This document shows positions 1 to 64,000 of a DNA stretch of 64,000 bases, one piece after another. Position 1 is the first letter of the stretch, and every line of letters begins with the position of its first letter. Position numbers and translations under genes: made by a program. The notes below the pieces were generated by a model. That model had not been told where the DNA came from. It did no database searches and was given only the letters and a program-made list of their open reading frames with translations. The stretch lies in NCBI GenBank assembly GCA_021777755.1, contig JAJYDE010000011.1, positions 1-64,000 of the forward strand, given 5' to 3'. This DNA is from Deltaproteobacteria bacterium. Its GTDB lineage: Bacteria; Desulfobacterota; Syntrophobacteria; Syntrophobacterales; Syntrophobacteraceae.

Positions 1-185
1 TATGGTTATGAGGTGTGAAACGGGATTGGAATGGAGCGGGCTTGCCCCTGAAGACCCTGATCTGAAAGACGGAGAGCTTCTACAAGTCATGGGGACGCGG
101 CAACGTGGCCGATGCTTAGAGCACGCACCGGGAGTTTGAGGAGCCGGGGTTTTTTGTCACCAGGTGCTTTGGAAAGGGTACTCGG

Positions 186-671
186 ATGGAATGGCGTGAA
201 GTGGTCGAAGAGCCAAGTTTGAAAGACCTACCCTTCAAGATTGAAACCAATGAATGGGGGCAAATCGTGATGACTCCGGCTTCGGGCAAGCATGCCTTGT
301 ATCAGGGCCGTATTAATTTCCTGCTGCAAAGTCTCGGGGATAAGGGCCGAACTTCCGGGAAATGTCCCATTCAAACTTCCAAAGGTGTCCGAGTTGCCGA
401 CGTTGCCTGGGCAAGCGCGGCTTTCCTCAAAAAATACGGCGCCCCGCTTTTTTTCCCCGAAGCTCCGGAAATTGTCATCGAAGTGTTGTCTCCATCAAAC
501 AGCACCACTGAAATGGAAGACAAGAGGAAGCTCTATTTCGAGGCCGGGGCAAAAGAATTCTGGCTGTGCGACGAGGACGGAGACATGCGTTTTTTCAGCT
601 CCCGGGGGGAAATGGAAAGAAGCGAGATGTTCGGGGAATTTCCAGGACACATCGATATCGAGCTAGTGTAG
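186..671 (+). CDS. Uma2-family (DUF820) putative endonuclease
   Basis: A 161-residue protein with the Uma2/DUF820 layout, a PD-(D/E)XK-like nuclease fold. Visible hallmarks are an acidic residue after a beta strand (VRVADVAW, D72), the PEIVIEVLSPSN segment with E99, a lysine-rich helix (DKRKLYFEAGAKE) and the closing FWLCDED strand. The ATG follows a GGAAAGGG-like site. The family is widespread and often multicopy in environmental bacteria; its cellular role is not established. It stands alone here, converging on the minus-strand ankyrin/PilZ group. No recognisable gene was found in the 185 bases before it. Confidence 0.8.
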   Translation: MEWREVVEEPSLKDLPFKIETNEWGQIVMTPASGKHALYQGRINFLLQSLGDKGRTSGKCPIQTSKGVRVADVAWASAAFLKKYGAPLFFPEAPEIVIEVLSPSNSTTEMEDKRKLYFEAGAKEFWLCDEDGDMRFFSSRGEMERSEMFGEFPGHIDIELV

Positions 672-909
672 GGCGACGAAAATAAAGGGCGGACCACATT
701 TTCCCGCACGTTAACCTCTTGTGACACGGTATGCCCATTTTGAATATTACGTATTTTGTCAGCTGCAAAAAATATAATTCCGACCCACCTATCATGTCCT
801 GTTGTTCGGGATCGCTGACAAGCCGGACCGTGCCCGCGACCGGCGGGAAATTGAGTTGCCGGATGTAGTCGAATAAGTATCCGCGCCCCTGAACGAAATA
901 TTTGATCAT
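595..909 (-). CDS. Small hypothetical protein coupled to the PilZ gene
   Basis: A 104-codon frame whose ATG overlaps the stop of the PilZ gene in an ATGA arrangement, typical of translational coupling. The first 75 or so residues look protein-like (mixed aromatic and charged, IRQLNFPPVAGTVRLV near the start). The last 25 run antisense into the Uma2 gene and look less natural. No family recognised. It could be a real short third gene of the ankyrin-PilZ group or a chance frame. Confidence 0.33.
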   Translation of the reverse strand: MIKYFVQGRGYLFDYIRQLNFPPVAGTVRLVSDPEQQDMIGGSELYFLQLTKYVIFKMGIPCHKRLTCGKMWSALYFRRPTLARYRCVLEIPRTSRFFPFPPGS

Positions 910-1301
910 TGGCGATTGGCGGATTCAAGAGCCACATCGGCCAGCAGTTTTTCTATGGCGGCTCTGCCTTCGTCGGCTGTAAACAAAAACTTGACCCCCA
1001 GATCGAAGGACTCCTTTTCCCGGCCCGCGCTGTACCAGACGACGGCCACCGGGGCACAGAAGGCGATTTGCTGAAGGGTGACCCTCAGGGTCAAGCGGAT
1101 GGCGTCGCCGCCCACCACCAGGTGGTGCCGGCCGATCTTCAAGGTCTTTAGCTGCAGCCGCGCCCCGTTGATGGAAATCTCTGTGACCTTTGCCTCGATG
1201 CTTTCCTCGGTATCGGCTGAATAGCAGGTAAGAGTTGCTGTCCAGCCGACCCGGAATCGAGGTTCTTTTCTCCTGTTGATATTTGGCTTCCAGACCGACA
1301 T
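906..1301 (-). CDS. PilZ-domain protein
   Basis: A 131-residue single-domain protein. An RxxxR motif (R11-R15, in NRRKEPRFRV) is followed about 30 residues later by EISINGARL, matching the second PilZ motif (D/N)xSxxG except that E replaces D/N. PilZ domains bind cyclic di-GMP, so a soluble c-di-GMP receptor role is likely though unproven. It starts 12 nt after the ankyrin gene, with an AGGAG site upstream, so the two are probably cotranscribed. A diguanylate cyclase gene lies at the far end of the window, but nothing here ties the two together. Confidence 0.8.
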   Translation of the reverse strand: MSVWKPNINRRKEPRFRVGWTATLTCYSADTEESIEAKVTEISINGARLQLKTLKIGRHHLVVGGDAIRLTLRVTLQQIAFCAPVAVVWYSAGREKESFDLGVKFLFTADEGRAAIEKLLADVALESANRQ

Positions 1302-1313
1302 CCGAATCTTCTC

Positions 1314-2216
1314 CTAGGGAGCGAGTTGGAAAGACTGTGCCGTAGCGCGGTTATACTGTTGGCGCATCGCGGTCTTGAGAAGTTTGTAGAGATCTCCATA
1401 ATCCAGGGCGGAGGAGTAAACAATGGGTGTCATGTTGTGAATGTCCTTGGTGTATACATTTGCCCCGGCCGAGATCAACATGCAGGCGATATTATAGCGG
1501 TCATAGATGGTGGCGATCGTGAGGGCGGTCCTGCCGAATTGGTCCTTGGTTTCCAGATTGGCGCGTTTTGAAAGCAAGAGGTCCACAATCTGCGCGTCGC
1601 CCTTCTGGGCGGCGTACATGAGAGCGGTTTGTCCCTGCGTGTCCTGTTGGTTGATCAGGGCTCTTTTCGCGATGAGAAATTTTACGACTTCAAGATTGCC
1701 GTTCATGCAAGCGCCCATAAGCGCGCTTACTCCGGAGGCTCTCAGTCTGGGAGTCACCTCGGAGCTTTGGATGTTCACATTGGCCGCGTGGGACGTCAGG
1801 AGCGCCACAATGTCGGTGTGTCCGGCCCAGGCGGCCTGCATGAGCGCTGTGACGCCGAAAATGTCCTTGGTGTCCACATCGGCGTTCCTGGCCAAAAGCA
1901 GGCGGACCAATCCCTTTTCCCCACGCAGAGCCGCGTGCATGAGGGGCGTCATTCCGGCCCTGTCCTCCGCGTTTAAGGCGGCACCGGCGGAAAGCGCCCG
2001 GATAACGCCGACCCTATCGTTATCATCAACGGCGGAAAAAAGTTCATCATCGAGCTGATTGAGTTTTTGCTCGGACATTTTGGCCTTTTTCCCGGTCTTC
2101 GATAGAGCCGCCTTGTGCTGTGAGGTAGCCTCCATGGCTGATGCGAGCGCCGGCGCCCAAACGATCATCATCAAGCACAGGGAACATAGCAAAACCCGAC
2201 ACTTGCTCTGAATCAT
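1314..2216 (-). CDS. Exported ankyrin-repeat protein
   Basis: A 300-residue protein with a classical N-terminal signal peptide (basic start, hydrophobic LLCSLCLMMIVWAP core, predicted cleavage after ALASA) followed by about six ankyrin repeats from residue 50 to 275, recognisable by recurring G-x-TALMxAA and (V/I)VxLLL patterns. Ankyrin arrays mediate protein-protein contact, so a periplasmic binding or scaffolding role is likely; the partner is unknown. First gene of the minus-strand group with PilZ. No enzymatic domain is visible. Confidence 0.85.
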   Translation of the reverse strand: MIQSKCRVLLCSLCLMMIVWAPALASAMEATSQHKAALSKTGKKAKMSEQKLNQLDDELFSAVDDNDRVGVIRALSAGAALNAEDRAGMTPLMHAALRGEKGLVRLLLARNADVDTKDIFGVTALMQAAWAGHTDIVALLTSHAANVNIQSSEVTPRLRASGVSALMGACMNGNLEVVKFLIAKRALINQQDTQGQTALMYAAQKGDAQIVDLLLSKRANLETKDQFGRTALTIATIYDRYNIACMLISAGANVYTKDIHNMTPIVYSSALDYGDLYKLLKTAMRQQYNRATAQSFQLAP

Positions 2217-2545
2217 CTTTTTGCCTCCGATGGGTGTTCTTGGATTTGATAGTCCTATTTCCTGTTTTCTGCACTATACAAGATACATGCCCGAAATAGG
2301 AAGGCAAAAGCAAAGGCAAAAGGGAAAAAGGGAAAGCCTTGCATCCCGGCTTGCGGCGCCTGTCTTTCATTGTCAAAATCCCGGCGGTTTTGCAATCGTG
2401 AAGTGGTCTGTCCACTGCATGGTTGACAGACGATTTCGTAAATTGAATTTCTTTTTTGCCGCATAGCCGCATATGCTTGTTTGCTCAATTTGTGAAAGCG
2501 GATAAATTGAGCTGTCAATTCGAACTTCGGGAGAACTCTGAGGCC
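2217..2545. other. Intergenic region between divergent genes
   Basis: About 330 bases between the ankyrin gene (minus) and the hybrid kinase (plus). It holds a purine-rich stretch at about 2297-2335 made of irregular GGCAAAA/GGGAAAA units and must contain both promoters, but no strong -35/-10 pair, sigma-54 site or palindrome was recognised. Confidence 0.5.
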
Positions 2546-4126
2546 ATGAACAATCACAAGGGCGTGAAGGTGCTTTTGATCGACGATGACCCGGGTATTC
2601 TCAAGGTGATGACTTTGGCGCTCGAAGACGCGGGGCACGAGGTCATTTCGGCGGGTGACGGGATCAGCGGGGTTGATTTGTGTGCCAGCGCCTCTCCCGA
2701 TATTGTGATAACCGATATCCGGATGCCCGGGATAAACGGCATGGAGGTGCTCAAAAGAGTCAAGCAGATGGACCCCGACAAGGAAGTGATCGTGGCCACG
2801 GCCGCCACCGATATGAATTATGCGGTGGAGGCCCTGCGACTTGACGCCTCGGATTTCATCTTGAAGCCGATAAGCGAACAGGCACTTTCGATCGCGATCA
2901 AGCGGGCGCGGGATCGATTCGCCACCCGAAGGGAGCTGAAGGATTACACCGCCCTTATCGAGGAGCGGTGGATGGATACAACCGAAGAGCTGGCCCGGAC
3001 CTTCCAGACTCAAAAGCTTCTGATCGAAAGCTCGATAGACGGAATCATCGCCTGCGACAAGTCGGGCAGGATCATCATTTTCAACAAGAGCATGGGAAAA
3101 ATGCTCGGTTACGCCCGAAAGGAGATGCTCGGGCAAAAGATGATCGACCGGGTGTTTTGCCCCGGCGAGGCCGAAAAGTTTAAAGACGCGCTCGCATCGG
3201 GAAAACATGGCGGCAAGGGCAGACTCTTTTTGCACGAATGCTTTTTTGAAAGCAGGGATGAAACGCGAATTCCGGTGCAGCTTTCGGCTGCTGAAATGGT
3301 CAGGGAAGACGAGCAGGTCGGGTTGGTTTGTTTTGTTCGCGACGAACGCGAGATCCGAAAACTGACGCAGGAAGTGGCCAACCAGGCCAGAATGCTTCAT
3401 CAGGACAAGATGATCTCGCTTGGCAAGCTTGCCGCCAGCGTGGTCCATGAAATCAACAATCCGTTGGCCGGCATTCTCAATTATGCGCGGCTGATGAGCA
3501 AGATACTTTCCCGCGGCGCACCCGGCGCGGAGTCCACTGAAAAGTTCAGCGGCTATCTGGCCCTCATGCAGAGCGAATTGGAACGTTGTGCAAAGATCGT
3601 GGCCAACCTGCTCGCCTTTTCGCGTAAAAGCAAACTGGAGTTCGGCCCGGTGGACCTAAACGAGCTGTTAAGAATCTGCATCAATTTGAGCGGACATAAA
3701 CTGGAGCTTCAAAACATCCGCGTCGATACCCGTCTTGCCCCCGATCTTCCCATGATTCAGGGGGATTTCAGTCAACTGCAGCAGTGCATGATAAACCTGA
3801 TTTTCAATGCGGTGGACGCCATACCCGAGGGGGGAACACTTCTTTTTACCTCCAATTTCGAGGCGGCAAGAAATCTTATCCGCATAACCGTGAAGGACTC
3901 CGGGTGCGGGATCTCCAGGCAGGATCTTCCCTATATTTTCGAACCTTTCTTTACCACCAAAACAGAAGGGAAGGGGGTGGGGCTGGGGCTTTCGACCACC
4001 TACGGCATTATCGACAGGCACAAGGGGACCATCCACGTCAACAGCGAGCCGGGCCGGGGTGCCGAATTCGTCATCGATCTTCCGGTGAGCCCGGCCAATC
4101 CCGCGGACTTAAGCCGAACTTCGTGA
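2546..4126 (+). CDS. Hybrid protein: receiver, PAS, histidine kinase
   Basis: A 526-residue cytoplasmic signalling protein. Residues 5-125 form a CheY-like receiver with the acidic pair D13/D14, phosphoacceptor D57, T85 and K107. Residues 155-280 form a PAS domain. The HisKA box has H301 (VVHEINNPLAG), followed by N, G1 and G2 boxes (NLIFNAVDAI, DSGCGIS, GVGLGLS). The chosen ATG has a GGGAG-type site upstream; the frame is open further up to a TTG at 2456, but those residues resemble no receiver start. The receiver-first order suggests an intermediate in a phosphorelay. There is no membrane segment. Its 3' end overlaps the convergent sigma-54 regulator gene by 56 bases. Confidence 0.88.
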   Translation: MNNHKGVKVLLIDDDPGILKVMTLALEDAGHEVISAGDGISGVDLCASASPDIVITDIRMPGINGMEVLKRVKQMDPDKEVIVATAATDMNYAVEALRLDASDFILKPISEQALSIAIKRARDRFATRRELKDYTALIEERWMDTTEELARTFQTQKLLIESSIDGIIACDKSGRIIIFNKSMGKMLGYARKEMLGQKMIDRVFCPGEAEKFKDALASGKHGGKGRLFLHECFFESRDETRIPVQLSAAEMVREDEQVGLVCFVRDEREIRKLTQEVANQARMLHQDKMISLGKLAASVVHEINNPLAGILNYARLMSKILSRGAPGAESTEKFSGYLALMQSELERCAKIVANLLAFSRKSKLEFGPVDLNELLRICINLSGHKLELQNIRVDTRLAPDLPMIQGDFSQLQQCMINLIFNAVDAIPEGGTLLFTSNFEAARNLIRITVKDSGCGISRQDLPYIFEPFFTTKTEGKGVGLGLSTTYGIIDRHKGTIHVNSEPGRGAEFVIDLPVSPANPADLSRTS

Positions 4127-5441
4127 TTTTGTGGTGTAGAGTGGCCCGATTCATCTCCAGCACCTTCGCCGCCTTCGAGATATTCCAGCGGCAGAGTTTC
4201 AAGATGTGTTCGATATGGTTTTTTTCGACCTCGCGCATGGTGAGCGCCATTTGCTTCTCTTCCGGAGATCTCGAAAGAAAGGCGAAGTCCTCCTTTTGCA
4301 GATATGTGCCCTTTGAGAGCACCACAGCCCGTTCAACGCTGTTTTCCAACTCCCGCACATTGCCGGGCCAGTCGTGGGATTGCAGAAAGAACATGGCGTC
4401 ATCCTTGAACCCCCTTACCCGCTTATTGGTCTCGCGCCGGAATTTTTGCAGAAAATGCTCGGCCAGTTGGGGTATGTCTTCCTTTCGTTTTCGTAAGGGC
4501 GGGACCTCGATTTCGATCACCTTCAGCCGGAAATAGAAGTCTTTGCGGAAACTCTCCCCGGACACTCTTTGGAAAAGGTCCTGGTGGGTGGCCGAAATAA
4601 GCCTGAAGTCCACGCTTAATTCCTTGTTGCCCCCCACCCGGTGGAAAATCTTTTCCTGGAGAACTCGGAGCAGATCGACCTGCATCTTGAGCGGTATCTC
4701 GCCCACCTCGTCGAGGAAAAGGGTGCCGCCCGCGGCCATCTCCAGGCGGCCTATCCGGGTGCGGTTGGCCCCGGTAAAAGACCCCGCTTCATGGCCGAAC
4801 AGTTCGCTTTCAAGAAGCGTGTCTGAAAAGGCCCCGCAATTTATTGCGATAAAAGGTCCTTGCCGGCGGTTGCCGCGGGCGTGGACGGCCTTGGCGACCA
4901 ATTCCTTTCCGGTTCCCGTTTCCCCCTGGAGCAAAATCGGCGAGTCAACCTTGGCAACGAGATCTATGAAGGAAAAAAGGCGCCTCATGCACTCCGAGGA
5001 GCCGATCATGTCATTGTAGCCCGTGGCCTCGCTTAACTGGTTTCGAAGGTAGATGTTTTCCTCGACCAGTTTTTTCTGGTTGAGGAGCTTTTCGACCATC
5101 AATTCCAGTTGCTCGGCTTGGAAGGGCTTCATCAAAAAATCGTCCGCCCCGTTTTTCATGGCCTCGATGGCGGTCTCGATCGATGCGTAGGCGGTTATCA
5201 TGACCACGAGGATGTGGGGGTGGGTGGTCTTGACGGTCTTAAGAGCTTCCAGGCCGCTCAAGTCCGGCATTCTCATGTCGAGGAAAATGAGATCGTAATG
5301 GTTGCGGGAAAGCATGTCGAGCGCCTGCCGGCCCCCCGGGGCCGCATCCACCCCATGCCCCGCCCGCCTCAGCCAGCCGACCAGCGACTCGCGGATAATC
5401 AATTCGTCATCGACAACCAGAATTCGAATCTTTTCGCTCAT
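4071..5441 (-). CDS. NtrC-family sigma-54-dependent response regulator
   Basis: A 456-residue three-domain activator. The receiver (1-125) has D11/D12, D55, T83 and K105. The AAA+ domain (about 145-385) has Walker A GETGTGKE (173-180), Walker B LFLDE (241-245) and the sigma-54 contact loop written GSFTGA (220-225) rather than the usual GAFTGA. The C-terminus has a Fis-type helix-turn-helix (ISKAAKVLEMNRATLHHKI). It starts 8 nt after the upstream kinase gene, so the two are a cognate pair in one operon. Likely target: the divergent sigma-54 promoter near 7314, through palindromes at 7023 and 7197 (inference). Confidence 0.93.
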   Translation of the reverse strand: MSEKIRILVVDDELIIRESLVGWLRRAGHGVDAAPGGRQALDMLSRNHYDLIFLDMRMPDLSGLEALKTVKTTHPHILVVMITAYASIETAIEAMKNGADDFLMKPFQAEQLELMVEKLLNQKKLVEENIYLRNQLSEATGYNDMIGSSECMRRLFSFIDLVAKVDSPILLQGETGTGKELVAKAVHARGNRRQGPFIAINCGAFSDTLLESELFGHEAGSFTGANRTRIGRLEMAAGGTLFLDEVGEIPLKMQVDLLRVLQEKIFHRVGGNKELSVDFRLISATHQDLFQRVSGESFRKDFYFRLKVIEIEVPPLRKRKEDIPQLAEHFLQKFRRETNKRVRGFKDDAMFFLQSHDWPGNVRELENSVERAVVLSKGTYLQKEDFAFLSRSPEEKQMALTMREVEKNHIEHILKLCRWNISKAAKVLEMNRATLHHKITKFGLSPRDWPGSPEDR

Positions 5442-5449
5442 CTTCCCTC

Positions 5450-6958
5450 TCAGCGATCGCCGGGCGCAACGGGAAACCTCAAGATGAAGCGCGACCCGGC
5501 CCCCTCTTCACTTTTGACGTACACCGCGCCGCCGTGCTCCTTGACTATGCCGTAGACAACCGAAAGGCCCAGCCCCACACCCTTGTCGTGGCTTTTGGTG
5601 GAAAAGAAGGGCTCGAAGATCATCGGGATGATTTTCTTGGGGATTCCGGTCCCGTTGTCGATGACCTCCACCCGGATTGTCGAGGGCGACCGGGGGTCCG
5701 GGGAGGTCCTGAGTACCAGTTCGCCTCCCTCGGCCATGGCGTCGGCCGCATTGAAAACAAGGTTCAAAAGGCATTGCTCTATCTGGCTCTGATCTCCGGT
5801 TATAAGCGGGAGGTCCTGCGCCAGTTCGGTCCTGGCCTTTATCGACTGGGAATCGAGGCGAAAACGAACGAAATCGAGCACTCTTTGAATCAGCCCGTTT
5901 ATCTGGAACTCGCTTCGCGCTCCTTTGGCCTGGCGAGAAAAATGGAGCAGATCCCTTACGATGCCGCTGCAACGGGCGGATTCGGAATCGATCAGGTCAA
6001 GGTAATAGATGAATCTTTCTTTCGAGGCCTCATCGGCATCGCCCGATTCGAGTTCCCGGCGCACAAGCCGGGCCAGAGCATTGATGCCCGTAAGCGGATT
6101 GTTTATCTCGTGGACCGCGCTGGCCGCCATCTGGCCAAGAGATATCATCTTCTCTTCGTAGACAAGCCTCATGAGGTCTTTTTTTAGGGCGGAGACCTTC
6201 TGCTCCACCTTCTGTTGCATTTCGTCCGTGATATCGCGAAATATTTCAACGACCAGCTCTATCCGACCGCCGGCGGTCTTGAGGGGGACCGCGGTGATTT
6301 CGTGGTAGCGGTCCGAACCCGAGCCCGCGATCCCTTCCAAAATCGCATGAGCGACCTCCCCGGTCTCAAGGCAGCGCGCAACCGGGCAATAGAACCCTTC
6401 GGCGTGGCACCGGGCGGGAGAGCCGTAGGCCACCTCATGGCAATATTTGCCCACCATGTCGTCTTTGCTCATGCGCACGGCGTTGAGAAAGGCCTCGTTG
6501 GCGTCGTGGACCTTGAGGTCGGGCTGCATGACCAGCACCCAGTCGCGAAGGCCCAGGAAAAGACCCTCCATAATGCCTTCGACGAGGTTGATCTGGCGCT
6601 CGGCGAACTGGTATTCCTCGCTCAGGCAAAGAACATCTCCGAAAATCCGGGATATCGCCGATTCCAGCACCCGCACACTGGCCGGCTTGCGCCTAAGAAA
6701 ATCCTCCAGCAATTCCGCCTTGCCGGTCAGCTCTATGACCAGATCGAGGTCTTTGATCTTGTAGAAGTCTTCGTAATCGGTTGTGACAAAAATCTTCTTC
6801 TCACGGGCAAGACGGATACCGGGAGCTTCGAGATCGGGATCGGCGACCGCCACGATTTCAGCCCCCAGCTTGGGGAAGCGCAGTGCGTCGAACATCTCCA
6901 GAAACGCCCGGCAGCGTTTGCTCCCTCCGATTATCCCGATTTTCATCGGCGTTTCCAT
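5450..6958 (-). CDS. Histidine kinase with N-terminal Rossmann-like domain and PAS
   Basis: A 502-residue soluble sensor kinase. Residues 5-110 resemble the dinucleotide-binding domain of GFO/IDH/MocA or homoserine-dehydrogenase-type enzymes: glycine-rich turn GIIGGS, strand VAVADPD ending in D40 (an acidic residue there usually favours NAD over NADP), and LVIELTGKAE. A PAS domain (about 125-245) holds four cysteines, C173, C184, C191 and C196. The HisKA box has H283 (AVHEINNPL), followed by N and G boxes ending near GVGLGLS. The ATG at 6958 is preferred because the predicted promoter and palindrome at 7023-7060 lie upstream of it; the frame is open to 7060. Ligand binding by the N-terminal domain is inferred. 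Confidence 0.87.
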   Translation of the reverse strand: METPMKIGIIGGSKRCRAFLEMFDALRFPKLGAEIVAVADPDLEAPGIRLAREKKIFVTTDYEDFYKIKDLDLVIELTGKAELLEDFLRRKPASVRVLESAISRIFGDVLCLSEEYQFAERQINLVEGIMEGLFLGLRDWVLVMQPDLKVHDANEAFLNAVRMSKDDMVGKYCHEVAYGSPARCHAEGFYCPVARCLETGEVAHAILEGIAGSGSDRYHEITAVPLKTAGGRIELVVEIFRDITDEMQQKVEQKVSALKKDLMRLVYEEKMISLGQMAASAVHEINNPLTGINALARLVRRELESGDADEASKERFIYYLDLIDSESARCSGIVRDLLHFSRQAKGARSEFQINGLIQRVLDFVRFRLDSQSIKARTELAQDLPLITGDQSQIEQCLLNLVFNAADAMAEGGELVLRTSPDPRSPSTIRVEVIDNGTGIPKKIIPMIFEPFFSTKSHDKGVGLGLSVVYGIVKEHGGAVYVKSEEGAGSRFILRFPVAPGDR

Positions 6959-7022
6959 AGGCGACCCCGCTGCAAGTTGTACGGTCCCAAAGGGTGAAAA
7001 GAGCTCTGAGAGAAATAACCAC

Positions 7023-7039
7023 TGTATAAGATTTATACA
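7023..7039. promoter_or_regulatory. Palindromic operator, copy 1
   Basis: TGTATAA-GAT-TTATACA, perfect 7-bp arms with a 3-bp centre. The same arms and spacing recur at 7200-7216. It overlaps the predicted -10 of the kinase/regulator pair, which fits autoregulation by the NtrC-type protein. Assignment of the binding protein is inference. Confidence 0.65.
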
Positions 7040-7060
7040 CAAAATTATTCGGCCCGACAA
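7032..7060 (-). promoter_or_regulatory. Predicted sigma-70 promoter of the kinase/regulator pair
   Basis: On the minus strand, TTGTCG (7060-7055) and TATAAA (7037-7032) are separated by 17 bases. The -10 element lies inside the palindrome at 7023-7039, so occupancy of that site would be expected to block this promoter. Transcription would start near 7025, about 67 nt before the chosen ATG. Confidence 0.5.
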
Positions 7061-7196
7061 CGACGCCCGATCAGTTCCTTTTGAACGCGGTTTTCAGCCT
7101 CGGACCCGGGTAGACACCCCCGGGGCGCACCGGGGCGAAGTCGGGAGCCGAAATGGCGGCCCTCTGGATTTGGCCTGCACAGGTGGGGGACTCTTG

Positions 7197-7219
7197 TGTT
7201 GTATAAAATTTATACAACA
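7197..7219. promoter_or_regulatory. Palindromic operator, copy 2 (candidate upstream activator site)
   Basis: A perfect inverted repeat with 11-bp arms around one central base; its core is TGTATAA-AAT-TTATACA, identical in arms and spacing to the site at 7023. It lies about 95 bp upstream of the sigma-54 promoter at 7314, a usual distance for an NtrC-family enhancer site. Confidence 0.7.
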
Positions 7220-7313
7220 TGTTCAAATTTAAACGCACCCGCCCCGACAAACCGGGAAGCCAACAGCGCTCTTCCAACGCGGGATGGCCACCGGGACTGG
7301 ATTTTGGAACATA

Positions 7314-7329
7314 TGGCAGGCATCTTGCG
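7314..7329 (+). promoter_or_regulatory. Sigma-54 (RpoN) promoter for the Hdr operon
   Basis: TGGCAGG-CATC-TTGCG matches the -24/-12 consensus TGGCACG-N4-TTGCW at 10 of 12 specified positions, and the invariant GG and GC (7315-7316, 7327-7328) are exactly 10 bases apart. Transcription would start near 7340, about 175 nt before the first gene. No competing sigma-70 promoter was recognised. Confidence 0.72.
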
Positions 7330-7514
7330 AATGGAGCCCGATGCACGGCGAAGCGGTTCTTTTCGTCTTTGCGCCACCTTCCTGCGCCGTTTCGATAAAG
7401 CGCATGGAAACAGTATAAGGAGTGCCCCTGTGTTAGGGGTCGTTTTCAAGAGCTGGAAGCCGGGAAAGCTCAAAGAGAGCCCCGCTTTCTCAGCAGCGCC
7501 TTCGAGGTTGCCCA

Positions 7515-10500
7515 ATGCGTCCAAGGATCGGGTTTTATATCTGCCATTGTGGAACGAACATAGCCGGAAAAGTCGCGGTGGGCGAAGTTCGCGACTTTGT
7601 GGGGGAGCATTCGAAAAACGTGGTCGTTGCCCGCGACTACAAATTCATGTGCTCGGATCCCGGCCAGGAGATGATCCAGAAAGACATAAGAGAACTGGGT
7701 CTAAACCGGGTGGTTGTGGCTTCGTGTTCTCCGAGGCTTCATGAGAAGACTTTCCAAAACGCCTGCGGGCGGGCGGGGCTGAATCCCTACTTTTTCCAGA
7801 TGGCCTGCGTTCGGGAACATTGCTCCTGGGTCACCTCGGATCCGGGCGAAGCCACCGCCAAGGCTAAAAGCCTGGCTTCGGCCGCGGTCAGCCGGGTCAA
7901 TTTTCACGAGACCCTTTTCAGCCGGGAAGTCTCCGTAAACCCCGACGTACTGGTCGTCGGGGCGGGAATCTCGGGCATCCAGGCCTCCCTGGACATTGCG
8001 AAATCGGGCTGCAAGGTCCACCTCGTGGAAAGGGAGCCTTCGATTGGCGGGCACATGGTCCAGTTCGACAAGACCTTCCCGACCCTTGACTGTGCGGCGT
8101 GCATTTCGACGCCCAAGACCGTCGCGGTGGCCCAGAGCCCCGGCATAGATCTTTTGAGCTACAGCGAAGTGACGGAAGTAAAGGGATATGTTGGAAACTT
8201 CACCGTCAAGGTGCGCCGCAAGCCTCGCTATGTAATGGAAGATAAATGCACGGGGTGCGGCCTGTGTGCCGAGCACTGCCCGGTTTCAGTTCCCAACGAG
8301 TTCGACGAAAAGCTGAGTGAGCGAAAAGCGGTCTACCGGTTTTTTCCCCAGGCGGTGCCCATCACCTTCGCGATCGAAAAGAAGGACCCCGCGCCCTGCA
8401 AGATGAGTTGCCCGGCCGGGGTTAATATTCAGGGCTATACGCAACTGATAGGGCTTGGCAAATACAGGGAAGCCGTTGAACTGATCATGGAGAAACTGCC
8501 TTTGCCGGGTGTTTTGGGCAGGGTTTGTCCGCATGTTTGCGAATCGAACTGCCGCAGAACGCAAATCGATTCGCCGATTTCGATCCGGGAGCTCAAACGC
8601 TTTGCGGCCGACCGGGTGATGGCCGAAGAGATCGGTGTTCCGCGGATCGAAGACAGGCCCGAGCGGGTGGCGGTGATCGGTTCGGGGCCGGCCGGGCTTA
8701 CGGCCGGCTATTATCTGAGGCTCAAAGGCTACGGGGTCACAATTTTCGAGGCCCTGAGCGCCCCCGGGGGAATGCTCAAAGTCGGAATCCCCGACTACCG
8801 GCTTCCTCCCGAGGTTTTGGACCGGGAGATAAATAATATCCTGCGGTTGGGGATAAGCCTTGAAACCGGAAAACGGCTGGGGGTGGATTTCACCCTCGAC
8901 GACCTTAGGCAACGGGGATTCAAGGCCATTTTCATAGGCATCGGGGCGCACAAGCCGCTAAAGATGAACATCGGCGGCGAGCGGGATTTGAGCGGAGTTA
9001 TCCAGGCCACCGATATTTTGCGGCAAACAAGCCTCGGGGCCCGCAAGGCTCCCGGGGAGCGGGTGCTTATCCTGGGCGGGGGCAACGTGGCCGTGGATGC
9101 GGCCAGAACGGCGCTGCGCCTTGGCAGCAAAGAGGTGATGATCGTCTACCGCAGGACCCGCGAGGAGATGCCCGCGTACGCGGAAGAAATCGAGGATGCG
9201 CTCCTTGAAGGGATAAAGATCAGCTATCTTACCGCGCCCGTGGCCGTGGAGGGTTCGGATGGAAAAGTCACCGGGCTCCATTGCATAAAGACCGCGCCCG
9301 GCCCGGCCGACGAGTCCGGCCGCAGGCGACCAATCGTGCGGGAGGGAAGCGACTTTGTAATCCCGTGCGACGCGATCATTTTCGCCATCGGGCAGGAGCC
9401 CGACACGGACTGCTGTATCGCTTCGGGGCTCGAAGTCGGCAGGCGCGGCCGCATTACGGCTTCATCGCGCTGCGGGCAAACCTCCTCGCCTGATGTTTTC
9501 GCCGCCGGAGACGCGGTGATCGGGCCTGCGACCGTGATCGAAGCGGTCGGCGCGGCCCGTGAAGCCGCCGAGGCGATCGACCGGTATTTGCGCGGTGAAC
9601 CGGTCGAATCGACGGAGTCCGAAAGGACGAGTGAAAACGGGGGAAACTGGCGCGAAATCCCCAAGAAGGCTCCGCGCCTTCCCAGAGCTTCGGTCAACCG
9701 GATAGATCTCGATGCGGCAAAGACTTCGTTTGCCGAAGTAAGCCTTGGCATCTCGGAGGATGCGGCCAGGACCGAGTCGGCCAAGTGCCTCAATTGCGGG
9801 GTTTGCTCCGAATGCATGGAGTGCGTACGGGCCTGCGAGCGATCCGCCATAGATCATTCCATGAAGGCCGAGGAAATCGAACTGCGGGTGGGCTCGATCA
9901 TCCTTGCCACCGGCTTTGACACCATGGACGCTTCGGTCTTTACAAATTACGGGTACGGTCGTTTTGAAAACGTCTATACCGGGCTCGAATTTGAAAGACT
10001 CAACAACGCGGTGGGGCCCACCGGCGGGCAAATCGTCATGAAAAACGGCAAGAAGCCCGAAAGTGTGGCCATAATTCACTGCGTCGGGAGCCGCGACGCG
10101 GGTCATAACGCCTACTGTTCGCGGGTCTGCTGCATGTACGCTCTGAAATACGGCCACCTCATAAAGGAAAAGGCGGGGCACGACACCCGGGTTCACAACT
10201 TCTACATCGACATGAGGTGTTACGGAAAGGGCTACGAGGAGTTCTACAGGCGTCTTCAGGAGGAGGGGGTCAACTTCGTTCGGGGTAGACCCGCCGAGAT
10301 CCGGGAGGAAGTGTCGGCCTCGGGTGAAAAGAAACTGATCGTCATAGGCGAGGATACGCTCCTCGGGCGCCTGGTACGGCTTCCGGTGGACATGGTGGTC
10401 CTTTGCACCGCGATCGAGGCCCGCGGCGACGCTTCCGAGGTGGCCCGCATTTTTGGAATAAGCCAGGGCGGAGACGGCTTTTTCCTGGAGGAGCACCCGA

Positions 10501-10889
10501 AGCTGGGACCGGTTTCCACGCCCACCGACGGGATTTTTCTGGCCGGTGTCTGCCAGGGGCCAAAAGACATCCCCGACGCCGTGTCTCATGCCTCGGGGGC
10601 CGCGGCCCAGGCCCTTGCCCTTTCGACAAGGGGCAAAGTGGAGGTCTCACCGGTCACCTCGCTGATAGATCCCGACATATGCATCGGGTGCCAAATCTGT
10701 ATCAAACTCTGCCCCTATTCGGCCATCGAGTTCAACGGGCGAAAGGGCATTTCGGAGGTAAACGAGGCGGTCTGCAAGGGCTGCGGAAGTTGCGCGGGTT
10801 TTTGCCCGAGCGGGGCTGCGCGTGTAAAGCATTTTGCCCCGAAGCAGGTGTTTGCGGAAATAGAGGGAATTCTGGACGAAGTGGTTTAG
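7515..10889 (+). CDS. hdrA: HdrA-like flavoprotein with inserted GltD/NfnB-type domain
   Basis: A 1124-residue predicted electron-transfer flavoprotein. Residues 1-140 are the HdrA N-terminal domain (YICHCGTNI; CSPRLHEKTF). The first FAD half begins at GAGISG (149), with the HdrA signature TLDCAAC, then a ferredoxin cluster (CTGCGLCAEHCP). From about C295 to 695 an entire GltD/NfnB-like module is inserted: CKMSCP and RVCPHVCESNC Fe-S motifs, GSGPAG and GGGNVA nucleotide sites, and a FAAGD strand. HdrA then resumes with a cysteine cluster (from C758), the second FAD half, and two C-terminal 4Fe-4S motifs (C1056, C1087). GltD modules usually bind FAD and NAD(P)H, so this subunit probably links NAD(P)H to the Hdr complex. 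Large HdrA-GltD fusions in sulfate reducers have been called HdrL. First gene of the operon; weak AGG ribosome site. Confidence 0.9.
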   Translation: MRPRIGFYICHCGTNIAGKVAVGEVRDFVGEHSKNVVVARDYKFMCSDPGQEMIQKDIRELGLNRVVVASCSPRLHEKTFQNACGRAGLNPYFFQMACVREHCSWVTSDPGEATAKAKSLASAAVSRVNFHETLFSREVSVNPDVLVVGAGISGIQASLDIAKSGCKVHLVEREPSIGGHMVQFDKTFPTLDCAACISTPKTVAVAQSPGIDLLSYSEVTEVKGYVGNFTVKVRRKPRYVMEDKCTGCGLCAEHCPVSVPNEFDEKLSERKAVYRFFPQAVPITFAIEKKDPAPCKMSCPAGVNIQGYTQLIGLGKYREAVELIMEKLPLPGVLGRVCPHVCESNCRRTQIDSPISIRELKRFAADRVMAEEIGVPRIEDRPERVAVIGSGPAGLTAGYYLRLKGYGVTIFEALSAPGGMLKVGIPDYRLPPEVLDREINNILRLGISLETGKRLGVDFTLDDLRQRGFKAIFIGIGAHKPLKMNIGGERDLSGVIQATDILRQTSLGARKAPGERVLILGGGNVAVDAARTALRLGSKEVMIVYRRTREEMPAYAEEIEDALLEGIKISYLTAPVAVEGSDGKVTGLHCIKTAPGPADESGRRRPIVREGSDFVIPCDAIIFAIGQEPDTDCCIASGLEVGRRGRITASSRCGQTSSPDVFAAGDAVIGPATVIEAVGAAREAAEAIDRYLRGEPVESTESERTSENGGNWREIPKKAPRLPRASVNRIDLDAAKTSFAEVSLGISEDAARTESAKCLNCGVCSECMECVRACERSAIDHSMKAEEIELRVGSIILATGFDTMDASVFTNYGYGRFENVYTGLEFERLNNAVGPTGGQIVMKNGKKPESVAIIHCVGSRDAGHNAYCSRVCCMYALKYGHLIKEKAGHDTRVHNFYIDMRCYGKGYEEFYRRLQEEGVNFVRGRPAEIREEVSASGEKKLIVIGEDTLLGRLVRLPVDMVVLCTAIEARGDASEVARIFGISQGGDGFFLEEHPKLGPVSTPTDGIFLAGVCQGPKDIPDAVSHASGAAAQALALSTRGKVEVSPVTSLIDPDICIGCQICIKLCPYSAIEFNGRKGISEVNEAVCKGCGSCAGFCPSGAARVKHFAPKQVFAEIEGILDEVV

Positions 10890-10910
10890 TCCGTTTCATT
10901 GGAGGAACAA

Positions 10911-11333
10911 ATGGGCGATTACGAGCCTACAATCATCGCTTTTGTCTGCAACTGGTGCACATACACGGCCGCGGATCTCGCCGGGACCTCGCGGCTTGTT
11001 CAGCCTGCGAACGTGCGCATGGTGCGCATGATGTGCACCGGGATGGTCGATCCCAAATACATTATCAAGGCGCTTCTGGAGGGGGCCGACGCGGTTTTGG
11101 TGAGCGGCTGCCATCCGGGCGACTGCCACTACATAAACGGCAATCTCAAGGCCAGGCGCAGGATGAAGCTTTTAAAGGAAATCCTTCCGAAGTTCGGCTT
11201 TGACGAACGAAGGCTCAAGATGACCTGGATCGGTGCCAGCGAGGGAATCGATTTTGCGGAGACGGTAAGACAGATGACGGCCGAAGTAAAAGCGCTCGGC
11301 CCAAACGATTTGCGCACCCGGATGGTGTTGTAG
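10911..11333 (+). CDS. mvhD: MvhD-like 2Fe-2S electron-transfer subunit
   Basis: 140 residues from the ATG, which follows a strong GGAGG site; an in-frame TTG lies 12 bases upstream. The MvhD cysteines are visible: C13 and C16 (FVCNWC), C42 (MMCTG), C67 and C72 (SGCHPGDC). In methanogen Mvh-Hdr complexes this subunit carries a 2Fe-2S cluster between the electron-input module and HdrA. It lies 21 nt after the HdrA-GltD gene and 28 nt before the FrhB-like gene, consistent with one complex. Confidence 0.92.
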   Translation: MGDYEPTIIAFVCNWCTYTAADLAGTSRLVQPANVRMVRMMCTGMVDPKYIIKALLEGADAVLVSGCHPGDCHYINGNLKARRRMKLLKEILPKFGFDERRLKMTWIGASEGIDFAETVRQMTAEVKALGPNDLRTRMVL

Positions 11334-11361
11334 AAGAGCCGCCGGCGACCCGGAGTATATT

Positions 11362-12513
11362 ATGTCCAAGATAGGGAAAATAACCGTAAAGGACCGTGAT
11401 ACGGTCTCTTCGCTGCAGGATTTCCTCAAACTGCTGCTGCAAAAGGGAGCTGTCGAGGCGGTGCTGGTCCAGCAGCGGCTTGCGATCAATAACGCTGTCA
11501 TGCCCGCGCTGATTACCGATATCGAAAACCTTGGCCAGGCCGATCCCCTTGCCCCGGCTTTTGCTCTAAACGGCGCCAGGATGCTCTCCCGGCTTACCCG
11601 AAAGCCCCTGGATGCGCCCATCGCCGCGGTAATGCGCCCCTGCGAAATAAGGGCTTTTGTCGAACTTGTGAAATTGAAGCAGGGCAGCGTCGACAATGTC
11701 ATTTTGATCAGCGCGGACTGCCTCGGGGCCTATCCCAATAACGACTACGCCAAGGTTGCGGGCATGGGGGCGGGCGCCGAATCGACGCTTTCCTTCTATC
11801 GCAACATCATTTCGGGGAAAGGAACGGCTGCGCAGGACGCGGACATCTCCCCGGCCTGCAAATCCTGCGAGCATCCCGCGGCGGTCAATGCCGATATAAC
11901 GATCGGGCTTCTGGGAACGAACATGGAGGAAAATCTGCTCCTTATCGCCAATACGCCAAAGGGGGAAAAGCTTTTGGCCGATCTGGGGGTAAAGGTTGAA
12001 GACGAACCGCTCGATGGCAGGAAAAGCGCTCTGGACGCCCTGGTGGGCGAGCGGATCGAGTATCGGGACCGGATGTTTGCGCGCACCTCCGAGGCGGTCT
12101 CAAGCGTTGAAAAGCTCATGGGTTATCTGCGCGCATGCGTCAACTGCCACAACTGCCGGGTGGCCTGTCCGGTGTGCTATTGCCGGGAGTGTGTCTTTAC
12201 TACCGACGTCTTCGACCATGAGCCGGCGCAATATCTGCGTTGGGCCAAACGCCGAGGCGCTCTCAAGATGCCGACCGATACCGTTTTCTTTCACCTTACG
12301 CGCCTGGCCCACATGAGTGCGGCCTGCATCGGCTGCGGGCAGTGTTCGAACGCCTGCCCCAACGACGTGCCGGTGATGGAGCTGTTTCGCACCGTGGCCC
12401 ACGGAGTCCAGGGGGCCTTCGGCTATGGCGCGGGTGCAAGTTTGGAAGACGAGCCGCCCCTGTCCGTATTCCACGAGAAGGAATTCTGCGAGGTGACGGG
12501 TGGACACGATTAG
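11362..12513 (+). CDS. FrhB/FdhB-like iron-sulfur flavoprotein
   Basis: A 383-residue homologue of the coenzyme F420 hydrogenase / formate dehydrogenase beta family. The FrhB-type centre is seen in VMRPCEIRAFVELVKL and SADCLGAYPNNDY, with an extra cysteine pair (CKSCEH). Two C-terminal 4Fe-4S motifs follow: C259 (CVNCHNCRVACP) and C322 (CIGCGQCSNACP), plus CYCREC. Family members bind FAD and pass electrons between a nicotinamide, F420 or ferredoxin partner and Fe-S clusters. Which substrate is used here cannot be read from the sequence. Cotranscribed with the Hdr genes. Confidence 0.85.
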   Translation: MSKIGKITVKDRDTVSSLQDFLKLLLQKGAVEAVLVQQRLAINNAVMPALITDIENLGQADPLAPAFALNGARMLSRLTRKPLDAPIAAVMRPCEIRAFVELVKLKQGSVDNVILISADCLGAYPNNDYAKVAGMGAGAESTLSFYRNIISGKGTAAQDADISPACKSCEHPAAVNADITIGLLGTNMEENLLLIANTPKGEKLLADLGVKVEDEPLDGRKSALDALVGERIEYRDRMFARTSEAVSSVEKLMGYLRACVNCHNCRVACPVCYCRECVFTTDVFDHEPAQYLRWAKRRGALKMPTDTVFFHLTRLAHMSAACIGCGQCSNACPNDVPVMELFRTVAHGVQGAFGYGAGASLEDEPPLSVFHEKEFCEVTGGHD

Positions 12514-12533
12514 ATCGGAGATCGGAGACAGGA
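12513..12533 (+). repeat. 7-bp tandem array (GATCGGA)
   Basis: Two exact units of GATCGGA followed by GACAGGA, in the 57-nt gap between the FrhB-like gene and the receiver-containing HdrA. One of several period-7 arrays in this window. Confidence 0.7.
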
Positions 12534-12570
12534 CTTCCGGGAGCCGACCTGCACAAGACGAGGTAATCTA

Positions 12571-15500
12571 ATGGAGACAAAAACCGGGCGAGCCCTGGTG
12601 ATCGGGGCCGGGATCAGTGGAATCCGGTCGGCCCTGGACCTGGCGGAAATGAATTACCGAGTTTATTTGATAGATAAATCACCGCACATCGGGGGGATCC
12701 TCAGCCAACTCGACTATCAATTCCCGACCGATCACTGCGGCATGTGCAAGATGCTCCCCACGATCGGGCGCGATGCTTCGTCCCAGTTCTGCCTGAGAAA
12801 GGGGCTGTTTCACGAAAATATCGAAGTGCTGCCCGGAACCGAGATGATCGCGCTCGAGGGCGAGCCCGGAAATTTCAAGGCCACCCTGGACTCGGCGCCC
12901 ACCTTCATCGATCCGGAAAAGTGCATCGGCTGCGGGCTGTGCTCGGCGCCTTGCCCTGTCAGCTTGCCCGATACATTCAACGGGGGGCTTGCGAAGCGAA
13001 AAGCGGTCCATCTTCCGGTCCCGCACAATATTCCAAACCGCTATACGATCGATATGGCGGCATGCACCCGGTGCGGGGAATGCGAAAAGGTGTGCCCGAC
13101 GGGGGCGATCGACCTGAAAACCGAGGCCAGGCGCGCATTTAAAATCCTGGTGGTCGATGATGAACTGGTGGTACGCGATTCCTTGAAGGAATGGCTCGTG
13201 GTCGAAGGCTTCAGCGTCGATATGGCCGATTCGGGGGCCGAAGCAATAGATCTTGTCTCCGCAAATGAATACGGCCTCGTGCTTCTCGACGTCAAGATGC
13301 CCGGAATGGACGGGGTCGAGGCCCTCCAGATCATAAGGGAGATGAAACCCGATTTGCCCGTTTTGATGATGACCGCCTACGCCACGGTGGAAACCGCGGT
13401 CCAGGCGATGAAAATCGGGGCCGCCGAATATCTCATGAAGCCCTTCGACATCGAGGCCCTCAACGCCAAGGTCGTTCAGCAGTATGAAAGCACGGTGGCC
13501 GTAAAGGGCCGCGTGATCGAGGTCGGAGCGGTCATCATGGCTACGGGTTCGGATTTTTGCGATCCGGCGAAAATCCCCGGCGCCTTCGGCTACGATTATC
13601 CAAACGTTGTGACCGGCTTGCAGTTCGAACGGATTGTGAGCGGTTCGGGGCCCGGTGCGGGAAAACTCGTTCGCCCCTCGGATGGAAAGCCCGCCAGAAA
13701 AATAGCCTTCCTCCAGTGCGTCGGATCGAGGGATCTCAAGCAAAAGGCGGATTACTGCTCTTCGGTGTGCTGCATGTTTTCCATAAAGGAAGCCCTTTTG
13801 GCCAAAGCCAAATCGGGGGGCGAAGCCGATACGGCCATCTTTTACATGGACATGCGAACCTTCGGCAAAGATTTCCAGCGCTACCGCGATTCGGCGGAAA
13901 AAGAATCGGGGGTTCGCTTTATAAGAAGCCGCATTCATACGGTCGAACCCGATATCGATGGAAGGCTGAGTCTGCATTACGTTGACGGCGAAGGGGCCAT
14001 GGTCGAGGAAATCTTCGATCTGGTGGTCCTGGCCGCCGGGCAAAGAGCCTCCAAAGGGGCGAGAGAGCTTGCCCGATCGGCCGGAGTGGAGCTCAATCCC
14101 GCCGGTTTTTGCCGCACAGACGAACTCTTTCAAAGTAAAAGCAGCCGGGAGGGCGTTTTTGCGGGGGGGGCCATTTCGGGACTGAAAGACATCTCCGAAT
14201 CGGTTATTCAGGCCGGTTCGGCCTCCCTTGAAGCCTCGCGGCTCATTCGCTCGAAGGGCGGAACCTCGCGGCCGCCCGAGCCGAAGGGCGCCCTTTTCAA
14301 GGATTCATCCAGGGATTTGCCCCGGCTCGCCGTGGCTCTTTGCGCCTGCGCAAGCTCGCTTGCCGGCGGCCTGGATCTGGAAGCCCTGGGCGCGGCCCTT
14401 TCCCGGTGGGACCCTTCGATCCGCGTGTTGCAAACCGAGCGGGTCTGTACGCTTGCCGGCAAAAAATCGCTTTTGGACAGCTTGCGGGACACCGGCTGCA
14501 ACATGATTTCCATCGGGGCCTGCATGCCATGCCTCTACGGGAAGATGCTCCTCGATCTGGCAAGAGAAACGGGGCTTTCTCCCGGACTCATGGATGTGGT
14601 CGACATATACACTCCGGCCTTCGGGCGCGGGGGGCAGGCCGAGGCCCGGGTCCAAACGGCGATGAAAATGTCGATTGAAAGGCTCAAAGGCGCCGATCCG
14701 GCCCCCGGCCGGTCATTTAACATCATTCGAAAAGCGCTCGTGATCGGAGGCGGGATTTCCGGTTTGACCGCGGCGCTGGCCATAGCCGACCACGGCTTCA
14801 AGGTCGATTTGGTTGAAAAGGAAGCCGATCCGGGCGGGCTTGTCCGCGCAATAGGCAGCACCATCGAAGGGGTTGCCACTTCCGGGGTGCTTGGCAGGCT
14901 GGTCTCCGGGGTCCGGGCCAATTCGAATATTTCCCTCCACACGGGAGCCGAGGTTGTCGGCTCGAAGGCTTATCAAGGCCTGAGTTTTCTTACCACGATC
15001 AAGACCGGCGACGGGGAGACAAAACAGATCGATCACGGGGTGACGATTTTGGCCACAGGGGGCAAAGAAGCCGCGACGCGCGAATACGGTTTCGGCCAAA
15101 GCGGGTCGGTGGTGACCCAGCACGAGCTGGAGGGGCGCCTTGGAAACGGGGGTGCCGTCGGCCTCGGGGTTGTCGCCATGATCCAGTGCGTCGGTTCGCG
15201 CGAGGAAGGCAGAAATTATTGCAGCCGGATCTGCTGTCAGACGGCGCTGAAAAACGCCTTGCGCATCAAGAAGGATAACCCGGAGGCCAAAGTCTACATT
15301 TTCTACCGCGACATCATGACCTATGGTTTTCTCGACGCCTACTACACGAAGGCCAGGCAGGAGGGAGTCATTTTTATCCGGTATTCGCGGGACGCAAAAC
15401 CCGAGGTGACTATCGGGGAGGGCGGGAAGGTCACAATTGTCACCCGCGATCCGATTCTGGGTAGAGATATCGCCATAGAACCCGATCTGCTGGTCCTCGG

Positions 15501-15978
15501 TACGGGGCTTGCTCCAAACGATTTGGGGCGATTGGGGGAATATTTCGGCTTCGAGGTAAACGAAGACGGGTTTTTCCGGGAGGCCGAATACAAATGGCAG
15601 CCCGTTGACTCGAAAAAACGCGGGGTATTCGCCTGTGGCGTGGCGCACTCCCCCCGCTCGATTTCCGAGTCGATTGCAATGGCTCAGGCCGCGGCCCAAC
15701 GAGCGCTCGTAATGCTCAACCGGGATGTGGTCGAGGCCGGCAGCGTGGTCGCCAGGGTGCGCCACGGCCTCTGTTCTCTTTGCGAAAGATGCATTTCGGC
15801 CTGTCCTTACGGCGCGCGGAGTCGGAACGAAGAAAACGATCGGATCGAAATCGACGAACTCGCTTGCCAGGGATGCGGCGCCTGTGCGGCTGTTTGTCCC
15901 AACTCCGCCTCGGTTGTGCGGGGATTTGGCGACCGGCAGGTCATGGCCATGGTCGATGCGGCCCTGGAACTTATTTGA
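12571..15978 (+). CDS. hdrA: Tandem HdrA-like protein with embedded CheY-like receiver
   Basis: 1135 residues. It lacks the usual HdrA N-terminal domain and opens with the FAD turn VIGAGISG, then PTDHCGMCKMLP, a ferredoxin cluster at C118 and another at C165 (CTRCGECEKVCP). Residues about 189-305 are a complete response-regulator receiver: D196/D197, phosphoacceptor D240 (VLLDVKMPG), T268 and K290 (LMKPF). HdrA resumes at EVGAVIMATG. A degenerate HdrA-N-like stretch (about 585-700, CACASSL, GACMPC) precedes a second FAD module (GGGISG from 726) and two C-terminal 4Fe-4S motifs (from C1068). The frame is uninterrupted, so the receiver is part of the protein. Role: predicted flavin and Fe-S core of the HdrABC complex; control by phosphorylation is inferred. 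GC content and codon use look continuous with the flanks. Confidence 0.92.
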   Translation: METKTGRALVIGAGISGIRSALDLAEMNYRVYLIDKSPHIGGILSQLDYQFPTDHCGMCKMLPTIGRDASSQFCLRKGLFHENIEVLPGTEMIALEGEPGNFKATLDSAPTFIDPEKCIGCGLCSAPCPVSLPDTFNGGLAKRKAVHLPVPHNIPNRYTIDMAACTRCGECEKVCPTGAIDLKTEARRAFKILVVDDELVVRDSLKEWLVVEGFSVDMADSGAEAIDLVSANEYGLVLLDVKMPGMDGVEALQIIREMKPDLPVLMMTAYATVETAVQAMKIGAAEYLMKPFDIEALNAKVVQQYESTVAVKGRVIEVGAVIMATGSDFCDPAKIPGAFGYDYPNVVTGLQFERIVSGSGPGAGKLVRPSDGKPARKIAFLQCVGSRDLKQKADYCSSVCCMFSIKEALLAKAKSGGEADTAIFYMDMRTFGKDFQRYRDSAEKESGVRFIRSRIHTVEPDIDGRLSLHYVDGEGAMVEEIFDLVVLAAGQRASKGARELARSAGVELNPAGFCRTDELFQSKSSREGVFAGGAISGLKDISESVIQAGSASLEASRLIRSKGGTSRPPEPKGALFKDSSRDLPRLAVALCACASSLAGGLDLEALGAALSRWDPSIRVLQTERVCTLAGKKSLLDSLRDTGCNMISIGACMPCLYGKMLLDLARETGLSPGLMDVVDIYTPAFGRGGQAEARVQTAMKMSIERLKGADPAPGRSFNIIRKALVIGGGISGLTAALAIADHGFKVDLVEKEADPGGLVRAIGSTIEGVATSGVLGRLVSGVRANSNISLHTGAEVVGSKAYQGLSFLTTIKTGDGETKQIDHGVTILATGGKEAATREYGFGQSGSVVTQHELEGRLGNGGAVGLGVVAMIQCVGSREEGRNYCSRICCQTALKNALRIKKDNPEAKVYIFYRDIMTYGFLDAYYTKARQEGVIFIRYSRDAKPEVTIGEGGKVTIVTRDPILGRDIAIEPDLLVLGTGLAPNDLGRLGEYFGFEVNEDGFFREAEYKWQPVDSKKRGVFACGVAHSPRSISESIAMAQAAAQRALVMLNRDVVEAGSVVARVRHGLCSLCERCISACPYGARSRNEENDRIEIDELACQGCGACAAVCPNSASVVRGFGDRQVMAMVDAALELI

Positions 15979-15990
15979 AAGGCGAATCCA

Positions 15991-16560
15991 ATGGCTCAAA
16001 ATCAAGCCTCGGCAGGTTCAACCATTCCCGATCGGGGTATGTTTGCGCAAATTTCCAAAAACCTAAGGGCGTGCATGCAGTGCGGGACCTGCACGGGTTC
16101 GTGCGGCAGCGCCGCGAGAATGGAGCATACGCCCCGGCAGCTCTGGCGGATGGTGCAGGCGGGTATGAAGGACGAAATATTTAAGAGCCGCACCTTCTGG
16201 CTCTGTTCGAGCTGCTATTACTGCACCCTGCGGTGCCCTCGGGGGTTGCCGCTTACCGACACGATGGCGGCGCTCAAAAGGGTGGCTGTGGCCGAAGGCT
16301 ATACAACCGACCGCAAAAGTGCGCCTTTCTACAAGGCCTTTCTCGATAGCGTGCGCAAATACGGCCGGGTGAGGGAATCCGAAATGATGGCCAGGTACTT
16401 CCTCGCGGTTAAAAACCCCGCGGTTCCGTTGAGTTTCGTTCCGCTGGGCATGAAGCTCATGGCCAGGGGGAAAATGGATCTTCATATGCCGGGCTTCGGC
16501 GGGCGGGGAAAACTCGACAGGCTCTATCGAAAAGTCATGGAACTGGAGGCTGCGAAGTGA
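15991..16560 (+). CDS. hdrC: HdrC-like iron-sulfur subunit
   Basis: 189 residues with two 4Fe-4S motifs, C28/C31/C34/C38 (CMQCGTCTGSC) and C72/C75/C78/C82 (CSSCYYCTLRC), as in the HdrC ferredoxin subunit of heterodisulfide reductase. It relays electrons between HdrA and the HdrB catalytic site. It starts 12 nt after the tandem HdrA gene, and its stop overlaps the GTG of hdrB. No membrane segments, so this is the soluble HdrABC type rather than HdrDE. Confidence 0.92.
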   Translation: MAQNQASAGSTIPDRGMFAQISKNLRACMQCGTCTGSCGSAARMEHTPRQLWRMVQAGMKDEIFKSRTFWLCSSCYYCTLRCPRGLPLTDTMAALKRVAVAEGYTTDRKSAPFYKAFLDSVRKYGRVRESEMMARYFLAVKNPAVPLSFVPLGMKLMARGKMDLHMPGFGGRGKLDRLYRKVMELEAAK

Positions 16561-17456
16561 GGTACTTTTACTACCCTGGATGTTCGCTCCAACACTCGGC
16601 AAAAGAGTACGACATTTCGACGCGGGCTCTCATGCGGCTTCTCGGCCATGAACTGATGGAGGTCGACGATTGGACGTGCTGCGGGGCGAGCGCGGCGGAC
16701 ACTTCGAGCAGGCTGCTCTCGATCGCCTTGCCCGCCCGTAACCTCGCTTTGGCGCAAAAGTCGGGTGTTTCGGCCGATATTCTGGTCCCCTGCAGCTCCT
16801 GTTATCTCAACTTGCGAAGAGCCGAGGATGCGATGAGCCGTGAGAGTGGAACGGCCGATCTCGTAAACCGGGCGCTTTCCGAGGAGAGTCTTTCCTATTC
16901 CGGAGGCGCGAGGGTAAGACACCTGCTGGACGTTTTGGCAAACGACATGGGCGCGGGCCCGATAGCGGCCGGTCTAAGGCACAGTCTTTCGGGCCTTTCC
17001 GTTGTCCCCTACTATGGATGCCAGGCCCTGCGCCCTTTTGCCGATTTCGACGACCCCGAGCGGCCCCGTTCCATGGATGCGCTCATCGCCGCCACCGGGG
17101 CGAGCGTATTCGATTGGAACATGGGAGCGAAATGTTGCGGCGCGGGCCTTATGACCACCAAAAAGGAGCTGTGCCTGGACCTGGTGGCCGATATTCTCGA
17201 TGACGCAAAAGGCGCGGACTGTATCGCCACGGTCTGCCCGATGTGCCAAATGAACCTGGAGACCAGCCAGAAAAGGATTTCCAAGATGCGGGGAAGGCCC
17301 CTGGAGATATCGATTGTCTACCTGCCGCAGCTCCTGGGCTTCAGCCTCGGGCTGCCCGAGGCGGGGCTGCGATTGGGCTTGAACCTGGCCTTGACGCGCT
17401 CCTTCACGGGGCGTCTGGCTGCCATGTCAAAACAGATTGCTGCGCCGGGTCGCTAG
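16557..17456 (+). CDS. hdrB: HdrB-like catalytic subunit (two CCG domains)
   Basis: 299 residues with GTG start in a GTGA overlap with hdrC. Two CCG domains: C9 with C41/C42 and C79/C82 (CCGASA, PCSSC), and C155 with C193/C194 and C227/C230 (CCGAGL, VCPMC). In methanogens this pattern holds two noncubane 4Fe-4S clusters that reduce CoM-S-S-CoB. In bacteria the acceptor is different and unknown; a thiol-disulfide or similar acceptor is usual speculation. Last enzyme gene before the kinase at 17559. Confidence 0.92.
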   Translation: MRYFYYPGCSLQHSAKEYDISTRALMRLLGHELMEVDDWTCCGASAADTSSRLLSIALPARNLALAQKSGVSADILVPCSSCYLNLRRAEDAMSRESGTADLVNRALSEESLSYSGGARVRHLLDVLANDMGAGPIAAGLRHSLSGLSVVPYYGCQALRPFADFDDPERPRSMDALIAATGASVFDWNMGAKCCGAGLMTTKKELCLDLVADILDDAKGADCIATVCPMCQMNLETSQKRISKMRGRPLEISIVYLPQLLGFSLGLPEAGLRLGLNLALTRSFTGRLAAMSKQIAAPGR

Positions 17457-17558
17457 GGACGGCGCCCGCAGAGGCTGGAAGCATGGTTTGCCGAGCCGGG
17501 TGGCGAGGCGAACCTTATCTTTCAGGCCGAGGGTTCCGGCGGTGCGATGGAGACAAGC

Positions 17559-18671
17559 ATGTGCGCGGCCGTGCGAAAAAGGCTCGAAGAACAGGTGGGA
17601 AGAAGCGAGAAAAAGTACCGGGAGCTTTTTAACAACATCCCCAATCCCGCCTTCGTCCTTGACCGGGACCTAAAAATCCTCGACTGCAACGACATGGTTT
17701 TCGGCGTATACGGCTTCCGAAAAGAAGACCTTTTGCGGCAGCCCTTTACAGATCTTTTCGAGCCCGAAGAAAGCCGCGATTTTGCAAAAGAGATAAGACT
17801 CGCGGGAACCATGAAGGAGGTGCGCCACCTCACCCGTTACGGCCCGGTCATATACGTAAACATCCGGGTATGCCGTTACAGATACGCCTCCGATGCGGCC
17901 TTCCTGGTCACTACGAGCGATATTACCAAAAGACTGCTGGTCGAACAACAGCTCGTTCAGGCAGGCAAGATGGCCACCCTTGGCGAGATGGCCACCGCCA
18001 TCGCCCACGAACTCAATCAGCCTCTTTCGGTAATGAAGACGGCGAGCAGCTTCATAGTAAACAAGATAAGAAAAGGCGAAAAGATAAGGGAAGAAACTCT
18101 TGAAACGATGGCCGGGGAAATCGACAGCCACGTGGACAGGGCTTCAGCCATTGTCTATCACCTGCTGGAATTCGGACGCAAATACCCGGTCGAAAGAGAA
18201 CCGGTCGATGTCAATGAGGCCCTCCGAAGGTCTCTTGTCCTTTTCATGCAGCAGCTAAGGCATAGAGGCATCGAGGTGGAAAAGGATTTCGAAGCCGATC
18301 TGCCAACGGTTTCAGCCGTTGGCAACAGGCTGGAGCAGGTCTTCATAAATCTTCTCGTAAACGCCCGGGACGCTATCGAGGACAAATTCGAAAAAGCGGT
18401 CCACTCCCCGGAGAAGAAAATCTTTTTAAGAACGCGCTTTTGGGAAGGAAAAGTTCGCATCGAGGTGGGAGATACCGGGATTGGAATCCCCAAGCCGCTT
18501 CTTGAAAAGATCTTCGAGCCGTTCTTTACCACAAAACGGGTTGGAAAGGGCACCGGCCTTGGTCTTTCCATAAGTTGCGGGATCGTCCAGGACTACGATG
18601 GAACCCTCGAGGTCGCGACCCGCGAAAATGAGGGATCAACTTTTATCATAACCTTTCCGGCTTCGAGTTGA
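17559..18671 (+). CDS. PAS-domain histidine kinase at the end of the Hdr operon
   Basis: About 370 residues. A short coiled N-terminus leads to a PAS domain ([21 protein letters not shown]), then a HisKA box ([10 protein letters not shown]), an N box ([12 protein letters not shown]) and G boxes (DTGIGIP, GTGLGLS). No membrane segment and no receiver. The ATG at 17559 has GGAG six bases upstream; another in-frame ATG is at 17547. It lies 102 nt after hdrB on the same strand, so it is probably the last gene of the operon. Candidate partners are the sigma-54 regulator and the receiver inside the tandem HdrA (inference). Confidence 0.88.
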
Positions 18672-18702
18672 ACACCGCCGCGCGGGTGGCGACCCCCACC
18701 CG

Positions 18703-19701
18703 TCAGTAAAAAATCGTCCGGCAGCGGTGGTAGGGATTTTTTCGAAATTCATCACTTTGGCCCAGCCCCCACAGCCAGCCATCGATCTGTGGGCCGGCAA
18801 GCTTTCGGCCCCGGCGCAGGAACTCCTCTTTTATGCGCTCGACAGCCCAAACGGTCATCGCCCGGATTTCCACCTCCTCTTCCGATCCCGCTTCGAGCTG
18901 TTCCATGGCGGCCACCCTGGAGGCAAGTTCGGGCCGGTAGGAAATGATCCCGAGTTCGCGCAGCACCTGCGGAAGCTTGTAGTCGGCAAAAGCGGTGAGA
19001 CGATCGAGGTCGCCAAAATCGCCCCATTTCTTTCCACCGAAGGCCGCTGAGACATCGGAGACAAAAATCTGCGCTCTTTTCCAGAAGTAGACTTTTTCGC
19101 CCTTGTACCGCGCCTCGTCTCGAAAGCTAGGGAAATGCGAGACGATAAGAGCTGCCAGTTTCACCGCGCTTTGCCGCGCGGCGTGAAAAAGACTCATCAC
19201 GTCCCGGCCCGGTTCGCTGACGATGATCGATCCGGTTTGGCGAAGATTTTCAAGCCTCTCGGCAAAAAGAGGGATCTCGGTTCCACAAGGCCGGCCGTGG
19301 CCGCCGGGGCCGTGGAAAGAAAAAATTTCGGCAAGATCCTTTTCGCCAATCGCGGCAAGAAACCGTGGCTCGGTTACCGGAACGCCTCGCTCTGTGGCGC
19401 GCTTAAGCGCGGCGGCCAAGGCCCAATAGCCGGAGAAGACTTCACCTTCGTAGAGAACCGACCAGGCGGGCTTGCCCGGATCGGGCCAGAAACAGTGGTT
19501 CAAAACGTCGAGGGTGAAAATCCAGCGGACGGTCTCTTGCGAGCCGTCGAAAAAATGGCAGGGGTGTTGCCACGACGGGGATCGATGGGCGGTGTCGCCC
19601 CAGCGGGTGATGGCCGGCGCTATCCGGTCTTGATGAAACAGCACCGAGCGGCTCCGGGCGACCACGCGCTCGACCGAGGGCAGCACTTCGAGGCAGGTCA
19701 A
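18703..19701 (-). CDS. Queuosine-salvage (DUF2419/Qng1) family protein
   Basis: About 332 residues matching the Q-salvage family: N-terminal VLPSVERVVARSRSV, central DPGKPAWSVLYEGEVFSGYW followed by ALAAALKRA, and C-terminal VWAVERIKEEFLRRG. Known members are queuosine-nucleotide N-glycosylases that release queuine for reuse in tRNA. TTG at 19701 is preferred: GGAGG lies 8 bases upstream and it leaves the acpP terminator outside the gene. An ATG at 19734 and a longer frame to 19926 overlap that terminator and acpP. It converges on the kinase gene with a 31-bp gap holding a 7-bp GC hairpin (18683-18702). Confidence 0.8.
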   Translation of the reverse strand: MTCLEVLPSVERVVARSRSVLFHQDRIAPAITRWGDTAHRSPSWQHPCHFFDGSQETVRWIFTLDVLNHCFWPDPGKPAWSVLYEGEVFSGYWALAAALKRATERGVPVTEPRFLAAIGEKDLAEIFSFHGPGGHGRPCGTEIPLFAERLENLRQTGSIIVSEPGRDVMSLFHAARQSAVKLAALIVSHFPSFRDEARYKGEKVYFWKRAQIFVSDVSAAFGGKKWGDFGDLDRLTAFADYKLPQVLRELGIISYRPELASRVAAMEQLEAGSEEEVEIRAMTVWAVERIKEEFLRRGRKLAGPQIDGWLWGLGQSDEFRKNPYHRCRTIFY

Positions 19702-19722
19702 CGCAAGACCCTCCGGAAGGAT

Positions 19723-19756
19723 AAAAAAAAGCATGGAGCGCTTGGCGCCCCATGCT
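19723..19756 (-). terminator. Rho-independent terminator of acpP
   Basis: An 11-bp stem (arms 19745-19755 and 19731-19741, one G-U pair) with a 3-base loop, followed on the minus strand by eight U residues (19730-19723). It lies 22 nt after acpP and immediately upstream of the queuosine-salvage start. Confidence 0.88.
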
Positions 19757-19777
19757 TTCGGGTTTGGTCGCCTGCCG

Positions 19778-20023
19778 CTAAGCGGCCGCCTGTTTTTCCA
19801 TGTAATTGAAAATGTCCTGAACTGTGCGGATTTTTTCGGCGTCTTCGTCCGGGATTTCCGTATCGAAAGCTTCTTCAAGGGCCATGACCAGTTCCACCAC
19901 GTCGAGGGAATCGGCCCCCAGATCATCGACTATATTCGCGCCGGCAGTCACCATTTCCTTGTCGACGCCGAGTTGGTTGGCAATAATGTTGATTATTTTG
20001 GTCTGTTCCGCACTCATGCTCAT
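19778..20023 (-). CDS. acpP: Acyl carrier protein
   Basis: An 81-residue acidic carrier protein with the phosphopantetheine site [16 protein letters not shown], where the serine of DSL takes the 4'-phosphopantetheine arm. Carries acyl chains in fatty acid synthesis. The ATG overlaps the TGA of the TetR gene (ATGA) behind a GGAGG site; a second ATG is at 20017. No fab genes flank it, which is unusual, and it ends at a strong terminator. Linkage to a TetR regulator suggests regulated lipid synthesis. Confidence 0.97.
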
Positions 20024-21030
20024 TTAATCCTCCTTCGGTTGTTGTTAGTCTCGTTATCTTCTTGTTTCAGCCTCAAAACCCGTTCAGCCCCGCCCGGAGC
20101 GCCGCGTTTCACCTGAGCGGATACATCCGTCGGGCGCTCATCATTTACAAACCCGTGGAATAACACCTCCAGCACGCCGGGGATCTCATCGGAGAGCGGA
20201 TAGCAACAATCCCTGGCGAGCCATTTCTGGATCACTCCGTGCGCGAAACCCATGGTTCCGTAAAAAACCGTCTGAAAATCAACATCTTTCAGTATTCCCT
20301 GCTGAGTCCCCTCGTAGATCTTTCTTTTCAGATTCGGAACGGTCCGCATCACCTTCTTGAAATACTGATCGGGGGAATGTTCCGCAAGATCGAGATCTTC
20401 TTGCATGATCAGCCTGTAGAGGCGCTGGTTGCGATCGAAGAATTCGAAGTAAATCCGCAGGTACTTGGAAATCATCGTCAGTACGTCGTCAGTTTCATCG
20501 ATTGCGGCCGATGCGCTCTTTTCCAGTTCTTCCAACCTCAGACGCACCAGTTCGGCAAAGAGTTTTTCCTTTGTTTCGAAATGGCGGTAGAGGGTCCCTT
20601 TGCCGACCCCGGCCTTTTCGGCTATCTCGTCCATGGTGGCGGGGTGGAAGCCCTTTTGGGAAAAAACTTCCAGGGCGGCTTCAAGGACCCTTTCCTTGGC
20701 GTCATGCCGTGGAAGGAGGGCAGAAGTTTCCTCGGTCAGTATCTTTTCGGTCAACCCGGGGTAGAAAACGGCCGCCGGTATGCCCTTTTCGAGCGCGATC
20801 CGCTCCATCACCTCGATAAGGACCGAGAGGCAGGTCTTGGTCTGCTGCGGTTTTGCCCGAAGGGCCGCGTGAAACTGGCGCAGCCGGCGAGCCATGGCCT
20901 CGACAAGGCTTTGGGGCGGGCAGGAGGAAAACTCCTGCCCGAGAGCCTCTCGCAGCCCAAGTACATCGCCATTCAGGGCCATTTTTTTAAAAGAGGCCGC
21001 AGAGTCGAGCCGGGCCTGATTTTTTGCCAC
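20020..21030 (-). CDS. TetR-family regulator with long N-terminal extension
   Basis: About 336 residues, far longer than the usual 190-220. The TetR helix-turn-helix ([33 protein letters not shown]) begins only near residue 112. The first 110 residues, helical and charged ([18 protein letters not shown]), match no family I recognise. GTG at 21030 is chosen for its AGG spacing; a TTG lies 18 bases upstream. Translationally coupled to acpP, so it may control acyl-carrier supply in response to an acyl-CoA-type ligand (inference). Confidence 0.85.
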
Positions 21031-21053
21031 AAACCACCTCGTTTGCAATTGAT

Positions 21054-21067
21054 ACTGACCGGTCCGT
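21054..21067. promoter_or_regulatory. Candidate TetR operator
   Basis: ACTGACC-GGTCCGT, a 14-bp palindrome with one mismatched pair around a perfect GACCGGTC core, about 25 bp upstream of the TetR start. Form and position fit an autoregulatory TetR operator. Confidence 0.5.
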
Positions 21068-21228
21068 CATAAATCACAGCCCCGGGATAAAGTCAAGAAA
21101 GTTTTGAGAGTCTTGCGGCCTGTTGGGCCTGATTGGCGTTGGTTTGCCCGGTGCAAGGCGGAGGATTTGCGCCTTCGGGGCTTTAAGGGTGCTTCCTTCG
21201 GGCTGCGATAGCATGTATTATTAGTTCA

Positions 21229-21252
21229 AACCGCGCGCCGCCAAGCGCGGTT
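21229..21252. other. GC-rich hairpin in the moaA upstream region
   Basis: AACCGCGC and GCGCGGTT form an 8-bp perfect stem around an 8-base loop, in the 270-bp gap between the TetR and moaA genes. There is no T-tract, so it is not a clear terminator. Nothing else was recognised in the gap apart from the TetR operator. Confidence 0.4.
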
Positions 21253-21339
21253 GCGGAAGAAACCAGTTTCGGGGTATCAATTTTAGGAATTGACCGGATC
21301 GATGTGTTACAATAAAAGATTGTGGACAGGGAAAAAGTG

Positions 21340-22329
21340 ATGTTCGCCGCGCCGACCGATTCTTTTCACCGCAAGATCGATTACCTGAGATTGTCGATCA
21401 CCGACAGGTGCAATCTTCGCTGTGTCTACTGCATGCCCGAAGAGGGCGTGAGAAAGTTCGGCCACCCGGAGGCTCTGAGCTACGAAGAGATTGTGAGGCT
21501 TGCCCGAATATCGATATCCCTGGGCATCTCGAAGGTGCGTATCACCGGGGGCGAGCCTCTGGCAAGAAAAGACGCCATCGGTTTGTGTGAGAGTATCGCC
21601 AAAATCCCCGGACTTGGAAGCCTGACGCTCACGACAAACGGGGTTTTGCTTGAGGAGTTCGCCGAAGATCTTTTCGCGGCGGGCATAAGGCGCGTCAATA
21701 TCAGCCTGGATACCCTGAAAGCGGAAAAGTTTCGGCAAATCACCAGAAGGGATCTTTTCAGCCGGGTGTGGGCGGGGATCATGGCCGCCTTGAAGGTGGG
21801 GTTTTCGCCGGTAAAGCTTAACGCGGTGATCATGGCCGGGGTAAATGACGATGAAATCGAGGAGTTGGCCCGCCTGAGCTTCCGGTACCCGTTTCACGTG
21901 CGGTTTATCGAGTTTATGCCTTTTCAGCAGTGCGATTATGAATCGGTCTTCGTGCCGGCCCGCGAGATCCTCGACCGGTTGGGTCGCCTCGGGCGCCTGG
22001 AGAAGACCCCCGAGGGTGATGGCGACGGTCCCGCACGTCAGTACGCCTTTGAAGGCGCGGCGGGCAGAATCGGGATCATCAGTCCGGTGTCGAACCATTT
22101 TTGCCCGGGCTGCAACCGGTTGCGGTTGACAGCGGATGGAAAGCTCAGGACCTGCCTTTTTTCGGTCGATGAAACGGACCTGCGCCTGCTGTTGCGCCGC
22201 GGGGCTTCGGATGAGGAGATTGGCGAGCGGATGCTTGCGGCTATAAGTAAAAAGCCTGAAAAGCACCACCTGAGCAACCCGGTTTTTCGAAAGTGCATCT
22301 CGAGGCCGATGTTTTCGATTGGAGGTTGA
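21340..22329 (+). CDS. moaA: GTP 3',8-cyclase (molybdopterin synthesis)
   Basis: About 329 residues, a radical-SAM enzyme converting GTP to the first precursor of molybdenum cofactor. Radical SAM motif CNLRCVYC near the N-terminus, SAM-binding TGGEPL, C-terminal second cluster CPGCNRLRLTADGKLRTC, and the C-terminal Gly-Gly needed in this family (SIGG). ATG at 21340 has AGGG upstream; a GTG at 21322 is an alternative. It stands apart from other mo genes. Confidence 0.96.
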   Translation: MFAAPTDSFHRKIDYLRLSITDRCNLRCVYCMPEEGVRKFGHPEALSYEEIVRLARISISLGISKVRITGGEPLARKDAIGLCESIAKIPGLGSLTLTTNGVLLEEFAEDLFAAGIRRVNISLDTLKAEKFRQITRRDLFSRVWAGIMAALKVGFSPVKLNAVIMAGVNDDEIEELARLSFRYPFHVRFIEFMPFQQCDYESVFVPAREILDRLGRLGRLEKTPEGDGDGPARQYAFEGAAGRIGIISPVSNHFCPGCNRLRLTADGKLRTCLFSVDETDLRLLLRRGASDEEIGERMLAAISKKPEKHHLSNPVFRKCISRPMFSIGG

Positions 22330-22366
22330 TTGTACGCCCCCCCCTTTTTTATCCAGGTGAGCAGAA

Positions 22367-23491
22367 GTGAATAACGATCTCGAAAGGATTAGACAGGAAA
22401 TAGACCGGGTTGATTCGGAGCTGGTGGGACTTTTGAACCGGCGCATGGAGCTTGCCGTGGAAGTTGGCCGGATAAAGGCCTCGGCCGGGCTGCCCACCTT
22501 TCACCCGGAGCGCGAGCAGATTGTGGCGCGGCGTCTATCGGAGCTCAACACCGGCCCCTTGTCTGCGGAATCTCTTCGCGCCATATATCGGGAGATTTTC
22601 GCCGCTTCCCGTCTCATGCAGTACAGGCTCCAGGTGGCTTTTCCCGGTCCCGAGTGGACCTCGTCCCATCTGGCCTCGATCATGCTTTTCGGCCATTGCG
22701 CCGCCTTCCTTCCCTGCTCGTGTCTGGAAGAGGTGTTCGATACTTTCCTCAAGGGAAAGGCGCACCTTGCGGTGATACCCATCGAGGCTTCCCTGCAGGG
22801 CGGCCGGGGCATCGATCTTCTCTACACCTCGCAGGTGCGGGTGGTGAGCGAATGTTATCTGGAAATAGCCCACCACCTCTGCGGCAATGTGGCCGCCCCC
22901 GGGGCGGTCAAGCGCATCTACGGGCGAACGGAGGCCATCTCTCAGTGCCGCAGGTGGCTTGCTCAAAACCTGGGCCCGGTCGAGTGCACGGAGTGTTCCT
23001 CCACCTCGCGGGCGGCTGTTCTGGCCAAGGAGGACCCCGACGGGGCCGCCATTTGCAACCTCTACGCCGCTCAGCGCTACGAGCTTGGCGTTCTGGCCGA
23101 ACGGATCGAAGACGTTCCTGGGATTACGACCCGTTTCCTGGCCCTGGGCCACCATGTCAATCCGGCGACAGGCAAGGACAAGACATCGGTTCTTTTTTCC
23201 GTGTCCGACAGGCCCGGAGCGCTGTTCGCGGCCCTTTCAGCCCTTTCTTCCACCAACATGTCGCGCATCGAATCTCGCCCGAACAGGCTTTTCCCCGGCC
23301 AGTATCTTTTTTTCGCGGACATAGACGGCCACCGGGACGATGAGGTTGTCCGAAAGGCCCTGGAATCCCTGGGCCAAAACGTCACCTTTCTAAAGATTCT
23401 TGGCTCCTATCCCAAGGGGGATCCCGGAAATCCTTTCAGGATCGAGAGGGAAAATCTTCTCTCGGCGGCCGAAGGGATGGTGAGTCGGTGA
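22367..23491 (+). CDS. pheA: Chorismate mutase / prephenate dehydratase (P-protein)
   Basis: 374 residues, GTG start. The AroQ-type mutase (1-90) keeps its catalytic pattern (IRQEIDRVDSELVGLLNRR, RIKAS, HPERE). The dehydratase (about 92-270) keeps TTRF but is altered elsewhere: GPEWTSSH where GPxGTxS is usual, and IPIEASLQGG where the family has PIENSxEG. The ACT domain keeps ESRP for phenylalanine feedback. Acts in phenylalanine synthesis. Its stop overlaps the GTG of aroD. Possible reduced or changed dehydratase activity is an inference. Confidence 0.88.
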   Translation: MNNDLERIRQEIDRVDSELVGLLNRRMELAVEVGRIKASAGLPTFHPEREQIVARRLSELNTGPLSAESLRAIYREIFAASRLMQYRLQVAFPGPEWTSSHLASIMLFGHCAAFLPCSCLEEVFDTFLKGKAHLAVIPIEASLQGGRGIDLLYTSQVRVVSECYLEIAHHLCGNVAAPGAVKRIYGRTEAISQCRRWLAQNLGPVECTECSSTSRAAVLAKEDPDGAAICNLYAAQRYELGVLAERIEDVPGITTRFLALGHHVNPATGKDKTSVLFSVSDRPGALFAALSALSSTNMSRIESRPNRLFPGQYLFFADIDGHRDDEVVRKALESLGQNVTFLKILGSYPKGDPGNPFRIERENLLSAAEGMVSR

Positions 23492-24189
23492 GCGCTCTGT
23501 TTTCGACCTCCATCTGCGGGTGTTTGGGTGAATGTGCCCTGGAACAGTTTGCCCGATGGCTGAACCATCCGGAGGTCGACCTCCTGGAGTGGAGAATCGA
23601 CGGGTTTTTGCGAAGCCATGAGCCGGGGGAGATCAAAGGGTTCTGCCAGGCGCTGCGGGCCGGCCCGAGGCTTCCCCTTATCGCCACCAACAGGCCGGTG
23701 AGGCAGATGGGCGCCTTCGAGGGTAGCGAGCGGCTTCGGCTGGGGATGCTCGAGGATGCGGCCCGCGGCGGCGCCCAGTGGGTGGACCTGGAGTTCGACC
23801 TTGACCGACGGGAGGTCGCTCGATTCCAGGATGCCGGGGCGAAAGTCTTGATGTCCTGGCACGACCCGGACGGGACTCCGAGCGCGGGGGAACTGTGCGC
23901 AAGACTCGAACAGATGTCGAAATCCGGTGCGGACGCCTTGAAGATTGCGACCTTCGCCCGAGCGGCCGAGGATAACCTGAGGGTCCTCGATCTCATTCCT
24001 TTTGCCCGCAAGCAATTGGGCGCGGAGTTGGTGGCCTTTTGCATGGGGCCGGTCGGCAAGTGGAGCAGGGTCGCGAGTCTTTTTATGGGCAGTCCGTGGA
24101 GCTACGCGCAGCTCGAAGGACAGTTGGCAACCGCTCCTGGCCAGTTTTCGGCCGCGGAGCTGCGCGCGCTCATCCGCGCCCTGAAATAA
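23488..24189 (+). CDS. aroD: Type I 3-dehydroquinate dehydratase
   Basis: 233 residues, GTG start in a GTGA overlap with pheA. Type I DHQase features: LLEWRID near the N-terminus, catalytic histidine in MSWHDPDGT, Schiff-base lysine in ADALKIATFA and the substrate loop MGPVGKWSR with GSPWSY. Third step of the shikimate pathway. Grouped with pheA and followed 10 nt later by the yicC-like gene, suggesting cotranscription. Confidence 0.94.
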   Translation: MSALFSTSICGCLGECALEQFARWLNHPEVDLLEWRIDGFLRSHEPGEIKGFCQALRAGPRLPLIATNRPVRQMGAFEGSERLRLGMLEDAARGGAQWVDLEFDLDRREVARFQDAGAKVLMSWHDPDGTPSAGELCARLEQMSKSGADALKIATFARAAEDNLRVLDLIPFARKQLGAELVAFCMGPVGKWSRVASLFMGSPWSYAQLEGQLATAPGQFSAAELRALIRALK

Positions 24190-24199
24190 GGAGTTTGTT

Positions 24200-25081
24200 T
24201 TGATAAACAGCATGACCGGATTCGGGCGCAGCCGAAAAGAGGCTGGCGGCTACGCGGTAAGCGTTGAAATTCGCGCCCTCAACGCAAAGCAGCTGGACAT
24301 CTCCGTTCGAATGTCCAAGAATTTTATTGAATTCGAGGACTTGTGCCGGAAGCTCATAGCCGATAAAATTCGCAGGGGCCGTATTGACGCCTTCGTCCAG
24401 ATCGATAGCGCCGATATCCGGCGCAAGACCCCGGCAATCAACCGGGAACTGGCGCGTTACTATTGGGGGCAGCTCGAGGAGATTTACCGCGAATTGGAGC
24501 CTTCGCGAAGCCCCTCTGTCGATCAACTGCTTCGGGTGCCCCATATCTACGAGACCCCGGAGACCGCCGTTGACTCCGAAGCCCTCAAGGGGCCGGTTGC
24601 TTCCGCCATGACCGAGGCGCTGGACCAGGTGCTCGGGATGAGACGGATCGAGGGCCGGGCGCTTGCCGACGATTTTTTGGCGCGCCTTTCGGCATTGCAG
24701 GCCGATCTTGCGGTGGTGGCGGATCGGCGGGAGGTGGTCGTTGAAGAATACCGCACAAGGCTTGGCGAACGGGTGAAGCTTCTTCTGGGGGGCGCCGAGC
24801 CCGATGAGAACCGGCTGTTGCAGGAGATAGCCTTCATGATCGACCGGGCGGACATAAACGAGGAAATCGTGCGGCTTGGAAGCCATATCAAGCAGGTTCG
24901 ATCCATCCTCGAAAGTGGCGGGCCGGGGGATGGAAGGCGTCTCGATTTCCTCATCCAGGAGTTTCACCGGGAGGCGAGTACGATCGGCTCCAAGACCGCG
25001 GACATGGAAATCGTGCAGGCGGTTGTGCGGATGAAAACGGAAATCGGAAAACTCAAAGAGCAGGTGCAAAACATCGAGTGA
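24200..25081 (+). CDS. YicC-family endoribonuclease
   Basis: 293 residues beginning MINSMTGFGRS, the family start, so TTG at 24200 is used (GGAG six bases upstream). C-terminal family block with RRLDFLIQEFHREAST and GSKTADMEI. YicC-type proteins are metal-dependent RNases implicated in RNA turnover. In many genomes the gene precedes gmk and rpoZ; here it follows aroD and neither neighbour is present. Confidence 0.93.
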   Translation: MINSMTGFGRSRKEAGGYAVSVEIRALNAKQLDISVRMSKNFIEFEDLCRKLIADKIRRGRIDAFVQIDSADIRRKTPAINRELARYYWGQLEEIYRELEPSRSPSVDQLLRVPHIYETPETAVDSEALKGPVASAMTEALDQVLGMRRIEGRALADDFLARLSALQADLAVVADRREVVVEEYRTRLGERVKLLLGGAEPDENRLLQEIAFMIDRADINEEIVRLGSHIKQVRSILESGGPGDGRRLDFLIQEFHREASTIGSKTADMEIVQAVVRMKTEIGKLKEQVQNIE

Positions 25082-25228
25082 GCGAGCTTGGCCCCGGGTG
25101 GGCAAACCCTTGGACGTGGAGCGCGGCATGGAAAGCCTGCGTGAAAAAGGTTGATCTGCGAGATCGTGAGCGGATTTGCCCGCGGGGTTGAAGTATCCGC
25201 CAATTTGGTTTATGATAAGGAGTTTGGA

Positions 25229-25924
25229 GTGGGAGTGAAAAAGGCAAAGCCCTATCCGAAAAAAAATGAGTTCTCAGGGGAGTCGGCTTTTGAAAGAGTG
25301 AAGGCGTGGGCGGCTGAAAACACCCGTGCCGTTGCAGCCATCGTGACATTGGTGGTGCTGGCCGCGGTGATTGGAAGCGCGATTGCCTTCCGCATGCATT
25401 CCAATCAGCTCCGGGCGCAAGCCGAATATGCGGCGATCGCCTCGACGCTTCCCGGGGAAGGTGGAGACAACGCCGCCGGGTGGAACAAGGCTATCGTCGA
25501 GCTGCGCAAATTCATCTCGCGCAACGCAAACACGGCGCCGGCCCTGGATGCCAGGACGGAGCTTGCCAAGGGCTACTTCGAGACCAAGGATTATGCGGGG
25601 GCGGTAAAGGCCTTTCAGGAGGCGCTTGGAGCCGCGCCGCGGGAGAGCAGCCTGAGGTTTGCGATTTTGTATCAGCTCGGCTATGCCTGCGAGGCGGCCG
25701 GAAAGACCGATGAGGCGCTAAAAGCCTGGAGCGAGCTGAAAAAACTTGGGGTCCCGGCCCTCGACCGAGAGGTCTATTGGAACCTGGGAAGAATTTATCA
25801 GGACAAAAAGCAGTGGGACAAGGCCGACCAGATGCTCGCGCTTGCTTCGCGGGCCCCTGGCGAGTATCCTTCCGGCCCGCGGCTCACTTCCCGGCTTGCT
25901 GTTCTCAAAGGGATGAAGAAATAA
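25229..25924 (+). CDS. Membrane-anchored TPR protein (YfgM-like)
   Basis: About 231 residues. A short cytoplasmic N-terminus with charged residues, one transmembrane segment (AAIVTLVVLAAVIGSAIAF), then three or more tetratricopeptide-like repeats (AKGYFETKDYAGAVKAFQEAL; LGYACEAAGKTDEALKAWSEL; YWNLGRIYQDKKQWDKADQML). GTG at 25229 has GGAG six bases upstream; the frame is open to a TTG at 25151. The architecture resembles periplasmic TPR chaperone partners of the Sec translocon; partner unknown. Confidence 0.8.
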   Translation: MGVKKAKPYPKKNEFSGESAFERVKAWAAENTRAVAAIVTLVVLAAVIGSAIAFRMHSNQLRAQAEYAAIASTLPGEGGDNAAGWNKAIVELRKFISRNANTAPALDARTELAKGYFETKDYAGAVKAFQEALGAAPRESSLRFAILYQLGYACEAAGKTDEALKAWSELKKLGVPALDREVYWNLGRIYQDKKQWDKADQMLALASRAPGEYPSGPRLTSRLAVLKGMKK

Positions 25925-25932
25925 AAAAAGAG

Positions 25933-25961
25933 TTGTTTTTCTTTTTCCTCTATGCTACAAA
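25933..25961 (+). promoter_or_regulatory. Sigma-70 promoter of the tRNA-tuf operon
   Basis: TTGTTT and TACAAA are separated by exactly 17 bases, placing the start near 25968, about 40 nt before tRNA-Tyr. No clear terminator was seen before nusG, so this may drive tRNA-Tyr, tRNA-Thr, tuf, rpmG, secE and nusG. Confidence 0.65.
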
Positions 25962-26008
25962 CAACGGCTTGTCTGAAGGTTGCGCTCTAACCGAGCGGGC
26001 TTTCTCAT

Positions 26009-26093
26009 GGTGAGGTTCCCGAGCGGCCAAAGGGAGCAGACTGTAAATCTGCCGGCGAAGCCTTCGGAGGTTCGAATCCTCCCCTCACCACCA
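26009..26093 (+). tRNA. tRNA-Tyr (GTA)
   Basis: An 85-nt class II tRNA with encoded CCA. Acceptor arms GGTGAGG (26009-26015) and CCTCACC (26083-26089) pair fully; anticodon GTA at 26043-26045; long variable arm; GGTTCGAATCC T-loop. Confidence 0.96.
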
Positions 26094-26269
26094 CATAAAG
26101 TAGGAGATGATGACGGGCAAGAGCGGGTCATTGTCGTCGGGACTACGCTGGTTTTGGATCGGGGGGGCGCCGGGCGCGAATGCCGGCCGGTTGTTTTCCG
26201 TTTCGAGTGATAGTTTCCTTCGCCGAAGTTGGCCTTTTCAAGTCCTTTGTTCGCCTGCAGTCTCTTCAG

Positions 26270-26346
26270 GCCCACGTAGCTCAGCAGGTAGAGCACTTCC
26301 TTGGTAAGGAAGAGGTTCACCGGTTCGATCCCGGTCGTGGGCTCCA
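26270..26346 (+). tRNA. tRNA-Thr (GGT)
   Basis: A 77-nt tRNA with encoded CCA. Acceptor arms GCCCACG (26270-26276) and CGTGGGC (26336-26342); anticodon GGT at 26303-26305 in loop TTGGTAA; T-loop GGTTCGATCCC. Precedes tuf as in the tufB operon of other bacteria; no tRNA-Gly lies between the two tRNAs. Confidence 0.96.
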
Positions 26347-26457
26347 TCATCGGAGCTGATTTACCGGCTGAAATGTCTGGGGTTGCCGAAGGCGCCCCGC
26401 GGAGCCGCGTTTTGACGTTTTGCGCAAATACAATCGGAATTTTCAGGAGAAAGGGCG

Positions 26458-27651
<1,194 letters not shown>

Positions 27652-27663
27652 AGGGATTTTCCG

Positions 27664-27813
27664 ATGCGAGTTCTAGTTACCCTGGCCTGCGCACAATGTA
27701 AGCGCCGAAACTACAATACGACGAAGAACAAGCGGACGACTCCCGAGAAGCTTTCTTTAAGAAAGTATTGCAGGTTCTGTAATGCGCATACGGAGCACAA
27801 AGAGACCAAGTAG
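27664..27813 (+). CDS. rpmG: 50S ribosomal protein L33 (zinc form)
   Basis: 49 residues: [12 protein letters not shown] near the N-terminus and [15 protein letters not shown] at the end, with the two CxxC pairs of the zinc-binding L33 form. Lies 12 nt after tuf and 6 nt before secE, the usual bacterial order. No tRNA-Trp is present beside it. Confidence 0.96.
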
Positions 27814-27819
27814 GCTTAT

Positions 27820-28185
27820 ATGAAACTGATAGCTAAAAACGAGCAGACTCCCGAAGGCGGCAAGGCGCGAAACGGAACGAAGGCCAAAAAGGCCGCGGCC
27901 AGGGCCTCCGAGGCGCTAAAGTCCAAAAGGGCCGACCCGGTCAGGAAGACCGATGCCTCCAAAAAGACGGTCAAAAGATCCGGGGAGGTCGGCAAGTCCT
28001 TCATCGACATTGCCCGCGATTACCTGCGCGACGTGGTGGCCGAACTCAAAAAGGTGACGTGGCCTACGCGCAAGGAAACCCTGGGGTCGACCGGAGTGAT
28101 ACTGATCATCGTCTTTTTGACCAGTATATTTCTGGGGCTCGTTGACGCAGTGTTGAGCAAGGTGTTGCACTACATGGTGCACTGA
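27820..28185 (+). CDS. secE: Preprotein translocase subunit SecE
   Basis: 121 residues. The conserved core AELKKVTWPTRKE precedes one transmembrane helix (GVILIIVFLTSIFLGLVDAV). The first 60 or so residues are a Lys/Arg/Ala-rich, probably disordered extension, so the protein is longer than the usual 60-70-residue single-TM SecE. Stabilises SecY in the inner membrane. Confidence 0.96.
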   Translation: MKLIAKNEQTPEGGKARNGTKAKKAAARASEALKSKRADPVRKTDASKKTVKRSGEVGKSFIDIARDYLRDVVAELKKVTWPTRKETLGSTGVILIIVFLTSIFLGLVDAVLSKVLHYMVH

Positions 28186-28243
28186 GATTGGATCGCAGGC
28201 TTTTGCCTGCCGCATCGCGACTTTTGGCGGACGGGGAAATCGT

Positions 28244-28777
28244 GTGGCAAACTTAAAATGGTACATCGTTCACACGTATTCGGGGTTTGAGCACAAGGTG
28301 AAATCGGCCCTTGAGGAGCGTGTCAAAAACGAGGGCAGGCAACCTTATTTCGGCCAGGTGCTGGTACCGACCGAAAAGGTTATCGAGCTGGTCAAGGGCG
28401 AGCGCAAGGCTTCCTCCAGGAAGTTCTACCCCGGTTACATCCTTGTGCAGATGGAGCTCAACGACGACACCTGGCATCTTGTGCGTCACACTCCCAAGGT
28501 GACGGGCTTTATCGGGAGCCAGGAAAAGCCGATAGCCCTCTCCGATGCCGAAGCCGATGCCATTATTCAACAGATGCAGGAAGGTGCGCAGAAGCCCCGT
28601 CCCAAATTCAAGTTTGAAAAAGGCGATGAGGTGCGAGTAATAGACGGTCCATTTGCCAATTTCAACGGAACCATCGACGAGGTGATTCCTGAAAAGGGTA
28701 AAGTGAGGGTCCTGGTGAGCATATTCGGTCGCTCTACTCCGGTGGAACTCGATTTCGTTCAGGTGAACCGAACATGA
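28244..28777 (+). CDS. nusG: Transcription antitermination factor NusG
   Basis: 177 residues, GTG start. NGN domain begins KWYIVHTYSGFEHKV; C-terminal KOW domain has GDEVRVIDGPFANFNGTIDEV within it. Binds RNA polymerase and couples it to Rho or ribosomes. Follows secE by 58 nt, the standard order. Confidence 0.98.
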   Translation: MANLKWYIVHTYSGFEHKVKSALEERVKNEGRQPYFGQVLVPTEKVIELVKGERKASSRKFYPGYILVQMELNDDTWHLVRHTPKVTGFIGSQEKPIALSDAEADAIIQQMQEGAQKPRPKFKFEKGDEVRVIDGPFANFNGTIDEVIPEKGKVRVLVSIFGRSTPVELDFVQVNRT

Positions 28778-28820
28778 TGCGGCGGGCGGTCGTGTGAAAT
28801 GAGCCGGCTACAGCGCAAAT

Positions 28821-28841
28821 CGGCACCCGCTACCCGCTACC
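28821..28841 (+). repeat. 7-bp tandem array (CGCTACC)
   Basis: Units CGGCACC, CGCTACC, CGCTACC in the 88-nt gap between nusG and rplK. Same unit as part of the array upstream of rplF. Confidence 0.7.
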
Positions 28842-28865
28842 GATTTTAAGGGAGTTGTTTCCAGA

Positions 28866-29288
28866 ATGGCAAAAAAAGTCGTAACCAACATCAAATTGCA
28901 GGTCCCCGCCGGACAGGCGAACCCCTCTCCGCCAATCGGGCCCGCGCTCGGTCAACACGGCGTCAACATCATGGAGTTTTGCAAGCAGTTCAATGCCAAG
29001 ACTCAGGGGCAGGAAGGAATGATCATTCCGGTGGTCATCACCGTTTATTCCGATCGCTCGTTTTCCTTTATCACCAAGACGCCCCCCGCGGCAATTCTTC
29101 TGAAAAAGGCCGCCCAGATCGCCAAGGGCTCCAGTGTGCCCAACCGCAACAAGGTGGCCAAGGTGAGCAAGGCGCAGGTGGAGGAAATCGCCCGGCTGAA
29201 GATGCCCGATCTCAATGCGCGCGAACTCGAGGCGGCGGTGGCCACCATTTCGGGAACGGCCCGCAGTATGGGAATCGAAATTGAATAA
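28866..29288 (+). CDS. rplK: 50S ribosomal protein L11
   Basis: 140 residues. N-terminal domain contains [15 protein letters not shown]-terminal RNA-binding domain ends [11 protein letters not shown]. Binds 23S rRNA at the GTPase centre. The heptad array at 28821 sits just upstream of its AGGGAG site. Confidence 0.99.
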
Positions 29289-29317
29289 ACCGGAGGAAGG
29301 GAGTTTCGAGAGTTAAA

Positions 29318-30022
29318 ATGGCAAAGCATGGGAAAAAGTTTATTGCCGCCCGTGGCATGGTAGACCCGGCGAAACGCTATACCTTCCAGGAAGCTGTTCG
29401 CCTGGCCGCTGAGACCTCTTACGTCAAATTCGACCAGACGCTGGACATAGCCGTTCGACTGGGAGTCGATCCCCGCCATGCGGACCAGATGGTCCGGGGG
29501 ACGGTGGTTTTGCCCAACGGGTTGGGTAAAACCGTAAGGGTGCTCGTTTTCGCCAAGGGCGAGAAGGTTAAGGAGGCTCTTGAGGCCGGGGCCGACTTCG
29601 CGGGTGGAGACGAGTTGATAGAAAAGATCCGGGGCGGGTGGCTCGACTTTGATAAGACGGTAGCCACCCCCGACATGATGGGCTCGGTTGGCAAGATCGG
29701 TAAATTGCTCGGACCACGCGGGCTCATGCCCAATGCCAAGCTGGGGACCGTCACCTTCGAGGTCACCAAGGTGATAAAGGAAATCAAGGCGGGCAAGGTG
29801 GACTTTCGGGTGGAAAAAACCGGTATCGTCCATGCCCCGATGGGCAAGGTTTCCTTCGGAGATGAAAAACTTCTCCAGAACATCTCGGCTTTCATCGACA
29901 CGCTTATCAGGATCAAGCCTTCGGCTGCCAAGGGGACCTATATGAAAGGGATCGCCATCTCGACGACCATGGGCCCCGGCATTCAGGTCGATCCTCTGGC
30001 GGTAAAGTCGATTGTTGCATAG
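29318..30022 (+). CDS. rplA: 50S ribosomal protein L1
   Basis: 234 residues with the L1 signature around [14 protein letters not shown]. Forms the L1 stalk; in many bacteria it also represses the L11-L1 mRNA. Follows rplK by 29 nt. Confidence 0.99.
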
Positions 30023-30049
30023 GCGTTTGCGCTTTTAAACTCTTTGACT

Positions 30050-30196
30050 GCCGCAATTGTGTTTTCAGTTGTCGGAGACCGCGGGTACAGGTGTTGCGGT
30101 TTAAATTCCCCGCCGGGGGCGCCCGCACAGATCCCTGGGAACCAATCAGGCGCACGGGCTCATGATGGAAATCCTCCCGTTTGTGATTCGGGCGGG
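30050..30196 (+). promoter_or_regulatory. L10-type leader with possible attenuator before rplJ
   Basis: The 222-nt rplA-rplJ gap contains a GGAGACCGCGGGTACAGGTG segment and CCGC/GCGG pairing resembling the L10(L12)4-binding leader. A later hairpin (arms 30172-30179 and 30189-30196, one mismatch) is followed by ACCTTTT and could act as an attenuator. Recognised by position and partial motif only. Confidence 0.5.
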
Positions 30197-30244
30197 ACCT
30201 TTTCGAAAGCACACCGGCAGAAGTGAAAGGAGGCTTGCTTCACT

Positions 30245-30775
30245 TTGGATCGCTCCAAAAAAGAACAGGTTATTGAGGAGCTTCGCGAGAAACTTGGACG
30301 CGCCAGTGCGGCCATTCTGACTGATTACAAGGGACTGACGGTCGCCGAGATTACGGGCTTGCGCGATTCATTGGCCGCTGAGAAGGTCGACTACCAGGTT
30401 GTGAAAAACACCCTGATGCGACTGGCATGCAGGCAGACGCCCATTTCGGTGCTCGAAGGCGAGCTTAGGGGCACCTGCGCTGTTGCCATCGCTTACGGCG
30501 ATCCGGCGGTTCCGGCAAAAATCATCAAAAAGTTCAACAAGAGCAATGAAAAGTTGAAGCTCAAGGCCGCGGCGCTTGGAAACCGGCTGATCAATGCCCA
30601 ACAGGTCCTGGCCCTGGCCGATTTGCCGCCCAAAGAAGAGTTGCTTGCGAAGATGCTCGGAACGCTCAACGCCGTTCCGACCGGTTTGGTCACTGTTTTG
30701 AGCGGGGTTCCGAGGGCATTTGTCGGTGTGTTGGCTGCTATCCAGCGCCAGAAAGAAGAGCAGGCTGCTGCTTGA
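30245..30775 (+). CDS. rplJ: 50S ribosomal protein L10
   Basis: 176 residues, TTG start 11 nt after GGAGG. Core sequence [10 protein letters not shown] is typical. Anchors the L7/L12 stalk to 23S rRNA. Preceded by the predicted autogenous leader. Confidence 0.97.
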
Positions 30776-30796
30776 CATTTTTGTGGAGGATTTTAA

Positions 30797-31177
30797 ATGG
30801 CTGTTACAAAAGAAGAAGTTGTTGAATTCATCAAAGGTATGACGGTTCTCGAACTGAGCGAATTCGTCCATGAACTCGAGGAAACCTTCGGCGTGAGCGC
30901 CGCGGCTCCGGTGGCGGTTGCCGCCATGCCGGGGGCTGCCGCCGAAACGGCCGCCGTCGAGGAGCAGACTGAATTTTCGGTCATTATCACCGGCGTTGGC
31001 GACAAGAAGATCAACGTGATCAAGGAAGTGCGCGCAATCACCAACCTGGGTCTCAAAGAGGCCAAGGAACTGGTCGAAAAGGTCCCCGGGACCGTCAAGG
31101 AAGGCATTCCCAAGGCCGAGGCCGAAGCGATCGCAAAGCAGCTTACCGAAGCCGGCGCGACCGTCGAGATCAAATAA
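30797..31177 (+). CDS. rplL: 50S ribosomal protein L7/L12
   Basis: 126 residues: N-terminal dimerisation region, Ala-rich hinge near residue 40-55, and C-terminal domain with [20 protein letters not shown]. Recruits translation GTPases. Follows rplJ by 21 nt. Confidence 0.99.
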
Positions 31178-31197
31178 GACGCAAAAGGGTTGAAAAT

Positions 31198-31243
31198 ATC
31201 GGAGATCGGCTGCCTGTGCTGGTATGACCGGCCGGTTTCCGAT
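31198..31243 (+). terminator. Hairpin between rplL and rpoB (attenuator or processing site)
   Basis: ATCGGA and ATCGGC pair with GCCGGT and TCCGAT in two 6-bp blocks around a 1-nt internal mismatch, with a 20-nt loop, followed by a T-rich run (TTTCTTCTTTTT). In E. coli the same gap holds an attenuator and an RNase III site; a similar role is inferred. Confidence 0.5.
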
Positions 31244-31383
31244 TTTCTTCTTTTTGGCGGCATACCAGCGAAATGCGGCGGATCGGTTGGGATCGCGCCG
31301 GAGGAAAAACGCATCAGGCGGAGCGATAAGAGCGGGTCGATTATCTGCGGCGTGCTCGGCGCTTCCTGTTACCTGGAGAGAAT

Positions 31384-35505
<4,122 letters not shown>

Positions 35506-35517
35506 GACCCAGGCCCG

Positions 35518-35545
35518 ATTCCGAGTTCCGAATTCCGATTTCCGA
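35518..35545 (+). repeat. 7-bp tandem array (NTTCCGA)
   Basis: Four units of NTTCCGA (first base A, G, A, T) directly upstream of the rpoC ribosome-binding site. The unit is close to the reverse complement of the GATCGGA array at 12513. Confidence 0.8.
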
Positions 35546-35561
35546 TCGTAAGGAGGTCCCT

Positions 35562-39839
<4,278 letters not shown>

Positions 39840-39863
39840 GGGGGGGAGGCGGACAGTCTTGGC

Positions 39864-39885
39864 CGGGCCGCATGCCCGCTTTTTT
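39864..39885 (+). terminator. Probable terminator after rpoC
   Basis: CGGGC-CGCAT-GCCCG stem followed by CTTTTTT, 24 nt after the rpoC stop. The core stem is only 5 bp, but flanking GGAGGCGGAC and GTCCACCCTCC can add an imperfect outer stem. Confidence 0.5.
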
Positions 39886-39905
39886 GTCCACCCTCCGTTT
39901 TGCGC

Positions 39906-39932
39906 TTGACATTGGATCGCCAATCCTATAGA
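39906..39932 (+). promoter_or_regulatory. Promoter of the rpsL operon
   Basis: A consensus -35 TTGACA and a -10 TATAGA with a 15-bp gap (slightly short) after the rpoC terminator and about 90 nt before rpsL. Probably drives rpsL, rpsG, tuf and perhaps the S10 cluster. Confidence 0.55.
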
Positions 39933-40023
39933 AACAAAGGATTTTCCAGCTGAGAAAGCTGATCGGCCCGTGTCGCACTGCCGTTTTTAAACTATTTAGC
40001 GGATATCGGAGTTTAAAAAAGTA

Positions 40024-40395
40024 ATGCCTACAATCAACCAACTGGTGAGGAAGGGGAGGGAGGAAGTTCGCAAAAAGTCGAGCACTCCCGCGCTACAAAG
40101 CTGCCCCCAAAAACGCGGGGTTTGCGTGCGCGTCTATACCACGACGCCCAAAAAGCCTAATTCGGCGCTGCGTAAAATCGCTCGTGTTCGCCTGACTAAC
40201 GGTGTGGAAGTGACTTCTTACATCCCGGGCATTGGACACAATTTGCAGGAGCACTCCGTTGTGCTTATTCGTGGCGGCCGTGTCAAGGACCTTCCCGGTG
40301 TGCGATATCATATCATTCGCGGCACGCTCGATGCGCTGGGTGTTACGGACCGAAGGCAGGGTCGTTCCAAGTACGGCGCCAAAAGACCCAAGTAG
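40024..40395 (+). CDS. rpsL: 30S ribosomal protein S12
   Basis: 123 residues. [11 protein letters not shown] keeps the lysine linked to streptomycin sensitivity; KDLPGVRYH keeps the aspartate that is methylthiolated in many bacteria. Decoding-centre protein; first gene after a predicted promoter. Confidence 0.99.
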
Positions 40396-40484
40396 GCGGA
40401 TTTTTAAAAGTTCGGGCTGCGGCGCCCTTTGTGGTCCGCCCCGCGCGTATACCTTAAAATTTCGAACTGATCGAAGGAATTGGG

Positions 40485-40955
40485 ATGCCCAGGAGAAGAG
40501 AAGTCCCGAAGCGCTACGTGTTGCCGGACCCTAAATTCAACAGCAGGCTTGCGGCCAAATTCATAAACAACGTCATGCGGCGCGGGAAGAAGAGCACGGC
40601 CGAGCAGATTTTCTACCAGGCCTTGGGTTTTATCGAGCAGCGTTCCAAGCAGGAGCCCCTCGACGTCTTTCACAAGGCGCTCGACAACGTGAGGCCGGTT
40701 GTGGAAGTCAAGTCCCGGCGAGTTGGCGGCGCGACCTATCAGGTCCCCGTGGAAGTCAGAACCGAGCGGCGCGACGCCCTGGCCATGAGGTGGATTATCA
40801 ACTACTCCAAGTCGCGCTCCGAGAAGACGATGACTCAGAAGCTGGCCGGGGAATTGATGGATGCGGCGCAAAACCGTGGCGGTGCGGTTAAAAAGCGTGA
40901 GGACACTCATCGGATGGCCGATGCCAACAAGGCGTTTGCACATTATAGATGGTAG
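40485..40955 (+). CDS. rpsG: 30S ribosomal protein S7
   Basis: 156 residues starting [16 protein letters not shown], the family N-terminus. Nucleates the 30S head. The next gene 77 nt downstream is tuf rather than fusA, which normally lies here. Confidence 0.99.
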
Positions 40956-41032
40956 GATTGAACAGCTATGGGCGCCGGCGATAAAGTGAAGCGCCTGTCA
41001 TTTGTTTAAAGCCTGGCGAGGAGGATTCCCTG

Positions 41033-42226
<1,194 letters not shown>

Positions 42227-42243
42227 GTCTAATTTACTGCGGG

Positions 42244-42268
42244 ACAGCCGGAGCCCTGCTCCGGTTGT
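42244..42268 (+). other. Hairpin between tuf and rpsJ
   Basis: ACAGCCGGAG and CTCCGGTTGT form a 10-bp stem (one G-U) around a 5-nt loop, 20 nt before the rpsJ start. The downstream run is not U-rich enough for a clear terminator; it may be an S10-operon regulatory or processing hairpin. Confidence 0.5.
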
Positions 42269-42287
42269 CTATTTGATAGGAATGCAA

Positions 42288-42599
42288 ATGGTGACGAATC
42301 AAAGAATTCGCATCCGGCTCAAAGCTTATGATCACAAGCTGCTCGATGTGTCAACCAACGAGATCGTAATGACGGCCAAAAAGACCGGCGCCCGGGTTGC
42401 GGGTCCCATACCGCTTCCAACCAAGATCAACCGGTACACCGTCCTGCGCTCTCCTCACGTGGACAAAAAGTCGCGCGAGCAGTTCGAGATACGTGTTCAC
42501 AAGCGCCTTATCGATATTCTCGAGCCTACGCAGCAAACCGTGGATTCCCTGATGAAGCTCGATCTGTCCGCCGGAGTGGATGTTGAAATCAAGCTTTAA
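42288..42599 (+). CDS. rpsJ: 30S ribosomal protein S10
   Basis: 103 residues starting at the ATG before [19 protein letters not shown], the family N-terminus; upstream in-frame TTG and ATG are less fitting. Also the NusE antitermination factor. First gene of the S10 cluster. Confidence 0.97.
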
Positions 42600-42638
42600 G
42601 ACTTTTGCGTTAGTCTTGGTTAAAGAAAGCAGCTGATC

Positions 42639-43268
42639 ATGATAAAGGCGATTATTGGACGCAAACTCGACATGACCCAGGTTTTTGCCGGAGACGGCGC
42701 GGTCTATCCGGTAACGCTTGTCCAGGTGGGTCCATGCACGGTGACCCAGGTCAAGACCGCTGAAAAGGACGGCTACTGCGCTTTGCAGATGGGTTTTGGA
42801 ACCCGAAAGCCCAAAAGCGTCAATCGTCCGATGAAGGGTAAGCTCGACAAGATCGGCAAGGGCTACTTCGAGGTCTTGCGGGAAATCCCCGCCGAAAACC
42901 CTTCCGAACATAATCCCGGCGATCAGGTCCTGGCCGACATTTTTCAGATCGGCGACCGGGTCGATATTATCGGAAAGAGCAAGGGCAAGGGCTTCGCGGG
43001 CACCATCAAGCGCTGGAGGTTCAGTCGCGGCCCCGACGGCCACGGCTCGAAGAACGTGCGCGAACCGGGTTCGACCGGTATGGCGACCTATCCCGGCCGG
43101 GTTATCAAGGGCAAGAAGATGCCCGGACAAAAGGGTAACGCGCGCACGACGGTTTTAAATCTCAAGATCGTCGATGTTCGTCCGGAAAGCAATCTCCTGC
43201 TGGTCCACGGCGCCGTTCCGGGATCGAAGAACGGCATCGTTATCGTTCGTCGCACCAACAGGGCGTAA
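42639..43268 (+). CDS. rplC: 50S ribosomal protein L3
   Basis: 209 residues starting MIKAIIGRKLDMTQVF. The central region GKGFAGTIKRW and the GHGSKNVREPGSTG loop near the peptidyl transferase centre are present. 39 nt after rpsJ. Confidence 0.99.
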   Translation: MIKAIIGRKLDMTQVFAGDGAVYPVTLVQVGPCTVTQVKTAEKDGYCALQMGFGTRKPKSVNRPMKGKLDKIGKGYFEVLREIPAENPSEHNPGDQVLADIFQIGDRVDIIGKSKGKGFAGTIKRWRFSRGPDGHGSKNVREPGSTGMATYPGRVIKGKKMPGQKGNARTTVLNLKIVDVRPESNLLLVHGAVPGSKNGIVIVRRTNRA

Positions 43269-43344
43269 GATTTTTTGTTTGAGGCCGTAAGGATAAAGGC
43301 GAAAGTGACAAGGGTCCAAGCGGCCCAGGTATTTGAGGACTGCC

Positions 43345-43965
43345 ATGCCTACTGTGGATGTGTATAATCTGGCAAGGGAAGTGACCGGGCAGCTGGAACT
43401 GAGTGAATCGGTATTCGGTGTGCCCGTGAAATCTCATGTGCTCCATGAGGTTGTTGTCTATCAACTGGCGAAAAGGCGCGCCGGTACCGCCAAGACCAAG
43501 GGGCGGAGCGAAGTGTCGGGCGGCGGGAAAAAGCCGTGGCGCCAAAAGGGCACCGGTCGGGCCCGCGCGGGCACCAGCCGCTCTCCCGTGTGGCGTGGAG
43601 GTGGTACGATTCACGGCCCCCATCCGCGCGATTATCTCATGCGCGTGCCCAAAAAGGTTCGTCGCCTGGCTTTGAAGATGGCCCTTAGCCAGAAAGTGCT
43701 CGACGCGAGCTTTACGGTCATTGACGAGTTCAAGCTCGATAAGATTCGCACCAAAGACTTCGTCGGTTTGCTCGGACGCTTCGAATTGGGCAAGACCCTC
43801 GTGGTGCTTCCCGGCCCCGATGAAATCATCGAGAAGTCGGCCCGCAATATCCCCAATGTGAAAGTCCTGCGCTCGGAGGGTCTAAATGTCTACGACCTGC
43901 TTGACTACCGGGCGGTCATTCTCAGCAGGGAGTGTGTTGGCAGGATCGAGGAGGCGCTGGTATGA
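43345..43965 (+). CDS. rplD: 50S ribosomal protein L4
   Basis: 206 residues from the ATG behind GAGGA. The exit-tunnel loop contains [14 protein letters not shown]. In E. coli L4 also represses the S10 operon. Its stop overlaps the rplW start (ATGA). Confidence 0.97.
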
Positions 43966-44255
43966 GCTCGAAGAGTTACGGGATTTTGAGGCGCCCGCTT
44001 GTGACCGAGAAGAGCACGACGGAGAAGGACTTGAGAAACAAGCTCTTCTTCGAAGTCGACCGCAAGGCCAATAAGATCGAGATCAAGCAGGCGGTGGAGA
44101 AGTTTTTCAAGGTGGACGTCCTCGATGTTGCCACATTGAATATGAACGGGAAGGTCAAACGGGTCGGTCGCAAATTTGCCAAGATGCCCGACTGGAAAAA
44201 GGCTGTGGTGACCATCAAAGCCGGTCAGCGGGTGGAGTTTTTTGAAGGCGTATAG
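43962..44255 (+). CDS. rplW: 50S ribosomal protein L23
   Basis: 97 residues beginning [19 protein letters not shown]. Tunnel-exit protein that docks trigger factor and SRP. Overlaps rplD by 4 nt; an upstream frame extension lies inside rplD and is rejected. Confidence 0.98.
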
Positions 44256-44262
44256 AGAGGGC

Positions 44263-44283
44263 TGTGAGCGGTGAGCGGGCGAG
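44263..44283 (+). repeat. Degenerate 7-bp tandem array
   Basis: TGTGAGC, GGTGAGC and a weaker GGGCGAG in the rplW-rplB gap. The weakest of the listed period-7 arrays. Confidence 0.45.
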
Positions 44284-44342
44284 GGTGGCTTTTGTCGCCT
44301 CTTTGGACCGATCATTTTTCACACAACTGAGGAAAAGACACG

Positions 44343-45164
44343 ATGGGTATCAGAAAAGTCAAGCCGACATCACCGGGCCGCCGGTTTCAGACCTACGCCA
44401 CATTCGATGAGATTACCGCGGACAAGCCGCAAAAGGGCCTCGTTGAGCCTCTGCGCAAGTCCGGAGGGCGCAATAACGCCGGCCGGGTTACCGCCTGGCA
44501 GCGCGGGGGTGGTCACAAGAGGCTTTACCGGGTAATTGATTTCAAACGTGACAAGGAAGGCATTGCGGCAAGAGTTGCCACCATCGAGTACGACCCGAAC
44601 CGGTCGGCCAATATCGCACTGCTTAACTACGTCGATGGTGAAAAGCGCTACATCCTGGCCCCCGTTGGAATCAAGGTGGGCGATCGCCTCATGACGGGCC
44701 CCGAGTCCGATATCAAACCGGGCAATTGTTTGAAGCTTGCCAATTTGCCCCTTGGCGCCATCGTGCACAATATCGAGATGAGGCCCGGCAAAGGGGGGCA
44801 GTTGGCCCGATCGGCCGGATCGAGCGCCCAGTTGATTGCCCGCGAGGGCAAGTATGCCACCCTTCGCATGCCTTCGGGCGAGATGCGGATGATCTCCATC
44901 GAGTGCAAGGCCACTGTCGGCCAGGTTGGCAACATCGATCATGAAAACATATCTTTAGGCAAAGCCGGGCGGACTCGCTGGGCGGGCAAAAGGCCGCATG
45001 TTCGCGGTGTTGCCATGAACCCGGTTGACCATCCGATGGGGGGCGGCGAAGGCAGAAGTTCGGGCGGTCGTCACCCGTGCAGCCCCTGGGGTGTTCCCAC
45101 CAAGGGTTATCGCACGCGCACTTCAAAGCCGAGCGACAAGTTCATCATTCATCGCCGCAAGTAG
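44343..45164 (+). CDS. rplB: 50S ribosomal protein L2
   Basis: 273 residues. The conserved C-terminal region around [20 protein letters not shown], with the histidine near the peptidyl transferase centre, is intact. Confidence 0.99.
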
Positions 45165-45173
45165 GAGGATAAG

Positions 45174-45461
45174 GTGCCTCGGTCATTAAAAAAAGGGCCG
45201 TTCGTTGACGATTCCCTGTTCGATAAGGTCGCCAAGGCCAAAGACACAGGCGATCGCAAGGTCATAAAGACCTGGTCTCGCAGGTCGACCATTCTGCCCG
45301 AGTTCGTCGGGACCACCCTCGCGGTGCACAACGGGAAAAAATTCATTCCCGTGTTTGTGAGCGAGAACATGGTTGGCCACAAGCTTGGTGAGTTTTCTCC
45401 GACCCGGACCTTTCACGGCCACGCCGGAGATAAAAAGACCAAAGTAAAAGGGAAAAAGTGA
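45174..45461 (+). CDS. rpsS: 30S ribosomal protein S19
   Basis: 95 residues, GTG start, opening [14 protein letters not shown] and closing with the [11 protein letters not shown] tail. 9 nt after rplB. Confidence 0.99.
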
Positions 45462-45796
45462 TGGAAGTCAGAGCTGTTGCCAAATACCTGCGGGTCTCTT
45501 CGCAGAAAGCTCGCCTTGTTGCCGATATGGTTCGCGGCAGAAAAGTCGATGACGCGCTGATTCTGCTCAGATATACTCCCAAAAAGAGCGGTCGGTTCAT
45601 AACCAAGGTGCTCCGTTCGGCCATGGCCAATGCCGAAAACCACAATGTTGGCGATCTCGACAAGCTCTACGTGAAGACCATTACGGTCGACCAGGGTCCC
45701 AGGCTCAAGAGGTTTCGTCCCCGGGCCATGGGCCGGGCCACGCGAATCATAAAGCCATCGAGTCATATAACGGTCATTTTGGACGAGAAGAAATAG
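45461..45796 (+). CDS. rplV: 50S ribosomal protein L22
   Basis: 111 residues starting [20 protein letters not shown]; the ATG shares one base with the rpsS stop (TGATG). The beta-hairpin reaching the exit tunnel, RFRPRAMGRATRI, is present. Confidence 0.98.
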   Translation: MEVRAVAKYLRVSSQKARLVADMVRGRKVDDALILLRYTPKKSGRFITKVLRSAMANAENHNVGDLDKLYVKTITVDQGPRLKRFRPRAMGRATRIIKPSSHITVILDEKK

Positions 45797-45881
45797 AAAT
45801 GGCCGCGGCGGGGGAGCGAGGAGCCGCAGAGCCTATTGCGCTCACTTGATGCTCCGGCGTCGGCACTTACGGAGGTGAGGT

Positions 45882-46511
45882 TTGGGACAGAAAGTTCATC
45901 CGACAGGGTTCCGGCTGGGAATTCTCAAGACCTGGGATTCGAAGTGGTTTGCAACCAAGGGCTACTCGAAGCTGGTTTTCGAGGATCGCCAGATCCGTGA
46001 TTACATTAAGGAGCGGCTCTTTCACGCCGGTATCTCCAAGGTGGAGATCGAGCGGGCCGCCAACAAGGTCAAGATCCGCATCCACACGGCGCGCCCCGGG
46101 ATCGTCATCGGTAAGAAGGGCGCGGAGATCGAGATCTTGCGCCGAGATCTGGAGCGCAGGTTCAAGCGTGAGGTTCTCATCGACATACAGGAAGTGCGTC
46201 GTCCCGAACTCGATGCCACGCTTGTTGCCGAAAACATCGCTCTTCAGCTTGTGAGGCGTGTTGCTTTTCGCCGGGCCATGAAGCGGGCCGTAAGCTCGGC
46301 CCTCAAATTCGGGGCCAAGGGCGTAAGGGTTGCCTCCGCCGGTCGTCTTGGCGGGGCGGAAATGGCCCGCCGGGAATGGTATCGTGAGGGCAGAGTCCCT
46401 CTGCACACGCTACGGGCCGATATCGATTACGGCACTGCCCTGGCCAAGACCACTTACGGCATCATCGGCGTAAAGGTCTGGATCTTCAAAGGGGAAGTGC
46501 TGCCGGGATAG
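45882..46511 (+). CDS. rpsC: 30S ribosomal protein S3
   Basis: 209 residues, TTG start six bases after GGAGG, opening [15 protein letters not shown] domain with VIGKKGAEI. mRNA entry-channel protein. The 85-nt gap before it holds a short GGGGAGC/GAGGAGC duplication (45811-45824). Confidence 0.98.
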
Positions 46512-46529
46512 CTTTGTCAGGAGATTGAG

Positions 46530-46946
46530 ATGTTAGCTCCAAAGAGGGTCAAGTTTAGAAAAGTTCAGAAAGGCCGCATGCGTGGCGCGGCTTACCGCGG
46601 CAGCGAGGTGAGCTTTGGTGATTTCGGCCTGAAGGCCCTGGAGCCGGGCTATGTGACTTCCCGGCAGATCGAGGCCGCCCGTATCGCCATTACGCGTCAC
46701 GTCAAGCGTGGAGGAAAGGTCTGGATACGGATTTTTCCGGACAAGCCCTTCACGAAAAAGCCTGCTGAGACTCGTATGGGTAAAGGCAAGGGGTCGCCCG
46801 AGGGTTGGATGGCGGTGGTAAGACCCGGAAGGATTTTGTACGAAATTAAAGGTGTCACCGAAGCGGTGGCGCGGGAAGCCTTGGGGCTTGCCTCGCATAA
46901 GCTTCCGCTCCCAACACGCTTTGTATCGAGGCAGGATATACTATGA
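46530..46946 (+). CDS. rplP: 50S ribosomal protein L16
   Basis: 138 residues starting [17 protein letters not shown]. Contains [13 protein letters not shown], the conserved loop near the A-site tRNA. Overlaps rpmC by 4 nt. Confidence 0.99.
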
Positions 46947-47143
46947 AGGCTGGCGATCTGCGGGAAATGACAAAGGATGAGCTGAAGGCGAAGCTCACAG
47001 AGGTCCGGGAAGGCCTGTTCAATCTCAGGTTTCAATTGGCTACCAAGCAGCTGGACAATACAGCCCAACTCCCGAAGAACAGGAAAGACATCGCGCGGAT
47101 CCTCACCGTTTTGTCCGAAATGGATAGAAAAGCGGGAGAATAG
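46943..47143 (+). CDS. rpmC: 50S ribosomal protein L29
   Basis: 66 residues, [20 protein letters not shown] at the N-terminus and [12 protein letters not shown] in the second helix. Start overlaps the rplP stop (ATGA). Confidence 0.98.
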
Positions 47144-47154
47144 GGGCAAGAACC

Positions 47155-47418
47155 ATGGAAGAATTGAAATCGACCAGGAAAACTCGTGTCGGCAAGGTCA
47201 TGAGCAACAAGATGGATAAAACCGTTGTGGTCATGGTGGAACGACTTATCCAGGACGCCAAGTACCGCAAGTTTGTTCGGCGCAGGAATACGTTCAAGGC
47301 CCACGACCCGCAGAACTCCTGCTCTGTGGGTGACCAGGTGCTGATCGAGGAAAGCCGGCCCATTAGCAAGGACAAACGCTGGCTGGTGGTGAAGGTCCTC
47401 GAAAAGTCGGCCTTTTAA
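47155..47418 (+). CDS. rpsQ: 30S ribosomal protein S17
   Basis: 87 residues with the OB-fold pattern TRVGKVMSNKMDKTVVVMVE and the C-terminal SRPISKDKRWLVVKVLEK. 11 nt after rpmC. Confidence 0.98.
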   Translation: MEELKSTRKTRVGKVMSNKMDKTVVVMVERLIQDAKYRKFVRRRNTFKAHDPQNSCSVGDQVLIEESRPISKDKRWLVVKVLEKSAF

Positions 47419-47507
47419 GGCGGTCCCCGAGTCGGACCGGGCCAGGTCGGGCTGATTTTTTTGCGCCCCTCCGTAGCAGATACGTGCCAGAGGATTTGGA
47501 GTAAGAG

Positions 47508-47876
47508 ATGATTCAGGCGGAAACCCAATTGAATGCCGCTGATAATTCCGGGGCCAAGCGGCTCTATTGCATCAAGGTGCTCGGCGGGACCCGAAGGCGT
47601 TACGCATCGGTTGGCGACATTATCGTCGTTTCGGTGCAGGAGGCCATTCCCAACGCGAAAGTCAAAAAAGGCGACGTGCTGAAGGCCGTGGTGGTACGCA
47701 CCAAAAAGGAAGTCCGCCGGCCGGACGGGTCCTACATAAAATTCGACGACAACTCGGCTGTGTTGATCAATGCCGCCAGGGAGCCGATCGGCACCCGCAT
47801 CTTCGGCCCCGTGGCCAGGGAATTGCGTGCCAGACAATTTATGAAAATTATTTCGCTCGCTCCCGAGGTACTTTAG
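47508..47876 (+). CDS. rplN: 50S ribosomal protein L14
   Basis: 122 residues beginning [19 protein letters not shown] and ending [12 protein letters not shown]. 89 nt after rpsQ. Confidence 0.99.
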
Positions 47877-47894
47877 CGAAAAGGGATTCGTTCG

Positions 47895-48221
47895 ATGAAG
47901 CACCAAAGTTATGCAATAAGGAAAAACGATACGGTCAAGGTGATCGCCGGCAAGGACAAGGGCAAGACGGGCAAGGTCCTTCGGGTGATCCCCAAAAAAG
48001 GGCGTGCGATTGTTGAGAAGCTCAACGTCGTAAAGCGGCATCTTCGGCCAAGTGAGCAGGCCCGACAGGGGGGCATCCTGGAAAAGGAATCCCCTATCGA
48101 GATGTCAAATCTCATGTTGATTTGTTCCAAGTGCACGGACCCGACCCGGGTGGGCTATCGAGTGCTCGATGACGACAAGAAGGTTCGCTTCTGCAAGAAG
48201 TGCCAGGAAGTCATCGACTAG
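47895..48221 (+). CDS. rplX: 50S ribosomal protein L24
   Basis: 108 residues. KOW motif [15 protein letters not shown] near the N-terminus, and a C-terminal domain with two CxxC pairs (CSKC, CKKC). Early assembly protein. 18 nt after rplN. Confidence 0.98.
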
Positions 48222-48303
48222 GCCGCGTCGTGGGGGGCCGAAGGGCCCGGTTTTTTCACGACTGCGGCGGCGTCCACCTGAAACGGGCGGGAATGGAGGT
48301 TAG

Positions 48304-48843
48304 ATGGCAGCGCTGCGCGACAGATTTAATGAAGAAGTTGTACCCCAGCTCCAGGAAAAGTACCTGTACAAGAGTCCGATGCAAATTCCGAGGCTGAAGA
48401 AGATCATCTTGAACATGGGCCTCGGGGAAGCCATTCAGAACGCGAAAATCCTTGATTCGGCCTCGGCGGAACTGTCCCAGTTGAGCGGGCAAAAGCCGGT
48501 TATTACGCGGGCGCGAACGAGCATTGCGGCGTTCAAGCTGCGAAAGGGCATGCCGATCGGGTGTATGGTGACCCTTCGCGGGGACAGGATGTACGAGTTT
48601 TTCGACAAACTCGTAAACGTCGCCCTTCCCCGGGTTCGCGATTTCCGGGGCGTTTCGGCCAAAGCCCTCGACGGGCGCGGAAATTACACGCTGGGCATAA
48701 AGGAACACATAATTTTCCCCGAGATCGACTACGATAAGATCGACAAGATCAAGGGGATGAACATCACGATGGTTACGACGGCCGGGACGGACGATGAGGC
48801 GAGGACGCTTCTGGCCCTTATGGGTATGCCGTTCAGGAAATGA
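48304..48843 (+). CDS. rplE: 50S ribosomal protein L5
   Basis: 179 residues. Contains the L5 pattern [11 protein letters not shown] and the C-terminal [16 protein letters not shown]. Binds 5S rRNA. 82 nt after rplX. Confidence 0.99.
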
Positions 48844-48855
48844 TAAGGAGGCCAT

Positions 48856-49041
48856 GTGGCTAAGAAGTCACTTATTGCAAAGGCGAAGGCGAGCCCCAAA
48901 TTCAAGGCGCGCACCTATAACCGGTGTCCGGTGTGCGGCCGGCCGCGAGCCTACATCCGCAAGTTCGGAATCTGCCGTATCTGTTTTCGGAATATGGCTC
49001 TTAAGGGCGAACTTCCCGGAGTGGTCAAGGCGAGCTGGTAG
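48856..49041 (+). CDS. rpsN: 30S ribosomal protein S14, zinc (type Z) form
   Basis: 61 residues, GTG start behind AAGGAGG. Short zinc form with CPVCGRP and CRICFRNMA; ends GVVKASW. 12 nt after rplE. Confidence 0.99.
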
Positions 49042-49062
49042 GACCGGAGGAGAGATCAGGAA

Positions 49063-49461
49063 ATGATGGTATCTGACCCCATTGGGGACTTTATCAACCG
49101 TATCCGCAATGCGCAAAAGGCGCGCTTTGACAAGGTCGACATCCCCGCTTCCCGCATGAAGGCCAATTTGTGCCGCATCTTGAAGGAAGAGGGTTTCATA
49201 AAGAACTACAAGTTCATAAGAGACGACAAGCAGGGCGTGCTTCGTGTCAACATCAAGTATGGAGACGGTCGTGAGGGCGCCGTTACGGGTGCCAAGCGCA
49301 TAAGCAAGTGCGGCCGCCGTGTTTATGTTGGCCATGAGGATATCCCCAGGGTGTTGAACGGCATGGGGATATCGATCCTTTCGACATCGAGGGGAGTTAT
49401 GACCGACCGGCAGGCCCGCAAGGAAGGCGTGGGCGGCGAGATTCTTTGCGCCGTCTGGTAG
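49063..49461 (+). CDS. rpsH: 30S ribosomal protein S8
   Basis: 132 residues, opening MMVSDPIGDFINRIRNAQ; two adjacent ATG codons behind GGAGG. C-terminal SRGVMTDRQAR is typical. In E. coli S8 represses the spc operon. Confidence 0.98.
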   Translation: MMVSDPIGDFINRIRNAQKARFDKVDIPASRMKANLCRILKEEGFIKNYKFIRDDKQGVLRVNIKYGDGREGAVTGAKRISKCGRRVYVGHEDIPRVLNGMGISILSTSRGVMTDRQARKEGVGGEILCAVW

Positions 49462-49464
49462 AAG

Positions 49465-49499
49465 GTGGCAAGTAGCGAGTGGCAAGTGGCGAATGGAAG
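49465..49499 (+). repeat. 7-bp tandem array (GTGGCAA/GTGGCGA)
   Basis: Five period-7 units GTGGCAA, GTAGCGA, GTGGCAA, GTGGCGA, ATGGAAG in the rpsH-rplF gap. Complementary in part to the array at 49515, so the two can form an imperfect hairpin. Confidence 0.75.
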
Positions 49500-49514
49500 A
49501 AGCGAGTGGTTCGC

Positions 49515-49542
49515 CGCTCTTTGCTCCCCGCTCCCCGCTACC
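49515..49542 (+). repeat. 7-bp tandem array (CGCTCCC/CGCTACC)
   Basis: Four units CGCTCTT, TGCTCCC, CGCTCCC, CGCTACC directly before the rplF ribosome-binding site. The last unit matches the array upstream of rplK. Confidence 0.75.
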
Positions 49543-49561
49543 ACGATAAAGGAGCAATGGC

Positions 49562-50104
49562 ATGTCACGAGTGGGTAAATTACCCATACCTTTACCCAAG
49601 GGGGTCGAAGTGGTTCTGGACGGATCGGCCCTTACGGTAAAAGGCCCGAAGGGGACTCTTGGCCGATCGGTTCCCGCCATTATCGACATCGATATCAGCA
49701 AGGAAACGATCGCTTTCAAGCGCAGGGACGACTCCAAGGAGTCGCGCTCCACGCACGGGATGATCCGCGCCCTGGTCAACAATATGGTCAAGGGCGTCAG
49801 CGAGGGCTTCGTTAAAGCTCTCGAGATTCAGGGCACCGGGTACAGGGCCGAGGTTCAGGGCAAGACCCTGAATATGAATCTTGGCTATTCCCGTCCCGTT
49901 CAGTTCGATCTGCCCGAGGGGATCAGCGCCAGTGTGGACAAGTCCAACGTCGTACGCCTGGAGGGTATCGATATCGAAGTATTGGGACAGACCGCCGCGC
50001 GGATTCGCGCCCTGCGGCCCGTTGAGCCTTACAAGGGCAAGGGGATTCGCTACTCGGGCGAGCGGGTTCAGCGCAAGGCCGGTAAAACCGGTTCCAAGAA
50101 ATAG
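49562..50104 (+). CDS. rplF: 50S ribosomal protein L6
   Basis: 180 residues opening MSRVGKLPIPLPKGVEV and closing with PYKGKGIRYSGERVQRKAGK. The 100-nt gap before it is filled by the two heptad arrays. Confidence 0.99.
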   Translation: MSRVGKLPIPLPKGVEVVLDGSALTVKGPKGTLGRSVPAIIDIDISKETIAFKRRDDSKESRSTHGMIRALVNNMVKGVSEGFVKALEIQGTGYRAEVQGKTLNMNLGYSRPVQFDLPEGISASVDKSNVVRLEGIDIEVLGQTAARIRALRPVEPYKGKGIRYSGERVQRKAGKTGSKK

Positions 50105-50119
50105 TCGGAGGAATCTCTA

Positions 50120-50494
50120 ATGGCATCAGGATCTACAAATCCGCGCTATACCGCTCGGCTGAAGCGAAAGAAAAGAATTCGCAAAAAGATAGAGGGTGTC
50201 GACGAGCGCCCGAGGCTGACGGTTTTTCGTAGCGACAAGCATATGTACGCCCAGATTATAAACGATCTTACGGGGGCGACCCTGGTTTCGGCTTCCACCC
50301 TCTGTTCGGAATACAAGCAATTGGGGCCGGTCAAGGGAAAGGTGGGCGCCGCCGGACGTGTCGGTGAACTGATCGCCGGCAAGGCCATTGAAAAGGGTAT
50401 CGCCAAGGTCGTTTTCGATCGTAACGGCTTTATTTACCACGGGCGAATCAAGGCGCTTGCGGACGCGGCCCGGGGCAAGGGACTCGATTTTTAA
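50120..50494 (+). CDS. rplR: 50S ribosomal protein L18
   Basis: 124 residues. Central [18 protein letters not shown] and C-terminal [20 protein letters not shown]. Binds 5S rRNA with L5. 15 nt after rplF. Confidence 0.98.
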
Positions 50495-50521
50495 TCCTTA
50501 TCAGGATCGGAGGCTTTTACA

Positions 50522-51028
50522 TTGATAGCGGTTGAATCCAGCCAGCTCCAGATGATTGACAAAGTTGTCCATATAAGCCGCGTGGCCAAGGTGGTCAAAG
50601 GCGGTCGCCGGTTTTCGTTCAGTGCCATCGTGGTGGTGGGAGACGGATCGGGCAAGGTGGGATACAGCCTCGGCAAGGCCAACGAGGTTCCCGAGGCGAT
50701 ACGAAAAGGGATGGAATCGGCCAAGCGCAACATGGTCGATGTGCCGCTCAAGGATAGCACCATTCCGCACGAAGTGCTCGGAAGATTCGGGGCTTCCTCG
50801 GTAATTTTGAAGCCCGCCTCGCCCGGTACCGGTGTTATCGCCGGCGGCGCGGTTCGAGCCATTATGGAAGCGGCTGGAATTCATGACATATTGACCAAGT
50901 GCGTTGGTTCGAGAAATCCTCACAACGTGGTCAAGGCCACTGTCGAGGGGCTCAAGAGGCTTCGCAGCCTGGAGCAGGTATCCAAGACCAGGGGCAAAAA
51001 TGTCCTGGAGGATACTCCGACCTCGTAG
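50522..51028 (+). CDS. rpsE: 30S ribosomal protein S5
   Basis: 168 residues, TTG start eight bases after GGAGG. Conserved [19 protein letters not shown] and [12 protein letters not shown]. Acts in decoding fidelity. 27 nt after rplR. Confidence 0.98.
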
Positions 51029-51050
51029 AGGGTGCCAACAGGTATTAACC

Positions 51051-51078
51051 GATCACTGATCGTCGATCACTGGTCGCT
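51051..51078 (+). repeat. 7-bp tandem array (GATCACT)
   Basis: Four period-7 units GATCACT, GATCGTC, GATCACT, GGTCGCT in the 68-nt rpsE-rpmD gap. Confidence 0.75.
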
Positions 51079-51096
51079 CTTTTCAGGATGTGAGAC

Positions 51097-51279
51097 ATGG
51101 CTAAGCCGATTGAGCTCAGTTTGATCAAAAGTCCCATCGGACGTCCGGAAAAGCACCGCAAAATCTTGCGCGCGCTCGGACTAACGAAGATGCACCGGCC
51201 CGTTGCCCTCTACAGCTCCCCGCAGATACTCGGGGCCGTGCGAAAGGTTATTCATCTGGTCAAGGTTGTTGAAAGATAG
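51097..51279 (+). CDS. rpmD: 50S ribosomal protein L30
   Basis: 60 residues with SLIKSPIGRPEKHRKILRAL, then LTKMHR; the usual short bacterial form. 9 nt before rplO. Confidence 0.97.
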   Translation: MAKPIELSLIKSPIGRPEKHRKILRALGLTKMHRPVALYSSPQILGAVRKVIHLVKVVER

Positions 51280-51288
51280 GGGTTGTCG

Positions 51289-51747
51289 ATGAGACTCGGA
51301 GAACTCGCTCCGCCCGTCGGAGCTAAGAAGAATAACAAGCGGCTGGGTCGGGGCGCCGGTTCGGGCCAGGGAATGACGGCTGGCAGGGGCACCAAGGGGC
51401 AGAAGTCGCGCTCCGGAGGCGGTACGCCTCCGTGGTTTGAAGGCGGTCAGATGCCCCTTCAGCGCCGGATTCCCAAACGCGGGTTTACCAACATATTCAA
51501 AAAGCAGTTTTCGGTTTTCAATATAGCCGATCTTGCCAATGTGCCGGCGGGAAGCCAAATTGGTCCCGTCGATTTGGTGGCCGCGGGGATATTGCGCAAA
51601 AATCACCAGCCGGTGAAACTTCTTGCCGACGGTGAGATTGCCATCGCCGTTACGGTTCGTGTCCACAAGGCTTCGGCCGCGGCTGTGCAGAAGATAGAGG
51701 CCGCGGGTGGAAAAGTCGAATTCATTGCGCCCAGGGAAGGAAAATAA
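51289..51747 (+). CDS. rplO: 50S ribosomal protein L15
   Basis: 152 residues from the ATG before RLGELAPPVGAKKNNKRLGR. Gly-rich N-terminus GSGQGMTAGRGTKGQKSRSG. AGGGG site upstream; the TTG two codons earlier is less likely. Confidence 0.98.
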   Translation: MRLGELAPPVGAKKNNKRLGRGAGSGQGMTAGRGTKGQKSRSGGGTPPWFEGGQMPLQRRIPKRGFTNIFKKQFSVFNIADLANVPAGSQIGPVDLVAAGILRKNHQPVKLLADGEIAIAVTVRVHKASAAAVQKIEAAGGKVEFIAPREGK

Positions 51748-51750
51748 CTC

Positions 51751-53058
51751 GTGCCAGGCGGTTTTTCGGCCATAGGGAGAATTCCCGAGCTTAAAAAACG
51801 GATCGGCATGAGTCTTTTGCTGCTGATCGTCTATCGCTTGGGGTGTTACATCCCGACTCCTTACATCAATACGGTGGCCCTGCAGGCATACTTCAACGCC
51901 GCCAGGGGCACGCTCCTGGGGCTTTTCGACATGTTTGCCGGGGGCGCTCTGAGTCAATTTTCGATCTTCGCTCTGGGGATCATGCCCTACATCTCGGCCT
52001 CCATTATCGTGGAACTGTTGACGGTGGTCGTACCGGCCATTGAAAAGCTCAGTAAAGAGGGCGAGGCCGGGCGTAAGAAGATGACCCAGTACACGCGCTA
52101 CGGCACTTTGGCCCTGGCCCTCATCCAGTCGTTTGGAATAGCGGTGGGGCTTGGCGGCCAGCGCGCTCCCGGAGGCGTTCCCCTCGTGCTTCTCACCGGC
52201 TGGGGATTTCGGCTCATGACCATGGTTACCCTCTCGGCGGGTACGGTCTTTCTCATGTGGGTCGGCGAGCAGATTACCGAGTTTGGTATCGGCAACGGGA
52301 TTTCACTCATCATCTATTCCGGTATTGTGAGCCGGTTGCCTTCGGCCATCTTCAACACCGTTCGACTCGTTCGTGCCGGCGGGATGAGCATTTTCGTTCT
52401 GGCCGCCATCGCGGTCCTCATGTTCGTGGTTTGCGGCTTTATCGTTTTTATGGAGCGGGGCCAAAGGCGCGTGCCCGTTCAATATGCCAAAAGGGTTGTG
52501 GGCAGGCGCGTTTACGGGGGCCAGAATACCCACATTCCGCTAAAGATCAACACCTCGGGGGTTATCCCCCCCATTTTCGCCTCCTCTATCATCATGTTCC
52601 CGGCGACGGTTGCAAATTTCATCAAGGTCCCCTGGGTGCAGGCGGCTTCCAAGGCGATCGCCCCCGGCCACTGGGCCTACATCCTTCTTTATGTGGCCTT
52701 GATCATCTTTTTTTGTTTCTTCTATACGGCCATTGTTTTCAACCCCGTTGATGTGGCCGACAATATGAAAAAATACGGTGGGTTCATTCCCGGCATTCGA
52801 CCCGGAAAGCCTACGGCCGATTACCTGGACAAGGTTCTTAGCCGCATTACGTTGGGCGGGGCTCTCTATATCTCGGCCGTGTGCGTTCTTCCCACCGTTT
52901 TGATAGAAAGATTCGGCGTGCCCTTTTATTTTGGCGGAACGGCTCTTCTCATTGTTATCGGGGTCGCGATGGACACCTTGTCCCAGATCGAGGCGCACAT
53001 GCTTTCGCGCCATTACGAGGGATTTTTAAAGAGCGGCCGCGCCAGGGGCAGGCGGTAG
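51751..53058 (+). CDS. secY: Preprotein translocase subunit SecY
   Basis: 435 residues, GTG start 3 nt after rplO. Ten predicted membrane helices; opens with RIPELKKRIGMSLLLLIVYR and contains the channel region FALGIMPYISASII. Main channel of the Sec translocon with SecE. Confidence 0.99.
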   Translation: MPGGFSAIGRIPELKKRIGMSLLLLIVYRLGCYIPTPYINTVALQAYFNAARGTLLGLFDMFAGGALSQFSIFALGIMPYISASIIVELLTVVVPAIEKLSKEGEAGRKKMTQYTRYGTLALALIQSFGIAVGLGGQRAPGGVPLVLLTGWGFRLMTMVTLSAGTVFLMWVGEQITEFGIGNGISLIIYSGIVSRLPSAIFNTVRLVRAGGMSIFVLAAIAVLMFVVCGFIVFMERGQRRVPVQYAKRVVGRRVYGGQNTHIPLKINTSGVIPPIFASSIIMFPATVANFIKVPWVQAASKAIAPGHWAYILLYVALIIFFCFFYTAIVFNPVDVADNMKKYGGFIPGIRPGKPTADYLDKVLSRITLGGALYISAVCVLPTVLIERFGVPFYFGGTALLIVIGVAMDTLSQIEAHMLSRHYEGFLKSGRARGRR

Positions 53059-53146
53059 TCATTTTCGATGCGCTGTCTGTGAGAGAATTGCAGCGGTGCT
53101 CTTTTTTGAGTTCCCAGCTCTTAATTGCATTTTGCGGAGGTAAGCG

Positions 53147-53788
53147 ATGAACATCATTTTACTTGGACCGCCGGGGGCCGGCAAGGGCACCCAAGCCAAA
53201 CGACTCGTCGAAAAGTATTCCATCCCGCAGGTTTCAACGGGCGACATGCTTAGAGCGGCCCTCAAGGAAGGAACTCCCCTGGGGCTCGAGGCCAAAAAGT
53301 TCATGGACGCCGGGGGATTGGTTCCCGACAGTGTTGTGATCGGCCTTGTAAAGGAGCGGATTCAAAAGCCCGATGCGGCCAAAGGGTACATGCTCGACGG
53401 CTTTCCGCGCACTGTGGCGCAGGCCGAGGAACTCGATTCGATTCTTGGCTCCCTCGGGCAGAAGATCGACCACGTGGTAAGCGTTGAGGTCCCGAGTTCC
53501 GAGCTTTTGGGCCGTCTTACGGGCAGAAGGACCTGCCGGGCTTGCGGCGCCGGTTTTCACGTAATGTTCGACCCCCCGAAGAAGGATGGGGTTTGTGACA
53601 AATGCGGCGGAGAACTCTACCAGAGATCCGATGATAACGAAACGACGGTGAAGTCCAGACTCGATACCTATGAAGCTCAGACCAAGCCTTTGATCGACTA
53701 TTATGTGAAGCAGGCGAAGTTGCGCCCGATCAACGGTGTTGGAAAAATGGACGATATTCTGCAGCGAATCCAGGCGATCCTCGGGTGA
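53147..53788 (+). CDS. adk: Adenylate kinase, zinc-LID type
   Basis: 213 residues. P-loop GPPGAGKGTQA, DGFPRT, and a long LID whose four cysteines (CRACG and CDKCGG) indicate structural zinc. Balances ATP, ADP and AMP. 88 nt after secY, the usual order. Confidence 0.98.
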   Translation: MNIILLGPPGAGKGTQAKRLVEKYSIPQVSTGDMLRAALKEGTPLGLEAKKFMDAGGLVPDSVVIGLVKERIQKPDAAKGYMLDGFPRTVAQAEELDSILGSLGQKIDHVVSVEVPSSELLGRLTGRRTCRACGAGFHVMFDPPKKDGVCDKCGGELYQRSDDNETTVKSRLDTYEAQTKPLIDYYVKQAKLRPINGVGKMDDILQRIQAILG

Positions 53789-53907
53789 TCGCCGTTCCTG
53801 CGGTTTTCTAGATAAGGGATTGGGATTTAGAGGGGGGTGGCGGGGCCTTGGGGGCTCGCCTTCCCCGGGTCTTCAATTCCTGATTTTGTTTTATCCGGAC
53901 GGTCGGG

Positions 53908-54684
53908 TTGATTATTTTAAGGTCCAAAGCCGAAATTGAAAAGATCAGAACCTCGTGCGGCATTGTGGCCGAGATACTCGATCGGCTGGTCGAGCACATC
54001 AGGCCCGGAGTGAGCACTTGGGATCTCGATGCCATCAGCGAGGAACTGACTGCCAAAAAGCACGCTCGCCCCGCGTTCAAGGGCTACCATGGCTATCCCT
54101 ACTCTCTGTGCGCCTCGGTAAATGAAGAGGTGGTGCACGGGATGCCTTCCAAGCATCGGCGCCTGAAGGCCGGGGACATTATCAGCCTCGACTATGGGGT
54201 GGTGCTTGACGGCTACTACGGGGATGCGGCGCTGACGGTGCCCGTGGGCGAGATAAGCGAAGCCGCGGTGGAGCTTTGCACGGTGACCGAGGAGTGTCTC
54301 TATGAAGGGATCTCTCGGGCCGTTTCCGGAAACAGGCTCTCCGACATATCCCACGCCATTCAGGACTATGTGGAAAAGCGCGGGTATTCGGTGGTTCGCG
54401 AGTTCGTCGGCCATGGTATCGGGCAGCATTTGCACGAGAGCCCCCAGGTTCCCAATTACGGTCCGCCCGGTCGGGGGATCAGATTGAAGGCCGGGATGGT
54501 TTTGGCCATCGAGCCGATGATCAACGCCGGAGGGGCCGAGGTGGAGATTTTGGAAGACCAATGGACCGCGGTGACCCGGGACCGCAAGTTGTCGGCTCAT
54601 TTCGAGCACACGGTGGCGGTGAGCGAAAACGGTCCGCTTATTTTGAGCAAGCGTAAAAACAGGTTTACAAAGCGGTTCGGTTAA
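53908..54684 (+). CDS. map: Methionine aminopeptidase, type I
   Basis: 258 residues, TTG start giving [14 protein letters not shown], the family N-terminus. Metal ligands lie in [30 protein letters not shown] and EHTVAVSE. Removes initiator methionine. 119 nt after adk. Confidence 0.97.
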
Positions 54685-54728
54685 TTTATTATAAAAAGTT
54701 CGAAATTCGATCTTGGAGAAAGTTGCCC

Positions 54729-54950
54729 ATGGCTAAAGAGGATTCTATAGAAGTCGAAGGAACTGTTGTCGAGACCCTTCCCAACGCTATGTTCCGTGTC
54801 GAGCTTCCCAATGGCCATCGGATTCTGGCTCATATATCCGGAAAGATGCGGATGCACTTCATCCGGATTCTTCCGGGAGATAAGGTGACGGTGGAATTGT
54901 CTCCCTACGATCTGACCAGGGGCCGTATCACGTACCGGTCCAAAGGCTAG
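54729..54950 (+). CDS. infA: Translation initiation factor IF-1
   Basis: 73 residues, [20 protein letters not shown] at the N-terminus, an OB-fold ending [13 protein letters not shown] at 54729 behind GGAG; the TTG two codons upstream is less likely. Confidence 0.98.
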
Positions 54951-54988
54951 GGCTGTCGGCGCCGGCCTTGTTGAAAGGAACTTCCAAA

Positions 54989-55102
54989 GTGAAAGTGCGG
55001 GCATCGGTTAAACGTATATGCAGGAAGTGCAAAATTATTCGCCGCCACGGGACCGTGAGGGTGATTTGTGAAAATCCCAGGCACAAGCAGCGCCAGGGCT
55101 AA
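54989..55102 (+). CDS. rpmJ: 50S ribosomal protein L36 (zinc form)
   Basis: 37 residues, GTG start: [19 protein letters not shown], ending [10 protein letters not shown]. Cysteine pair CRKC, a later Cys and a His form the zinc site. Lies between infA and rpsM as usual. Confidence 0.97.
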
Positions 55103-55224
55103 AGAGAAGCTGCCCGTCAGCGGGGCTGTGAGTGTGCTTGCCTGCCGGGCCGGGAGCCGCGAAGGGCGGGCGAGGGACCAGAGAAGCCGGCTTGACGCTT
55201 CTGCATTCTTCAAGGAGTAGGACA

Positions 55225-55599
55225 TTGGCACGTATTGCAGGCATCGACTTACCCAAAAACAAGCGCATTGAAATCGCTCTGACTTATATTTACGGGATTG
55301 GCAGACCGACGGCCAAGAAGATTTTGGAATTGGCCGGTATCGGCGCCGACACCAAAAGCGACGACCTGACGGATGCCGAGGTCAATATGATCCGGCAGGT
55401 TATTGATTCCAATTTCAAGGTCGAGGGCGATTTGCGCTCGGAGGTCTCCATGAGCATAAAGCGGCTCATGGACCTGGGCTGTTATCGTGGACTCAGGCAC
55501 CGCCGGGGGCTTCCCGTGCGCGGTCAGCGTACTCACACCAATGCCCGCACTCGTAAAGGTCCGCGTCGATCCGTCATGGGCAAGCGAAAAAAAGCGTAA
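55225..55599 (+). CDS. rpsM: 30S ribosomal protein S13
   Basis: 124 residues, TTG start ([15 protein letters not shown]) behind AAGGAG; a longer in-frame extension to 55132 is rejected on homology. C-terminal [16 protein letters not shown]. Confidence 0.97.
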
Positions 55600-55608
55600 G
55601 GATTGCAA

Positions 55609-56004
55609 ATGGCTAAAGAGAAGGCTGCACCGAGAACGAAGAAAAAAGAGCGAAAGAACATCCTTAACGGTATCGCTCATATCCGCTCCACCTTCAACAA
55701 TACGATCATTACGATCACCGATGTGAGCGGCAACGCGATTTCATGGTCCAGCGCCGGGAGCCAGGGATTCAAGGGGTCGAGGAAGAGCACGCCCTTTGCG
55801 GCTCAGGTGGCCGCCGAGATTGCGGCAAAGAAGGCTCAGGAGCACGGAGTCCAGAACATAGAGGTTTTCGTCAAGGGGCCCGGATCGGGCCGCGAGGCCG
55901 CCTTGAGGGCCCTTCAGGCCGCGGGCTTCAACATCACCTTCATCAAGGACGTTACGCCGATTCCGCACAACGGCTGCAGGCCTCCGAAAAGGCGGCGGGT
56001 ATAA
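55609..56004 (+). CDS. rpsK: 30S ribosomal protein S11
   Basis: 131 residues. Contains [19 protein letters not shown] and ends with [16 protein letters not shown] at 55609 behind AAGGA. 9 nt after rpsM. Confidence 0.99.
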
Positions 56005-56076
56005 GGCGAGGAATTTTTGTGGCCCGGGGCTTGGGCCGCGTGCAAATGGCGGGGCTACCGCCTCAGGAGGATCAAT

Positions 56077-56703
56077 TTGGCTCGATACACCGAAGCTCAA
56101 TGCAGGCTTTGCCGCCGCGAGACGATGAAGCTCTATCTCAAGGGTGACCGTTGTTATTCGGACAAGTGCGCCATAGAGCGTCGAAATTATCCACCGGGTC
56201 AGCACGGCCAGGGTCGGGGCAAGCTCTCCGACTACGGGGTGCAGTTGCGCGAAAAGCAGAAGATCAAGCGCATTTACGGCCTGGTGGAAAAGCAGTTTGA
56301 AAGCTATTTCGAGGAAGCCGACCGTCGCAAGGGCGTTACGGGCACAAACTTTTTGATTCTGCTCGAACGGCGCCTCGACAACACGGCCTACAGGCTGGGT
56401 TTTGCCAATTCCCGCTGCCAGGCGCGGCAACTGGTTCGTCACGGCCACTTTCTGGTAAACGGCAGGAAGGTTGACATTCCTTCTTTTCTGCTGCGGCCCG
56501 GCGACCGTATTACGGTTGCGGAAGGCAGCAGAAACCTGCAGATCATCAACGAGTCCATGGCCGCTTTGCCTCGAAGGGGTGTAGCCGCCTGGCTCGACAT
56601 TGACGCCTCCAAGTTCGAGGGGACTTTCAGAGCCTATCCGGTGCGCGAGGAAATCAGCCTGCCGGTTCAGGAACAGTTGGTGGTCGAGTTCTATTCGAAG
56701 TGA
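56077..56703 (+). CDS. rpsD: 30S ribosomal protein S4
   Basis: 208 residues, TTG start ([14 protein letters not shown]) behind AGGAGG. N-terminal cysteines C9, C12 and a later Cys suggest a zinc-type S4. S4 domain with [15 protein letters not shown]. In E. coli it represses the alpha operon. Confidence 0.97.
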
Positions 56704-56832
56704 GAAAGAGAGCTTGCTGATTGCAGGATCTCCCGGGCGGGGCCGGAGATGTGGAGCTTCGCGCATCCATTTGCTCCGACAGGTTTCCGGATCGTGGGGC
56801 CTGAGGTGATGTCTCTTCTATGAGGATAAAAC

Positions 56833-57840
56833 ATGCAAAAGAACTGGCGCGAGCTTATCAAACCCAAGCGCTTGGAAGTCGAGACAAAGGAGCCTGGCAC
56901 TTTCGGTAAATTCGAGTGCGAGCCCCTGGAGCGGGGTTTTGGCATCACTTTGGGTAATGCGCTGAGGCGGGTGTTGCTCTCCTCGCTTCAAGGGTCGGCC
57001 ATCACCAGTGTCAAAATAGATGGTGTTTTGCACGAGTTTTCCACCATCCCCGGCGTTTTGGAAGATGTAACCGATGTGATTCTCAACCTCAAGGAGGTGA
57101 GATTCAGAGCGAGCGGGGAAGTGACCACTCGGCGCCTTTTGATCGAGAAGCAGGGCGAGGGGCGGGTGTGCGCCGGAGACATTCAGACCGGAGCGATGGT
57201 GGAGGTGCTCAATCCGGGCCTTCACATCTGCACGCTGGCCAAGGACGCGAAGCTGCGGATGGAACTTACTCTCAAGCAGGGAAAGGGTTATGTCCCGGCT
57301 GAGAAAAACATAGATGAAAACCAGGCGATCGGCACGATTCCCATCGATGCGGTTTTTTCGCCCGTTCGCAAGGTCAGCTACACTGTGACCCAGGCGCGTG
57401 TTGCCCAGATCACCGATTTTGACAAGCTGGTTTTGGAGATATGGTCGGATGGTAGTGTGAAGCCCGATGACGCGCTTGCTTACGCGGCCAAGATTTTGAA
57501 AGACCAGTTGTCGGTTTTCATCAACTTCGAAGAGGAGGCCGAGGCACAGGAGGAAGAAACCCGCTCCGAGCCGGCCTTCAATGAGAACCTCTTCCGCAGC
57601 GTTGACGAACTGGAGCTTTCTGTGCGGTCGGCCAACTGCTTGAAAAACGCCGACATACGCAATATCGGCGAGTTGGTTCAGAAAACCGAACAGGAAATGC
57701 TCAAGACCAAAAATTTTGGCCGCAAATCCTTGAATGAAATCAAGGAGATTCTGGCTGAAATGGGACTTTCTCTGGGACTCAAGATCGATAACTTCCCCCG
57801 CCGCGAGGAGATCGAGCAGAGAAGAAAGGAACAGGAATAA
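56833..57840 (+). CDS. rpoA: RNA polymerase alpha subunit
   Basis: 335 residues. N-terminal domain contains [20 protein letters not shown]; the C-terminal domain has [20 protein letters not shown] and [11 protein letters not shown]. Assembles core polymerase and contacts activators. 129 nt after rpsD. Confidence 0.99.
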
Positions 57841-57843
57841 CCG

Positions 57844-58257
57844 ATGCGCCACGGAGTTTCGGGCAGAAAACTCAATATGACGACGAGCCATCGGCTCGCC
57901 ATGTTTCGCAATATGGTCACCTCGCTTTTGAGCGAGGAGCGCATCTATACGACGGTGCCCCGGGCCAAGGAGATGCGCCGTTGGGCCGAGTGGATGATCA
58001 CCCTTGGCAAAAACGGCGATTTGAATTCGAGAAGGCGCGCTCTGGCTATTATTCGCGAAAAGAAAGTCGTCTACAAGGTCTTCGACGAACTTGCCGAAAG
58101 ATATCGCAATCGAAGCGGTGGCTATACGCGGATCGTAAAGGTTGGTTTTCGCCGTGGTGACTCGGCGCCCATGTGTTTGCTCGAGCTTATCAGCGAGGGC
58201 ACCCATGAAGCAAAGGGCAAAGCCAAAAAGGCCGAAAGCTCCCCCTCGGCGGCTTAG
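57844..58257 (+). CDS. rplQ: 50S ribosomal protein L17
   Basis: 137 residues opening [17 protein letters not shown]. Last gene of the alpha operon, 3 nt after rpoA. The inverted end of the 626-bp element begins 4 nt after its stop, and no normal terminator remains between them. Confidence 0.99.
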
Positions 58258-58261
58258 TAAA

Positions 58262-58283
58262 CCTACCTCAGAGACACAGAGGC
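58262..58283 (+). repeat. Left inverted end of the GxxExxY element
   Basis: CCTACCTCAGAGACACAGAG plus GC; pairs with 58866-58887 in inverted orientation, two mismatches. Confidence 0.8.
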
Positions 58284-58308
58284 GCCGCAAGAGACAGAGA
58301 TGAATGTT

Positions 58309-58344
58309 TTTTGCCCGACCGGGGGAAACCTCGGCCGGGCAAAA
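58309..58344 (+). repeat. Left subterminal hairpin
   Basis: 13-bp arms TTTTGCCCGACCG and CGGCCGGGCAAAA with one mismatch around a 10-nt loop. No U-tract follows on either strand, so this is not a standard terminator. Confidence 0.75.
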
Positions 58345-58352
58345 GCTTCTCG

Positions 58353-58738
58353 GTGGAGCGTGCTTTGGAAGTCAATGAGCTCACAAGGGAGGTCATCGGG
58401 GCGGCCATGGAAGTTCACAGGTTCCCTGGCCCTGGCCTGCTTGAGTCGGTCTACGAGTCCTGTTTGTGCGTGGAGCTTGACTATCGCTCGATCCCTTTCG
58501 GCAGGCAGAAAGAGTTCCCCATCGAATACAGGGAAAGGAAACTCGATTGCGGGTATCGTCTCGACCTCGTGGTGGGGGCGAACGTGTCGTCGTGGAACTC
58601 GAATCCTGTGACGCCCTCCTTCGCGTACATGAAGCGCAGCTACTGACCTACTTGAAACTTACAGGCCTGAAAGTTGGCCTTCTCATCAATTTCAACGTCC
58701 CCATTCTTAAACAAGGAATAAAGCGGTTGGCCAACTGA
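58353..58738 (+). pseudogene. GxxExxY-family gene with G-tract frameshift
   Basis: Family sequence runs from VNELTREVIGAAMEVH through GPGLLESVYE and [13 protein letters not shown] in one frame, then continues as [20 protein letters not shown] and [20 protein letters not shown] in the frame shifted by one missing base. The break is at a run of five G (58574-58578) where six would restore the frame. GxxExxY proteins carry a PD-(D/E)XK-like pattern; function unknown. GTG at 58353 is the likely start. Could be a pseudogene, a phase-variable gene or a sequencing error. Confidence 0.75.
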
Positions 58739-58815
58739 GCGGTCCAGCGTACTGGTCCCGCGTTATTATCCGTCCCCCCCTGGTAAAACAGCCCAGTATT
58801 CCGAAAGAGCATGCG

Positions 58816-58851
58816 TTTTGACCGGTCGATGTTTCTCCCGACCGGTCAAAA
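58816..58851 (-). repeat. Right subterminal hairpin
   Basis: Perfect 13-bp arms TTTTGACCGGTCG and CGACCGGTCAAAA around a 10-nt loop. Its reverse complement matches the left hairpin at about 29 of 36 positions, including the GAAAC of the loop, with paired changes in the stem. Confidence 0.75.
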
Positions 58852-58865
58852 AAGGCTTTCTCTGT

Positions 58866-58887
58866 GCCTCTGTGTCTCCGTGGTAGG
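58866..58887 (-). repeat. Right inverted end of the GxxExxY element
   Basis: Plus-strand GCCTCTGTGTCTCCGTGGTA plus GG; inverted match to 58262-58283. Confidence 0.8.
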
Positions 58888-58948
58888 TGTTGTTTTTGTT
58901 TTTGCCCCATGTTTTGTCCGCCCAATCGTAGCCCCCCGCCGCGCTCCC

Positions 58949-60169
58949 TCAGCTTACGACGACGCGATCCTTACCCTTATTTTTCGCTTCATAGAGCGCC
59001 GAATCGGCCCGGGCGATGATTTGCTCGGGGCCCGAGTCGCCGTTTTCCACCTGGGTAAGGCCCAAGCTTACCGAAAGGTGAATTTCGGAATCCCTGTAGA
59101 TGAAGGAAGTTTTGGAAATTGCGGTTGCGAGCTTGTTGGCAACGATTCGGCCGGAGATGATCCCCGTGTTGGAAAGCAGCACGACGAACTCGTCGCCGCC
59201 GTAGCGGGCTATGAGATCGCGATCACGCAATACCTGCCTCATTCGGGTGACAAGCCCCTGCAAACATTTGTCGCCCACCGGATGACCGAAGGTATCGTTT
59301 ACGACCTTGAAATCGTCGATATCGAGGAAAATGAGGGAAAACAAAATGTTGTCGCGCTTGTACTTTTTTATGTCGCGTTTGATATAGCGCTCCATGATTC
59401 TGCGGTTTGCTATACCGGTAAGGGGGTCGATGAGGGCTTCGTGCTCGAGGTGGATTTGTCTTTTGTGAGCCCGATCGATTTTGGATTGCAACTCCCGGAT
59501 ATTGCGCTGTAAATCATTTAAAGTAGCCTCAAAGCTTTCCTTCCTTAGCCTGTCTTCCTTTTTTTTAGCATGGATGGCCGAATGGATATTTTCGAGCCGT
59601 GTGTGGAGAACCTCTCTAACCTGGGCGAGGTCCTGGATGGTTGCGGCGTCTTGAAGTCCGGCTATTTCGGACTCGATGAGGCTTGTAAAGTCGGCGTTTT
59701 CACGATCCGCGCCCGCGGCGCCTTCGATCAGGCCGCAGCATGCGGCTTCGATGCGGGCGAGTTTGGAGCCGAGTTCGAGCAACAGTTTTACAAAAGACTC
59801 TTTTTCGGCGCGGGAATAAAGAGCCCAATCGGTAAGCAGTGCGGTGATTTTTTCGAGCAGGGGGTGGAGTTGGTCGAGACTGTCGGCGGCTTCGAGTGCC
59901 CGAGTAAGCAGCAGAGCTTTTTCTTTGTGCTCGCAGTTGAAAAAGCGATTGAACTGATCGAGGATTTTGATAGAGCCGGATCGAAATTCCCGAAGGTGCT
60001 CCCGGGAGGCAAGCGTGTTCAAAACTCCGGTTTTGCCCGAAAGGGCCTGAATGAGCCTGGAGGAGGAAATGGACTGCCTGTTTGCGGAAAAGCTCTTTAG
60101 CTCATCGATTAGCATCTCGCAAAACGCATCTAGTTCCAGTTGCTTTTCGTCGGGGTTCACGCAGCCCAT
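58949..60169 (-). CDS. Diguanylate cyclase (GGDEF) with helical N-terminus
   Basis: 406 residues, soluble. A helical N-terminal region (1-190) of no recognised family, a coiled coil (about 195-240), then a GGDEF domain with an intact GGDEF at 324-328 and an RDRD inhibitory site at 315-318, so product inhibition is expected. Makes cyclic di-GMP. It lies 42 nt downstream of pilX on the same strand, apparently the last gene of the minor-pilin operon. Confidence 0.92.
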   Translation of the reverse strand: MGCVNPDEKQLELDAFCEMLIDELKSFSANRQSISSSRLIQALSGKTGVLNTLASREHLREFRSGSIKILDQFNRFFNCEHKEKALLLTRALEAADSLDQLHPLLEKITALLTDWALYSRAEKESFVKLLLELGSKLARIEAACCGLIEGAAGADRENADFTSLIESEIAGLQDAATIQDLAQVREVLHTRLENIHSAIHAKKKEDRLRKESFEATLNDLQRNIRELQSKIDRAHKRQIHLEHEALIDPLTGIANRRIMERYIKRDIKKYKRDNILFSLIFLDIDDFKVVNDTFGHPVGDKCLQGLVTRMRQVLRDRDLIARYGGDEFVVLLSNTGIISGRIVANKLATAISKTSFIYRDSEIHLSVSLGLTQVENGDSGPEQIIARADSALYEAKNKGKDRVVVS

Positions 60170-60211
60170 AGTCTAGCTCCGAGTGAGTTGGTGAGAAGAG
60201 GAAATAAGTCG

Positions 60212-60844
60212 CTATTTGGGGTAACGATAAATGAACTGCACCTGGGCCATATTGCCAGAGGAACTGCGCGCCAGGCTGACGACGGTGTAGTAATAGCAGC
60301 CGCTAGACGAGTAGCAAGGGTCTGTGGGCGAAGTCGGCGCGGAGCTCACGAAGGTGTTTACGAGCTTGACGTAGACGTTGTAACTTCCAAGCTGAAGGGT
60401 CAAGTCGGGAAAATTTTGGATATCGGCGCTGTCGGTGGCCGTGGCGGTCGGAGGTGTGCTGGTCATGCTGCCGCATGCGCTGCTGCTCCAATTTGCCACG
60501 TTGGACCAGTTTGTACCGGTGGTAGAAGTGGTGGGGTTGAACAGTTTGAGGTAAATGCACGGGTTCTGGGCAGTGCCTTGCAGTGTGCCGAAACCGGCAG
60601 GGCTGGCGCAGGGCGTGGTAGAGCCGGAGGGATTGGCGTTAATGCATAGTTGGGTGTTGTAAATGAAGGCGTCCGCGCCGGCCTTTGCGCCGTCTAGGGC
60701 GGTGGAATAACCATTTTCGATGCCGGTGAGTTTGGCCTGGCGGGTCGTGAGTTGGAGCAGGATGGCCACTACGGCGAAGCCAAGCGCCAGCAGCAGCATT
60801 GTGGTGATAAGCGCCAGTCCCTTTTCGTTAATCGGGGTTTTCAT
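60212..60844 (-). CDS. PilX-type minor pilin
   Basis: 210 residues. N-terminal prepilin-like segment INEKGLALITTMLLLALGF matches PilX; the glutamate at +5 is absent, as is usual for PilX. The rest is Ser/Thr/Cys-rich. Acts at the type IV pilus tip with PilY1 and PilW. 12 nt after pilW. Confidence 0.82.
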   Translation of the reverse strand: MKTPINEKGLALITTMLLLALGFAVVAILLQLTTRQAKLTGIENGYSTALDGAKAGADAFIYNTQLCINANPSGSTTPCASPAGFGTLQGTAQNPCIYLKLFNPTTSTTGTNWSNVANWSSSACGSMTSTPPTATATDSADIQNFPDLTLQLGSYNVYVKLVNTFVSSAPTSPTDPCYSSSGCYYYTVVSLARSSSGNMAQVQFIYRYPK

Positions 60845-60856
60845 ATTCGAGCTTCT

Positions 60857-62149
60857 TCACCTTATTGTGTTGGGCGGCAGGCCAAGCAGATTCATGGGCT
60901 TAGCGTCTATTTCCATGATTTTCCAGCGATATTGGGTTGCAGCACCGGTCGGCTGGAATCCGGGGGCGTTCAGTTGTGGCGCGTTTGAGGTGGTCGAGTC
61001 GGCAAGTTGGGCCGTGCTGAACTGCATGAAGTTGGAGCCCGTCAGCAGGTATTGGGACGAATCCAAGCTGCTGGCGATCTGCTGGTCCCCCAGGTTGAAG
61101 TACCCCTTGGAGGTAAAATCGCCCGTTGCGCTGACTTTCCCGCGCCCTTCCTGATAGAGGATGAACACCCTTATCTCGCGTAGATACTGCTGAATTTGGG
61201 TAATGGTCATGGGCGTGGTCGCGTTGCCTCCGAAGTGTTCCGTACCCAGGTCCTTTTGCCAAATTACGGCGCTACCGGAAACCGGCACGACCCCGAAAGC
61301 CACCTGGAAGTCTTCGACGCAATTTACAAGGGGCGATCTCACCAGCGTGCCGTCCGTTTGGCTTATGTAGGAGCGATAGAGCACGTATGTGCCTTGGGCG
61401 CAGTAGGATGGTATGGTGGGGACTCCGTTTGTGACGGGGCTGTTGTCGAGGTAGTAATCGACCCTGTTGAAGGGCATTCTGTCCCCATGGTTTCCCTGGT
61501 CCGGATCGATCCCGTAGATGTAGAAAACCTGCTGGTTGCTGGGATTGGCGAGGGTTGAAGCGTTGGTGTAATAATCGAGATTGAATTGGAGGTTCCAATC
61601 AAGGAGCGTGCCGGTATCATCGAGAACGGTGATATTTTCGCCAGCCGCAAAAGGATTGTCCGAACTGGTCACCACGGGCGTGCCTGAGCCGGTGGAGGAA
61701 TTTGTTATGGTAGACCATTTGGCGCTTGTCTGATTGATCCAGGCGGTCGTGGATTTTATCGCCAGGACCGCGGAATGGTTGCCCGTAAGGGTCACGGGGC
61801 CGGTAACGGCTCGGGCCGCACCCGGGACGAACGGCATGGGCGGGTTTGAGGGCGTATCGTTTAATAGGGACGGATTGTAGGAGGGCTTGGGTGTGTTTGC
61901 CGTATCGGCCAGCGCTTCCGAGTAGTTCTGGGTGAGCGTTACCGGCAGCCCGAACCCCGCCATTTCAATATCATAGCGGAGCACCTCAAGGCCTGTCAAA
62001 TTGGCCATGTAGCTTTCGGACATGGCCCCCTGCGACTTGTAAGTCCAAAGAAGCTTGAGGTAAGCGTAGCTCGCCGCGCTGACGATCAACAGTACGATGG
62101 CCAGGCTGACCATCAACTCCACCAGAGTCATTCCGCGCTGTGGGGGCAT
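60857..62149 (-). CDS. PilW-type minor pilin
   Basis: About 430 residues from the ATG at 62149, giving PPQRGMTLVELMVSLAIVL, a type III prepilin signal with Glu at +5. Large C-terminal domain. Overlaps the pilV end by 22 nt; the frame upstream of this ATG lies inside pilV and is rejected. Confidence 0.85.
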   Translation of the reverse strand: MPPQRGMTLVELMVSLAIVLLIVSAASYAYLKLLWTYKSQGAMSESYMANLTGLEVLRYDIEMAGFGLPVTLTQNYSEALADTANTPKPSYNPSLLNDTPSNPPMPFVPGAARAVTGPVTLTGNHSAVLAIKSTTAWINQTSAKWSTITNSSTGSGTPVVTSSDNPFAAGENITVLDDTGTLLDWNLQFNLDYYTNASTLANPSNQQVFYIYGIDPDQGNHGDRMPFNRVDYYLDNSPVTNGVPTIPSYCAQGTYVLYRSYISQTDGTLVRSPLVNCVEDFQVAFGVVPVSGSAVIWQKDLGTEHFGGNATTPMTITQIQQYLREIRVFILYQEGRGKVSATGDFTSKGYFNLGDQQIASSLDSSQYLLTGSNFMQFSTAQLADSTTSNAPQLNAPGFQPTGAATQYRWKIMEIDAKPMNLLGLPPNTIR

Positions 62150-62610
62150 TGCGCCTGCCTCACGATCGTCTGCAAGGTATAGGGAACGGCCTGAGTTCCC
62201 TTGTACTGCCATGTGACGGTAAATTTCACAAGTGAGGCCCCGCAGTTGCCCCCGCAGGAACTGGTTGGCGGCACGGCCGTAACAGTCGATGTGACGGTAT
62301 AGGAGACCAGGGAATTTCTGACCTGCCTGGTTATGACGTTCTGTAAATTGTTGTAGCCGGCTACGCCGGCATAGGAGATGGACGCGACATTTCTCAATGC
62401 TTCCGACTGTTCCTGGGCAATTTTTACGGCGTCGTTTCGCATTTCCACGTTGATCCCGCAACTCAAGGCCGCCATGATCCCCACAAGAGATCCGAGAAGG
62501 CCCAAGGCGAGGATGACCAGGGCCACCATAACCTCTATCAAGGTAAAACCCCTGGTGCCTCCGTTGCTGGACGGCCAGCCTCTACTGCTGAGCTTGGCAG
62601 TTGCCCCCAT
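62128..62610 (-). CDS. PilV-type minor pilin
   Basis: 160 residues. Prepilin signal TRGFTLIEVMVALVILALGL and a short C-terminal domain with SSCGGNCGAS. ATG behind GGGG. Overlaps both neighbours by 20-30 nt. Confidence 0.85.
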   Translation of the reverse strand: MGATAKLSSRGWPSSNGGTRGFTLIEVMVALVILALGLLGSLVGIMAALSCGINVEMRNDAVKIAQEQSEALRNVASISYAGVAGYNNLQNVITRQVRNSLVSYTVTSTVTAVPPTSSCGGNCGASLVKFTVTWQYKGTQAVPYTLQTIVRQAQCPHSAE

Positions 62611-63064
62611 GCATTTTCCCCAAAGCTATGTTGGTTAGTGAAATCGTAACGCAATCCGTTGGCGATCCGTAGTTTGAGGCCACCCAGAATGTGGCCGCGC
62701 TGTTGGGATCAAGCAAGCCCCTGCCGTCAAAGCTTACCGTTTGCTGACCGGAAACGGCGGGCTGGGGAGTAACAGGGGGCGCGATCTCAGTTGCGTTGGG
62801 ATTGAAAGTGCCGTTCGCATTGTAGCCGCCCTCCGAGATGTGATAGGCGCCCTGGGCGTCCCACCATAAGCCTGTGGGCACCTTGACGCCGTAGGCGTGA
62901 ATCCGGGCGTACTGGAGATCGGAGTAAAGCTGCGCCATCTGGCCTTCGACCTTGTGCTGCTGATTCCAGGCCGAAAAAGCGGGCAAGCCCCACGTCAGCA
63001 GTAATGCCGCAAGCGAAACCACCACCATAAGTTCCACCAGCGTGAATCCGGAGCGTCCGTTCAT
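62582..63064 (-). CDS. FimT/GspH-type pseudopilin
   Basis: About 160 residues from the ATG overlapping the pilY1 stop (ATGA), giving NGRSGFTLVELMVVVSLAAL. The GspH/FimT C-terminal pattern with VSFDGRGLL is present. An ATG four codons upstream is possible. Minor pilin priming pilus assembly. Confidence 0.85.
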   Translation of the reverse strand: MNGRSGFTLVELMVVVSLAALLLTWGLPAFSAWNQQHKVEGQMAQLYSDLQYARIHAYGVKVPTGLWWDAQGAYHISEGGYNANGTFNPNATEIAPPVTPQPAVSGQQTVSFDGRGLLDPNSAATFWVASNYGSPTDCVTISLTNIALGKMHGGNCQAQQ

Positions 63065-64000
63065 TTTTCGATCCATTGTATGATCTGCCCGCTTGTCGAT
63101 CCACCCGAAGGGGGAGGCGCAGGCGGATGATCGTTCGGGGGCATTCCGGGATGCCAGGCTGTGGTCTGGCCGCTGTTGCCCGTAAAGGAACTGGAGGGCG
63201 TCACGGCGTAAATCGCCCCGGTGGAGGTTTGAAGGTATAAGACTCCGGATTCGTTCGAAATCGAGTACCCGGGACACGAGGTGTCGGTTATCGCGAGCCC
63301 CGTAGCGCAATTGAGGCCCCACATACGGCTGCGGCCGCCGCTGCCGCAGGGATCAACCGAGGTGTCGACAGGCTCCGCGGTGGTGAAATAGACAATGTTA
63401 TTGGGTGTTGCGGTGGGGTCTGTGACCATTCTTTCAGCAAGGTAGGGCGAGGTGGCTGGATCCAGATCGCGCAACCAGTATGCCTGGCTGAGGCCGGTGG
63501 TACCCGTCAAATCGCTGCAGGCGTTGTTGTTTGAAGTATTTGAAAAATTGATGTTGGTGTTACCGGACCCCTTGCCGCAATTGTTGTTGTAGGATGCGCA
63601 AAACGGGACGCCCATGATGAAGTTGTAGCCCGAATTTCCGTTGGAGCCGTAGCTGTCGGGAGTAAAGAAGTACCTGCCGGTTCCGGCGTAAAGATACCAG
63701 TTCCCGAAGCATTGCATGGGCATCACCTGCGCCGTTATGGGGACCTGCGGAACGTTGGCGTATGTGTTGACGTCCCAGTTCCAGGCGCCCGGCGAAAGAC
63801 CGTTGCCGGTCATATCGATCTTGGCAATGCCTCCCGACCAACTGCCGGTTTTCCCGTTGGGCGAGGCGGCGTATCCGAAGAAAACATAATCCGTGTAAGA
63901 GTCCGCGTTCACATCCAGGCCGTTTGTAAAAAGCCTGCCGCCAAATCCGTTCTTGGTCGTTGAGGTGTTGAAGTCATGGTAATAGACGCTGGTGAGCCCC
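63061..64000 (-). CDS. PilY1-like pilus tip protein, C-terminal part
   Basis: The frame is open to the window edge, so only the last 310 or so residues are seen. They resemble the PilY1 beta-propeller, with a calcium-type loop DVNADSYTDYVFFGYA and many Asn/Ser/Gly loops; the end has a proline-rich tail. Gene order pilY1-fimT-pilV-pilW-pilX supports the call. Confidence 0.8.
   Translation of the reverse strand, partial: GLTSVYYHDFNTSTTKNGFGGRLFTNGLDVNADSYTDYVFFGYAASPNGKTGSWSGGIAKIDMTGNGLSPGAWNWDVNTYANVPQVPITAQVMPMQCFGNWYLYAGTGRYFFTPDSYGSNGNSGYNFIMGVPFCASYNNNCGKGSGNTNINFSNTSNNNACSDLTGTTGLSQAYWLRDLDPATSPYLAERMVTDPTATPNNIVYFTTAEPVDTSVDPCGSGGRSRMWGLNCATGLAITDTSCPGYSISNESGVLYLQTSTGAIYAVTPSSSFTGNSGQTTAWHPGMPPNDHPPAPPPSGGSTSGQIIQWIEK

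Follow-up and report, generated by a model that had tools for sequence, protein, structure and literature searches.

In NtrC-type regulation, a -24/-12 promoter has tandem dyads about 100–150 bp ahead of it, and one more site overlaps the promoter from which the regulator genes are transcribed; NtrC acts at glnA and at its own promoter. In Desulfovibrio, the motifs of several sigma-54 activators are composed of TGT and ACA half sites that are 9, 11 or 12 bp apart, and the regulons are typically small and local, with one to four operons (PMC4641369). Moreover, DVU2394, a response regulator of the sulfate reducer Desulfovibrio vulgaris Hildenborough, binds upstream of DVU2405-2397, an operon that includes heterodisulfide reductase (hdr) genes (PMC3333781). 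HdrL loci have been described in Desulfobacterium autotrophicum HRM2, in which a HdrA/glutamate-synthase-type fusion (HdrL) is followed by mvhD; one locus possesses tandem hdrL-hdrA together with hdrB/hdrC, and the locus map also indicates regulator genes (PMC2702500).

Here, we analysed a 64-kb window (the whole stretch of 64,000 nucleotides under study) from an uncultured member of the Syntrophobacteraceae, in which a histidine kinase-regulator operon and an hdr operon diverge from a common intergenic region. The architecture is that of NtrC, AtoC and ZraR, namely a receiver-AAA+-Fis HTH regulator that would control a sigma-54 promoter. However, the regulator falls well below the NCBIfam equivalogue cut-offs of the three families (427 bits against 714 for AtoC, 419 against 760 for ZraR and 405 against 559 for NtrC), and it has a site sequence, a sensor and a target operon that differ from theirs. 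As with DVU2394, a response regulator is paired with the upstream region of an Hdr-gene operon, although DVU2394 binds a direct repeat rather than a dyad and its operon holds an alcohol dehydrogenase besides the hdr genes (PMC3333781). Among the Desulfovibrio motifs, TGT-N11-ACA has the exact spacing of the sites A and B described below; the core TGTATAA-N3-TTATACA is absent from the text of that source, where the motif logos are in figures (PMC4641369). As for the HRM2 HdrL loci, neither a regulatory-DNA analysis nor a receiver-bearing HdrA was found in the accessible portion of their description (PMC2702500). The regulatory logic is textbook NtrC-type; the operator sequence is its own. The locus would link a hitherto unassigned two-component system of uncultured Syntrophobacteraceae, which has orthologues across the order, to one specific Hdr-type operon, the energy metabolism of which is probably electron-bifurcating.

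Palindromic sites and predicted promoters of the intergenic region

The features of the intergenic region and of the divergent operon are as follows:

4071..5441, minus strand: NtrC-type response regulator with receiver, AAA+ and Fis-type HTH domains, proposed to bind A, B and B'
5453..6949 (start about 6946-6958), minus strand: soluble histidine kinase with an N-terminal NAD-binding-type Rossmann domain, PAS, HisKA and HATPase
7023..7039, no strand: site A, second perfect-core palindrome TGTATAAGATTTATACA, which adjoins the kinase gene; proposed autoregulatory operator
7034..7062, minus strand: possible sigma-70-type promoter of the kinase-regulator operon, TTGTCG-17-TATAAA, with its -10 inside site A
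7200..7216 (core; full 23-bp palindrome 7197-7219), no strand: site B, proposed strong upstream activating site, conserved in 6 species
7220..7235, no strand: site B', weaker tandem site TGTTCAAATTTAAACG (TGTTCAAATNTNNACA in relatives)
7314..7328, plus strand: sigma-54 -24/-12 promoter TGGCAGG-N4-TTGC of the hdr operon, predicted start about 7340

The sequence at 7197-7219 is a perfect palindrome, TGTTGTATAAA-A-TTTATACAACA, with 11-bp arms around 1 central base, and it is the longest perfect short-spacer palindrome of the window. It lies 95 bp upstream of the sigma-54-type promoter, as an earlier note on this DNA had described. The genome search proposed in that note, for TGTATAA-N3-TTATACA, returned two places in the whole genome (4.2 Mb, 103 contigs), 7023-7039 and 7200-7216, both in the kinase/hdr intergenic region; the core of the first, site A, reads TGTATAA-GAT-TTATACA. 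When one mismatch was allowed, no further site was found in this genome beyond the intergenic region, and a 19-mer search with up to three mismatches returned the same two places only. Moreover, a site with 13/14 matches appeared in none of 2000 shuffled versions of the intergenic region. The combination of palindrome and promoter had been considered improbable by chance, and this holds for the palindrome, given its two genomic copies and the outcome of the shuffles, whereas the sigma-54 match taken alone is unexceptional. Site A and the weaker tandem site B' had both been overlooked in the earlier reading. B' follows directly 3' of B in 6/6 species, and its centre is about 20 bp, or two helical turns, from that of B.

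The promoter at 7314-7328, TGGCAGGCATCTTGC (TGGCAGG-CATC-TTGC), has its GG and GC ten bases apart, as first reported. The match is nevertheless weaker than its original wording: it departs at two positions from TGGCAYRN4TTGCW, several sites of equal quality occur elsewhere in the window, and its P against shuffled sequence is about 0.04 for the intergenic region. At the orthologous place in 8 relatives, we found TGGCA-type -24/-12 elements with 0-1 mismatch, each with P of 0.008 or lower against shuffles. It is only because of these near-consensus orthologues that the promoter is convincing, as the match of the window would be insufficient alone. The genome encodes RpoN (one PF04552 match, E 1.6e-64), and site B is about 130-200 bp from the predicted start in the genomes that carry it, which is a normal distance between an upstream activating site and a start.

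The divergent neighbour had been taken for the sigma-54 activator itself. In fact, the gene directly opposite encodes the histidine kinase, and the activator is the second gene of that operon (4071-5441). Its PF00072, PF00158 (Sigma54_activat) and PF02954 domains all score above cut-off, and its GAFTGA-like loop reads GSFTGA, a variant listed as function-preserving in PMC4641369. A scan of relatives from the genus and the family gave no sigma-54 promoter that faces the kinase. A sigma-70-type promoter, TTG(T/C)C-17-TATAAA, can be read at the same spacing in 4/6 species; the automatic promoter scan did not flag the element at 7034-7062. The position of its -10 within site A suggests, with moderate confidence, that this promoter is subject to autorepression and that A is a repressor site.

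Conservation of the sites and of their spacing

Orthologues of the kinase share 81-86% identity in five congeners, 68% in one, and 42-59% in the family, order and class; among named records, the close ones belong to Syntrophobacteraceae and other deltaproteobacterial MAGs. A and B both retain 13 or 14 of 14 core matches in the genome of the window and in five close congeners. In addition, G006 has a 12/14 site; the sole candidate in G015 is a weaker site that lies over 500 bp away from the kinase gene. When five genomes were aligned, intergenic 17-mers had a mean pairwise identity of 0.38, against 0.94 for A, 0.89 for B and 0.79 for B'. The most conserved 17-mer windows all fall within the A, B and B' islands, and the remaining intergenic DNA is scrambled. 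Loss of the palindrome where the genes are retained had been named as evidence against a regulatory role; in the genus, A, B, B' and the promoter are all conserved along with the genes.

The sites are also restricted to this locus. With one mismatch allowed, 13 of the 14 distinct sites detected in the six carrier genomes are located inside the kinase/hdr intergenic region (one extra match, a duplicate due to contig overlap, is left out of the count). There were none, at the same tolerance, in four congeners that have only distant kinase homologues, and the exact TGTATAA-N3-TTATACA pattern was found in none of the 48 relatives from other genera that were searched.

Two near-identical sites flank a single intergenic region in 6/6 species, and sigma-54 activators act at a distance; A and B might therefore form one long-range looped element, in which A would be an additional enhancer and not an autorepression site. 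However, the A-B distance ranges from 147 bp (G001) to 221 bp, shows no helical phasing, and is lengthened to 1499 bp by an insertion in G007, a natural test which indicates that the spacing is not critical. We consider the looped arrangement rather improbable, and a looping unit with fixed spacing is made unlikely by the variable distance and by the roughly 1.3 kb inserted in one species. In that species (locus L040 of G007), the insertion between kinase and hdrL is accompanied by an extra A-like site, TGTATAATATTTACACA.

The sites go with the regulator rather than with the metabolic operon

A matrix built from the genus sites A and B only was applied, at 30 other loci, to the 300 bp that precede the kinase gene. 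In 13 of them (G006, G012, G020, G025, G026, G027, G028, G029, G031, G033, G036, G037 and G038), all in the family and order, a site was found 58-170 bp upstream of the kinase with P of 0.03 or lower against shuffled sequence. Such sites, which are weaker than those of the genus but occupy the same place, are thus present in most of the orthologous kinase loci of the family and order. It should be noted that single P values near 0.03 are weak when 30 tests are made; eight of the 13 reach 0.01 or lower, several of these eight being from closely related genomes. The matrix gave no significant site in the 300 bp upstream of the kinase in G015, nor in G030, G032, G034 and G035, which carry order-level orthologues, and none at class-level homologues or kinase paralogues.

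The orthologous hdrL operons of G019, G020 and G044 do not adjoin the kinase-regulator pair; no 12/14 motif is present in them, nor any sigma-54 site that is within one mismatch (G002, which has no kinase, was left out of this comparison, its contig beginning inside hdrL). The kinase loci of G020 and G025, in turn, retain weak motif matches. Since these hdr operons, separated from the kinase, have no motif and these kinase loci have one, the sites track the regulator. Within the genus, its recognition-helix region hardly varies (MNRATLHHKI or MNRVTLHHKI), and outside the genus it reads INRTTLHNKI; as judged from these sequences, its drift runs in step with that of the sites.

Overall, the sites are retained where the regulator is encoded and are restricted to such loci, and a site that is found at a single locus argues for a local regulator. 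As the genome encodes about 32 sigma-54 activators, the assignment of the operator rests on locality and co-segregation. Another factor encoded elsewhere, for example a redox repressor of the Rex, Crp/Fnr or TetR type, could also bind the palindromes and act on both divergent promoters, the regulator then binding other DNA. Many dimeric repressors typically have AT-rich perfect dyads as their sites, and site A seems to share bases with a -10 element. A global factor, however, should have sites elsewhere, and only the kinase/hdr locus carries them in six genomes; the sites track the kinase-regulator pair and not the metabolic operon, and among the neighbouring genes that were examined, no product other than the response regulator was recognised as DNA-binding. 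We therefore regard such a factor as a distinctly unlikely explanation. A chance AT-rich dyad or a stray repeat without regulatory role is rejected, for although short AT-rich palindromes do occur in bacterial genomes, this one has just two copies, both at the locus, is conserved in six species amid scrambled flanks and was matched in no shuffle.

The palindrome is very probably the cognate site of the regulator, as the earlier note had predicted, being conserved in the genus, confined to the locus and absent where the kinase is absent. Comparative evidence supports this operator reading with high confidence, and the sequence is short and specific enough for direct tests.

Proposed mechanism of regulation

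With good, if not complete, confidence, we propose that the palindromes are dedicated operators of the 4071-5441 regulator, which would serve both activation and autorepression. The kinase, which has an N-terminal NAD-binding-type domain and a PAS domain, would phosphorylate the NtrC-type regulator, and dimers of the phosphorylated form would bind to B and B' (7200-7235), the tandem pair that lies some 130 bp before the start. The bound regulator would form an active AAA+ ring and open the RpoN-polymerase at 7314-7328, so that transcription of hdrL-mvhD-frhB-hdrA(REC)-hdrC-hdrB-kinase may follow. At site A, which overlaps the probable -10 of the kinase-regulator operon, the regulator would limit its own synthesis.

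The region behind the sigma-54 promoter comprises:

7380..7450, plus strand: degenerate remnant of a small Cys-motif gene (VNFKLCDRDYDCSGCHFDKAM), which is present at the same place in relatives
7515..10889, plus strand: hdrL-like gene, HdrA with an inserted GltD/NAD(P)-type flavoprotein module (glutamate-synthase-type)
10899..11333, plus strand: mvhD / FlpD
11362..12513, plus strand: FrhB/FdhB-like iron-sulfur protein
12571..15978, plus strand: HdrA-type protein with an embedded response-regulator receiver domain
15991..16560, plus strand: HdrC-like iron-sulfur protein with 4Fe-4S dicluster domains, named from operon order
16557..17456, plus strand: HdrB-like protein (CCG domain)
17547..18671, plus strand: PAS histidine kinase at the operon end

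A further gene at 2456-4126 encodes a receiver-PAS-histidine kinase hybrid. It is convergent with the response regulator gene and is conserved beside it in the genus and in G012/G015. This hybrid kinase is a possible second input to the 4071-5441 regulator.

The sensor kinase and its candidate signal

Orthologues of the soluble Rossmann-PAS kinase (5453-6949) are present throughout the order and class. The first 90-120 residues have no Pfam assignment at the cut-offs and resemble NAD-binding Rossmann domains. Among the orthologues, matches to the Pfam families NAD_binding_3 (best 3.5e-6) and GFO_IDH_MocA (to 3e-4) were found, the copy of the window being below the curated cut-off, and the N-terminal profile matches acetaldehyde dehydrogenase (PDB 1nvm, E 1e-4). 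The structural model, confident in residues 1-90 only and too poor to use in its PAS part, resembles Gfo/Idh-type enzymes and homoserine dehydrogenase with VIA Z of 10-11.7 over about 110 residues, mostly at 2.2-3 Å. The glycine motif reads GGGxRC in most orthologues and GGSKRC in the window, the classic form being GxGxxG. The N-terminus is thus similar to NAD-binding oxidoreductase domains in both fold and profile.

That the kinase senses NAD(H) is a reasonable guess from this predicted fold, and not a result. The wider proposal, which we put forward as speculation with a modest chance of being right, is that the kinase gauges the cytoplasmic NAD(H) pool and sets the synthesis of the HdrL/HdrA complex, and that the same kinase or the one at the operon end phosphorylates the HdrA receiver. 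If true, one signalling circuit would govern transcription as well as enzyme activity, for an electron-transfer complex (HdrL/HdrA) that itself uses pyridine nucleotide. Moreover, if the NAD-binding-type domain is a sensor, it would become testable how these anaerobes adjust Hdr-complex expression to how oxidised or reduced their NAD pool is. In the open-access literature, we found nothing relevant on Rossmann-domain kinases associated with Hdr genes.

The hdr operon and its lost first gene

The HdrA-type protein encoded at 12571-15978 (flavin/iron-sulfur) carries its receiver insert at residues 192-301 (PF00072, 1.8e-31), and the fusion is conserved together with its flanks in about 22 relatives from two families. 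Given this receiver and the PAS kinase that closes the operon, control of the Hdr enzyme by phosphorylation is possible. A search of the open-access literature for an HdrA with a receiver domain returned nothing relevant.

In relatives, the first gene behind the promoter encodes a small Cys-motif protein, of which no other copy was found in the genome of the window. As this gene is reduced to the remnant at about 7380-7450, transcription from the promoter would now pass through a leader of about 175 nt ahead of hdrL. Elsewhere in the order, the same Cys motif heads a GcvH-domain protein.

Follow-up and report, generated by a model that had tools for sequence, protein, structure and literature searches.

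In the methanogen HdrABC complex, the HdrA subunit (5odc, 8rvu, 7bkb, 9sfi) contains an N-terminal Fe-S domain, an FAD-binding domain of the thioredoxin-reductase fold into which a ferredoxin domain is inserted, and a C-terminal ferredoxin domain. The inserted ferredoxin domain is the exit of the low-potential electrons in the solved Hdr complexes, where MvhB docks (PMC9012536), and the states of a mobile arm are thought to gate electron transfer in these complexes (PMC9012536, PMC12350162). A Lys/Glu pair, K409 and E356 of 5odc, has been proposed as a mark of bifurcating flavins (PMC12054007). More elaborate forms of HdrA have also been described. The type II tandem HdrA and the fused HdrA 3/4 of ANME and methanogens contain two thioredoxin-reductase domains (PMC12054007, PMC9012536). 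The type III HdrA, or HdrA 9-11 with GltD (NfnB), as well as HdrL of Desulfobacterium autotrophicum, carries an insert at the inserted ferredoxin domain, which is a catalytic NAD(P)H module. Receiver domains, for their part, are joined to an enzyme in one chain in CheB and PleD, in which the receiver is terminal and the enzyme is itself a signalling enzyme. To our knowledge, the regulation of bifurcating enzymes is largely open, and their control is usually framed as gene expression or substrate supply. In this paper, we describe a tandem HdrA, HdrA-REC, with a response-regulator receiver embedded in its redox core. Domain insertion at the inserted ferredoxin domain (GltD/NfnB) and receiver-enzyme fusions are both known, and it is their combination that is new; no mention of a receiver in HdrA was found in the open-licence papers that were searched in full text.

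A tandem HdrA with an embedded receiver domain

In the window, i.e. the whole stretch of 64,000 nucleotides that was analysed, positions 12571-15978 of the + strand form a single uninterrupted frame of 1135 codons, as a preliminary description of this DNA had stated; it starts with ATG. The frame and its parts are as follows.

12571..15978, + strand: HdrA-REC, tandem HdrA with embedded receiver, 1135 aa (frame, Pfam, HdrA alignment, predicted structure)
12571..12894, + strand: residues 1-108, opening lobe 1 with the first half of its thioredoxin-reductase-like FAD domain; C59 corresponds to HdrA Cys197 (5odc alignment)
12898..13128, + strand: inserted ferredoxin domain, residues 110-186, with two CxxCxxCxxxC motifs, C118-C128 and C165-C175 (domain search, alignment)
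13138..13482, + strand: receiver domain, residues 190-304 (PF00072, E 1.8e-31; secondary structure)
13288..13290, + strand: codon of D240, the predicted phospho-acceptor (alignment, residue check)
13516..14265, + strand: residues 316-565 of lobe 1, where the FAD domain resumes with its second half; E353 and K406 correspond to E356 and K409 of 5odc (alignment)
14320..14715, + strand: residues 584-715 of lobe 2, matching the N-terminal Fe-S domain of HdrA (alignment to 5odc 2-181 and 9sfi)
14728..15720, + strand: lobe 2, second FAD domain, residues 720-1050, without inserted ferredoxin and without Cys197, with E854 and K894 (alignment)
15748..15909, + strand: C-terminal ferredoxin domain, residues 1060-1113 (domain search, alignment)

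The HMMER profile match between HdrA-REC and 5odc (E 1.9e-173) includes the FAD-binding thioredoxin-reductase fold as well as the inserted and C-terminal ferredoxin domains, and the best Foldseek matches of the HdrA-REC model are all HdrA, with a methanogen HdrA at the top. Scores against the NCBIfam HdrA equivalogs NF040770, NF041778 and NF041891 are below the curated cut-offs (658 bits versus 1100, the others lower), and HdrA-REC lies outside these named methanogen-type HdrAs. All the domains of the methanogen HdrA, the Lys/Glu pair included, are present in HdrA-REC; however, they are distributed over two FAD lobes of a single chain, which also carries the receiver. The Cys197 equivalent and the inserted ferredoxin domain are in lobe 1, which lacks the N-terminal Fe-S domain and the C-terminal ferredoxin; the reverse holds for lobe 2, where the N-terminal domain and the C-terminal ferredoxin are present and Cys197 and the inserted ferredoxin are absent, so that the predicted domain contents of the two lobes are complementary. 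The Lys/Glu pair occurs in both lobes, as K406/E353 in lobe 1 and K894/E854 in lobe 2, where the positions were mapped by hand from the 5odc alignment and E854 was read off by hand. We infer that HdrA-REC is an electron-bifurcating HdrA subunit.

In its layout HdrA-REC is similar to type II HdrA and HdrA 3/4, all having a complementary N-terminal domain and Cys197 and all being clustered with HdrBC, MvhD and FdhB; however, its lobe order is reversed relative to the published HdrA 3/4, in the accounts of which no receiver is mentioned (PMC9012536, PMC12054007). The insert of HdrA-REC is located at the inserted ferredoxin domain like that of type III HdrA, but it is a signalling domain instead of a catalytic module. 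Furthermore, unlike that of CheB or PleD, the receiver of HdrA-REC is embedded in an energy-conserving redox core.

The Response_reg family (PF00072) matches residues 192-301 of HdrA-REC with 109 bits in Pfam, covering the profile from position 1 to 110 of 111, and D196, D197, D240, T268 and K290 are at the canonical places of the acidic pair, the acceptor Asp, the Thr/Ser and the Lys, respectively. In the AlphaFold model, which is confident for the whole chain (pLDDT 86.9, pTM 0.87), residues 191-309 form a full (beta-alpha)5 receiver. Residues 146-314 of 9sfi, which comprise the inserted ferredoxin domain and the half of the thioredoxin-reductase fold that precedes it, align to residues 8-186 of HdrA-REC, and the alignment to the solved HdrA picks up again with the second half of the fold at residues 312-316 (315-319 of 9sfi). 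Where the solved HdrA returns from the inserted ferredoxin domain to the FAD fold, it has a linker of a few residues; in HdrA-REC, the receiver takes the place of this linker, next to the only inserted ferredoxin domain of the chain. Thus, the PF00072 match and the residue check bear out the complete CheY-like receiver with these five residues that the preliminary description had reported, and the 9sfi/5odc alignments confirm the position that it gave, after the second ferredoxin motif and ahead of the latter half of the first FAD domain. The same description had also envisaged that the receiver might be a one-off insertion in this assembly, or that its acceptor site might be degenerate. Neither is the case: about 70 homologues in independent assemblies, complete genomes included, have the receiver at this hinge, and an assembly join is therefore ruled out as well, while the acceptor residues are intact in HdrA-REC and its clade, and degenerate sites are confined to the Desulfovibrionales and a few isolated relatives.

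Distribution, conservation and decay of the receiver

The best 80 loci were obtained from a scan of 84,980 species genomes. In the alignment of these loci, all five acceptor residues, the joint presence of which defines the intact set, are found in 62 rows, or 63 with the window, and the intact rows are nearly all from Desulfobacterota, mostly Desulfobacterales and Syntrophobacteraceae. The named strains Desulfonema magnum and Desulfoferrobacter suflitae have the gene, so that cultured carriers exist. Among the near-relative genomes, 25 (the window's own included) have matches that score above the receiver-less paralogues and are mostly full-length. Since 118 genomes drawn evenly from the phylum yielded three full-length receiver-bearing matches besides the window, the family is patchy.

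In an alignment of genomic relatives, the acceptor set is present in every one that is readable at that site. Among the best 80 loci, seven Desulfovibrionales-type sequences (L067, L070, L071, L074, L091, L094 and L104) have degenerate acceptor sites; L068 and L100, which are on cut contigs, are single further exceptions that look like separate decays. Outside the Desulfovibrionales, the acceptor residues are almost invariant. At 0.689, the mean pairwise identity of the receiver within the intact set is among the highest of any part of the protein, on a par with the redox core (first FAD half, 0.710; inserted ferredoxin domain, 0.619; the rest, 0.355-0.590). In the degenerate clade, on the other hand, the identity of the receiver is 0.490, while that of every other domain is 0.587-0.808 and above the intact set, these domains being more alike owing to closer kinship; relaxed selection in this clade has struck the receiver alone. 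Within the genus group of the window, the dN/dS of the receiver is 0.09, which falls within the 0.05-0.195 spanned by the redox domains.

A tree was built without the receiver columns, from which L097 was left out as its contig is cut before the receiver, and in which L087 is classed as degenerate solely through a cut contig. A branch with 100% FastTree local support parts all the receiver-bearing sequences from seven receiver-less relatives, and the seven degenerate sequences (100%) are nested in a clade of intact ones (96%). This topology favours one insertion of the receiver with later decay, and the nesting of the Desulfovibrionales inside the intact clade suggests a loss.

The operon and the histidine kinases of its locus

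The genes around HdrA-REC are as follows.

4071..5441, - strand: NtrC-type sigma-54 activator (domain search; its receiver is the closest in the genome to that of HdrA-REC)
5450..7060, - strand: HK1, second histidine kinase; Rossmann-like domain at the N terminus, gene divergent from the operon (domain search)
7515..10889, + strand: HdrA with a GltD/NfnB-like domain inside its inserted ferredoxin domain, 1124 aa (domain searches)
10899..11333, + strand: MvhD/FlpD subunit (PF02662, E 3.8e-52; absent from the simple gene list)
11362..12513, + strand: FdhB/FrhB-like iron-sulfur subunit (PF04432; FdhB of 9t1s, E 3.8e-30)
15991..16560, + strand: HdrC (TIGR03290, E 1.9e-26)
16557..17456, + strand: HdrB, with two CCG domains (PF02754, E 1.7e-25; TIGR03288)
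17547..18671, + strand: HK2, PAS-HisKA-HATPase histidine kinase, candidate phosphodonor (domain search, locus comparison)

The gaps between the same-strand genes from the FdhB-like gene through HK2 are 57, 12, -4 and 90 bases. By its predicted products (GltD-HdrA, MvhD, FdhB-like subunit, HdrA-receiver, HdrC and HdrB), the operon encodes the full inventory of an Hdr-type bifurcating complex. The partner gene at 7515-10889 is of the GltD-insertion kind, like type III HdrA, and its GltD-like domain suggests NAD(P)H as an electron donor or acceptor, by analogy with the proteins of PMC12054007. A scan for sigma-54 promoters gave matches no more than expected by chance, and one for sigma-70 promoters gave no useful match. 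The neighbourhood recurs with the receiver: among the intact loci whose flanks are long enough, 33 of 35 have GltD-HdrA upstream, and the count is the same for the FdhB-like gene and for MvhD; on the downstream side, HdrC and HdrB follow in 34 of 46. Likened from its text, locus VIII of D. autotrophicum HRM2 (hdrL-fdhB-hdrA4-hdrCB) is apparently the same cluster (PMC2702500, 2009); the text of that paper makes no mention of a receiver in HdrA4.

Both of the kinases that the preliminary description placed at 5450 and 17559 are present, the start of HK2 being at 17547. In most relatives the HK2-family kinase is about 770 aa long and has a HAMP domain and an N-terminal sensor part. By class cut-offs (scores, 5 kb) that were chosen after the loci had been viewed, 29 of the 45 intact loci with enough sequence (from the best 80) encode such a kinase no more than 5 kb downstream and on the same strand; three have it elsewhere in the locus, and in 13 the stretch covered contains none. 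The corresponding counts are 0/6 for the degenerate loci and 0/5 for the receiver-less relatives (Fisher p 0.004 and 9e-5 for the linkage contrasts, where related genomes are non-independent and the degenerate group is one clade). As HdrC and HdrB are kept in all six degenerate loci, it is the kinase alone that is missing. An absence of the HK2 family from the genomes with degenerate receivers was considered and rejected; HK2-like kinases occur elsewhere in these genomes, those of Desulfovibrionales included, and therefore the linkage was lost, not the kinase family. The receiver-less HdrA loci of the same genome led us to reject a kinase linkage general to Hdr operons: L120 and L121 have kinases or receivers nearby, none of which is of the HK2 family at a comparable score. 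Some receiver-less HdrA loci are near histidine kinases of other families.

We regard the architecture, its conservation, the operon and the joint decay of acceptor site and kinase linkage as established at the level of sequence. The decay is essentially that of one clade, so that the co-loss would amount to one event, and the kinase may have been gained in other lineages.

Possible roles of the embedded receiver

Taken together, these results support a phospho-receiver under selection, which most likely governs how low-potential electrons leave at the inserted ferredoxin domain; its position beside this domain fits a control of electron flow. In the mechanism that we propose, a histidine kinase, for which HK2 is the best candidate and HK1 the second, would phosphorylate D240, and the phosphorylated receiver, tied to the inserted ferredoxin domain before it and to the FAD domain after it, would shift its conformation. 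As the receiver is anchored at either end to the low-potential exit, phosphorylation would alter docking, access or motion there: it might affect how the mobile C-terminal ferredoxin cluster and an outside electron acceptor dock, or how the inserted ferredoxin domain moves. In this way, electron splitting would be switched at the enzyme, in parallel with transcription via the neighbouring sigma-54 regulator. That phosphorylation of the receiver controls the enzyme directly has, in our estimate, a probability of roughly 0.6; the more specific proposal, in which phosphorylation of D240 would modify the coupling of ferredoxin reduction and a sensor kinase would thereby set the electron split in real time, is tentative and stands slightly below even odds. 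The preliminary description had suggested that phosphorylation may gate electron flow. This idea has gained from the family-wide conservation and from an acceptor site that is near invariant with the linked kinase and decays without it, but the linkage itself is not universal, as the 13 of 45 loci with none attest. If the more specific proposal is true, a two-component phosphorelay would act directly on the low-potential branch of bifurcation, which would be a new class of response-regulator output. In HdrA-REC, a recognised phosphorylation switch is built into the path of the electrons; the operon contains a candidate kinase, and the Desulfovibrionales, in which the switch has decayed, provide a natural control group. 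The arrangement also suggests that cells may tune an energy-conserving enzyme directly, besides gene expression.

The signal might also run in the reverse direction. The receiver would then dock the kinase or serve as a phosphate sink, and the kinase would sense the flux through the enzyme or its redox state and inform the sigma-54 regulator, leaving the enzyme activity unchanged. Transcriptional regulators and several hybrid kinases do occur in the same loci, and one kinase could serve both the receiver of HdrA-REC and that of the neighbouring NtrC-type activator, its nearest in this genome with 45% identity; however, the inside of a catalytic chain, with both ends in the redox core, is an odd site for a mere tether, and we consider this reading unlikely. 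Rather unlikely, too, is a mainly structural role, in which the receiver would act as a spacer, holding the inserted ferredoxin domain in position or obstructing free ferredoxin, with phosphorylation irrelevant. The Desulfovibrionales, which have lost the acceptor site and retain the fold, speak for it, and as the domain persists there, a structural contribution is evidently real at least in that group; yet a spacer has no need of D/D/D/T/K residues kept across families, nor of conservation at the level of the redox core.

Labelling of receivers by acetyl phosphate is established for other response regulators, and acetyl phosphate or a similar compound could phosphorylate the receiver of HdrA-REC, which would then report the energy status with no dedicated kinase. 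The intact loci with no linked HK2-family kinase would agree with this, but most loci are kinase-linked and the site has decayed where the linkage is absent, which makes such a route quite improbable.

Helix 1 of receivers is a usual contact of the kinase. Set against 80 other receivers of these loci, those of the HdrA family have specific, near-invariant residues in and around helix 1 (F190, S204, K206, W208 and E212) and in a stretch of helix 4 (V273, T275, M280 and G283). The conservation of helix 1 and its flanks is consistent with a dedicated partner, which would explain it, as would packing against HdrA.

Further proteins encoded in the HdrA loci

Three further proteins are encoded beside the genes of the tandem HdrA with its embedded receiver, in the window or in homologous loci of other genomes:

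Window 5450-6958, minus strand: HK1, the histidine kinase divergent from the operon
L079:17273-18457, with equivalents in other loci: receiver-HATPase protein of ~400 aa that barely matches HisKA
L081:2634-4964 and L050:2647-4959: HdrD-like protein of ~775 aa that carries a pair of Fer4 domains and a pair of CCG domains; the analysis covered the residues after the first 390

HK1 has a Rossmann-like N-terminal stretch (MKIGIIGG...), which weakly matches the NAD-binding domain of homoserine dehydrogenase (E 0.0066, below the cut-off); relatives are present in loci L038, L043, L061 and L117. HK1 could be an NAD(P)(H)-sensing kinase. The receiver-HATPase protein follows the PAS-HisKA-HATPase kinase HK2 in many loci, and could belong to the same relay. 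In several loci the HdrD-like protein comes ahead of GltD-HdrA; it may tie the Hdr complex to the membrane.

Putative control sites in the divergent intergenic region

Two palindrome-like boxes, TTGTATAAAATTTATACAA (window 7197-7218) and TGTATAAGATTTATACA (7022-7040), were spotted by eye in this region, and are possible operator sites. A -24/-12-like sequence, TGGCAGGCATCTTGCG (7314-7329), lies 5' of the operon and faces a sigma-54 activator; the frequency of such matches across the window is not above chance.

Damaged acceptor sites and interrupted paralogues

Outside the Desulfovibrionales, damaged receiver acceptor sites were found in two single homologues (L100:6257-8200 and L068:3-3005), both from short contigs; the damage possibly reflects independent decay. 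Among the paralogues in the window's own genome, the HdrA frames of L003, L006 and L008 (contigs C16 and C44 of G000) are each broken by a single TGA close to where a conserved cysteine region lies; the codon perhaps encodes selenocysteine.
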